A stretch of 41,690 nt of DNA, taken from contig JAIXTH010000293.1 of the NCBI GenBank assembly GCA_027484265.1, positions 1-41,690 of the forward strand, in the 5' to 3' direction. The position numbers were made by a program, and so were the translations under genes. This document shows positions 1 to 41,690 of this stretch, piece after piece. The stretch comes from Alphaproteobacteria bacterium (GTDB lineage Bacteria > Pseudomonadota > Alphaproteobacteria > Caulobacterales > Aquidulcibacteraceae). The notes beneath the pieces were generated by a model that was not told the origin of the DNA, made no database searches, and saw nothing but the letters and a program-made list of their open reading frames with translations. Positions within the stretch are counted from its first letter, which is position 1. The number at the start of each line of letters is the position of its first letter.

Positions 1-896
1 AGGATATCGATCAGGAGATCGGCGCCGTCGCGGGTGGTGCGCACGACCGATCCAGGCTCGACGTCCATCACGATGGCAGTGTGACCGGGGATATTGGTGC
101 GCACGATCGCCCCGATGCGCTGCGGCAGACGCGAGCGCACCTGGCCCAGATCAAAGGCATAGTTGCCGGGGAAGGCAAAGGCAGCGCGGTCACCCCGGCG
201 CCCTTCCACGGGATCCGGGAGCCGCGCACCAGTCAGCCGCAGGCGGGTGAAGCCACTGGCCGCGGCTGCCGAAACCGTAACCCGCGGCGCTCCTTCCCTG
301 GCGGGGTGCATCACCAGTGGCCGCGGCGTGGCCGGCGCGCTTCCGGCCGCGGCCGTAGCGCCAGCCGCGCCAGTGGCTTGCGCCAGTGCTGGCGGGGCAC
401 CCAGGCCTGCCAGCGGGCTGGAGGCGGCGACAGGCGGCGGATCGCCCGCACCATCGGCCAGGATATCGAAGGCCTGCACGGCCCCATCACGGCTCGACAC
501 CACCCGGACACCCTGGACCAGCGCGATGCGGATGGTACGGCGGTCGGCACTGAGTGCCGCCGCAGCGACCCAGTCGGGCGCCTTTGCCGTGAAGACGGCC
601 GGGTCCACATCCAGGGCGCGTGGCAACCGGACCAACAGCAAGGAGCCCCCCAGACTGGCGCGGGCCTCCAGCTGGGCGACGCCGGCGGGCCAGGTCAGCA
701 CCAGCCGCGCATGGTCTGCCCCCTGCGCGGCATCGAGGGTCACACCCTGCATCGCCTGCGCGGCCGGCAGAGGCGCCGGTGCCGCACCGGCCTTGGGCGC
801 AGCCGCCTGACGCCCGGCAGCCTGGGTCCACGCCGGGTGGGGGACCACCAGCGCGAGGCAGACACCTGCAGCGAGGAGCCGGCGCAGCCGCATCAT
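1..896 (-). CDS. Exported flagellar-operon protein with two AMIN-like repeats, partial (3' end outside window)
   Basis: The frame has no stop before the left edge, so at least 298 residues are encoded and the C-terminus is missing. The start ATG overlaps the stop of the upstream MotE-like gene by one base (TGATG), so it is translationally coupled to it. The protein starts with an MMRLRR basic patch and a hydrophobic stretch ending near PAWTQA, a likely Sec signal peptide. The mature part shows two similar modules of about 85 residues separated by an Ala/Pro-rich linker. The first ends in VVSSRDGAVQAFDIL and the second in VVRTTRDGADLLIDIL. From memory, alphaproteobacterial fliLM operons often carry, after motE, a large periplasmic protein with AMIN-like beta modules and C-terminal TPRs; this is probably that protein, but the TPR part cannot be seen. 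Function is unknown; a role around the flagellar base or cell envelope is inference from context. Confidence 0.72.
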   Translation of the reverse strand, partial: MMRLRRLLAAGVCLALVVPHPAWTQAAGRQAAAPKAGAAPAPLPAAQAMQGVTLDAAQGADHARLVLTWPAGVAQLEARASLGGSLLLVRLPRALDVDPAVFTAKAPDWVAAAALSADRRTIRIALVQGVRVVSSRDGAVQAFDILADGAGDPPPVAASSPLAGLGAPPALAQATGAAGATAAAGSAPATPRPLVMHPAREGAPRVTVSAAAASGFTRLRLTGARLPDPVEGRRGDRAAFAFPGNYAFDLGQVRSRLPQRIGAIVRTNIPGHTAIVMDVEPGSVVRTTRDGADLLIDI

Positions 897-1846
897 CAGC
901 CACCGCCTCCCTTGCCCGGGGGCGGGTCAGCCGGTGCCTGGCCGCTGGCGGGGCGCGCCGTCGGCTGCGGTGCGGTGGGGGCGTTCGGCGCGCGGGCTGT
1001 GGGCGCGGTCGGCGGGGTCGGCCCGGCGCCGGTCTGGGCGGGCGGACGGGCTGCGGCCCCCTGACCGGCAGCGCCAGCGGCGGGTGCGGCGGGGGCGGAG
1101 GCAGTGCGTGTCTCGCCGGGACGGGCGGCAGCGCCAGCCGGGCGGGCAGCAGGCGGCGGCGCTGCCGCTGCCGGTGCCCGCGACAGGGCCGACAGGTCGG
1201 GCGCCTCGACTTCCGCCAGCATCACCGTGACCTCACGGGCCCGCTGCGGCTGCATCTGCGCCAGGATCGCACCCAGCACCGTCGGCTTCATCCGGATCAC
1301 GATCTTGCGGAGGGTCTCGTCATCGAGGCCCTCCAGCACCCGGGCGGCATCGCGGGGGCGCATCTTCTCGTAGGTTGCGACCAGCTGGGTGATCCGGGCC
1401 GTCTCTGCCTCGTCCATCTGGCCCAGCAGGCGCTGGATCGAGGCTTCGGCCTCACGCAGGGCAGCCATCCGCTCGGTGATGCGGTCATCGGCAGTCTTGA
1501 GGACCCCTTCGCGGGTGACGATGTCGCGCTCGCGCGCATCCAGCGCCTGGCGGCGCTCCTGCAGGCTCTGCAGCAGGCGGAACTCGGCGGCGCTGATCCC
1601 GGCCTCGCGGGCGAGGTCCACCGGGATGCACATCGGCGGGCCTTCGGCAGCGGCTGTCTCGGTCCCGGCAGCGGCCGCGTCGCCAGCGGCGGGCGCTGCG
1701 GCGGCATCGCCCTTGGTCTCGTCCTTGGCCTCTTCACCGGCGGCAAAGGCGTTGGTGGCGTCCAGCGCAAGACGCCCGGCCTGCACGAGGCCGAGCGCAC
1801 CAAGGCCGATACCGACCGCCGCCAGAAGTCTTGGTTTCCAGCTCAT
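896..1846 (-). CDS. motE: MotE-like protein (MgtE_N-like domain, flagellar operon)
   Basis: A 316-residue protein with one N-terminal membrane segment (about residues 7-25), so most of it should lie in the periplasm. An acidic Ala-rich linker follows, then a coiled coil rich in Glu, Arg and Gln (about 85-150). A short helical domain at about 155-212 contains YEKMRPRDAARVLEGLDDE and AILAQMQPQRAREVTVML, which resemble the MgtE intracellular N-domain typical of MotE proteins. In rhizobia MotE is a periplasmic chaperone for the motility protein MotC; the same job here is inference. The last about 95 residues are a low-complexity Pro/Ala tail. A proline-rich bitopic protein needed for flagellar positioning in Caulobacter (PflI) is a possible relative, not verified. 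The start overlaps the previous stop (ATGA), showing operon coupling. Confidence 0.8.
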   Translation of the reverse strand: MSWKPRLLAAVGIGLGALGLVQAGRLALDATNAFAAGEEAKDETKGDAAAAPAAGDAAAAGTETAAAEGPPMCIPVDLAREAGISAAEFRLLQSLQERRQALDARERDIVTREGVLKTADDRITERMAALREAEASIQRLLGQMDEAETARITQLVATYEKMRPRDAARVLEGLDDETLRKIVIRMKPTVLGAILAQMQPQRAREVTVMLAEVEAPDLSALSRAPAAAAPPPAARPAGAAARPGETRTASAPAAPAAGAAGQGAAARPPAQTGAGPTPPTAPTARAPNAPTAPQPTARPASGQAPADPPPGKGGGG

Positions 1847-2313
1847 CGCAATCCGCTCCAGCGCCCCCGCTGCCGCGCCACCAGCTCCGGATCGGGCCTT
1901 GGCCGGTCTTCCTCATAGAGCCACCCCTCCCGGTCAGGGATCGACGGCCGGGCCGCCTGGCCAGGGTCGGCCGGGCGCGGTGCCACGCCCGAGCGGGCAG
2001 CAGGCTCCAGCGCACGGGCTGCTGTGGTCAGGAACTTGAGGGCCTCGCCAGCGCTGCGCGCTTCCTCGACCTGGCGCTCCAGATCGGTGGAGGCAGCTTC
2101 GGTCGCCGCCTTCAGCGCCTTCACCGCAGCCTCGGCACGGCTTACCGCCGCCGCCAGCTCGGCAGCGGTGGCTGCCACGCCATCGCGACCGGCACGCATC
2201 GCCTGCAGGCGCGCGTCCAGCCGCAGGCAGATGATCCCCACCAGCACGAGGGCCACGGTCATCATGATCTGCACAGCCGGTCCGGCCAGGGCACTCACAT
2301 CAGCCAGCGTCAT
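1843..2313 (-). CDS. DUF6468-like flagellar operon membrane protein
   Basis: A 156-residue protein. I chose the ATG at 2313, which overlaps the fliM stop by four bases (ATGA); the longer frame in the same phase is only fliM read out of frame. One membrane segment near residues 10-30 (VQIMMTVALVLVGIICLRL) is followed by an Ala/Glu/Lys-rich helix of about 75 residues, probably a coiled coil, and a Pro/Arg-rich tail. The position between fliM and motE matches the small DUF6468 protein conserved in alphaproteobacterial flagellar operons. The molecular role is unknown. The family call rests on position and architecture more than on a decisive motif. Confidence 0.75.
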   Translation of the reverse strand: MTLADVSALAGPAVQIMMTVALVLVGIICLRLDARLQAMRAGRDGVAATAAELAAAVSRAEAAVKALKAATEAASTDLERQVEEARSAGEALKFLTTAARALEPAARSGVAPRPADPGQAARPSIPDREGWLYEEDRPRPDPELVARQRGRWSGLR

Positions 2314-3452
2314 CCGAACAGCTCCCGGTGCGCCACCGCCGACAGGGGCTGGTCCACCCGGACCGCGATCCCCCGCCCGACCCGTCCCATCCGGCCACGG
2401 GTCAGCGAAACCTGACCGCAGCGCAGCTCGATGGGAGAATCCGGCGGCGTGTTGAAGAAGACCGTCTGGCCGACCTTCATGTTGATGATGTCGCCCAGCG
2501 GCATGGGCAGCTCGTCGATCACGGCCTCGACCTGCATTTCGGTGGACCACAGCTCGGTGGCGAGGTGGCCTTCCCAGATGTTGTCGCGTCCGAACTTCTC
2601 GCCCATGAACTGCTGGATCAGCATCTTCCGGATCGGCTCGAGCGTGGCGTAGGGCAACAGCAGCTCCACCCGGCCGCCGCGGTCTTCCATGTCGATCCGC
2701 ATCTTGATCATGATGGCGGCGTTGGCAGGGCGGGCAATGGCAGCGAATCGCGGGTTGGTCTCGATCCGGTCGAGTTCGAAGTCCACCTGCTTGAGAGGCG
2801 CGAAGGCGGCCTTCATGTCGTCGAGGATCACGTCCACCATCCGGGTGACCAGCATCCGTTCGATGGTGGTGTAAGGCCGTCCTTCGATCCGCATCGCGGT
2901 GGTGCCGCGCCGTCCGCCCAGCAGCACGTCCACGATCGAGTAGATCAGGTTCGAATCCACCGTCATCAGGCCGTAATTGTCCAGCTGCTCGGCCCGGAAC
3001 ACCGCCAGAACCGCTGGCAGCGGGATCGAATTGAGATAGTCGCCGAACCGGATCGAGCTGATGTGGTCGAGGCTGACTTCGACGTTGTCCGAGGTGAAGT
3101 TGCGCAGCGAGGTCGTCATCAGCCGCACCAAGCGGTCGAACACGATCTCGAGCATCGGCAGGCGTTCATAGGACACCAGCGCCGAGTTGATGATCCCCCG
3201 GATCCCGCCCTTGTCCTCGCCGCTGTCATCGCCGAGGTCGAAGCCCAACAGGCTGTCGATCTCGTCCTGGTTCAGGACCCGTTCTGCACCGATGGTGGAG
3301 GCTGATGAGGTCCGGCCGGTCTCGCCGCCGACCATGGCTTCCCACTCGGCAGCAAAGGCATCGCCACCGCCGCCATCGTCACCACCACCCGCGCCGAGCA
3401 TCTCGGCTTCCCAGGCTGCGGCCATATCGTCCTGATCGAGATCGTCTGCCAT
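2310..3452 (-). CDS. fliM: Flagellar motor switch protein FliM
   Basis: A 380-residue C-ring protein that with FliG and FliN sets the direction of motor rotation and receives CheY-P. The CheY-binding motif LNQDEIDSLLG is at residues 60-70, whereas in enteric FliM it is at the extreme N-terminus. The preceding 59 residues are acidic and Gly-rich and contain two similar segments, AAAWEAEML (11-19) and AAEWEAMVG (34-42). The middle domain (KGGIRGIINSALVSYERLPM onwards) and the C-terminal FliN-like SpoA domain (about 300-370, with LGDIINMKVGQTVFFNTP) are intact. The start overlaps the fliL stop by one base (TGATG) and the stop overlaps the next gene by four. Confidence 0.97.
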   Translation of the reverse strand: MADDLDQDDMAAAWEAEMLGAGGGDDGGGGDAFAAEWEAMVGGETGRTSSASTIGAERVLNQDEIDSLLGFDLGDDSGEDKGGIRGIINSALVSYERLPMLEIVFDRLVRLMTTSLRNFTSDNVEVSLDHISSIRFGDYLNSIPLPAVLAVFRAEQLDNYGLMTVDSNLIYSIVDVLLGGRRGTTAMRIEGRPYTTIERMLVTRMVDVILDDMKAAFAPLKQVDFELDRIETNPRFAAIARPANAAIMIKMRIDMEDRGGRVELLLPYATLEPIRKMLIQQFMGEKFGRDNIWEGHLATELWSTEMQVEAVIDELPMPLGDIINMKVGQTVFFNTPPDSPIELRCGQVSLTRGRMGRVGRGIAVRVDQPLSAVAHRELFG

Positions 3453-4075
3453 CAGTTGACCAGCATTTCTTCGATCAGCACGGCTTCGACCTTGGCAGGC
3501 GCGACCGCGAGATTGACGCGCTTGAGCAGCTCGAGCTGTAGGCGCTGGTATCCGGCCGAACCGGCCACGTCCTCGGTACGCAGCTCGCGCAGGAAGCCGG
3601 TCAGCTGGTCCTTGATCATCGGCACCGCTGCCTCGAGCGCGGCGGCGACTTCGGTGTCAGCGGTCTTCAGTGTGATCTTGAGCTTGAGATAGGCGGGACG
3701 GTCGCTGCTGGTGGCGATATTGACGAGGATGTCCGGCAGGGTCAGCAGCCCCTCGCCATTGGGCCCCTCGCCCAGCACCGGAACCTGGCCGGGCTCGCCT
3801 TCCTTCTTCTCGCCGCCCTTCTCCTTGTCCTTCTCTTTTTTCTTGTCTTTTTCCTTGTCCTTCTTCTCCTCACCCTTGGCATCGGCGGCCCCTGCGGCAG
3901 CGGGGGGCTTGTTGAAGACGAGGAACCAGGCCGCAGCACCGCCACCGCCCAGCAGCAGCACGGCCGGGGCGACGATGAACAGGATCAGCTGCTTGCCCGC
4001 GAGCTTCTTCTTGGCCGGTGCGCCTTCGGCGCCCTCGCCACCAGCTTCGCTCTCGGGTTCCTTTTTCTCGGACAT
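3452..4075 (-). CDS. fliL: Flagellar basal body-associated protein FliL
   Basis: A 207-residue inner-membrane protein that surrounds or supports the stator units of the flagellar motor. There is a short cytoplasmic acidic/Lys-rich N-terminus, one membrane helix at about 29-54, a linker, and a periplasmic FliL domain from about 108 to the end (LLTLPDILVNI...; ending EAVLIEEMLVN). The linker at about 67-94 is almost only Lys, Glu, Asp and Gly, a highly charged tract that is unusual even for FliL. It is the first gene of the leftward operon; its promoter must lie in the divergent region shared with flgF (4076-4355). Confidence 0.95.
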   Translation of the reverse strand: MSEKKEPESEAGGEGAEGAPAKKKLAGKQLILFIVAPAVLLLGGGGAAAWFLVFNKPPAAAGAADAKGEEKKDKEKDKKKEKDKEKGGEKKEGEPGQVPVLGEGPNGEGLLTLPDILVNIATSSDRPAYLKLKITLKTADTEVAAALEAAVPMIKDQLTGFLRELRTEDVAGSAGYQRLQLELLKRVNLAVAPAKVEAVLIEEMLVN

Positions 4076-4355
4076 GGCAGAGGCAGGACCTTGGGGTTCG
4101 GACAGACAGACCCCCTCGCGCAGGCGCGTTGGAGTCCCGGGTGTTGGCGCAGATGTCGCCCGGGAATGTTAAGGAAGGGTGGAAAGGGCGGCAGAAACTG
4201 CCGCAATCGGGTCAACCGGGCAGCCGTGCGGCTGTCCTCGCCGGGCAGAACCTGCCGGGCGCACCGAGCTCGTTCACCAACATATTGTAATTGCTGAAAT
4301 TAACTTCTGGCCCCGCGCTTGCTGGCTGATGCGGACGCAACAGAAGTTGGTCGCC
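4076..4355. promoter_or_regulatory. Divergent flagellar promoter region (fliL / flgF)
   Basis: This 280-bp gap separates the two flagellar operons and must carry both promoters. The flgF side has a good sigma-54-type site (annotated separately). The fliL side has one TTAA at 4169-4172 within CTTAACAT on the fliL strand, a possible CtrA half-site. A second TTAA lies at 4300-4303, but seven bases upstream the sequence is AATT rather than TTAA, so no full TTAA-N7-TTAA site is present. CtrA control of fliL is known in Caulobacter; here it is only a possibility. Confidence 0.5.
4307..4323 (+). promoter_or_regulatory. Probable sigma-54 promoter of flgFGAH
   Basis: The sequence CTGGCCCCGCGCTTGCT matches the RpoN consensus YTGGCACGN4TTGCW in 15 of 17 positions, counting the degenerate ones. 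The key GG (4309-4310) and GC (4321-4322) have the required 10-base spacing. Transcription would start near 4334, about 20 bases before the flgF ATG at 4356. Class III flagellar genes of Caulobacter-type bacteria use RpoN with the activator FlbD, which supports the call. It also argues against a flgF start upstream of the promoter. Confidence 0.75.
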
Positions 4356-5093
4356 ATGGACAACACGCTCCTTGTAACACTCTCGGCCCAGAACGCCTTG
4401 CGCCGTCAGATGGATGTGGCGGCCAACAATATGGCCAATGTCTCCACTGCCGGATACAAGGCCGAGGAGGTGCTGTTCGAGCCCGAAACCGTGCGTCCTG
4501 CCTCGATCCGCGAGCGGCCGGGGCCGGTGAACTTCGTGCGCGACTACACGGTGGCACGGGATTTTCGCCCCGGCGCCCTGCAGCGCACCGGCAATCCGCT
4601 CGATGTGGCCCTGACGTCCGATGGCTTCTTTACGGTGCAATCCCCGGGTGGCCCGGCCTATACCCGCGACGGCCAGTTCAAGCTCGATGCCGGCGGACGG
4701 CTGGTGACCGGCGACGGCCTCGCCGTGCTGGACGATGCCGGCCAGGAAATCCGCCTGGATCTTGCCGCTGGCGAGCCGCAGATCGGCAAGACCGGCGAGA
4801 TCACCCAGAATGGCGTGCCGGTGGCGCGCCTCGGGATCGCCACTTTCCAGCGCCCTGGCGCCCTCGACAAGATCGGCGACAATCTGTGGCGTGCCACCAT
4901 CGAACAGCCGGTGATCGCCGCCCAGCCCGACATGGTGCAGGGCATGATCGAGGGCTCGAACGTTGTTGCCGTGCGGGAACTGACCCGCATCATCGAAATC
5001 AACCGCGCCTACGAGAGCATCACGCGGCTGCAGCGCCAGGCCGAAGACCTGCGCCGCAGCTCGATCGAGCGCCTCGCCCGCGTCCAGTCCTGA
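4356..5093 (+). CDS. flgF: Flagellar proximal-rod/basal-body rod protein FlgF
   Basis: A 245-residue rod protein of the flagellar basal body. The start at 4356 gives MDNTLLVTLSAQNALRRQMD followed by VAANNMANVSTAGYK, the standard N-terminal rod motif (ANN-AN-T-GYK). A longer frame exists but would cover the sigma-54 site. The C-terminal rod motif is also present (VRELTRIIEINRAYESITR). Both terminal helices needed for coiled-coil assembly of the axial structure are intact. First gene of flgF-flgG-flgA-flgH; 19 bases separate it from flgG. Confidence 0.95.
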   Translation: MDNTLLVTLSAQNALRRQMDVAANNMANVSTAGYKAEEVLFEPETVRPASIRERPGPVNFVRDYTVARDFRPGALQRTGNPLDVALTSDGFFTVQSPGGPAYTRDGQFKLDAGGRLVTGDGLAVLDDAGQEIRLDLAAGEPQIGKTGEITQNGVPVARLGIATFQRPGALDKIGDNLWRATIEQPVIAAQPDMVQGMIEGSNVVAVRELTRIIEINRAYESITRLQRQAEDLRRSSIERLARVQS

Positions 5094-5112
5094 GAACGGA
5101 GACACCTGACCC

Positions 5113-5901
5113 ATGCGCGCCATGAACATCGCCGCCACCGGGATGCTTGCCCAGCAGCTGAACGTGGAGGTCATCTCCAACAACATCGCCAACATGAACA
5201 CCACCGGCTTCAAGCGGCAGCGGGCGGAGTTCCAGGATCTGATCTACCAGAACCTCGAGCGCCCCGGCGCCTCGACCTCGGATGCGGGCAACATCGACCC
5301 CACCGGCGTGCAGGTCGGCTATGGTGTGCGCGCGGGCAGTGTCTATCGGATCACCGAGCAGGGCTCGCTGACCCGCACCGACAACCGGTTCGACGTGGCG
5401 GTGAACGGCCGCGGCTATTTCCAGGTGGCGCTGCCCGATGGCCGCACCGCCTATACACGCGCCGGCAACTTCTCCTCCTCCGCCACCGGCCAGCTGGTGA
5501 CCGAGGATGGCTTTGTGGTGCAGCCCGAGATCACCGTTCCGGAGAACGCCCTCGATTTTGCCATCAGCCCGGACGGCACCGTGCAGGCGATCATCGCCGG
5601 CCAGACCGCCCCGCAGGACCTCGGCCAGATCCAGCTCGCCAGCTTCGTCAATCCGGCGGGCCTGGAGGCGATCGGCGATAATCTGCTGGTGGAAACAGCG
5701 GCTTCCGGTCCGGCGACCGTGGGCGCGGGCAACTCGCCCGGCTTTGGCTCGATCAATCAGAACTATGTGGAATCCTCGAACGTGAATGCGGTGTTCGAGA
5801 TTTCCGCCCTGATCATCGCCCAGCGCGCCTATGAAATGAATTCCCGCGTGATCTCGGCGGCTGACGAGATGATGCAGGCCACCAGCCAGGCCCTGAGGTA
5901 A
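5113..5901 (+). CDS. flgG: Flagellar distal rod protein FlgG
   Basis: A 262-residue protein, the usual FlgG length, forming the distal rod through the peptidoglycan and L/P rings. The N-terminus (MRAMNIAATGMLAQQLNVEV, then SNNIANMNTTGFK) and C-terminus (VNAVFEISALIIAQRAYEMN, then SRVISAADEMMQ) are textbook FlgG. A GGAGA ribosome-binding site precedes the ATG. It follows flgF and is followed after four bases by flgA, fitting a single transcript. Confidence 0.98.
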   Translation: MRAMNIAATGMLAQQLNVEVISNNIANMNTTGFKRQRAEFQDLIYQNLERPGASTSDAGNIDPTGVQVGYGVRAGSVYRITEQGSLTRTDNRFDVAVNGRGYFQVALPDGRTAYTRAGNFSSSATGQLVTEDGFVVQPEITVPENALDFAISPDGTVQAIIAGQTAPQDLGQIQLASFVNPAGLEAIGDNLLVETAASGPATVGAGNSPGFGSINQNYVESSNVNAVFEISALIIAQRAYEMNSRVISAADEMMQATSQALR

Positions 5902-5905
5902 ACGC

Positions 5906-6772
5906 ATGACCCGCACACGCCTCGCTGCCGGTATCGGCTGGATCGGTCTGGCCGCCCTCGCCTTCACGCTGGTGGCGGGCGGCATGGCGGATGCGCAGCA
6001 GGCGCAGGTACGGCTGCGGGCCGCGCCCGTGGCCGAAGGCAGCCAGATCACGCTGGGCGACCTGTTCGAGAATGCCGGCGCCGCCGCTGGCGTGGTGGTG
6101 GGCAGAGCCCCCGGCCCCGGCCAGCGGGTGGTGTTCTCGGCGCCTGTCCTGCAGAACCGGGCTGCACGGGCAGGCCTGTCCTGGCCCAATGCCGAAGGCG
6201 TGCGCGATGTGGTGGTTCTGGGCGCGGCGCGCGGTGCCGCTGCCGGTCCGGCCACAGCCCCCTCTGCCCAGGCCGCCCCCGGCCTGACCGCCCAGCCCGC
6301 TGCCCAGCAGCTGGCCGAGGATGGCCGCGAGATTGCTGTCCTGACCCGTCCGGTCGCGCGCGGCGAAGCCATTTCCATCGACGATGTAAGCTTCGTGCCC
6401 GCCACACGGGCCACTCCCGCCGATGCCATCACCGAGCTGGACGCGCTGGTGGGCATGAGCGCCCGTCGCAGTCTGGCGGCAGACCGCCCGCTGCGCCCCG
6501 GGGACGTGATGGTGACCCCGCTGGTGAAGCGCGGCGAGCCGGTCACCCTGCTGTTCCAGTCCGGCGCCGTGCGGATCACGCTGCGTGGCCGGGCGCTGGA
6601 GGATGGCGGTGCCGGCGAGACCATCCGCGTCCAGAATTCGGATTCCGAGCGCACCGTCGAAGCGATCGTGGAAGGGCCGGGCCTTGCCCGTGTCCTCGTT
6701 CCCGCCACATCGGCCACCGTTGCCGCAACACCCGCCGGCACGACAGGTCGTGCCCGTACCGGAGGCCTGTAA
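5906..6772 (+). CDS. flgA: Flagellar P-ring assembly chaperone FlgA
   Basis: A 288-residue periplasmic chaperone needed to assemble the FlgI P ring. It has a signal peptide (about residues 1-30, ending near MADAQQ), a variable middle with an Ala/Pro-rich linker (about 110-140), and a C-terminal SAF domain. The C-terminal domain has the family pattern VKRGEPVTLLFQSGAVRITL and then RVQNSDSERTVEAIV. A hydrophilic tail of about 25 residues follows. flgI, its client, is not in the window. Stop and the next start are two bases apart. Confidence 0.93.
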   Translation: MTRTRLAAGIGWIGLAALAFTLVAGGMADAQQAQVRLRAAPVAEGSQITLGDLFENAGAAAGVVVGRAPGPGQRVVFSAPVLQNRAARAGLSWPNAEGVRDVVVLGAARGAAAGPATAPSAQAAPGLTAQPAAQQLAEDGREIAVLTRPVARGEAISIDDVSFVPATRATPADAITELDALVGMSARRSLAADRPLRPGDVMVTPLVKRGEPVTLLFQSGAVRITLRGRALEDGGAGETIRVQNSDSERTVEAIVEGPGLARVLVPATSATVAATPAGTTGRARTGGL

Positions 6773-6774
6773 GC

Positions 6775-7521
6775 ATGCGTCTGACTGCCCTGATGCTCGC
6801 GGGCGCCTGCGCCCTGACCGCCGGCTGTGCCGCCACCCGTGAGGAGCTGGCCAATGTCGGCCGCCCGCCGGCGCTGACCCCGATCCAGGATCCGTCGATG
6901 GATGCCACCGGCCGGCGCCAGGTGGTGATGCCGATGCCCGCCAGCCAGACCCAGCAGCGCAGCACCAACTCGCTGTGGCAACCCGGCGCCCAGCAGTTCT
7001 TCGCAGACAGCCGCGCCAGCCAGGTGGGTGACATCCTCACGGTCAATATCGCCATCAACGACCGCGCGCAGCTGTCGAACCAGACCAACCGCACCCGCAG
7101 TTCCGAGCGCTCGGCCGGCGTGTCCAACTTCTTCGGCCTCGAGAACCTGCCCGGTGAAGTGCTGCCCCAGGGCTTCGATCCGTCGAACCTTGTGGGCATG
7201 GAGAGCGAGGGCAGCTTCCAGGGCCAGGGCGGCGTGACCCGCCAGGAGCGGGTGGATCTGACCGTGGCCGCCGTGGTGGTGCAGGTTCTGCCCAACGGCA
7301 ATCTGGTGGTGGCCGGCCGCCAGGAAGTACGGGTCAACAACGAGGTGCGCGAGCTGATCGTGTCTGGCATCGTGCGCCCGCAGGACATCACCGCCGCCAA
7401 CACCGTCCGCCACAACCAGATGGCCGAAGCCCGCATCGCCTATGGCGGCCGCGGCCAGCTGAGCGCCTACCAGCAACCGCCCGTCGGCGACCAGGTCCTG
7501 GGCATCATCTCGCCGTTCTAG
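6775..7521 (+). CDS. flgH: Flagellar L-ring lipoprotein FlgH
   Basis: A 248-residue outer-membrane lipoprotein that forms the L ring. The lipobox LTAGC at residues 14-18 puts the lipidated Cys at 18. Family motifs include SLWQPGAQQFFADSRASQVG, DILTVNI, then VLPNGNLVVAGRQEVRVNNE and the LIVSGIVRPQDI stretch. It is the last flagellar gene here; the accessory island starts right after it, so any usual downstream flagellar genes are absent or displaced. Confidence 0.97.
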   Translation: MRLTALMLAGACALTAGCAATREELANVGRPPALTPIQDPSMDATGRRQVVMPMPASQTQQRSTNSLWQPGAQQFFADSRASQVGDILTVNIAINDRAQLSNQTNRTRSSERSAGVSNFFGLENLPGEVLPQGFDPSNLVGMESEGSFQGQGGVTRQERVDLTVAAVVVQVLPNGNLVVAGRQEVRVNNEVRELIVSGIVRPQDITAANTVRHNQMAEARIAYGGRGQLSAYQQPPVGDQVLGIISPF

Positions 7522-7665
7522 GCGGGCATTTCTCTCGATCCTTGCATCCCTTGCTCGTGAGCGGATCAGGAGAGCTCGAAGGCGGCCTGAGGACAAACTA
7601 GCCAGACTGCGCCAGAAATGAGATAAAGGGCGAGGTTCGATCTTACTCAGCCCCCGAGGTGAGAA

Positions 7666-8232
7666 ATGGCTTCGATCACGCAGGGCTCCCGCCCGGACAA
7701 AGGAACCATCCTCGAGGATCGGGCTGTCGAATGGCTCAAGAAGCGCTTTCCATCGGCAAAGCTTTACGCTCATGCTGCCCAGATCACACCCGAGACAGCA
7801 AAGAAGCGGCTGGCAAATGATGATCTCGACCGCCGAGGGCTGCGTCTCTCGGAGTTGGGCCGAGCCATCGCTGATGACTGGCAGGACTTTATCGAGGAGG
7901 TTTGGCGGCCAACCTTCGAAACGCCGGACGAGAAACTTGAGAACCGGATTCACGCCCTAAAGCAGCAGCTTGCTGAGCTTGAGACAGTCCATTCCAGTAA
8001 GTCAGTGCTGCACAGGGCAACTTTGCTCACGGATGGCACCAATCAGGCTGTACAGATACCCAACGACTTGCAGTTGCCAGGCTCGACTGTCTCGATCCGG
8101 CGGGTGGGCAATTCGCTCTTGATTGAACCCATGGAGCAAATGGGGCTGGTGGAGTGGCTGGCATCGCTTGAGCCGCTGGATGAGGACTTCCCGGAGATGG
8201 ATGATCGGATACCGGAGCCCTTCGAGCTGTGA
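7666..8232 (+). CDS. VapB-type antitoxin with an extra N-terminal HTH-like region
   Basis: A 188-residue protein; usual VapB antitoxins are about 75-80. The C-terminal part (about 117-188) is a recognisable VapB/AbrB-like antitoxin: ATLLTDGTNQAVQIPNDLQL, then VSIRRVGNSLLIEP, then WLASLEPLDEDFPE. The N-terminal 85 residues resemble a small helix-turn-helix (YAHAAQITPETAKKRLAND) followed by a helical ADDWQDFIEEVW, and residues 88-107 look like a coiled coil. The ATG has a strong site (GAGGTGAG). An in-frame GTG at 8005 would give a VapB of the normal 75 residues, but I see no ribosome-binding site for it. The stop overlaps the toxin start (GTGA). Lower G+C by eye than the flagellar genes suggests transfer. 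Confidence 0.82.
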   Translation: MASITQGSRPDKGTILEDRAVEWLKKRFPSAKLYAHAAQITPETAKKRLANDDLDRRGLRLSELGRAIADDWQDFIEEVWRPTFETPDEKLENRIHALKQQLAELETVHSSKSVLHRATLLTDGTNQAVQIPNDLQLPGSTVSIRRVGNSLLIEPMEQMGLVEWLASLEPLDEDFPEMDDRIPEPFEL

Positions 8233-8633
8233 GCGCTGTTCACCTGCTCGATACCAACGTCATCTCCCACCTGATCCGGTTTCCGGCGGGCATAGTCGCA
8301 CAGCGCATCGCGTCTTTGGGTTCGGGCCGAGTGGCGACCAGCATCATCGTGGCGGCGGAGCTGCGGTTTGGTGCTGCCCGCAGACCAATGCCGGAACGGG
8401 ACAGGCGGATTGATACTCTGCTCACAAAGCTGCCTGTCTTGCCCTGGAGTGAGCCGTGTGATCGCGCCTACGGACGCCTCCGGGCCGATCTGGAGGCCAC
8501 CGGGCAGATGATCGGCGCCAATGATTTGCTCATTGCAGCCCACGCGCAGGCACTTGGCCATATCCTGGTGACCGATAACATCCGGGAGTTCGCGCGCGTA
8601 CCAGGGCTGAATATCGAGAACTGGCTACGATAG
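8229..8633 (+). CDS. vapC: VapC-family PIN-domain ribonuclease toxin
   Basis: A 134-residue PIN-domain toxin, expected to be an Mg-dependent endoribonuclease that its partner antitoxin blocks. The four acidic residues are present: D8 (LLDTNV), E44 (AAELRFG), D99 (GANDLLIAAHA) and D116 (LVTDNIREF). The fold resembles FitB/VapC proteins. Translation starts at GTG and overlaps the antitoxin stop by four bases, the usual coupling of antitoxin and toxin. It looks intact; the RNA target cannot be read from the sequence. Confidence 0.93.
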   Translation: MSAVHLLDTNVISHLIRFPAGIVAQRIASLGSGRVATSIIVAAELRFGAARRPMPERDRRIDTLLTKLPVLPWSEPCDRAYGRLRADLEATGQMIGANDLLIAAHAQALGHILVTDNIREFARVPGLNIENWLR

Positions 8634-8651
8634 CTGTGTATCGAGGAGCGC

Positions 8652-8885
8652 ATGATGGAGCACGACAACGAGAAGATCGATGACGCAGTATTGGCGCTGC
8701 TTTGGCTTGGCGGGCATGGCGAAGGGCGGACCTAGAAGACATTTGACTGGGGCTCGCTGGACCGCCTGCACAAGGCTGGTTGGATATCGAATCCCAAAAG
8801 TGGCGCCAAGAAAGTGGCTTTCAGTGAAACCGGTGCCAAGCGCGCGCAGGAACTCTTCGAGCAAATGTTCACTCGCAGGCAATGA
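8652..8885 (+). pseudogene. DUF6429-like small protein gene broken by an in-frame TAG
   Basis: Reading from the ATG at 8652, the frame gives MMEHDNEKIDDAVLALLWL, then a TAG at 8733-8735 (codon 28). Reading on in the same frame gives KTFDWGSLDRLHKAGWISNP, then KKVAFSETGAKRAQELFEQM and a TGA at 8883-8885. As one protein it would be 77 residues and match the small DUF6429 family as I remember it. That family has Trp just before KxFDW, so a single TGG to TAG change explains the stop. No frameshift is seen. It lies 18 bases after vapC. DUF6429 genes are typical mobile-region passengers of unknown function. Confidence 0.72.
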
Positions 8886-9035
8886 GGCGAGGCCCTGCGC
8901 AGCGCAGGCCGTGTTTGCAGCGCATCGAGCTGTGCAGGGCTGGTATCGGACTTTGTTGTCGGATCGACTGTCCGCACTGGCTGGATCAGAGCCCGACCTG
9001 ATTGAGACACACCAACCCTCGCGCCGCACGCCCCA
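8886..9035. other. Gap inside the accessory island
   Basis: A 150-bp stretch between the broken DUF6429-like gene and the end of the RES toxin. I see no gene, clear terminator or recombination site in it. Confidence 0.5.
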
Positions 9036-9728
9036 TCACACGGCAACAACATCGAACTCCGGCGTGCCGCGCCAGTGGAGCTGCCAGCTGGCTCCGGGCC
9101 GCACATTGCGGACAACAGAGGGCTCGAAGGCAACGAAGCACCGGCCACCTGGATGGCGCACCGACGGGTAGACCAGACCGCCATGCCCCTGTCGCACCAG
9201 CTGACGGGCGATGCTCTGCCCCTCCGGGTAACCGATGGCAGGATCTGCATCGAGTGCCGGGTGAGCCGGCTCGTCGCCAAGGTCGGGGAACTCGCCGATC
9301 ACGTCCGCCAGCAGCTCGACATAGATGGCGCTGTCATGGAACACACCGACGAAGGCCAGCTCGCGGGTGCGGTGAAAGGCCACTTCGGCGATGGATGTCA
9401 GGACGGTCCAGCTGGCATACCAGGCCCCGCGCTCCTCGCCATTGAACCGGTTGCCGCCCCTGCGCGTGTAGGTGAAGGCGGCATTGACGTGCTCCAGTCC
9501 ATAGACGGCCAGGTCGCGGGCGCGGCGGCGCCAGGCCAGTTCACGCCGGTCAATGTGCGGGCTGCGGCCGGCCTCCGCCGTGAGGCGCGCGCTGGTCAGG
9601 CCCTCAAGTGAAGCCAGCACCTCCATCTCGTCATCGCTGTCGACAAGGCCGCGCAATACTGGTGGCCTGTGCGCGGTCTTCGGGATCAGACGGACAAGCC
9701 CGCGCTCTGCCAGCTGTGCGCGCCTCAC
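9036..9728 (-). CDS. RES-domain toxin of a RES/Xre toxin-antitoxin pair
   Basis: A 230-residue protein starting at GTG 9728, which overlaps the antitoxin stop by four bases; the longer frame upstream is the antitoxin gene out of frame. The family Arg, Glu and Ser appear as R94 in GGNRFNGEERGAWYAS, probably E115 in SIAEVAFH, and S189 in LVYPSVRHPGG. RES toxins such as MbcT and Res of Pseudomonas/Photorhabdus deplete NAD+ in the cell. Here this is inferred from the family. The usual start RAQLAERGLVRLIPKTAHR matches RES N-termini. It sits after its antitoxin, the family's common order. Confidence 0.9.
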   Translation of the reverse strand: MRRAQLAERGLVRLIPKTAHRPPVLRGLVDSDDEMEVLASLEGLTSARLTAEAGRSPHIDRRELAWRRRARDLAVYGLEHVNAAFTYTRRGGNRFNGEERGAWYASWTVLTSIAEVAFHRTRELAFVGVFHDSAIYVELLADVIGEFPDLGDEPAHPALDADPAIGYPEGQSIARQLVRQGHGGLVYPSVRHPGGRCFVAFEPSVVRNVRPGASWQLHWRGTPEFDVVAV

Positions 9729-10123
9729 ATGCCGCCCCGGAGCGCATCGAGATAGGTGCGCACCGACAGGAACTGCGGCAGGCCGAACCGGATCAGGGTG
9801 TCCACGGGCCTTGCACCCTCGAACAGCGGCCCACGATTGGGCAGGACAGGCCAGCGGTCGGCCAGGTCTGGCTCGAAGTAGAGGTGCAGCGCCTTGTAGA
9901 TGCCTACCAGCGCGCTGAGGCGCAGCAGCTGGTCTTGGGTCAGGGCGCCCGCAAAACCGGGCTTGCGGGCCCGCTTCCAGGTGCTTTCCGACATGTCGGC
10001 CAGCGCCGCCGCTTCGGCCGTGCCCAGCTTCCAGGCATCGGCGATCCGGGCAGCAGCCTTCAACGCGATGGCAGTCTGGTCGGGCGCCGACTTCTGACGG
10101 ATGGGAAGTTCCACGACGGTCAT
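9725..10123 (-). CDS. Xre/MbcA/ParS-type antitoxin
   Basis: A 132-residue antitoxin with an N-terminal helix-turn-helix (about 25-57, AWKLGTAEAAALADMSESTW) and a C-terminal MbcA/ParS-like toxin-binding domain (about 76-130: ALHLYFEPDLADRWPVLPN, then PVDTLIRFGLPQFLSVRTYL). The ending matches the family rule that the C-terminal loop inserts into the RES active site. It ends ATG-TGA, with the toxin GTG inside. Such proteins bind their own promoter; an inverted repeat lies 28 bases upstream of the start. Confidence 0.92.
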   Translation of the reverse strand: MTVVELPIRQKSAPDQTAIALKAAARIADAWKLGTAEAAALADMSESTWKRARKPGFAGALTQDQLLRLSALVGIYKALHLYFEPDLADRWPVLPNRGPLFEGARPVDTLIRFGLPQFLSVRTYLDALRGGM

Positions 10124-10150
10124 GATGTGCTCCAGACCAGAGGGATGCGC

Positions 10151-10180
10151 TCATATGACCTGAAGATCAAGGCCATATGA
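10151..10180. promoter_or_regulatory. Inverted repeat, probable operator of the RES/Xre operon
   Basis: TCATATGACC (10151-10160) and GGCCATATGA (10171-10180) are inverted repeats with nine of ten bases matched and a 10-base spacer. Centre-to-centre distance is 20 bases, about two helical turns. Each arm contains the palindrome CATATG. It lies upstream of the antitoxin start (10123), where autoregulating antitoxins bind, and also upstream of the divergent bpt gene. Confidence 0.65.
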
Positions 10181-10256
10181 ACAAGCCTGGCGATCCCGCG
10201 TGATACGCCGCCAGCCCCCTTCCCAGCCGCGCACTTCGTGGCATAGTCTTGCCCGC

Positions 10257-11015
10257 ATGAGCACCGATCCGTTCTCCCCGGCCGAGCGCATTCGCGCGGC
10301 GAAGAACATCCGGTTCTATCTGACCACGCCGCAGCCGTGCCCCTATCTGCCGGGGCGGCGGGAGCGGAAGGTGTTTGCGGCCCTGGACGGGGCGGACGCG
10401 GTCGAGCTCAATGACAGCCTCACCCATGCCGGGTTCCGCCGCTCGCAGAACATCGCCTACCGCCCGGCCTGCGACATGTGTGCGTCGTGCGTCTCGGTGC
10501 GCATCCCGGTGGCGCGGTTCGAGGCCGGGCGGCGCTGGCGGCGGGTGCTGAGGCGCAATGCGGACGTGGTGCCGGTGATCAAGGACGCCCACGCCACCTA
10601 TGAGCAGTTCGACCTGCTCAAGCGCTATCTGGGCGACCGGCACCTGGGGGCGGGCATGTCAGGCATGGGGCCCTATGACTATGCCGCCATGGTCGAGGAA
10701 AGCGCGGTGCGGACCCACATCTGCGAGTTCAGGCTCGGCGGGCCCAGGGGCCAGCTGGTGGCCTGTGCCCTGGTGGATGTGCTGGCCGACGGTCTGTCGC
10801 TGATCTACTCCTATTTCGATCCCGAGTTCGCCGAGGATTCGCTGGGGTCCTACGTGATCCTCAGCCATGTGGAGCAGGCACGGCAGGCCGGTTTTGCCCA
10901 TGTGTATCTGGGCTACTGGATCAAGGGCGCGCGGAAGATGGCCTACAAGACCCAGTTCCAGCCGCTGGAGATCCTGGGCCCGGAGGGCTGGCAGCCGTTC
11001 GAGGCGCTGGCCTAG
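10257..11015 (+). CDS. bpt: Aspartate/glutamate leucyl- or arginyl-tRNA-protein transferase (Bpt/Ate family)
   Basis: A 252-residue enzyme of the N-degron pathway that moves an amino acid from charged tRNA to the N-terminus of proteins. Bacterial Bpt members add Leu to N-terminal Asp/Glu. Family marks are the N-terminal Cys/Pro motif (YLTTPQPCPYLPGRRERKVF, residues 21-40), C72, C75 and C78 in YRPACDMCASC, and the C-terminal YLGYWIKGARKMAYKTQFQP. I start at ATG 10257; the GTG at 10200 adds 19 residues that do not belong to the family. It is the first conserved gene after the toxin-antitoxin island. Confidence 0.94.
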   Translation: MSTDPFSPAERIRAAKNIRFYLTTPQPCPYLPGRRERKVFAALDGADAVELNDSLTHAGFRRSQNIAYRPACDMCASCVSVRIPVARFEAGRRWRRVLRRNADVVPVIKDAHATYEQFDLLKRYLGDRHLGAGMSGMGPYDYAAMVEESAVRTHICEFRLGGPRGQLVACALVDVLADGLSLIYSYFDPEFAEDSLGSYVILSHVEQARQAGFAHVYLGYWIKGARKMAYKTQFQPLEILGPEGWQPFEALA

Positions 11016-11033
11016 CGGCCGCAGCCCCGGCAG

Positions 11034-11056
11034 GCGCTTAACTTTCATTAACCAAT
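11034..11056 (+). promoter_or_regulatory. Paired TTAA motif upstream of the outer-membrane protein gene
   Basis: TTAACTTTCATTAACCAA at 11038-11055 contains two TTAA cores, 11038-11041 and 11048-11051, with six bases between. The CtrA consensus is TTAA-N7-TTAA, and the second half TTAACCA is a good half-site match. With N6 rather than N7 the call is only suggestive. The motif lies about 50 bases upstream of the ATG at 11106. Confidence 0.35.
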
Positions 11057-11105
11057 CCGGCGCCACAAACGCTCCAGCGAGAGAATCATCGCGGGAGAAC
11101 CCTTC

Positions 11106-11909
11106 ATGCGCCCGACCCATCTGTGCTCCGGCCTCATCCTGGCTGCCGCGGGCGCCGTGCTGGCAGCCTCACCTGCCGCCGCACAGACCTATTCACCGTG
11201 GTCGTTCGGTGCCACCATCGGGCAGGAAGTGGCCGTGGGCGGCGACGTCATTGGACCGGCCAATTCCGCGGCCCTCAATCTCAACACCCTCAACTCGAAC
11301 CTGACCGGCACGGGCCGGCTGGCGATGCGGGGAACCTCGTGGGACGAGGCCTATGACAGCGCCCTGAGCCTGTCGGTGGAAGTGCGCTATGCCGCCACCG
11401 ATTTCAGCGAGTTCTTCGGCGCCGTGACCTATGCGCAGGCCGATGCGGCGGAAAATGTCGTGGTGGGCTGCCTCGTCACCGTGGTGCCCAATTGCCAGAC
11501 TACCCTGACCGGCAGCTTCTCGGACTTCCGCCAGATCGGGCTCGAGGCCGGCTATCGCCAGTGGCTGGGCTTCTCCGTGCTGGGCGATACGATCAAGCCG
11601 TATTTCGCGGTGCGCGGCGGCCTCGTGCGCACGGACGAGATCCGCTTCCGGGTGAATGCCGGTGCAGCTGGCGGGCTCGGCGACTGGAACCTCTATGAAG
11701 AGGGCTGGACCGCCATGATCGGGGCCGACCTCGGCGCCACCTATGCCATCTCGCAGAATGCCGAGATCGGCGGCGAGATCGGTGTGCGCTACACCACCAG
11801 CCTCAGCGATGATGACAGTGATTTTGGTGCCCTCGGACTGGCTGGCATCAATGACGAGAGCGAGCGACTCTCTGTACCGGTTTCGGTGCGCCTGAACGCG
11901 GTGTTCTGA
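11106..11909 (+). CDS. Outer-membrane beta-barrel protein
   Basis: A 267-residue protein with a clear signal peptide (cut near ASPAAAQ, residue about 27). Alternating hydrophobic/polar strands follow (LSLSVEVRYA, FGAVTYAQA, IGLEAGYRQWLG, KPYFAVRGGLV, MIGADLGATYAISQ, EIGGEIGVRYTTSL), and the last residue is Phe in VSVRLNAVF, the terminal-aromatic signal for BAM assembly. Two Cys in VVGCLVTVVPNCQT could form a disulfide in a loop. I do not recognise a specific family; it is probably a small porin-like barrel. It has its own terminator. Confidence 0.85.
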   Translation: MRPTHLCSGLILAAAGAVLAASPAAAQTYSPWSFGATIGQEVAVGGDVIGPANSAALNLNTLNSNLTGTGRLAMRGTSWDEAYDSALSLSVEVRYAATDFSEFFGAVTYAQADAAENVVVGCLVTVVPNCQTTLTGSFSDFRQIGLEAGYRQWLGFSVLGDTIKPYFAVRGGLVRTDEIRFRVNAGAAGGLGDWNLYEEGWTAMIGADLGATYAISQNAEIGGEIGVRYTTSLSDDDSDFGALGLAGINDESERLSVPVSVRLNAVF

Positions 11910-11940
11910 CGGCGCCCGTCGCCAGCGTTCACAACCGTGG

Positions 11941-11974
11941 AAACAGCCCGCCGCGCCCGGCGGGCTGTTTTCAT
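11941..11974 (+). terminator. Rho-independent terminator after the outer-membrane protein gene
   Basis: A perfect 12-bp stem, AAACAGCCCGCC (11941-11952) with GGCGGGCTGTTT (11959-11970), a 6-base loop, and a T-run at the foot of the stem. It lies 31 bases after the stop at 11909. Confidence 0.9.
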
Positions 11975-12073
11975 GTGCGCCCCCGTCTTGCGCCAGCCCG
12001 CCGGTCCGCTAGGTCGGAAGGACAAGGTCCGGAGCTGCCGCCAACAAGGCCGCCCGGCGGGGAGGATTGTTGC

Positions 12074-13792
12074 ATGAGCTTTCCGGCCATGAGCGTGGCG
12101 CAGGCCCACGCATTGCTGTGTGCACCGGGTGCACCGTTCGAGATGGACACCCTGGTGATCCGGGACCTGCCGACCCGGGTCTACAAGAACCAGCCGCCCA
12201 CGCTGCGGCAGATCTTCCAGCTGGGGCGCACCCACGGCGACATCGACTTCCTGGTCTATGAGGACGAGCGCGTCAGCTACCGCGCCTTCTGCAATGCGGC
12301 GGCGAAGCTGTCGCATGTGCTGGTCGAGCGGTTCGGCGTGAGGAAGGGCGATCGGGTGGCGTTCGCGATCCGCAACCTGCCGGAATGGCCGGTGGTGTTC
12401 TATGCCGCGATCCTGGCCGGGGCAATGGTGGTGCCGCTGAATGCCTGGTGGACCGTGGACGAGCTGACCTATGGCTTCGACGATTCCGGGTCGGTGCTGG
12501 CGTTCCTCGATGGCGAACGGGCCGCCCGCATGGGCGCGGCGGCCAGCTCGCTGAAGACCGTGCGCGCCACCATCACGGTGCGCGATACCAGCGGCGCGGT
12601 GCCCGGCGCCATCGCGCTGGACGACCTGATCGGCCCCGCCACCAGCTGGGCGGACCTGCCGCATATCGAGGAAGTGGATGCGGGGCTCGAGCCCGATGAC
12701 CTCGCCACCCTGTTCTATACCTCGGGCACCACGGGCGCGCCGAAGGGGGCCTATGGCACCCATCGCAACTGCCTGACCAATCTGATGAATGCGATGGTGA
12801 ACACTGCCCGCATGTTCCTGCGGCGCGGCGAGATGCCGCCGCAGCCGGACCCGCTGGCGCCCAAGAAGGCATTCCTGCTGGGCATTCCCTTCTTCCATGT
12901 CACCGGCTGCCATTCGGTGCTGATCCCGTCCATCGCCCAGGGCTGGAAGATCGTGATGATGCGCAAGTGGGATGCCGGGCAGGGCCTGAAGCTGATCGAG
13001 CGCGAGCGCATCACGCATTTTGGCGGCGTCCCGGCCATCGCCTGGCAGGTGCTGGAGCATCCGGACCTGGCCACCACCGACACCTCCTCGGTCGAGAGCG
13101 TGTCCTATGGCGGCGCCCCGTCGGCAGCCGAGCTGGTGCGCCAGATCGTGGCGACCTTCCCCAAGGTGCAGCCCGGCCAGGGCTATGGCCTGACCGAGAC
13201 CTCGGCCGCCGTGACCAATATCGGCGGCGAGGACTATGAGCTGCGGCCGCTGTCCTGCGGGCCGATTGCGCCGGTGAACGACGCCCGGGTTGTGGGACCC
13301 GACGGCGAGGAGGTGCCTGACGGTGAAGTGGGCGAGCTGTGGGTGCGCGGCTCGAACGTGATCTGCGGCTACTGGAACAAGCCCGAAGCCACGGAGGCGG
13401 CCTTCGGCGGCGGCTGGTTCCGGACCGGCGACCTGGTGCGGCGCGACGGCGAAGGCTTCATCTTCATCGTCGACCGCGCCAAGGACATGATCATCCGCGG
13501 CGGCGAGAACGTGTACTGCGTGGAAGTCGAGGATGTGCTCTACCAGCACCCGGACATCTCCGACGCCGCCATCATCGGCGTGCCGCACAAGGTGCTGGGC
13601 GAGGAAGTGGGGGCGGTGGTCACCGTCTCGCCTGACAGCACGGTGGAGGAAGCCGAAGTCAGGGCCTGGGTGGCGGCGCGTCTGGCGTCGTTCAAGGTGC
13701 CGGCCCATGTGCGCATCCTGCGCGAGCCGCTGCTGCGCAACGCCAATGGCAAGATCCTCAAACGGGACCTGAAGGCGCTGTTCGAAGCGTGA
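12074..13792 (+). CDS. Acyl-CoA synthetase (AMP-forming, class I adenylate-forming)
   Basis: A 572-residue ligase that activates a carboxylic acid as acyl-AMP and then acyl-CoA. The ATG at 12074 is preceded by GGGGAGGA. Motifs: the ATP-binding loop LFYTSGTTGAPKGAYG (about residue 213), YGLTETSA, GWFRTGDLVRRDGEGFIFIV, DRAKDMIIRGGENVYCVEVE, and the catalytic lysine K560 in NANGKILKRDL. The closest group is medium/long-chain fatty acid CoA ligases; the substrate cannot be told. It ends four bases before the convergent Lrp gene. Confidence 0.93.
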   Translation: MSFPAMSVAQAHALLCAPGAPFEMDTLVIRDLPTRVYKNQPPTLRQIFQLGRTHGDIDFLVYEDERVSYRAFCNAAAKLSHVLVERFGVRKGDRVAFAIRNLPEWPVVFYAAILAGAMVVPLNAWWTVDELTYGFDDSGSVLAFLDGERAARMGAAASSLKTVRATITVRDTSGAVPGAIALDDLIGPATSWADLPHIEEVDAGLEPDDLATLFYTSGTTGAPKGAYGTHRNCLTNLMNAMVNTARMFLRRGEMPPQPDPLAPKKAFLLGIPFFHVTGCHSVLIPSIAQGWKIVMMRKWDAGQGLKLIERERITHFGGVPAIAWQVLEHPDLATTDTSSVESVSYGGAPSAAELVRQIVATFPKVQPGQGYGLTETSAAVTNIGGEDYELRPLSCGPIAPVNDARVVGPDGEEVPDGEVGELWVRGSNVICGYWNKPEATEAAFGGGWFRTGDLVRRDGEGFIFIVDRAKDMIIRGGENVYCVEVEDVLYQHPDISDAAIIGVPHKVLGEEVGAVVTVSPDSTVEEAEVRAWVAARLASFKVPAHVRILREPLLRNANGKILKRDLKALFEA

Positions 13793-13796
13793 CGGC

Positions 13797-14279
13797 CTAT
13801 CGGCTCTTGCGCGGCGACAGCGGTACGGCGGTGGTGCGCTTGGTGATGCGGATCACGATCCGGCTCTGCACGTCCGAGACGAGGCCGGTGCCGAGCAGGC
13901 GGTCGCGCAGGAAGCTGTCATAGGCATGCATGTCGGTGGTCACCACGCGGATCATGAAGTCGACCGCCCCGGTCACCGTGACGCAGTCCACCACTTCATC
14001 CCAGCCCCGCACCGAGGCCTCGAACCGTTCCAGATTGTCGCGCGAGGGCAGCGCCAGCTTGACCGAGGCGATCACTTCGAAACCCAGGCCCAACGCCTCG
14101 CGGTTGAGGAGCGTGACCCGCTTGTCGATCACGCCGATCTCTTCCAGCCGTTTGATCCGCCGCCAGGCCGGCGAGGACGACAGGCCCACCTTCTCCGCCA
14201 CATCCGCCACCGAGAGGCCGGCGTCGGACTGGATCAGGTCGAGGATCGACAGGTCGACTGCGTCCAGGTCTGCCGACAT
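13797..14279 (-). CDS. Lrp/AsnC family transcriptional regulator
   Basis: A 160-residue regulator. The ATG at 14279 has GAGGGAG upstream; an in-frame ATG at 14306 is possible. The N-terminal winged HTH shows DLSILDLIQSDAGLSVADVA, then SSSPAWRRIKRLEEIGVIDK, both typical. The C-terminal RAM (AsnC) domain has VDCVTVTGAVDFMIRVVTTD. It is divergent from the indolepyruvate oxidoreductase gene, a pairing common in alphaproteobacteria, so it probably controls that gene in response to aromatic or branched amino acids. Confidence 0.95.
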   Translation of the reverse strand: MSADLDAVDLSILDLIQSDAGLSVADVAEKVGLSSSPAWRRIKRLEEIGVIDKRVTLLNREALGLGFEVIASVKLALPSRDNLERFEASVRGWDEVVDCVTVTGAVDFMIRVVTTDMHAYDSFLRDRLLGTGLVSDVQSRIVIRITKRTTAVPLSPRKSR

Positions 14280-14572
14280 GATTTTCCGCGCTCCCTCAGG
14301 CTTCATGGCATGTTCGTGCGCGGACCCATGCCAAACGGGGCACAAGGAGGCAAGCGCTTTCGCGGAATGTAGCCAATACCAGTGGACGGGGTGCGGGGCG
14401 AAGCATCACGGGGCCGGGCGCCGCAGCGCGGCATGATCATGCGACCACATCGAGCCGCAAAGGCATGGATCGCTGAGAATTGTGCCTCAGCATGGCAAGA
14501 TTGGGCAAGCTTTTCCAGTCAGGCTGGCATAGACTGCCTCGCAACGAATACAGACTCGGGGACCGTGCCACG
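14280..14572. promoter_or_regulatory. Divergent promoter region of lrp and the indolepyruvate oxidoreductase gene
   Basis: About 290 bp without a gene. It contains a perfect 12-bp palindrome, GCATGATCATGC at 14431-14442, a candidate operator for the Lrp-type regulator. No confident -35/-10 pair is assigned. Confidence 0.45.
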
Positions 14573-17500
14573 ATGCTGCACCGCGAAGTGATGCTCGATG
14601 ACAAATATGCGCTGGAGAGCGGGCGCACCTATGTGACGGGCATTCAGGCGCTGGTGCGGCTGCCACTGGACCGAAAGCGGCTCGACAGGCAGGCGGGTCT
14701 GAACACCGCTGGCTTCATTTCAGGTTATCGCGGCTCGCCGCTTGGCGGCTACGACCAGCAGCTCAAGCGGGCTCAGACCTATCTCGACACCCACGACATC
14801 CGCTTTTGGGAAGGCCTCAACGAAGACCTTGGCGCCACGGCTGTGTGGGGCTCGCAGCAGCTGGGCCTGTTTCCGGGCGCGCGCTTCGATGGGGTGTTCG
14901 GGATCTGGTACGGCAAGGCGCCGGGCGTCGATCGCACGGGCGACGTGTTCAAGCACGCCAATTTTGCCGGCACGGCACGGTTTGGCGGCGCGCTTGCCGT
15001 GGCCGGCGACGACCACAGCTGCAAGAGCTCGACCCTGCCCAGTCAGTCGGAATTCGCCTTCATGGATGCCGAGATCCCGGTGCTGTCACCGGCCTCGATC
15101 CAGGACGTGCTGGACTATGGCCTGCATGGCCTGGAGATGAGCCGCTTCACCGGCGCCTGGACCGCGCTGATCGCGCTGGCGGACACGATGGATTCGGGCG
15201 CGGTGATCGACATCACGCCGGACCGCCTGTCCTTCACGAGGCCGCAGCTGGATGACGCCCCCGCTGGCGGGCTGTGGATCCGGCGCGGCGACGAGCCGAT
15301 GGCCAAGGAACGGCGCCTGCGCGACTACAAGCTGCCCGCCGCCATGGCCTATGTGCGGGCCAACCGGCTGGACCGCGAAATCCTGGGACAGGCGGGCAAG
15401 CGGCGGATCGGCCTTGTGGCCACCGGCCAGGCCACCCGCGACATCTTCGAGGCGCTGGATGCGCTGGGGATCACCGCGGCGCAGGCCGAGGATCTGGGGC
15501 TGGCAGTCTACAAGGTGGCGATGCCCTGGCCGCTGGAGCCGGAGGGCCTGCGCGCCTTTGCCCGGGGCCTCGAACGGCTGGTGGTGATCGAGCACAAGCG
15601 CCCGCTGATCGAGCCGCAGGTCAAGGAAGCCCTGTATGGCACCCCCGAGCAGCTGCCCGTCAGTGGCAAGCGCCACCCCGATGGCAGCCGCTTCCTGTCG
15701 GATGTGGCCTCGATCCAGATCCCGGAACTCGCCAAGGCGCTGTTCAGCCTGCTGCCGCAGGACGGCCCGCATGTGGAGCGCGCCCGCACCTATCTCGAGC
15801 GGGTGGACTATTCGCTGGCGAATGCGCCGGCGCTGGAGGGCGATGCCCACCGCAAGCCGCACTTCTGCTCGGGCTGCCCGCACAACACCTCCACCGTGGT
15901 GCCCGATGGCTCGCGGGCGCTGGCGGGGATCGGCTGCCACTACATGGCAACCTTCATGCCCGAGCGCGAAACCGACATGACCAGCCAGATGGGCGGCGAG
16001 GGGATCGGCTGGGTGGGCCAGGCCGCCTTCACCGATGAGGGCCACGTGTTCGTGAACCTCGGCGACGGCACCTATTCGCACTCGGGTTCGCTGGCGATCC
16101 GCGCCGCCGTGACCGCCGGCGTGAACCTCACCTACAAGCTGCTCTACAACGATGCCGTCGCCATGACCGGCGGCCAGCAGACCGAGAGCGGCCAGACCGT
16201 GCCGCAGATCGCCAAGCAGCTGCTGGGCGAAGGCGTGAAGAAGGTGGTCGTGGTGGCCGACGACCCCGACCGCTATACCGGTGTGGCGCTGGAGCCGTCG
16301 GTGGCGGTCTATCCCCGCGCCGACCTCGACCAGGTGCAGCGGCGGCTGCGCGAGACATCGGGCGTGACGGTCCTGATCTATGACCAGATGTGTGCCACCG
16401 AGAAGCGGCGGCGCATCAAGCGCAAGCTGCTGGCGGTCACCAGCACCCGCGCCTACATCAATCCGGCGGTGTGCGAGGGCTGCGGCGATTGTTCCAAGCA
16501 GTCCAACTGTCTGTCGATCCACCCGCTGGAGACCGAGTTCGGCACCAAGCGGAAAATCGACCAGAGCTCGTGCAACCAGGACACCCGCTGCGTTGACGGC
16601 TTCTGCCCCAGCTTCGCCACCGTGGAAGGCGGCACCAATGGCGCCCGTGCCCACGAGCGTCCCACCTTCGACGCCACCAACATCCCCCTGCCCGAACAGC
16701 TGAGCCTCGACCGCCCGCGCTCGATCGTGTTCACCGGCGTGGGCGGCACGGGCGTGACCACCGTGTCCGCCATCGTCGCCATGGCGGCCCATGTGGACGG
16801 CAAGGCTGCCACCGCCCTCGACATGACGGGCCTTGCCCAGAAGGGCGGCCAGGTGCTGTCGCATGTGCGCATCGCCCGCGAGCCCGACGAGATCCGCTCG
16901 GCCCGGGTGCCGCCGGTTTCGGCCGACGTGATGATCGCCGGCGACCTGATCGTGGCCACCAACCTCGATGCCCTGAACCTGACGGCGCGCTTTGCCACCA
17001 AGGCCGTGGCCAACCTCGATATCGCCCCCACCAGCGAGTTCATCCACGCCCGCAACCGCCGCTTCCGCCACGCCCCCAAGCTGGACCTGTTCCAGCAGGC
17101 TGTGGCCGAACTCGACACCATCCACGCCGAGGCACTGGCGGTCGAGTATCTCTATGATGCGATGTACGCCAACATGATCCTTCTGGGCTTTGCCTGGCAG
17201 AAGGGGCTGGTGCCGGTCAGCCTTCGGGGTCTGTACCGGGCGATCAAGCTCAATGGCGTGGCGATCGACGACAACATGCTGGCCTTCGACCTCGGCCGCC
17301 TCGCAGCCCACGAGCCGGGCCGCCTGCGCGAGATGGTGCCGGTGCGCGAGGCCCCGCCGGAAAAGCCGCTGGACGAGCTGATCGCCCACCGTGCCGCGCA
17401 CCTCGAACGCTGGGGCAATGCGGCCTGGGCGCAGCGCTACCGCGATGCGGTGGCCCGGGTACGGGCGCGCGAGACCGGGCTTGGCCTGGGCGAGGCGCTG

Positions 17501-18019
17501 ACCCGCGCCGTCGCCACCAACCTCGCCAAGCTGATGAGCTACAAGGACGAATACGAGGTAGCGCGCCTCTATGCCGACCCGGCCTATCTGACCGGTTTCC
17601 GCGACGAGCTGATCGGCTGGAAGAACCTCAAGATCTGGCTGGCGCCGCCGCTGATCGCGCCCAAGGACCCGCATACCGGCGTGCCGAAGAAGATCGCGTT
17701 CGGCAGCTGGATCCTCGGCGTGTTCAAGGTGATGCAGCATGGCAAGGTGCTGCGCGGCACCCCGCTCGATATCTTCGGGCGCACCGACGAGCGGCGGATG
17801 GAGCGTCAGCTGATCGAGACCTATCTGGGCGACCTCGACACGCTGCTGGCCGGGCTGGCCGATGCGACCCACCGCCAAGCGGTGGAAATTGCTGCACTTC
17901 CTGATGGAATTCGCGGCTTTGGCCATGTGAAGGAGGCTGCGGCTGCCCAGGCCGCCGGCAAGCGCAGTGTGCTGCTGGCACAGTATGCTGCTGGCAGTGC
18001 AGCACCGCTCGCCGCCTGA
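14573..18019 (+). CDS. Fused indolepyruvate ferredoxin oxidoreductase (alpha/beta plus gamma)
   Basis: An 1148-residue single-chain enzyme oxidising aryl- or indole-pyruvates to acyl-CoA with ferredoxin as electron acceptor. The N-terminal pyrimidine-binding part has SGYRGSPLGGYD and WEGLNEDLGATAVWGSQQ. The ThDP-binding part has CSGCPHNTST (about 432) and GDGTYSHSGSLAIRAA (about 497) through YKLLYND. A Cys-rich cluster for iron-sulfur binding follows (CEGCGDCSKQSNC near 633-647, then CNQDTRCVDGFC near 666-679). A gamma-type domain starts near 725 (TGVGGTGVTTVSAI, then LDMTGLAQKGGQVLSHVRI). The start is ATG 14573; ATG 14591 is the alternative. In some Proteobacteria this one-gene form takes part in aromatic amino-acid catabolism. 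Confidence 0.96.
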   Translation: MLHREVMLDDKYALESGRTYVTGIQALVRLPLDRKRLDRQAGLNTAGFISGYRGSPLGGYDQQLKRAQTYLDTHDIRFWEGLNEDLGATAVWGSQQLGLFPGARFDGVFGIWYGKAPGVDRTGDVFKHANFAGTARFGGALAVAGDDHSCKSSTLPSQSEFAFMDAEIPVLSPASIQDVLDYGLHGLEMSRFTGAWTALIALADTMDSGAVIDITPDRLSFTRPQLDDAPAGGLWIRRGDEPMAKERRLRDYKLPAAMAYVRANRLDREILGQAGKRRIGLVATGQATRDIFEALDALGITAAQAEDLGLAVYKVAMPWPLEPEGLRAFARGLERLVVIEHKRPLIEPQVKEALYGTPEQLPVSGKRHPDGSRFLSDVASIQIPELAKALFSLLPQDGPHVERARTYLERVDYSLANAPALEGDAHRKPHFCSGCPHNTSTVVPDGSRALAGIGCHYMATFMPERETDMTSQMGGEGIGWVGQAAFTDEGHVFVNLGDGTYSHSGSLAIRAAVTAGVNLTYKLLYNDAVAMTGGQQTESGQTVPQIAKQLLGEGVKKVVVVADDPDRYTGVALEPSVAVYPRADLDQVQRRLRETSGVTVLIYDQMCATEKRRRIKRKLLAVTSTRAYINPAVCEGCGDCSKQSNCLSIHPLETEFGTKRKIDQSSCNQDTRCVDGFCPSFATVEGGTNGARAHERPTFDATNIPLPEQLSLDRPRSIVFTGVGGTGVTTVSAIVAMAAHVDGKAATALDMTGLAQKGGQVLSHVRIAREPDEIRSARVPPVSADVMIAGDLIVATNLDALNLTARFATKAVANLDIAPTSEFIHARNRRFRHAPKLDLFQQAVAELDTIHAEALAVEYLYDAMYANMILLGFAWQKGLVPVSLRGLYRAIKLNGVAIDDNMLAFDLGRLAAHEPGRLREMVPVREAPPEKPLDELIAHRAAHLERWGNAAWAQRYRDAVARVRARETGLGLGEALTRAVATNLAKLMSYKDEYEVARLYADPAYLTGFRDELIGWKNLKIWLAPPLIAPKDPHTGVPKKIAFGSWILGVFKVMQHGKVLRGTPLDIFGRTDERRMERQLIETYLGDLDTLLAGLADATHRQAVEIAALPDGIRGFGHVKEAAAAQAAGKRSVLLAQYAAGSAAPLAA

Positions 18020-18279
18020 TCCGGTTCTGATCGGACCCTTGGAGCCCAAAAAACGTGGCATTCATGCCGCTGTGCTGCGCAACGGCACCTTTGTGCGCGC
18101 AAAAGCGATTGCGTGCTGTTTCCTGTCCTGAATAGTAGGTGTCCTGCGTTCCGTGTCGGCCAGCTCTGGCCGGACACTGACGATGCGTGAAAGTCGGTGC
18201 ACGGGCTGTGAGGTCGGCCGGTACGCCGAAGGAATGAATGCCGGCAGCCAGATCAGGGCGCCGCCACAAGGGGGACGAC
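18020..18279. other. Intergenic leader before the TonB-dependent receptor
   Basis: About 260 bp, presumably holding the receptor promoter. A bulged hairpin lies at 18153-18177: GTGTCGGCCA, loop GCTC, TGGCCGGACAC, one extra G on the right arm. No recognised riboswitch or T-run terminator was found. Confidence 0.4.
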
Positions 18280-21200
18280 ATGACCAATCTGAAGACACTG
18301 ACCTGTGCCGCGTCCGGCATCGCGCTGGTGGCAGCGCTGGCGCCGGGCGCCGTGCTGGCACAGCAGGCTCCGGCCGAACAGCCGGCGGCTCCGCAGGGGC
18401 GGGTCCTGGAAGAGACCGTGATCGTCACCGGCTCGTCGATCCGTCGCCGGGTCGAGAACAGCCCCTCGCCGATCCAGATCATCACCCCCGAAGAGCTGCG
18501 CCGTGACAGCATCTCGAGCCCGGAACAGTTCGTGGCCTCGCTGTCGGCCAACGTGGCCGGCATGGACAACCTCGCCGCCAATGCCGACGTGACCCCGGCC
18601 GAGAACCGCTCCAACCGGGGCGCCAGCTTCGCCAACCTGCGCGGCCAGGGGCCGGCCGGTACGCTGGTCCTGCTGAACGGTCGCCGCGTGGCGGCACACG
18701 GCATGTCGGGCGGTGCGGTCGACCTCAACCAGTTCCCGCTGGCGGCCATGACCCGGATCGAAGTCCTGAAGGACGGCGCCTCGGCGGTGTACGGCACCGA
18801 CGCGGTGGGCGGCGTGATCAACTTCATCACCCGCGACGACTATCAGGGACTGACCCTCAACCTGTTCGGCGATGCGACCCAGGAAGGCGGCGGCAATATC
18901 TATTCCGGCTCGATCCTGGCCGGCTATGGTGACATCGACACCCAAGGCTTCAACATCATGGGCGTGGTGTCCATGCGCCAGAATGAAGAGCTGCTGGCGA
19001 GTGACCGGGATTTCGTTGATGGCTATCAGGAAGACCGGGGCCTTTCGATCGACACCCGCGGCACCCCGTTCGGCACCATCTTCCCGCTGAACCAGACGAG
19101 CGGTTCGTTCGGTCCGTTCATGCCGGCTGGCGGCACGCTGCTGGGCACGACCAACGGGACGGGCGCGGCCCTCTCGCCCTTCATGCCCGGCTCGACCACC
19201 AAGCGGGCGGTCAACGGCGTGAACCCGCTGGCACTGCCGGGCGGACTGGGCTGCGGCGCGATCGCGGACATGGCCGACTATTTCGAACAGCTGTGGATCC
19301 CGGCTTCCACTTCGGCTGTGGGCGGGCCCGAAACCGCTGCTCTGGCTTGCTCCTGGGATACGGGCGAGCAGGTTTCGATCCAGCAGGAACAGGAAAGCCT
19401 GAACTACCTCGTGCGCGGTACGCTGCGCCTCGGCGAACATGAGATTGCCGCCGAGTATATGGGCTCGCAGGCGACGGCCAATAACCGCTTCTCCCACATC
19501 CAGCTGATCCCGAACTCGGCTTCCATCACCGGGCCGGCTTCGACCTCCAGCAACTTCGCCTATTTCCGCGTGCCGGGCGTGAACGAAGCGGTCTATGATC
19601 GGGTTGCCAACGCCCTGGTGGCGGCGTTCCCCACCGATACCGCACTGGCGGCGCGGCGGGCCCAGAACCTGCCGATCGCCATGCGCTGGCGCTGCCTCGA
19701 GTGCGGCCGACGGGAGCTGGAAACCGAAACCACCACCCGCCGGATCTTCCTGGGCGCTGACGGCCCCCTGGGCATCGGCGACTGGACCTACCGGACCGGG
19801 GTCTCGCAAGCGGTTTCCGAAGCCGAAACCACACTCGGCAGCGGCTACTATTACCGCAACTCGTTCACAGTGAATGGCGTCCAGCGGAACAATGGCCTCG
19901 TCCAGGTGTTCAACTCGGGTGTCCTCAATCCGTTCCTGCTGCCTGGCGAGCGCCAGTCACCGGCGGCTCTCGCGGCTCTCGAGACCGCCTCGGCCCGCGG
20001 CGTGGTGCTGTTCGGTGGCAAGTTCACCGTGACCCAGTTCGACGGTTCGGCCTCCGGCACGCTGTTCACCCTGCCGGCCGGCCCGGTGATGGCGGCTTTC
20101 GGTTTTGACTTCCGCACCGAGGAATATGAGTTCAACGGCGACCAGCGCACCGCACTGGAGCGTCCGGACATCCTCGGCGCCCCCTTCGATCAGGCCAACG
20201 TGCTGTCGGGCGTGAGCCGCGACGTGAAGGCGGTCTATGCCGAACTGCTGATCCCGGTCTTCACCGACTTTGAACTGACGCTGGCGGTGCGGACCGACGA
20301 GTATGACGGCTTTGGCCGGACCACCAACCCGAAGGTGGCGTTCCGCTACAAGGTCAATGACCTGCTGATGTTCCGCGGCTCGTACAACACCGGCTTCCGG
20401 GTGCCGTCGTTCAACCAGATCTACAACGGCGTGACCGACAGCGGCCTGAGCCTCGGCCAGCCGTTGGTGGATCCGTTCAGCTGTCCGTCGCTGGTGTCGT
20501 CCGCAGAACCGGGCTGCGCCAATATCCTGCTGCAGGGCACTCCGCCTGTGGACCGCACGGGCGGCAACCTTGGACTGGGACCGGAAGAGTCCGAGCAGGT
20601 CGGGTTCGGCGTGGTGATGAACTTCGCCCGCAACATGTCGATCCAGCTCGACTGGTGGCGGATCGAGCGGACCGGGACCATCGGCACCCTGTCGCTGGCC
20701 AACCTGTATGCCAATGCGCAGTTCTTCCCGGAGCGGTTCGTCCGCAATGCCGCCGGCCAGATCGTCGTAATCGACCGCCGGATCGCCAATATCGGTGGCA
20801 ACAAGGCCGAGGGTCTCGACATCTCGGTCCGCAACAATGGCGAGATCTGGGGTGGTCGCTGGAGCGCGGCTCTGGACGGTACCTACTCGATCGACCGCCG
20901 CGAGCAACTGTTGCCGTCGCTGCCCTACGGGCCGGATCAGGTGGGGCAATTCACCCTGTTCCGCGATCTGACGCTCGGCTGGCGCCACACCGCCTCGGTG
21001 AACTTCACCCGTGGTGACTGGAGCTTCTCGCTCAGCCAGCTGTTCCGGTCGAGCTATCTGGACAACTTCACCTATCCGGGCCTGGTGTCGGGTGCGGTGC
21101 AGGCCCCGAACCTGAAGCGTCGGGTTCCGGCCTATATCCTGTACAACACCTCGGTGACTTACCGCGGAATCGATGGCCTGCGGGTGACCGCCGGTGTCCG

Positions 21201-21333
21201 CAACCTGTTCAACACCGATCCGCCCTTCACGCTGAACTATGATTCGGGCGGTGGTTCGGGCAGCTCGTGGGAGCCCCGCGTGGCGGACCCGCGCGGCCGG
21301 TCCTTCTCCATCTCGGTGGAGTACGAATTCTGA
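18280..21333 (+). CDS. TonB-dependent outer-membrane receptor
   Basis: A 1017-residue receptor for TonB-driven uptake of large nutrients or iron complexes. The start is ATG 18280, after GGGGGACGAC. Signal peptide about 1-27 (cut near AVLA-QQ). The TonB box is probably EETVIVTG (44-51). The plug domain is at about 55-200 (VLLNGRRVAA, IEVLKDGASAVYGTDAVGGV, INFITRD). The barrel ends RGRSFSISVEYEF with a terminal Phe, as expected. Six Cys in the mature part (GLGCG, ALACSW, RWRCLECG, PFSCPS, PGCAN) could form disulfides in surface loops. The substrate cannot be read, and no sigma/FecI partner lies beside it. Confidence 0.95.
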   Translation: MTNLKTLTCAASGIALVAALAPGAVLAQQAPAEQPAAPQGRVLEETVIVTGSSIRRRVENSPSPIQIITPEELRRDSISSPEQFVASLSANVAGMDNLAANADVTPAENRSNRGASFANLRGQGPAGTLVLLNGRRVAAHGMSGGAVDLNQFPLAAMTRIEVLKDGASAVYGTDAVGGVINFITRDDYQGLTLNLFGDATQEGGGNIYSGSILAGYGDIDTQGFNIMGVVSMRQNEELLASDRDFVDGYQEDRGLSIDTRGTPFGTIFPLNQTSGSFGPFMPAGGTLLGTTNGTGAALSPFMPGSTTKRAVNGVNPLALPGGLGCGAIADMADYFEQLWIPASTSAVGGPETAALACSWDTGEQVSIQQEQESLNYLVRGTLRLGEHEIAAEYMGSQATANNRFSHIQLIPNSASITGPASTSSNFAYFRVPGVNEAVYDRVANALVAAFPTDTALAARRAQNLPIAMRWRCLECGRRELETETTTRRIFLGADGPLGIGDWTYRTGVSQAVSEAETTLGSGYYYRNSFTVNGVQRNNGLVQVFNSGVLNPFLLPGERQSPAALAALETASARGVVLFGGKFTVTQFDGSASGTLFTLPAGPVMAAFGFDFRTEEYEFNGDQRTALERPDILGAPFDQANVLSGVSRDVKAVYAELLIPVFTDFELTLAVRTDEYDGFGRTTNPKVAFRYKVNDLLMFRGSYNTGFRVPSFNQIYNGVTDSGLSLGQPLVDPFSCPSLVSSAEPGCANILLQGTPPVDRTGGNLGLGPEESEQVGFGVVMNFARNMSIQLDWWRIERTGTIGTLSLANLYANAQFFPERFVRNAAGQIVVIDRRIANIGGNKAEGLDISVRNNGEIWGGRWSAALDGTYSIDRREQLLPSLPYGPDQVGQFTLFRDLTLGWRHTASVNFTRGDWSFSLSQLFRSSYLDNFTYPGLVSGAVQAPNLKRRVPAYILYNTSVTYRGIDGLRVTAGVRNLFNTDPPFTLNYDSGGGSGSSWEPRVADPRGRSFSISVEYEF

Positions 21334-21358
21334 TCTGACGCGGTCAGTCCAGGCATGC

Positions 21359-21389
21359 GAAAGGGCGCCCGATGGGGCGCCCTTTCTGC
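21359..21389. terminator. Rho-independent, probably bidirectional terminator
   Basis: A perfect 12-bp stem GAAAGGGCGCCC (21359-21370), loop GATG, GGGCGCCCTTTC (21375-21386), with short T-runs on both strands. It sits between the receptor gene and the convergent histidine kinase gene. Confidence 0.88.
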
Positions 21390-21416
21390 TTTGGGGGTTC
21401 TCACAAGGGTGGGCCG

Positions 21417-22751
21417 CTACTCCCCCCGTGCCACCGGCAACCGCACACTCGCCCGCAGACCGCCAAGCGGCGAGGCGGACAGGATCAGGTCGCCGCCGTG
21501 GCTGCGGGCTGCGTCGCGGGCGGTGGCGAGACCCAGGCCTACCCCTTTGCGGTTCTGGTTGCGGGCCGGATCGAGGCGCGTGAACGGCTTCATCGCCTCG
21601 GCATAGAGCTCGGGCGCGAGGCCCGGACCGTCATCATCCACATGCAGCCACATCGCATCGGCATCGCGAGTCGAGCTGACGGCGATCCGGGTTCCAAAAC
21701 CGGCTGCATTCTCGATCAGATTGGCCAGGCACCGCTGCAGGGCCCCTGGCCGGACCGTGGCGGGAAGCGAAACCGCCAGCCCCCCGTCATCGATTACAGC
21801 GCCGCTGCGGCGGGCATCATTGATCACGCCGCGCACCAGCTCGGCAAGGTCCAGCTCTTCGGGCTCCTCTGACCACTGCCCCCGGGCGAAGGCCAGATAC
21901 TCGTCGAGCATGCGCTCCATCTGGGCAATGTCGGCCTTGGCCGCCGCGAGGTCGGCATCGGGTGGCAGCATGGCCAGTTCGAGCTTGAGACGCGTCAGTG
22001 GCGTCCGCAGGTCATGGCTGACGCTGGCCAGCAGGTTCGTGCGCTGTTCGATGTGGCGCTGGATCCGGGCCCGCATATGCAGGAAGGCGCTGGCGGCCCG
22101 GCGCACCTCGGCCGAGCCTGCGGGGCGCAGCGCCACGCTCTCACCCCGTCCGAACCGCTCGGCAGCATCCGCCAGCCGCTCCATCGGCCGCACCTGATTG
22201 CGGATGAACAGCACCGACACCGTCGCCAGCAGCACCGTGGCACCGATCACCCACAGAAAGAAGATCACCCCGGTGGAGGCGAACACCCGGTCGCGGAACA
22301 CCAGGAACCGCAGCACCCCGCCCGGCACCGCCACCCGCACGTCAACATACTCCTCATACTGGCTGGTATCGAACCAGAAAGGCCGATCGAGCGAGCCTTC
22401 CAGTGCCCGCTGCAAGGTGCGGTCGAAGGCCGGGATGGCAGCGGACCGGGCCGCTTCTGGCAAGCGTGCGCCGTCCCAGAACCGCACCGACAGCCGCAGA
22501 CGCTCCCGGGCCTGCCGGGACAGCGCCGCTACGGCGGCGGGCGACGTGTCTGCGACATAGAGGTCCGAGACGTGGGCGATGTCGGCGGCGGCAGCCTCCG
22601 ACAGGCGGCGGCTGACGCTCTCCCAGTGCAGGTCGAAGAACACATAGGTGACCACGATCTGCATCAGTGCCACCGGCAGCACGATGATCAGGAGCGAGCG
22701 CGCGAACAGACCACGCGGGGCCCAGCGGCTGAGACTGATATGGATGCCCAT
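21417..22751 (-). CDS. Sensor histidine kinase (EnvZ-like)
   Basis: A 444-residue inner-membrane kinase starting at ATG 22751 (GGGACGGG upstream; an upstream in-frame ATG at 22823 is an alternative that would overlap the regulator gene). Two membrane segments (FARSLLIIVLPVALMQIVVT and VIFFLWVIGATVLLATVSVL) bracket a periplasmic sensor domain. A HAMP follows (RNQVRPMERLADAAERF). The phosphoacceptor is H246 in LLASVSHDLRTPLTRLK. The ATP-binding domain has N box NLIENAAGFG, G1 DDDGPGLA, and GVGLGLATARDAARSHGG. Last gene of a three-gene operon marR-regulator-kinase; the signal is unknown. Confidence 0.93.
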   Translation of the reverse strand: MGIHISLSRWAPRGLFARSLLIIVLPVALMQIVVTYVFFDLHWESVSRRLSEAAAADIAHVSDLYVADTSPAAVAALSRQARERLRLSVRFWDGARLPEAARSAAIPAFDRTLQRALEGSLDRPFWFDTSQYEEYVDVRVAVPGGVLRFLVFRDRVFASTGVIFFLWVIGATVLLATVSVLFIRNQVRPMERLADAAERFGRGESVALRPAGSAEVRRAASAFLHMRARIQRHIEQRTNLLASVSHDLRTPLTRLKLELAMLPPDADLAAAKADIAQMERMLDEYLAFARGQWSEEPEELDLAELVRGVINDARRSGAVIDDGGLAVSLPATVRPGALQRCLANLIENAAGFGTRIAVSSTRDADAMWLHVDDDGPGLAPELYAEAMKPFTRLDPARNQNRKGVGLGLATARDAARSHGGDLILSASPLGGLRASVRLPVARGE

Positions 22752-22771
22752 GGACCCGTCCCGTATCGCGG

Positions 22772-23461
22772 TCAGCCGTCCGGCGCCAGACGATAGCCCT
22801 GGCCCCGCACGGTCTGCAGCCACACCGGCTCGGCCGGATCACTCTCGAGTTTGCGCCGCAACCGGGTGACCTGGACATCGATCGACCGGTCGGCCGCCAC
22901 GCCGGCCTTGCGCGCCAGTTCCTCGCGGCTGACGGTGGCACCTGGCCGGGCCGCCAGCTCGCGCATCAGGCTGCGCTCGGCATCGGTGAGACGCACCAGA
23001 ACGCCATCCCTGCGCAGCTCGGCCCGCTTCACGTCCCAGACCACATCGCCAAACGTCAGAGCCTCGGCGGCAGGCGCCGGGCGGGCCCGCTTGAGGATCG
23101 CATTGATCCGCAGGGCAAGCTCCTCCGGCTCGAACGGCTTGGGCAGATAGTCGTCGGCGCCGGCGCTCAGGCCGGCAATCCGGTCGGCCGGCTCGCCCCG
23201 GGCGGTCAGCAGCAGGATCGGGGTGTCGCGCGTGGCGCGCAGCGACCGCGTCAGCGCGATCCCGTCCTCGCCCGGCATCATCACATCAAGCACGATCAGA
23301 TCGAACTCGAACGACAGCAGCATGCGCCGCGCCGCCTCCGCGTCGGCGGCAGTCATGACGGCATGGCCCCGCAATCGCAGGAAACGGGTCAGCAGCTCCC
23401 GGATCCGGTCATCGTCATCGACCACCAGAATATTGGCCGGCGAGCCGTCAGCCGCCTTCAT
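22772..23461 (-). CDS. OmpR-family response regulator
   Basis: A 229-residue DNA-binding regulator. The receiver domain (about 8-125) has ILVVDDDDRIRELL with acidic residues near 15-17, the phosphorylation site D59 in LIVLDVMMPGEDG, and the conserved Lys in DYLPKPFEPEEL. The C-terminal winged-helix domain has LTDAERSLMRELAA, ELARKAGVAADRSIDVQVTR and VRGQGYRL. Its ATG overlaps the marR stop by four bases, so the two are coupled; the kinase gene follows after 20 bases. Confidence 0.95.
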   Translation of the reverse strand: MKAADGSPANILVVDDDDRIRELLTRFLRLRGHAVMTAADAEAARRMLLSFEFDLIVLDVMMPGEDGIALTRSLRATRDTPILLLTARGEPADRIAGLSAGADDYLPKPFEPEELALRINAILKRARPAPAAEALTFGDVVWDVKRAELRRDGVLVRLTDAERSLMRELAARPGATVSREELARKAGVAADRSIDVQVTRLRRKLESDPAEPVWLQTVRGQGYRLAPDG

Positions 23462-23961
23462 GATCCGGCACCTCCGCCTGGCCCGGGCAGCCGCACCAGC
23501 GCCGCCACCAACCGGTCACAGCCTGCCACCGCCTCGCCCCCCGCCGCTCGATAGGCCGCAGCCAGCGTCTGGCGCATGGGTGCTGTGAGGCTCATCAGCA
23601 GCTGGCTGCCCGCCGGGGTAAGGGTGGTCTGGCGGCGGCGGCGATCACGCGGATCAGCCGTTCGGGCCACGAGGCCGCGGGACTCGAGTTCTTCAAGGGT
23701 GCGGGTCAGGGCTTGCTTTGTGACCGACAGCCGGAAGGCGAGGCCCATGACCGTATCGGGTGCCTGGCTCAACGCCAGCAGCGCCCGCACCTGTCCCCAG
23801 GTCAGTTCGTGGGTGGCCCGCGCAGCCTCGCCCGCCGCCTTCAGCCGCGCCTCGACGTCAAAGAAAGCCGCGATCCCCGCCACCAGTTCCTCATCACGCA
23901 GATACAGGCGTGTCGGTCCCGGCTGGGCTGTGGGCAGGGTGCGGATCGGGTTCAGTGCCAT
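23458..23961 (-). CDS. MarR-family transcriptional regulator
   Basis: A 167-residue winged-helix regulator. I use ATG 23961 (MALNPIRTLPTAQPG); the longer in-frame start reads through the promoter side. The DNA-binding region has LTWGQVRALLALSQ, VMGLAFRLSVTKQALTRTLE, ELESRGLVAR and TADPRDRRRRQTTLTPAG, the wing typical of MarR. It is translationally coupled to the response regulator, an arrangement that may tie ligand sensing to the two-component system. It is divergent from the aminotransferase gene with about 100 bp between, where its operator would lie; no clear inverted repeat was found. Confidence 0.93.
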   Translation of the reverse strand: MALNPIRTLPTAQPGPTRLYLRDEELVAGIAAFFDVEARLKAAGEAARATHELTWGQVRALLALSQAPDTVMGLAFRLSVTKQALTRTLEELESRGLVARTADPRDRRRRQTTLTPAGSQLLMSLTAPMRQTLAAAYRAAGGEAVAGCDRLVAALVRLPGPGGGAGS

Positions 23962-24062
23962 GGTTGCCTTGTGCCGCGCGCGGGTGCATCGGAGCAGGCA
24001 GACAAGCACGCGTGGCGCACGCACACCAGTGCCACCGGCAGGCAGAAATCAAGGACCTCTCC

Positions 24063-24941
24063 ATGGACTTCGTTCCGTTTGACGATCGCGACGGCTGGAT
24101 CTGGCTTGATGGGAGCTTCGTGCCCTGGCGCGATGCCAAGATCCACGTCCTCACCCACGGCCTGCATTATGGCTCGTGCGTGTTCGAGGGCGAACGGGCC
24201 TATGGCGGCAGGGTGTTCGAAACCGAGTGGCATGCCCGCCGCCTGATGCGCTCGGCCGAGCTTCTGGGCATGACCCCGACGTTTGGCGTGGACGACATCG
24301 TGGCCGCGAAGGCCGAGGCGATGGCCCGCAATGGCTTCGAGGACTGCTACGTCCGCGCCTTCCTGTGGCGGGGCAGCGAAATGATGGGCGTGTCGGCCCA
24401 GCAGAGCCGGATCCGCGCCTGCGTGGCGGCATGGCAGTGGGGCAGCTATTTCCAGGACAAGATGGCAGGCATCCGCCTGACCCACGCCAAGTGGCGCCGT
24501 CCCAGCCCGGAGACGATCCCCTCGGAAGCGAAGGCCGCCGGCCTCTACATGATCTGCACGCTCTCCAAGCATGCCGCCGAGGATGCCGGCTATGCCGATG
24601 CCCTGATGCTGGATTATCGCGGACATGTGGCCGAGTGCACCGGTGCCAATGTGTTCTTCGTGCGCGGCCGCGAGATCCACACCCCGGTGGCCGACTGCTT
24701 CCTCAACGGCATCACCCGCCAGACCGTGATCCGGCTGGCGCGCGAGCGTGGCTATGAGGTGATCGAGCGCACCATCATGCCCGAGGAGCTGGGTGGCTTC
24801 CAGGAGATGTTCATTACCGGAAGTGCCGCCGAAGTGACCCCGGTGAAGGAACTGGGCGACATCATGTACCAGCCTGGCCGCGCCTGCGAGGAGCTGATGC
24901 ACGCCTATGCCGACCTGGTCCGCGGCAAGATATCCGCCTGA
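24063..24941 (+). CDS. ilvE: Branched-chain amino-acid aminotransferase (class IV PLP)
   Basis: A 292-residue PLP enzyme that interconverts branched-chain amino acids and their 2-oxo acids. ATG 24063 has AAGGA upstream. Family marks: LTHGLHYGSCVFEGERAYGG near the N-terminus, the PLP lysine K157 in IPSEAKAAGLYM, ADALMLDYRGHVAECTGANV, and FITGSAAEVTPVKEL near the C-terminus. D-amino-acid transaminase-like fold; branched-chain substrate preference is the common annotation and not proven. It is divergent from marR. Confidence 0.92.
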   Translation: MDFVPFDDRDGWIWLDGSFVPWRDAKIHVLTHGLHYGSCVFEGERAYGGRVFETEWHARRLMRSAELLGMTPTFGVDDIVAAKAEAMARNGFEDCYVRAFLWRGSEMMGVSAQQSRIRACVAAWQWGSYFQDKMAGIRLTHAKWRRPSPETIPSEAKAAGLYMICTLSKHAAEDAGYADALMLDYRGHVAECTGANVFFVRGREIHTPVADCFLNGITRQTVIRLARERGYEVIERTIMPEELGGFQEMFITGSAAEVTPVKELGDIMYQPGRACEELMHAYADLVRGKISA

Positions 24942-24968
24942 GCGGACGGCACAACGGCTGAAGGACTT

Positions 24969-25319
24969 GGAGCGCAGCTGCTTGCAGCTGCGGCAGCGAC
25001 GCAGAGCGGCGCTGCCGCATACGCAAAACACTGGTTTCAGAGCGCTTCGTGCGACGCAGCTGCAAGCAGCCGCGCTCCAGCAGTTCGCTCCGTGGTTGGC
25101 GGTGAGCGGTGGCGGGCCTCCGCCCGCCTTGCGGCCCGGTCAAGGCCGCGCGCATCGGCTGGATCGCTGGACCGCGCGGCTCCGGCCGCGCATCGCCCCC
25201 ACCATGGGCGCGGCAGGAGCCGCGCGGTCCAGCGGGGCCGTCTGCGACCAAAGCCGGACAACAGGTCTGCGCGGCCTCCACCGCAAACCCTCGAGCGCAG
25301 CTGCAAGCAGCTGCGCTCC
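24969..25319. repeat. Nested inverted-repeat cluster between convergent genes
   Basis: The outer arms are a perfect 23-bp inverted repeat: 24969-24991 (GGAGCGCAGCTGC then TTGCAGCTGC) and 25297-25319. A third, 22/23-identical copy is at 25056-25078 in the same orientation as the right arm. The right arm also forms its own hairpin (25293-25318, 11-bp stem, CAAG loop). Further hairpins: GCGGCAGCG (24990-24998) with CGCTGCCGC (25010-25018); GGCGGGC (25111-25117) with GCCCGCC (25122-25128); and a perfect 18-bp pair 25166-25183 with 25216-25233. No coding frame is convincing. It lies between the 3' ends of ilvE and glpX, typical of REP/BIME elements; a small MITE is an alternative, but no target-site duplication is seen. 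Confidence 0.85.
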
Positions 25320-25356
25320 AGGTGATCGAAGGGCCCCGCCCTCCAACTGAAATCAA

Positions 25357-26313
25357 TCAGGCCAGGTGCGTCGTGCGGATCACACGCGCGGTGCGGGCTT
25401 CCGAATCCAGCACCAGCGTCTCGGTGATCGTGGTAGCGCCCGAGACCTGCACGCCGCGGACCAGCGCACCGTTCGTCACACCGGCAGCGGCGAACACAAC
25501 GTCGGTGGAGACAAGCTCGGCGAGGTCATACTTGCGGCCAAGGTCGGTGATGCCTGCGCGGGCGGCGCGGGCCTTCTCGTCGTCATTGCGGAACACCAGC
25601 CGGCCCTGGAACTGGCCGCCCACACAGCGCAGCGCTGCCGCTGCGAGCACGCCCTCCGGCGCGCCGCCCTGGCCGAGATAGAGGTCGATGCCCGTGGAGG
25701 GATCGGTGGTGTAGATCACCCCGGCCACGTCGCCGTCGCTGATCAGATGCACCCGGGCGCCAACGGCCCGCAGATCCTCGATGATGGCGGCATGGCGTGG
25801 CCGGTCCAGCACGCACACCCCGATTTGGCCGGGCTCCACACCCTTGGCCTTCGCCAGCGCCTTCACATTCTCGGACGGGCTGGCATCGAGATCCACGATC
25901 CCGGCGGGCAGACCCGGGCCAACGGCGATCTTGTCCATATAGGTGTCGGGCGCATGCAGGAGGCCGCCGCGCGGCGCGATCGCCAGCACGCACAGCGCGT
26001 TGGCCATCGCCTTGGCCGTGAGCGTGGTGCCTTCCAGCGGGTCGAGTGCGATATCGAAGGCCGCACCCGTGCCGGTGCCGACTTCCTCGCCGATGAACAG
26101 CATCGGCGCCTCGTCGCGCTCGCCTTCGCCGATCACGATCCGGCCCTGCATCGCGATGCGGTTGAGAGCGGTGCGCATAGCGTCGACGGCCACCTGGTCG
26201 GCAGCCTTTTCGTCACCGCGCCCGGCCATGCGGGCGGAGGCGATGGCAGCAGCTTCGACGGCAGCAACAGCGCCGGCGGAAATCTCGAACGGCAGAGCAC
26301 GCGAACTTGACAT
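25357..26313 (-). CDS. glpX: Class II fructose-1,6-bisphosphatase
   Basis: A 318-residue phosphatase of gluconeogenesis that removes the 1-phosphate of fructose 1,6-bisphosphate. The ATG at 26313 has GAGGG upstream. Motifs: RIVIGEGERDEAPMLFIGEE, the metal-binding ALDPLEGTTLTAKAMANALC, DLYLGQGGAPEGVLAAAALR. Length and motifs are normal for GlpX. It is divergent from the J-domain gene. Confidence 0.96.
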   Translation of the reverse strand: MSSSRALPFEISAGAVAAVEAAAIASARMAGRGDEKAADQVAVDAMRTALNRIAMQGRIVIGEGERDEAPMLFIGEEVGTGTGAAFDIALDPLEGTTLTAKAMANALCVLAIAPRGGLLHAPDTYMDKIAVGPGLPAGIVDLDASPSENVKALAKAKGVEPGQIGVCVLDRPRHAAIIEDLRAVGARVHLISDGDVAGVIYTTDPSTGIDLYLGQGGAPEGVLAAAALRCVGGQFQGRLVFRNDDEKARAARAGITDLGRKYDLAELVSTDVVFAAAGVTNGALVRGVQVSGATTITETLVLDSEARTARVIRTTHLA

Positions 26314-26483
26314 GGGACAGCCCTCAGACGGGATGATGCAGACCGGTTGCCTGCCTAGCCGGTCAGGGCCGCCAGCGGGAGCCCTACAACTGTCAAACCG
26401 CACTGCAACACACAGGCTTGTGCGCGCGCGGGGCTGTCAGCTGTTGCCAGCAGCGGTGGCGCAGCCCATCTGTGCCACGCGTC

Positions 26484-27143
26484 ATGTCGGATCACTTTCT
26501 CTACCGCCCGAAATACGTGGACATCCGGATCCGCAAGCCGATGCGCCCTGCCGAGCCGCAAGCGCAGACCCCGCGCTGCGAGCATCCCGGCTGCAGCGCG
26601 GAAGCCGTGGCGCGTGCCCCCAAGTCCCGCGACAACCCCAAGGAGATGTGGTGGTTCTGCGCCGAGCATGCGGCGCTGTACAATCGCAACTGGAACTATT
26701 TCGACGGCATGAGCGAAGGTGAGTTCGACGCGTTCCAGCAGGCAGCCGCCCACGGTCATCGCGCCAGCTGGAGTTTCAAGGCCCCGCCGAATGCCCGCCC
26801 CACCGGCAACGGAAGCGGCAGTGGCCCGGGCCGCCGCGGCTGGCAGGCCGGGGCCACAGGGCCGGAGTGGACAGACCCCTATGGTACCTTCCGGGGCCGC
26901 CGGGGTGGCACGGGACGGGCGACACCCGACGAGCCGGACGGCCGCGTGCCAACCCCGATCCGCGAGGCGCTGGAAACCCTGGAACTGCCGGCGGAGGCCA
27001 GTCGCGACGATGTGCGCCGGGCCTATACCGAGCTGGTGCGCCGCTTCCACCCCGATGCCAATGGCGGAGACCGGTCGGCCGAGGGACGGCTGTCGGCTGT
27101 GGTCAAGGCCTACAAGATGCTGAAGACCGCCCGGCGCGCCTGA
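26484..27143 (+). CDS. J-domain protein with a Cys/His N-terminal motif
   Basis: A 219-residue DnaJ-like co-chaperone of a type common in alphaproteobacteria. I start at ATG 26484 (MSDHFLYRPKYVDIRIRKP). The N-terminal half has C32, C37, C59 and H62 (RCEHPGCS and WWFCAEHAALYNRNWNYFD), perhaps a metal site. A Gly/Pro-rich linker follows. The C-terminal J domain (about 155-219) has the key HPD at 189-191 in RRFHPDANGG. Function is probably to bring DnaK to specific clients; which clients is unknown. Confidence 0.9.
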   Translation: MSDHFLYRPKYVDIRIRKPMRPAEPQAQTPRCEHPGCSAEAVARAPKSRDNPKEMWWFCAEHAALYNRNWNYFDGMSEGEFDAFQQAAAHGHRASWSFKAPPNARPTGNGSGSGPGRRGWQAGATGPEWTDPYGTFRGRRGGTGRATPDEPDGRVPTPIREALETLELPAEASRDDVRRAYTELVRRFHPDANGGDRSAEGRLSAVVKAYKMLKTARRA

Positions 27144-27255
27144 CCGGCCGGCGCATGCAGCGCGAACAGGGTCGATCTGCGCACGGACTTTGACCGGACA
27201 GGCGGTTCTGTCGCAAAGAGCCCGCTTGCTTCTCTCCGGAACCGCAGTCCGCGAC

Positions 27256-28371
27256 ATGACCGAATCGCCCGCATTCGCAGCCGCCACCGCCCGCGTCATG
27301 TCCGCAGCCGGATTTGCCGAGGCGCGGCGCGACCCGCTGGACCAGGATGCCTCCACCCGTTCCTACGAGCGACTGGTCCGGCCTGACGGGCGCACGGCCA
27401 TGTTGATGAAGGCGCCGCGTGACAATGAAAGCGATGGCCCCTGCGCGCCTCTGGCGACCGAGGCCGAGCGACTGGCCCGCGGCTGGAACTGGACCTCGCG
27501 GCTGGCCGCCAGCCGGGTGGAAGCGTTTGCCGCCGTCTCGGCACATCTGCGTCAGCTGGGTCTGTCGGCACCCGAAGTGCTGGCAGTGGACGAGACCGCA
27601 GGCGTGGCCGTGGTGGAGGATCTGGGCGGGGGCGTGCTCGCCGCCCTGCTTCAGGATCAGCCCGGGGAAGAAGTGGGGCTCTATGCGCTGGCCGGGGAAC
27701 TGCTGGCCAGCCTGCATGCGATGCCGGTACCGGCCAGCCTGCCGGCGCCTGGAGGCGACTGGCACCTGCTGGACTTCGACAGGCTGGCTCTGCGGGTGAA
27801 TGCCGATCTGTTTGTCGAGTGGGTACCGCAGCTGCTGGGGGGGCGACCATATGGTGCGCAGACCTTGCAGACCTACCAGGCTGTGACCGGGACGATCATC
27901 GACAAGATCCTGATGCATCCACGGGCCCTGACGCTGCGCGACTATCACGCCGAGAACCTGATCTGGCTGCCCCGTCGTGCGGGCCTTGCCCAGATCGGGT
28001 TGCTGGACTTCCAGGATGCCGTGCACGGCTATCGCGCCTGGGACTTCACCATGCTGCTGCATGATGCGCGGCGCGATGTGACCCCGGCCGCGCACGAAGC
28101 GGCGCTGGCGGCCTATGTGGCGGCAACCGGTGCCAGCCGCGGCGCCCTGGAGCAGGAGCTGGCGCTGCAGGGCGCCATCAATGTGTTGCGGATCATCGGT
28201 ATCTTCGCCCGGCTGATCCACCGTGACAGCAAGGGCCGGTACCGGCGCTTCATGCCGCGCATGGTGGGGCACCTGCGGGCTGTCCTGCGCGAGCCGATGC
28301 TGGCGGACCTCGCGGCCTGGATCGAACAGCATGCGCCGCTGCAGGCCCTGACGGAGGTGGATCGTGACTGA
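27256..28371 (+). CDS. amgK: N-acetylmuramate/N-acetylglucosamine kinase AmgK (phosphotransferase family)
   Basis: A 371-residue aminoglycoside-phosphotransferase-like kinase. AmgK phosphorylates the anomeric carbon of recovered MurNAc so it can re-enter peptidoglycan synthesis without going through GlcNAc-6-P. The catalytic region has LTLRDYHAENLIWLPRR and GLLDFQDAVHGYRAWDF; DASTRSYERLVRPDGRTAML is the nucleotide-binding region. I start at ATG 27256. It overlaps murU by eight bases, the pairing that supports the call. Confidence 0.88.
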   Translation: MTESPAFAAATARVMSAAGFAEARRDPLDQDASTRSYERLVRPDGRTAMLMKAPRDNESDGPCAPLATEAERLARGWNWTSRLAASRVEAFAAVSAHLRQLGLSAPEVLAVDETAGVAVVEDLGGGVLAALLQDQPGEEVGLYALAGELLASLHAMPVPASLPAPGGDWHLLDFDRLALRVNADLFVEWVPQLLGGRPYGAQTLQTYQAVTGTIIDKILMHPRALTLRDYHAENLIWLPRRAGLAQIGLLDFQDAVHGYRAWDFTMLLHDARRDVTPAAHEAALAAYVAATGASRGALEQELALQGAINVLRIIGIFARLIHRDSKGRYRRFMPRMVGHLRAVLREPMLADLAAWIEQHAPLQALTEVDRD

Positions 28372-29116
28372 GGTGCCGAAGGTGGCGATGGTGTTCGCGG
28401 CTGGCCTCGGCACCCGGATGCGGCCCCTGACCAATGACCGGCCCAAGGCGCTGGTGGAGGTGGATGGCCGCACCTTGCTCGATCACCTGCTGGACCGGCT
28501 TGCTGACGCCGGCGTGGAGGTGGCGGTGGTGAACACTTTCCACTTTGCCCCGGCCCTGATCGCCCATCTGGCCGCACGGGCGCACCGCGCACCGCGCATC
28601 GTCATCAGCGATGAGAGCCACCTCGCCGAGCCACTGGAAACCGAAGGCGGGCTGATCCAGGCCCTGCCGCTGCTGGAGGAGGCACTGGCACAGACCGGGG
28701 GCGGGGATGCGATCCTGACCTGCAACGCCGACGCAATCTGGGTCGAGCCCGCGATCCTGCAGCGGATGGCGGCGGCCTGGGATCCTGTCCGGATGAAGGG
28801 CCTCCTGATGCTGGCCAACCTGGAAACATCACTCGGCTTTGACGGACCGGGCGACTTTTTCCAGGATGGGGCCGGGGCGCTGACACGGCGCGGGTCGGCT
28901 CCGGTCGCGCCCTTTGCCTTTGCGGGCACCCAGCTGACCCTGCTGTCGCACTTCCGGGACCGGCCCGCGGGCAAGCGCAGCCTGGCGCGGATCTGGTTCG
29001 ACAGCTGGGCCCCCGCCGGGCAGCTGCACGGCCTCGCACTGGAGGGGCAGTGGCTGCATGTAGGCGATCCGGCGGCCCGTGATGCCGCTGAAGCCTGGCT
29101 GCGCGCCCACGCCTGA
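28364..29116 (+). CDS. murU: N-acetylmuramate 1-phosphate uridylyltransferase MurU
   Basis: A 250-residue nucleotidyltransferase that makes UDP-MurNAc from MurNAc-1-P, the step after AmgK. The N-terminal motif VFAAGLGTRMRPLTNDRPKA and then LVEVDGRTLLDH binds the nucleotide; CNADAIW is the metal-binding aspartate region. It starts at GTG 28364 with GGAGG six bases upstream, inside the end of amgK. The pathway gives fosfomycin tolerance in Pseudomonas by bypassing MurA. Confidence 0.9.
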   Translation: MTEVPKVAMVFAAGLGTRMRPLTNDRPKALVEVDGRTLLDHLLDRLADAGVEVAVVNTFHFAPALIAHLAARAHRAPRIVISDESHLAEPLETEGGLIQALPLLEEALAQTGGGDAILTCNADAIWVEPAILQRMAAAWDPVRMKGLLMLANLETSLGFDGPGDFFQDGAGALTRRGSAPVAPFAFAGTQLTLLSHFRDRPAGKRSLARIWFDSWAPAGQLHGLALEGQWLHVGDPAARDAAEAWLRAHA

Positions 29117-29130
29117 CGCAGGGCCGCCAT

Positions 29131-29883
29131 TCAGGGCTGGGCGGTGATGATCCGCACCGCTCCAACAAAGGCCGCCCGGGTACGCCAATGGCCATGCGCC
29201 CGGTCCCAGCTGCCGTCAGCCAGCATCGCTGCCAGCTGTGCCTGGAACCGCTGCCGCTCGCCGGCCGTCACGAAGCCCCAGGCGGACTGCGCGTCGAGCA
29301 CCGCCGGATCGAGGAACGCTTCGGGGCGGGCAAAGAAGGCCTCGCTGAAGCCATCGGTGCAGTCGGCCGGGACCACCACTGGCGTGACGCTCACCGAGCC
29401 CCCCAGCGCCGCCGCAATCCGGTCGATCGCGGGATAGCGGCGCGCCTCCACCGCAATCACCGCCGGGCACAGGTCAGCGAGCCACCAGCCCGCCAAGAAC
29501 TCGGGGTCGAAAGTGAGGATCACCACCGGTCCCCGGGCCACCCGGCGCATCTGGGCAAGACCCGCCTCGAGGTCAGGCCAGTGATGGACACTGAGAACGC
29601 TGAGAGCGGCATCGAATGCCTTGTCCGGAAACGGCAGCGCGTCGGCCACGGCAGCCACCACTGGCGCGGCCCCCGGTGCGCGGCGGCTGCGCATGTCGCC
29701 AGAGGGCTCGACGGCCACAACAAGCCGGTCGGCTGGCTCGTAGGAACCCGTGCCGGCCCCCACATTCACCACGCTGCGCGCCGGGCCGAGGGCCCTGGCC
29801 AGCTGGGCTGCGATGCGCGGGTCACCCCGGCGTATCCGCGCATAGCGGCCGCCATAGCCCTGATAGTCGAAATCGCCCGTCAT
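29131..29883 (-). CDS. Class I SAM-dependent methyltransferase
   Basis: A 250-residue methyltransferase with motif I VVNVGAGTGSYEPADR, a VVAVEPSGDM acidic loop, and the DALPFPDKAFDAALSVLSVHH post-motif typical of the Methyltransf_11 group. The substrate cannot be told. It is convergent with murU (14 bases between the ends) and is not part of that pathway on position alone. Confidence 0.88.
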   Translation of the reverse strand: MTGDFDYQGYGGRYARIRRGDPRIAAQLARALGPARSVVNVGAGTGSYEPADRLVVAVEPSGDMRSRRAPGAAPVVAAVADALPFPDKAFDAALSVLSVHHWPDLEAGLAQMRRVARGPVVILTFDPEFLAGWWLADLCPAVIAVEARRYPAIDRIAAALGGSVSVTPVVVPADCTDGFSEAFFARPEAFLDPAVLDAQSAWGFVTAGERQRFQAQLAAMLADGSWDRAHGHWRTRAAFVGAVRIITAQP

Positions 29884-29936
29884 GCTGTCTCCGGACCGGT
29901 CCTCAGCGCGGCACCTGCGGATCGGGCCACAGCAAC

Positions 29937-29966
29937 GAAAAAGGCCCGGGGTTGCCCCCGGGCCTT
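29937..29966 (-). terminator. Rho-independent terminator of the OmpA-like gene
   Basis: An 11-bp stem, AAGGCCCGGGG (29941-29951), loop TTGC, CCCCGGGCCTT (29956-29966). On the minus strand it is followed by TTTTTC, the T-run. It lies about 25 bases after the stop of the leftward gene at 29990. Confidence 0.9.
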
Positions 29967-29989
29967 GTCCGACTGGATCAGTGAACCGA

Positions 29990-31249
29990 TCACTGGAAGC
30001 TGAAGGTCACTTCCGTGCGGCGGTTCAGCGGCTCCTTGACACCGTCGCCGGTGGCAACGGCCGGGCGGCTTTCACCGAAGGCTTCACCGGTCATCAGGTC
30101 AGCCGGGACGCCGCGCGACACGAGGGCTTCGCTCACCACGGTCACACGACGCTCGGACAGAGCGATGTTGTAACGCGGGTTGCCCGACGTGTCGGCGTGA
30201 CCCTGGATCAGGACCGACGAGTAGATGCAGTTCCGTGCCGCGATGTCGTTCACTTCGTTGGTGATCACTTCGTTGGCCTGATCGGTCAGGAACGACCGGT
30301 CGTGCTCGAAGTACACCACGAACGAGGTGCCGTCGCAGACCACGCGAGCCGGCGGAGGCGGCGGCGGGGGAGGCGGCGGGGGAGGCGGAGGCGGCGGCGG
30401 CGGCGGCGGAGCCACCGGCGGCGGGGGAGGCGGAGGCGGAGGCGGAGGCGGCGGAGCCACCGGCGGCGGCGGCGGCGGCGGCGGAGCCGACAGCTGGTAG
30501 CGCAGGCCAACGCCGAGGATGCCACCACCCGAACCGAAGTCCGAGCCGTAGGTCCCGCCGATGGTCAGCGGCTGCGTGGCAGCCGTGCCGGACTGGTTGA
30601 TGCGGTAGCGACCGAAACCGGCGAACTCGAGGTCCGGAACGGTCAGGTAGCGGAAGGTCACGTCACCGCTGAGGCGGTCCGAGAGCTTCAGGCCAACGCC
30701 GGCCATCACCTGCCAGGCAAAGCCCGAGTCGCTGTCGGAGATGCCGACGGCCGATTGGCGGGACAGGATGCGCGACACGGTGTTGAAGGCCGGGTCACGG
30801 TCGAACGACGAAGCCGTCACATCCACGCGGCCGAGACCGACGCCTGCGCCGATGAACGGGTTGATCGCGCCATCACGGTTGAAGTCGTAGTAGGCATTGA
30901 CCATGCCAGCCCACAGGTTCGCCGCGCCATCAACGCCATCGGTGCCCTTCGGGTTGAAGTCGGTCTGCGAATTCAGGAGCTCGGCCTCCACGCGGAAGCC
31001 GTTCGAGAACGCATAGCCCAGAGCCAGGCTGGCGCCCCAGCCGCCATCGCCGTTCGCGCCACGGCCAATGCCGTAGGGCGCAACGCCGGTGAAGCCAGCA
31101 ACGGCAGCGTTCGGGACGTTGTCGAATTCAACGCCACCATCGAAATTGTAGCCCACCGAAGCGCTGCCATACCAGCCATCGGCCGCGGCCAGGCCGGGCA
31201 CAAGAGCCAGCGCGGCGACGGCCGATGCGCTGAACAGAATTGCTTTCAT
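29990..31249 (-). CDS. OmpA-like outer-membrane protein with a long polyproline linker
   Basis: A 419-residue protein. Signal peptide about 1-23 (LVPGLAAADG). An N-terminal eight-strand-type beta barrel (about 25-253: GWYGSASVGYNFDG ... ILGVGLRYQLSA). Then a linker of 45 residues (256-300) with runs of 8, 13 and 20 prolines split by two VA pairs. The C-terminal OmpA domain (about 301-419) binds peptidoglycan, with QGHADTSGNPRYNIALSERR and LNRRTEVTF. The linker is coded by 135 bases of near-pure CCG/CCC/CCT triplets (30350-30484), prone to slippage and needing EF-P for translation. It has its own terminator. Confidence 0.95.
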   Translation of the reverse strand: MKAILFSASAVAALALVPGLAAADGWYGSASVGYNFDGGVEFDNVPNAAVAGFTGVAPYGIGRGANGDGGWGASLALGYAFSNGFRVEAELLNSQTDFNPKGTDGVDGAANLWAGMVNAYYDFNRDGAINPFIGAGVGLGRVDVTASSFDRDPAFNTVSRILSRQSAVGISDSDSGFAWQVMAGVGLKLSDRLSGDVTFRYLTVPDLEFAGFGRYRINQSGTAATQPLTIGGTYGSDFGSGGGILGVGLRYQLSAPPPPPPPPVAPPPPPPPPPPPPPVAPPPPPPPPPPPPPPPPPPPPARVVCDGTSFVVYFEHDRSFLTDQANEVITNEVNDIAARNCIYSSVLIQGHADTSGNPRYNIALSERRVTVVSEALVSRGVPADLMTGEAFGESRPAVATGDGVKEPLNRRTEVTFSFQ

Positions 31250-31691
31250 GGGTGAGATCCCCTCTCAGTTGATCGCCACGCGGGACGTCACCCGTCTCAT
31301 TAGCCCCAACGACGTAGAGGTCAACTGACTTGGTTGCCGAAACTCATTGGATCGATCGATTAATCGCGTTCGGTTGGCCGCCTGTTGCAGGACAGGCGCA
31401 CTTGAAACTCCCGCATTCGCGGCATTTTCAGCCGCTCACGTGATCTCACGGCGGTCATTTCACGCTATCTGGAGAAATCCGCCCCGCCCGGGTGGCCTGA
31501 GTCTCGCCCCGGGGCTGTTGCACCCCGGCAACGCCATGGTGTGGCGATTCGCACCGGTGACACGGCCGTCCCGGCAGGATCGCCTGTCGCCGAGGTCACA
31601 GGCCGGAATAAGGCATCGAGCTGGTCAAGAAGGTGTGGCTGATACGGCTGCCGCTGCAGTGAAAGCGCGCCGCAGATGCAGATGATGGCAG
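31250..31691. other. Intergenic region between the OmpA-like gene and tRNA-Lys
   Basis: About 440 bp. It must hold the promoter of the OmpA-like gene. I see an 8-bp inverted repeat, TCAGTTGA (31265-31272) and TCAACTGA (31321-31328), 48 bases apart, which could fold the leader. One rightward frame of about 110 codons crosses it, but it has no recognisable domain or convincing start, so I do not call a gene. Confidence 0.5.
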
Positions 31692-31767
31692 TGGTGAGCC
31701 CGCCGGGGTTCGAACCCGGGACCTACTGATTAAAAGTCAGTTGCTCTACCGGCTGAGCTACAGGCTC
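31692..31767 (-). tRNA. tRNA-Lys (anticodon UUU)
   Basis: A 76-base tRNA. The acceptor stem is GAGCCTG with CGGGCTC, the CCA end is encoded, the D arm contains AGCTCAGCCGGTAGAGC, the anticodon arm is CTGACTTTTAATCAG with loop CTTTTAA and anticodon TTT, and the T arm has GGTTCGAACCC. All four stems are intact. Confidence 0.97.
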
Positions 31768-31907
31768 GCGACGTCTGCCGCTGGAGGGGGCGGTACAGGG
31801 TCGTACCGGTGCGGTCAATCTGGACGGCGCATAACGGGGCAAGTGCAGGGACGGCGCAATGGCACCGCCATCTTGCCACGTCACGAGCCAGCCGCCACAA
31901 GCGGGCC

Positions 31908-32513
31908 ATGCAGAAGTTCACCCGCCTCTCCGCGGCCGCCGCGCCCCTGCCGGTGGCCAATGTCGATACCGACCAGATCATTCCCAAGCAGTTCCTGTCC
32001 ACTGTCGAGCGGACCGGCCTGTCAAAGGGGCTGTTCTATGACATGCGCTTCGATGGCGGTGGCGCCGAGAAGCCGGACTTTGTGCTGAACCAACCACATT
32101 ACCGCGGCGCCAGGATCCTGCTGGCCGGCCCGAATTTCGGCTGTGGCTCGTCGCGCGAGCATGCGCCGTGGGCGCTGATGGATTTCGGGATCAGCTGCGT
32201 GATCAGCGCGGGCTTTGCCGACATCTTCTTCAACAATTGCTTCAAGAACGGCCTGCTGCCGGTGGTGCTGCCCGAGGCGGTGGTCGAGCAGCTGATGGCC
32301 CAGGCCACCGGCGACAATGCCCGCTTCGATGTTGACCTCGAGGCCCAGACCGTCACCGCGCCCGACGGCACCGTGCATGCGTTCGAGATCGATCCCGGCC
32401 GCAAGCGCGCCCTGCTGCTGGGCCTCGACGAGATTGGCGAGACGCTCACGCAGGGCAGTGCCATCGCCGCCCATGAGGAGCGGCGCCGCCTCGCCACCCC
32501 CTGGCTGGGATGA
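31908..32513 (+). CDS. leuD: 3-isopropylmalate dehydratase small subunit LeuD
   Basis: A 201-residue subunit of the leucine-pathway isomerase; its Fe-S partner LeuC makes 3-isopropylmalate from 2-isopropylmalate. ATG 31908. Family marks: [35 protein letters not shown] and then [20 protein letters not shown]. leuC is not in the window, so the two subunits are at least not adjacent here. It lies downstream of the divergent tRNA gene. Confidence 0.96.
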
Positions 32514-32575
32514 AAGCGCGGAATTAACCCTGGCGGTGGCAGGAAGCTGGCGAAACCTCTGCCGGATGCCGCGTC

Positions 32576-34453
32576 TTGGATACCACCACTTCACCCGACC
32601 TGAGCCTGCCCGCCGCCAGTCCGGCCTCTGCCGTGCGCCGCGCGATCCTGGCACTGGCGCTGGTGGCGGTGCTGGTGATGGCCGCCATCCCGGCTGTTGT
32701 GGCGGTGTTCGACTGGCGCCTGCCCGACAATGACGATGCGATGCGGGTGGCGCAGGTGCGCGACTGGCTGGCGGGACAGGCGTGGCATGACGTGCGCCAG
32801 CACCGGTTTGCGCCCCTCGATGATGGCGACATGCACTGGTCGCGCCTCGCGGATCTGCCGATGGCTCTGGTGGCGCTGCTGGCGATGCCACTGATGGGGA
32901 CCGAGACCGGCCTGAAGCTGGCAGCCCTTGTCACCCCGCCGCTGCTGGGCCTGATCACGTGCGCCCTGGCGGTTCGTATTGCCCTGCGGCTCGCGCCGCC
33001 GGGATCCGCGGCTGTTGTGGCGTCCATCACGGTGCCGATGTGCCTGCTGGCCTTTCCCTCGCTGACCTGGTTCCTGCCGGGGCGGGTGGACCACCACGGC
33101 CTGCAGCTGCTGGCGCTGATGGCAGCTGTGGCGGGACTGGCGGGCGGCAGTGTGCGCGGTGCGGTGGTGGCGGGCCTGGCAGTGGCCACATCGCTGCTGG
33201 TGGGGCTGGAGACCGCGCCGGTGCTGGTGGTGGTGACGGGGTTCGTGGCGCTGCGCTGGCTGCTGCGGGGGGCTACGGTCCGGGCCGCCACCATCGCCTT
33301 TGCCCTGGCACTCGGGATCGGGCTCGCCGCACTGTTTGCCGCGACGATCGCACCGGAGCGGTGGCTGGCGCGGCATCATGATGCTTTCAGCCTCATCCAT
33401 CTGGCTCCGGCCCTGGTGGGCGCCGCTGGCCTCGCCGTGGCAGCAGCCATGCTGCGGGGCGAGGCGCTGCTGGCGCGCTGGATCGCGGCGGCCGTCATCG
33501 GCGTGGCTGTGGTGGCGGCCGCCCTGCCCTTCCCCGAACTGCTGCGCAGTCCCTACAGCCAGGTGGACCCGATGCTGCGCGAGATCTGGTTGTCGCGTGT
33601 GGGCGAGACGTTTTCGGCCGTGGCGGGGCTGCAGACCGGCCAGCCGCACCTGGCGATCGCGTTCGGCGTGCCGGCCGTGCTGGCCAGTGGAGCGGCCTGC
33701 TTCATGGCCTGGCGGGCGTGGCACACCGGCTCCGACCGCCTGGACCTCTGGATGCTGCTGGCAGCCCTGCTGCTGGTGACCACTGTGCTGGCGTGGGTGT
33801 GGCAGCTGCGGGTGTCGGGGCAGGCGGCCCTGCTGGGCTCGATCGCAGTGGCGGCCTGCCTGGCCTGGCTGCTGGAAACACGCGGGACGCGGGCATTCCT
33901 GGTGGGCGCTCTTGCCCTCTCGCCGCTGGTCAGCGGCGCCGCAGGGGCCATGCTGTCGAGCCGCCTGGAAGCTGACCATCTGCAGGCGCGTAGCGCCGTG
34001 GCGGGTGAACCTGACGCAGCGACGCCAGCCACCGCACAGGCAACAGCCCTGCCGGGCCAGTGCACCGGCACCCAGGCCTTTGCCGGCCTCACCGGCCTGA
34101 CACCGATGCTGGCAGTGACCTCCATTGATGTGGGCGCACCGATGCTGCTGGCCACGGCGCATACGGTGCTGGCGGCGCCCTATCACCGCAACAACCGCTC
34201 CCTGCGCGCCGCCTATGACATCTTCCTCGCGCCACCTGCACAGGCCGAGGCCAAGGTCCGCGCCCTGGGCGCCGGGCTGATCGTCACCTGTACCGGCGCC
34301 GCCGAGGCCGATGTGCTGGCGCAACGCGCGCCCGGCGGGCTGATGGCTGCACTGGAAGCCGGGCGGGTCCCCGGCTGGCTTGCCCCCTTGCCGAGTCCGC
34401 AGGGGTCGGACATCAGGGCCTGGCGCGTGCTGCCGCCCCGCCAGGGGCAGTGA
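32576..34453 (+). CDS. Multi-pass membrane protein, possibly a GT-C-type glycosyltransferase
   Basis: A 625-residue protein with many hydrophobic segments (about 10-12) and a soluble C-terminal domain of about 150 residues. The motif LPDNDDAMRVAQVRDWLAG right after the first helix, then DMHWSRLADLPMALV and the PGRVDHHGLQ stretch (about 168-177), recall the DxD-type acidic site and lumenal loop of GT-C enzymes such as STT3/PglB. The likeness is from motifs only, and substrate and donor are unknown. The start is probably TTG 32576; the nearest ATG in frame would delete the first helix, and GTG 32633 is another option. It lies 62 bases after leuD with no terminator seen. Confidence 0.65.
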   Translation: MDTTTSPDLSLPAASPASAVRRAILALALVAVLVMAAIPAVVAVFDWRLPDNDDAMRVAQVRDWLAGQAWHDVRQHRFAPLDDGDMHWSRLADLPMALVALLAMPLMGTETGLKLAALVTPPLLGLITCALAVRIALRLAPPGSAAVVASITVPMCLLAFPSLTWFLPGRVDHHGLQLLALMAAVAGLAGGSVRGAVVAGLAVATSLLVGLETAPVLVVVTGFVALRWLLRGATVRAATIAFALALGIGLAALFAATIAPERWLARHHDAFSLIHLAPALVGAAGLAVAAAMLRGEALLARWIAAAVIGVAVVAAALPFPELLRSPYSQVDPMLREIWLSRVGETFSAVAGLQTGQPHLAIAFGVPAVLASGAACFMAWRAWHTGSDRLDLWMLLAALLLVTTVLAWVWQLRVSGQAALLGSIAVAACLAWLLETRGTRAFLVGALALSPLVSGAAGAMLSSRLEADHLQARSAVAGEPDAATPATAQATALPGQCTGTQAFAGLTGLTPMLAVTSIDVGAPMLLATAHTVLAAPYHRNNRSLRAAYDIFLAPPAQAEAKVRALGAGLIVTCTGAAEADVLAQRAPGGLMAALEAGRVPGWLAPLPSPQGSDIRAWRVLPPRQGQ

Positions 34454-34551
34454 AGGTCCAACCGGGCCGATCCCGCGCACCCGATCCCTGACAGGGTCTG
34501 CAACGGCCAACCGGGCCGCCCGCTGGCCCTCACGCGACAGCCGGTACCAGC

Positions 34552-35577
34552 ATGCCCAAGACTGCCCTCAAGCGCATCCAGCTGAACCAGACCGCCCCGG
34601 CACTGCTGGCCCTGTGGCTGCAGGAAACGCCGGTCGTGGTGTGGGGCAGCGGCGTGGTCACGGCGGGCCAGCGCGAGGCGCGCCCCCATGCCGAGGCTGC
34701 AATCCTGGACGCAGCCCTTTGTCCTACCGGCCAGGCGGTCCTGACCCTCGGAGCCGACTGTGTGGTGCGCCGCGTGACAGCGAGCCTCGCCAGCACGCCC
34801 GTTTTCGCGATCGGGGCCGGCTTTGCCGACCGGATCGTGTCCGATGCTGCCAGTGGCCTGGTGGCCATCGCCACCAGCCGCACCGTCGAAGTGCGCACCG
34901 CAGCCACCGGCGAGGTCCTGGCCGTGGTCACACCGCCGCGCGCGCCCACCGCCATCGTGTTGTCGACCGGCACGGCCCGCCGCCAGCGCCAGCTGGCTGT
35001 CGCCCACGGCGGGGGCGTGAGCCTCTACGATCTCGATGCTGCTGCCACCGCCCCGCTGCTGCTGGAGGCACCCGGCGGCCATTCCGGTGTGGCCCTCAGC
35101 CCGGATGGCGCGTTCCTGCTGGCTTCATCGGCCGAGCCGGCCCTGATCGGCTGGCGGCTGGCCGATGGGCAGGGGTTCCGGATGGGCGGCTATCCGGCCC
35201 GGCCCGATGGGCTGGTGTGGATGCCTGATGGCTCCCTGGCAACCACGGGCGGACCGGCAGTCCTGGTCTGGCCGTTCGTGGCGCCGGACGGGCCGATGGG
35301 GCAGAGCGCCCTGATGCTGCGCCCCCGCATGGGGATGCTGACAGCTGTGGCCCCGCGCCGCAGCAAGGTGGCCGCCGGCTGGTCCGATGGCGGGGTCGAT
35401 GTGGTGGACACCGCGACCGGCCGCAGCGCCCATGTGGCTGGCACACCACCACCACAGGAGCTGGACTTCGATCCGCGCCGTACCCCGAACCGGGTCACGA
35501 CACTGGCGTTTTCGCACGATGGCCGGGCGCTGGCCTGGGGCCGCGAGGATGGGCGCGGCGGCGTGGTTCTGCTGTAG
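34552..35577 (+). CDS. Beta-propeller (WD40-like) protein
   Basis: A 341-residue protein with repeated WD40-like blades: AAILDAALCPTGQAVLTLGA, then GHSGVALSPDGAFLLASSAE, GLVWMPDGSLATTGGP, and VTTLAFSHDGRALAWGREDG at the end. No signal peptide, so cytoplasmic. Such proteins usually act as scaffolds; no partner is suggested by the neighbours. A hairpin terminator follows. Confidence 0.85.
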   Translation: MPKTALKRIQLNQTAPALLALWLQETPVVVWGSGVVTAGQREARPHAEAAILDAALCPTGQAVLTLGADCVVRRVTASLASTPVFAIGAGFADRIVSDAASGLVAIATSRTVEVRTAATGEVLAVVTPPRAPTAIVLSTGTARRQRQLAVAHGGGVSLYDLDAAATAPLLLEAPGGHSGVALSPDGAFLLASSAEPALIGWRLADGQGFRMGGYPARPDGLVWMPDGSLATTGGPAVLVWPFVAPDGPMGQSALMLRPRMGMLTAVAPRRSKVAAGWSDGGVDVVDTATGRSAHVAGTPPPQELDFDPRRTPNRVTTLAFSHDGRALAWGREDGRGGVVLL

Positions 35578-35588
35578 GCCGCACACGG

Positions 35589-35624
35589 CAAAAGGGCCTC
35601 CGGCGCCAGTCCGGAAGCCCGTTT
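35589..35624. terminator. Bidirectional terminator (beta-propeller gene / ykgO)
   Basis: GGGCCTCCGG (35594-35603), a 7-base loop, CCGGAAGCCC (35611-35620), one mismatch in the stem. A-rich on the left and T-rich on the right, so it can serve both converging genes; the T-run is better on the minus strand (TTTTG). Confidence 0.75.
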
Positions 35625-35680
35625 GAGATTGTTCGTCCTGTCAGGTGCGTCAGCGATCAACCGCCGGCGCGCCGCAGCTA

Positions 35681-35806
35681 TCAGCCCTGCTTGGCCTTGT
35701 AGCGCGGGTCCACCTTGTTGATGACGTAAACCTTGCCCTTGCGGCGCACCACCTGGCAGGCAGCGTGGCGGGTCTTGAGGGCCTTGAGGGAGCTCTTGAT
35801 CTTCAT
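35681..35806 (-). CDS. ykgO: 50S ribosomal protein L36, type B (YkgO-like)
   Basis: A 41-residue protein, [18 protein letters not shown]...YKAKQG. It is the zinc-free form: the four-Cys/His zinc ribbon is missing and only one Cys (17) is left. It matches the L36 of many alphaproteobacteria, with the [20 protein letters not shown] core. It is too short for most gene finders. It ends about 60 bases before the shared terminator. Confidence 0.95.
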
Positions 35807-35898
35807 GGGTCTGGTGCCGTGGCGGACAGGCAGGAATCTCCCCGCGCGCCCTGTGTTTGGAAGCCGGGGCCGATAGAGGGTGGCCGGGGGTGAGTCAA

Positions 35899-35928
35899 CC
35901 CGCGCTGGGCTGTTGCGGACAGCGCGGG
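35899..35928 (-). terminator. Possible weak terminator after glnD
   Basis: CCCGCGCTG (35899-35907) and CAGCGCGGG (35920-35928) form a 9-bp stem with a 12-base loop, just past the glnD stop on the minus strand. The following T-run is short (TTG), so it is uncertain. Confidence 0.35.
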
Positions 35929-35941
35929 GCCCCGGGACAGC

Positions 35942-38767
35942 CTAACGCCTGCCGCTGGCGCGGGCCGTCGCGAGCTGGCGGCGGGCAAGCAGGGTGGGTG
36001 CCTCGCCCGATCCGGCTTCCAGTGCGTCTTCCAGCCGCCGCCGCAGCCGCGCCATCAGACGCGGATCCGTCAGTTTGAGGCCTGCCAGTGTGCGCACATA
36101 GAAGGCGTCTGCCGCCCGTTCGCCCGTGTTGCCCACATGGGCGGAGGTCACATTCAGCCCCTCGTCGCGGAAGATAGCCGCCAGCTCGGCCAGAAGGGCC
36201 GGCCGGTCCCGGCCCGACAGCTCGACGATGGTGTCGTTCGCAGCGGCTTCATTGTCGAACACGACAACCGGCGACACCGCGAAGGCCGCAACCCGCTTGG
36301 CCACCGAGCGCGGTGGCAGGGGCGGCACCGCGGCGCCTTCCGGCAGCACATCCGTCAGTCGCGCCAGCAGCTGGTCCAGCACATCGCGGCGGCCGGTGCC
36401 GAACGGTGCCCCGGCAGTATCCTGGACTGCGAACACGTCGAAGGCCTGACCGGTACGGCTGGTGTGGATGCGGGCATCCAGCACATTGGCGCCAGCAGCC
36501 GCGAAGACCGCCGTCAGCGCCTCGAACAGACCGGGGCGGTCGGGACCGATCACCAGGATATCCGTCACCCCGCGCACAGTGTCGGCACGGGCTGCGATCC
36601 GGCTGGCCTGACCCACGCGCAGGGCAGCAGCGACTTCGGCGATGTGCCAGCGGTGCTGCGTGTCGTCGAAGCCGAGCCAGTAGGCGTCTTCCATGGCAGC
36701 AAACCACTCGGCCACATCCGGGTCGGTAACGAGCCGCGCCCGGGTCTCGCCGGCCTGCTCCGACAGGATCCCCCGCACGAAGGCCGTATCGGCCCGTCCG
36801 CCGCGCAGCGAGGCCTCCGTCAGCTTGTAGAGGTCGCGCAAGAGCTGCGCCTTCCAGTCACTCCACACACCGGGGCCGACAGCCCTGATATCGGCTACCG
36901 TCAGCACCAGCAGCAGCCGGAGCCGCTCCAGCGTGCCGACGGTGGCGGCAAAGCCGGCGACCGTGGCGGGATCGCCGATGTCGCGCCGCTGGGCCACATC
37001 GCTCATCACCAGGTGATGGCCAACCAGCCAGGCCACCAGTTCGACTTCCTCGGCTTCCAGTCCCAGGCGGCGGCAGGCGGCGCGGGCGGCACGGGCCCCT
37101 TCGATCTGCTGGTCGCCCTCCCCCTTGCCTACATCGTGGAACAGCATCGCCAGATACAGGGCCCGGCGATTGGAGATGCGGGGAAACAGCTCGGTCGAGA
37201 CCGGCAGCTCACGCGCCAGCCGTCCGTGCTCGATGTCGGATATCCCTGCGATGCCGCGCAGTGTGTGTTCGTCCACGGTGAAGTGGTGATACATGTTGAA
37301 CTGGGTCTGGCCCACGATCCGCCCGAACTCGGGCACATAGCGGCCCAGCACCCCGGTCTCGCTCATCAGGCCAAGGGCTCCGGCCGGATTGCGCCGCGAT
37401 GCCACCAGATCCAGGAACGCCTCCTGGCTGGCAGGATCGTCGCGCAGGCTGCGGACTCGCGCCGCCTCGCGGGTGGCGATCGCCAGCGCCTCCGGGTCGA
37501 TGTCCTTGTCGAGGCGGTCGGCGAGACGGAACAGCTCGATCAGCGCCGACGGCGTGTCAGCCGGCACCTGGGGGCCGGCAAAGCCGATCCGCCCGTTCAC
37601 CTCCACGAACCGCCGGTCCGACAGCGGGCGCGGTCTCATGTCCGGGGTGAAGAAGCGCGACAGGCCGCGCGGACGGGCCTTCTGCTCGCTGGCCTCCAGG
37701 CGCGCCGACAGGATCCGGGTGAGGGCACCCACCTGCTTGGCCACCACGAAATAGTGCTTCATGAAGCGCTCGACGGCGGGGTTCCCCGCCCGCTCGCCAT
37801 AGCCCATCCGGGCGGCCATCTCGGGCTGCAGGTCGAAGGTCAGGCGCTCCTCGGCGCGACCCGTGAGGTAGTGCAGGTGGCAGCGCACCGTCCACAGGAA
37901 CTCGGCTGCCTCGAAGAACTGGCGCAGGTCGGCGGCTGTGAAGTGGCCGGTGGCGGTCAGTTCGCCATCACGGTCGGTGCCATAGAGATACTTGGCGATC
38001 CAGAACAGCGTGTGCAGGTCGCGCAGCCCCCCCTTGCCGTCCTTCACATTGGGCTCGACCATATAGCGGCTCTCGCCGGCCTTGCGGTGGCGGGTGTCGC
38101 GTTCGGCCAGCTTGGCGGCGATGAACTCGGGGGCCGTCAGGTCGAACAGCTCGCGGCGCAGACGCTGTTCCAGCTCCCCGGTGAGGGCGCCGTCGCCCGC
38201 CACATGGCGCATCTCCAGCACGCTGGTGCGGATCGTCATGTCCTCACGCGCGGCGCGCAGGCATTCGGCCACGGTGCGCGAGGCATGGCCCACCTTCAGA
38301 CCCATGTCCCACATCGCATAGAGCATGTACTCGATCACGCTCTCGGCCCAGGGCGCGTCGCGCATCGGGCGGACAAACAGGATATCAACGTCCGAGGATG
38401 GCGCCAGCGAGTTGCGCCCGTATCCGCCAGTGGCGCACACCGCCAGGCGCTCGGCGCTGGTGGGGTTGCGGGCGCGGTACACATGGGTGGTGGTGAAGTC
38501 GTACAGCGCCTGGATCACCTCGTCCTGGACCGCCGCCAGCAGGCGCGAGCAGTCGAGGCCGCCATTGCCTGCCTCCAGCCGCTCCTGCGCAATCAGGCGG
38601 CCGCGGAACAGGGCGCCCTTCAGCAGGTCGATCACGCGGCGCCGCGCCGCCTGTTCCTGGCCGACAGTCTCCAGCCAGGCCGCGGTCAGCTGCACGCGCA
38701 GCCGCCGACCGTCGATCACGTCGTCGATCTTCCAGGGCTTGAGGCGGGCACGGCGCGGAGCGGTCAT
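35942..38767 (-). CDS. glnD: Bifunctional uridylyltransferase/uridylyl-removing enzyme GlnD
   Basis: A 941-residue nitrogen sensor that adds or removes UMP on PII proteins in response to glutamine. Domains in order: nucleotidyltransferase with GGYGRNSLAPSSDVDILF (about 114-131), a helical linker (KDGKGGLRDLHTLFWIAKYL), an HD domain for UMP removal (HHFTVDEHTLRGI about 498, LAMLFHDVGKGEGDQQ about 545), and two C-terminal ACT domains (from about 720 and 840; LVIGPDRPGLFEALTAVFAA and VELSGRDRPALLAELAAIF). All parts are intact, so both activities should be present. Confidence 0.97.
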   Translation of the reverse strand: MTAPRRARLKPWKIDDVIDGRRLRVQLTAAWLETVGQEQAARRRVIDLLKGALFRGRLIAQERLEAGNGGLDCSRLLAAVQDEVIQALYDFTTTHVYRARNPTSAERLAVCATGGYGRNSLAPSSDVDILFVRPMRDAPWAESVIEYMLYAMWDMGLKVGHASRTVAECLRAAREDMTIRTSVLEMRHVAGDGALTGELEQRLRRELFDLTAPEFIAAKLAERDTRHRKAGESRYMVEPNVKDGKGGLRDLHTLFWIAKYLYGTDRDGELTATGHFTAADLRQFFEAAEFLWTVRCHLHYLTGRAEERLTFDLQPEMAARMGYGERAGNPAVERFMKHYFVVAKQVGALTRILSARLEASEQKARPRGLSRFFTPDMRPRPLSDRRFVEVNGRIGFAGPQVPADTPSALIELFRLADRLDKDIDPEALAIATREAARVRSLRDDPASQEAFLDLVASRRNPAGALGLMSETGVLGRYVPEFGRIVGQTQFNMYHHFTVDEHTLRGIAGISDIEHGRLARELPVSTELFPRISNRRALYLAMLFHDVGKGEGDQQIEGARAARAACRRLGLEAEEVELVAWLVGHHLVMSDVAQRRDIGDPATVAGFAATVGTLERLRLLLVLTVADIRAVGPGVWSDWKAQLLRDLYKLTEASLRGGRADTAFVRGILSEQAGETRARLVTDPDVAEWFAAMEDAYWLGFDDTQHRWHIAEVAAALRVGQASRIAARADTVRGVTDILVIGPDRPGLFEALTAVFAAAGANVLDARIHTSRTGQAFDVFAVQDTAGAPFGTGRRDVLDQLLARLTDVLPEGAAVPPLPPRSVAKRVAAFAVSPVVVFDNEAAANDTIVELSGRDRPALLAELAAIFRDEGLNVTSAHVGNTGERAADAFYVRTLAGLKLTDPRLMARLRRRLEDALEAGSGEAPTLLARRQLATARASGRR

Positions 38768-38836
38768 GGTGCGCCGTGCATGCCCGTTGCCGCGCGCCTT
38801 GTCACGGCAGCGCTACAGACCGCGCGCCATCCGGCT

Positions 38837-39301
38837 TCACCCTTGCGGATCAAGGATGTCGCGCGTCGGCGGGCCAAAGCGGTTGGAGCCCGGCTCGCCG
38901 GCCCGGATCCCCAGCTCCCACAGCAGCCAGATCCCGCCCAGCACCCACCAGGCCGCAAACACCAGCCAGCCGATCCCGACAGTGAACAGTCCGAAGAAGG
39001 GTCCGGCGGCCAGCAGTCCGAACACGCCGGGGATCACAAGGAACCAGCCCATGCCGATCGCGAATGGAACTGCTGCCAGGGCCGCGGTCCAGAACGACCG
39101 GCCCCGGTCGTGGGCCCGGCGCGCCACGGCGGCCAGAAACAGCCAGATCACGGCCAGCCCCAACAGGCCGCCGATGAAGCCATGGTGCTGCTCGGAAAAG
39201 CCGCTCAGCAGCGCCACCAGCACCAGCACCACCCAGAACCGTCCGCGCCCGGTGCGGCCATCGAACGAAAACGCCTCGCGCAGCTCTGCCTGCAGATTCA
39301 T
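38837..39301 (-). CDS. DUF805 membrane protein
   Basis: A 154-residue inner-membrane protein of the DUF805 (YhaH) family. Marks: FSFDGRTGRGRFWVVLVLVA, AVARRAHDRGRSFW, and a C-terminal cytoplasmic tail LGIRAGEPGSNRFGPP, all typical. Several hydrophobic helices. No function is known for the family. It is divergent from the MaoC-like gene. Confidence 0.9.
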   Translation of the reverse strand: MNLQAELREAFSFDGRTGRGRFWVVLVLVALLSGFSEQHHGFIGGLLGLAVIWLFLAAVARRAHDRGRSFWTAALAAVPFAIGMGWFLVIPGVFGLLAAGPFFGLFTVGIGWLVFAAWWVLGGIWLLWELGIRAGEPGSNRFGPPTRDILDPQG

Positions 39302-39438
39302 GATCTACCCTCCCCGGTCAGCACAGGACCGGCGGCGCAACATGTGTGTCGTGTCCGGCCCCGGCGCAACTGCGCTTTACCTGAGGCTTCGAACCGGATC
39401 ATATCGCCGCGCAAGATCGCAGCGATGCAGGGGGCACA

Positions 39439-39915
39439 ATGTCGGCAGGACGCGGAATTCCCGGGTGGTGGTTCGACGACATCGTGACGGGCCGGACCTA
39501 TGAGTTCGGCGCGGCGGTCGTCAGCGCCGAGGACATTGCGCTGTTCCACGCGCGCTTCGCCCCCAACCTGCCCCTCAAGGCCCCGCGTCCGGGGGAGGAG
39601 GATCTCGGTCCGCAGGCCGCTGAAAGCCATGTCTATGCGCTGTGGCGGCGGATGCTGTGGGAAGAAACCCGCGACTGGCCGGTGCTGCAGCGGATCGGCC
39701 AGGATGCCCTGCGCTATTTCAAGGCCGTGCGGGCGGGCGAGGAGCTGACGGTGCGCCTGACGTTCCTGGCCACCGAAGACCGCAATGACCGCGAAGGCGT
39801 GCTGATCGCCCAGCACGAGGTGCTGGACCGCTCGGGCCTGCTGGTGATGAGCGTGATCACCCGCACCCTGCTCGCCAAACGCCCGCCTGCCACCAATCCG
39901 GACCCGGACCTGTAG
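39439..39915 (+). CDS. MaoC-like hotdog-fold protein, probable catalytic residues not seen
   Basis: A 158-residue protein starting at ATG 39439. [20 protein letters not shown] and [19 protein letters not shown] fit the start of MaoC dehydratases, and [20 protein letters not shown] with [20 protein letters not shown] fits the end of a hotdog fold. Active MaoC enzymes have an Asp/His pair in a GD-x-NP-x-H motif; here that place reads FAPNLPLKA, with no Asp or His. It may be a non-catalytic or altered member. Confidence 0.7.
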
Positions 39916-39982
39916 CGGGCACACACCCTGGCGGGCACGGTGGCTGGACCCCGGCGCCCCTGCCCTGCTAGAGCCCGCGCCC

Positions 39983-40627
39983 ATGATCATTGCCATCGAT
40001 GGACCTGCCGCCGCCGGGAAGGGCACGCTGGCGCGTGCGCTGGCCGCGCATTTCGGCCTGCCGCACATGGATACCGGCGCGCTCTACCGGCAGGTGGGGG
40101 CAGCGCTGCTGGCGGACGGGCTCGATCCGGCCGACCCGGTGGCAGCCGAGCAGGCGGCGCGCACCCTCGACCTCACCCGCTTCACCGATCCGCAGCTGCG
40201 CACCGCAGCGGTGGGCGAGGCGGCCAGCGTGGTGGCGGCGATCCCGGCCGTGCGCCAGGCGCTGTTCGAGGCGCAGCGCGCCTTTGCCCTGCAGCCCGGC
40301 GGCGCCGTGCTCGACGGGCGCGACATCGGCACCGTGGTGTGCCCCGAAGCCGATGTGAAGCTGTTCGTGGAAGCCAGCCCCGAAGCCCGCGCCTGGCGCC
40401 GGGTGGCCGAGCTGGAGGACCGCGGCGAGCATGTCTCGTTCGAAGAGATGCTGGCCCAGGTGCGCATCCGCGACGCCCGTGACAGCGGCCGAGCCGACGC
40501 CCCGCTCCGGGCCGCTGAGGGCGCACACTTGCTGGATACGTCCGATCTGAGTATAGGCGCCGCAGTGGACAGGGCGCGCGCCATTGTGGAGGCGGCCATC
40601 CGGCGCAAGGCTGCCGGGACCGGCTGA
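39983..40627 (+). CDS. cmk: Cytidylate kinase
   Basis: A 214-residue kinase making CDP and dCDP from CMP/dCMP. P-loop [13 protein letters not shown] near residues 6-18, [11 protein letters not shown] for CMP binding, and [20 protein letters not shown]. Normal family length. It is followed by rpsA, the usual order in many bacteria. Confidence 0.96.
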
Positions 40628-40843
40628 TCTTCCACGATAATCCAAAGCGCCGCGCTGCTGGTCCGCGTCAACCGTCTGCTGCCCTGCGTTCCCTGCCCGT
40701 TTGCGGCGGGGCCTTTGTGTTTGCGCCTTCGCCGGTGCAGCTGTCCGCGACGTAAAATCCAAGCCCTCAACAGGCCCCGTCCCGGGGCAAGACCGCCGGA
40801 TCCAACCGGCCGGCACATGTCATCACGCAAGGAAACCTGACTT
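40628..40843 (+). other. Leader region between cmk and rpsA
   Basis: About 216 bp, likely holding the rpsA promoter and leader. Small hairpins such as GCCCCGTCCCGGGGC (near 40780) are possible; rpsA leaders are often autoregulated, but no specific element is recognised. Confidence 0.35.
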
Positions 40844-41690
40844 ATGAGCGATACGCTCCTCAACCCGTCCCGCGACGATTTCGCGGCCATGTTCGAAGCC
40901 TCAATGGGCTCGCAGCGCATGAATGAAGGCAAGGTGGTGACCGCCACCGTCGTGGCCATCGAGCATGCGCAGGTGGTGGTCGATATCGGTCTGAAGACCG
41001 AAGGCCGCATCGATGTTAAGGAATTCGGCTCCGACGCCGCCGGCCTGAAGCCCGGCGACACCGTCGAAGTCTATCTCGACCGGATCGAGAATGCCCTCGG
41101 CGAAGCCGTGGTGAGCCGCGAGAAGGCCCGCCGCGAGGAAGCCTGGATCCGCCTCGAGAAGCTGTTCGAAGCTGGCGAAGTGGTCAATGGCACCATCACC
41201 ACCCGCGTGAAGGGTGGCTTCACCGTCGACCTCGGCGGCGCCAACGCCTTCCTGCCCGGCTCGCAGGTGGACATCCGCCCGGTGCGCGACGTCTGCCCGC
41301 TGATGGGCATCGAGCAGCCGTTCGCGATCCTCAAGATGGCCCGCACCCGCGGCAACATCGTGGTGTCGCGCCGCTCGATCCTGGAAGCCGACCGTGCCGA
41401 AGCCCGCAGCGAGATCGTGTCGCAGCTGGCCGAAGGCGAGATCCGCGACGGCGTGGTCAAGAACATCACCGACTACGGCGCCTTCGTGGACCTGGGCGGT
41501 GTGGACGGCCTGCTGCACGTCACCGACATGAGCTGGAAGCGCATCTCGCAGCCCAGCCAGGTGGTGAATGTCGGCGACAGCGTCCGGGTGCAGATCATCA
41601 AGATCAACAACGACACCCAGCGCATCAGCCTCGGCATGAAGCAGCTGATGAGCGACCCGTGGGATGGCGCCGAAGCCAAGTACCCGGTGG
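40844..41690 (+). CDS. rpsA: 30S ribosomal protein S1, partial (3' end outside window)
   Basis: The first 282 residues of S1, which brings mRNA to the 30S subunit. ATG 40844 with AAGGAA upstream. The first S1-type repeats are seen: [20 protein letters not shown], then [20 protein letters not shown] with [16 protein letters not shown], and the strong RNA-binding repeat [20 protein letters not shown] with [12 protein letters not shown]. The frame runs off the right edge intact. Confidence 0.97.

Follow-up and report, generated by a model that had tools for sequence, protein, structure and literature searches.

The REPs and BIMEs described by Nunvar et al. 2010 (PMC2817692) consist of a short head followed by a GC-rich palindrome interrupted by 2-4 nt, are extragenic, occur in around or above 100 copies in alternating orientation with complementary changes, and flank a RAYT gene. 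The canonical REP is defined by the 5' head GTAG or GTGG (PMC6006769), and W94 and Q95 of the transposase have been named in GTAG recognition (PMC6006769). REPINs (Bertels and Rainey 2011, PMC3116915) are inverted REP doublets of fixed length which fold into one long hairpin, in which compensatory changes are common and which form clusters close to the RAYT gene. In E. coli and in Stenotrophomonas the dinucleotide that is cut is CT (PMC8266576, PMC3116915). Short palindromic repeats are also common in alphaproteobacteria in the form of CGTC-tagged repeats (Di Nocera et al. 2013, PMC3733652).

We analyzed an intergenic region within a stretch of 41,690 nucleotides (the window) from a draft alphaproteobacterial genome of 3,065,071 bases in 326 contigs, 87% complete, whose host is termed Hyphomonadaceae-like solely from its best named aminotransferase matches. 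The repeats of this region share with those of Nunvar et al. the build, copy number, arrangement, complementary changes and flanking of a RAYT gene, with which BIMEs are here directly associated. Their heads differ from GTAG/GTGG: sampled copies carry GGAG (A type) or GGAC (B type), a one- or two-letter departure, and they are therefore classed with the RAYT-associated REPs, as a form with a variant head, and kept apart from the canonical GT[AG]G REPs. Doublet lengths and folds agree with the REPIN form, at 112 bp and 64 bp where GI of SBW25 was reported with a 71 bp spacing. Unlike the CGTC-tagged repeats, these have GGAG/GGAC heads and a RAYT link, and are without the CGTC tag. A literature search returned no paper joining RAYT with Hyphomonas, or RAYT with REPIN and Alphaproteobacteria. 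Taken together, copy number, fixed doublets, extragenic siting, compensation, a RAYT gene bracketed by A units and the pattern across the family identify a BIME/REPIN cluster, and we conclude, at a probability of about 94%, that the region is a bacterial interspersed mosaic element in which an A-type REPIN, a B-type REPIN and a lone A-type REP share a convergent-gene gap.

Architecture of the repeat cluster

The cluster lies between an aminotransferase gene and a glpX gene which converge upon it, ending at 24941 and 25357 respectively (Table 1), in agreement with the siting proposed by the first-pass annotation. It comprises three A-REPs and two B-REPs in the order A+ A- (linker hairpin) B+ B- A-, four of which pair up as an A doublet of 112 bp and a B doublet of 64 bp, leaving one A on its own. 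An A-REP is built of a TGGA(G) head and the hairpin GCGCAGCTGC-TT-GCAGCTGCGC, and a B-REP of TGGACC followed by GCGCGGC-TCCN-GCCGCGC.

Table 1. Features of the repeat cluster and its flanking genes (window coordinates)
Feature	Position	Strand	Remarks
Class IV aminotransferase (branched-chain aminotransferase type), flanking gene	24063..24941	+	PF01063
Whole BIME/REPIN cluster, five REPs	24967..25321	.	intergenic gap; 355 bp
A-type REP unit 1, head TGGA(G), hairpin CGCAGCTGC-TT-GCAGCTGCG	24968..24992	+	variant head CTTGGA, not CTGGA
A-doublet spacer CAGCGACGC..GCGGCGCT...GCTTCGTGC	24993..25053	.	resembles spacers of other copies
A-type REP unit 2, inverted relative to unit 1, minus-strand reading CTGGAGCGCGGCTGCTTGCAGCTGCGT	25054..25080	-	units 1 and 2 form the 112-bp doublet (REPIN)
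Extra hairpin GGCGGGC-CTCC-GCCCGCC, linker between A and B doublets	25111..25128	.	neighboring sequence (query 131-187) also present in relative G003
B-type REP unit 1, TGGACC + GCGCGGC-TCCG-GCCGCGC	25168..25191	+	found by unit search
B-type REP unit 2, inverted	25208..25231	-	with B unit 1 forms the 64-bp doublet
A-type REP unit 3, single, minus-strand reading CTGGAGCGCAGCTGCTTGCAGCTGCGC	25295..25321	-	headed matches and stem comparison
glpX-type fructose-1,6-bisphosphatase, flanking gene, convergent	25357..26403	-	PF03320

The three copies of a 23-bp word noted in the first pass were all recovered, and each is one oriented A-REP unit: GAGCGCAGCTGCTTGCAGCTGCG at 24970-24992, its exact inverted match at 25296-25318, and a further inverted copy that agrees at 22/23 positions (25055-25077). 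The arms extend further at 96% identity, over 28 nt between 24965-24992 and 25296-25323 and over 25 nt between 24968-24992 and 25055-25079. The inner inverted pair, reported as perfect over 18 bp, is present with an uninterrupted length of 19 bp; it spans 27 nt at 96% (25165-25191 and 25208-25234) and corresponds to the two oriented B-REPs. Of the five REPs, four have CT immediately 5' of the GGAG/GGAC head and the other has CTT. Other copies of the A element, of about 115-135 bp, showed 75-86% identity. A possible third repeat module is the linker that separates the A doublet from the B doublet; window positions 25072-25128 (GTGGTTGGCGGTGARCGGTGG plus the hairpin) were 82% identical to a segment of a genome of another genus (L061, G003:C409:3132-3188).

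Copy number and siting of the units in the host genome

Whole-genome pattern counts were combined with positional statistics from the window and 40 further stretches (459 kb in total) chosen for holding repeats. The A hairpin gave 96 forward and 98 reverse matches, with 0 and 2 in the controls, which corresponds to about 97 sites since the hairpin is palindromic; 76 strict headed A matches were counted. At three or fewer mismatches 139 B units were found (control 0), and the element as a whole had 144 local matches. Within the sampled stretches, 34/51 A units and 50/60 B units lay in head-out inverted pairs, the opposite arrangement being seen once for A and never for B. Doublet length was fixed, at exactly 112 bp for 11 of 17 A doublets (the modal length) and exactly 64 bp for 24 of 25 B doublets, in each case that of the window doublet.

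Stems of the A units varied by compensation (AGC/GCT, AGT/ACT, TGC/GCA, AGG/CCT, CGC/GCG and ATG/CAT), and with no selection on the right arm 38/45 were fully paired, compared with a mean of 18 and a maximum of 27 on shuffling. These compensatory changes bear on the mobile MITE which had been suggested in the first pass. The REPIN form is indeed MITE-like, and the inverted ends, length of about 115 bp and high copy number would suit a classical MITE, one that descends from a DDE-type insertion sequence and has terminal inverted repeats of 23-28 bp together with target-site duplications. Here, however, both ends are themselves hairpins, and the compensatory changes fall within a single arm, which allows the left and right arms of one copy to diverge (GCAGTTGC..GCAACTGC on the left, GCAGCTGC..GCAGCTGC on the right); the enzyme associated with such ends is of the HUH Y1 class instead of the DDE class. 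Among the copies examined, none belonged to a DDE insertion sequence sharing these ends. A DDE-type MITE is a very improbable explanation of the cluster.

A non-coding or regulatory RNA gene would also display covariation and strong secondary structure, but the units are dispersed genome-wide in both orientations, no promoter-like site was found in the region, and no Rfam family came near its gathering score. We regard an RNA gene as highly improbable; a described RNA family was rejected, the Rfam look-alikes being weak and below gathering scores.

Although 84% of the sampled sequence is coding, none of 107 units fell within a gene predicted by a simple home-made codon-usage script (0/50 A, 0/57 B). 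For the 36 A units with genes predicted on both sides, the neighbors were convergent in 16 cases, co-directional in 16 and divergent in 4, a further 14 A units being located at contig ends. The 16 convergent cases, together with the placement of the cluster itself and folds of the region far beyond chance as single strands (z = -6.5, -9.0 and -4.3), accord with a structured element retained for stopping transcription in both directions, or for stabilizing mRNA 3' ends, at the aminotransferase and glpX genes. The stop had been offered in the first pass and found no support as an intrinsic terminator: there were 0 terminator-like sites in the region, where the hairpins stand without a T-run, and an intrinsic terminator was accordingly rejected. 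Nor does such a function account for about 100 copies beside unrelated genes, co-directional and divergent ones among them, for the exact doublet lengths, or for the link to a RAYT, and we consider it unlikely. The observed high copy number, short dispersed palindrome, extragenic siting, alternating arrangement and complementary mutations are those which characterize REPs and BIMEs.

Contig ends carried 33/57 of the sampled B units (e.g. L004, L006-L008, L014, L018 and L025), from which we infer that the repeats probably broke the assembly.

RAYT genes and flanking REPs in the host and its family

A search of the host genome with Pfam PF01797 returned no RAYT. This was a false negative, as a profile built from twelve RAYTs of family genomes detected one locus (G000:C158:19602-20036, E 2.8e-28), encoding a protein of 168 aa at C158:19584-20090 (L057:1688-2194). 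Its scores lie below the curated cut-offs both of Pfam (18.6 vs 23) and of the NCBIfam REP-associated tyrosine transposase model REP_Tyr_transpos (64.9 bits vs 80, E 6.9e-18). The best solved relative is E. coli TnpAREP (PDB 4er8; PMC8266576; E 1.3e-5), with which the protein shares the HxH motif and residues aligned with Y115, N119 and R104, as counted by hand on the alignment. It differs in having F and E where the E. coli enzyme has W94 and Q95, substitutions which are in keeping with a non-GTAG head.

The RAYT gene is bracketed by two nearly identical A doublets at C158:19393-19504 and 20103-20214. Within the 87%-complete host genome the RAYT was flanked by A-type REPs only, and none was found flanked by B-type REPs; assembly gaps could conceal a RAYT associated with B units. 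Because the repeats match the ends of a RAYT gene elsewhere in the genome, they can be regarded as an ordinary new member of the REP/REPIN mobile repeats. The BIME-type reading of the first-pass annotation was thus right, with about 100 copies of each unit and a RAYT flanked by the same units, and the genome-wide copy count and RAYT search which it had proposed as checks exclude a single-copy sequence in a genome with no transposase.

Of 60 family genomes, 27 contained Y1 transposase genes. Among 50 RAYT-like loci, 34 had matched hairpins headed by GGA[GC] on both sides, compared with 0/353 control segments, and the aminotransferase loci of named relatives were without matching REP pairs. Among the 60 genomes the A units were private to the host, with the exception of one poorly paired match in G006. 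B-like units were found at low copy number in 11 other genomes. B-like stems flanked the RAYTs of G052, G054 and G038, and that of G062 on one side. The nearest relatives by glpX, G003 (81%) and G005 (80%), both belong to other genera, and the RAYT of G003 is flanked by CTGGAGC-headed hairpins with another stem. No empty site was seen at the junction of the aminotransferase and glpX genes, which were not neighbors in 80 named relatives, nor in 19 relatives with a glpX match.

Two further loci were recorded. In G006, GGACACTTCCATTTT hairpins of a different head and stem class flank a Y1 transposase gene that belongs to another subgroup (L145, G006:C1, 63-98, 1306-1339 and 2141-2174). In G054, a tandem array of mixed GGAG- and GGAC-headed REPs with a 73-bp period adjoins a RAYT gene, and two REP stems alternate within it (L160, G054:C9).

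Proposed spread of the repeats and its meaning

The REPs were most likely spread by the C158 RAYT of the host, a single-domain HUH tyrosine transposase (RAYT/TnpAREP). It is as inverted pairs, themselves non-autonomous, that the REPs multiplied, and those of the cluster accumulated in the gap between the two convergent genes. By analogy with described systems, the RAYT would recognize the head and hairpin as exposed single-stranded DNA (as in PMC8266576 and PMC3116915), cut beside the REP at a nearby dinucleotide and rejoin the DNA elsewhere. The CT before the head in the window units is suggestive only as the cut dinucleotide. Mobility of the REPs is presumed in this scheme, as is movement of the B units by the same RAYT. 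More tentatively, RAYTs and REPs of this family may have shifted jointly from a GTAG/GTGG guide to GGA[G/C], with one surviving RAYT maintaining both the A and B families; we consider this possible but rather doubtful. If it were true, head recognition and its co-evolution would be directly testable.

These data add a well-populated REP/RAYT system with a non-canonical head in a Hyphomonadaceae-like alphaproteobacterium, and the repeats suggest a reason for the break-up of the draft into its many contigs. The 34 natural RAYT-REP pairs, from one family and with varied stems and heads, are useful material on how RAYTs choose their REPs.
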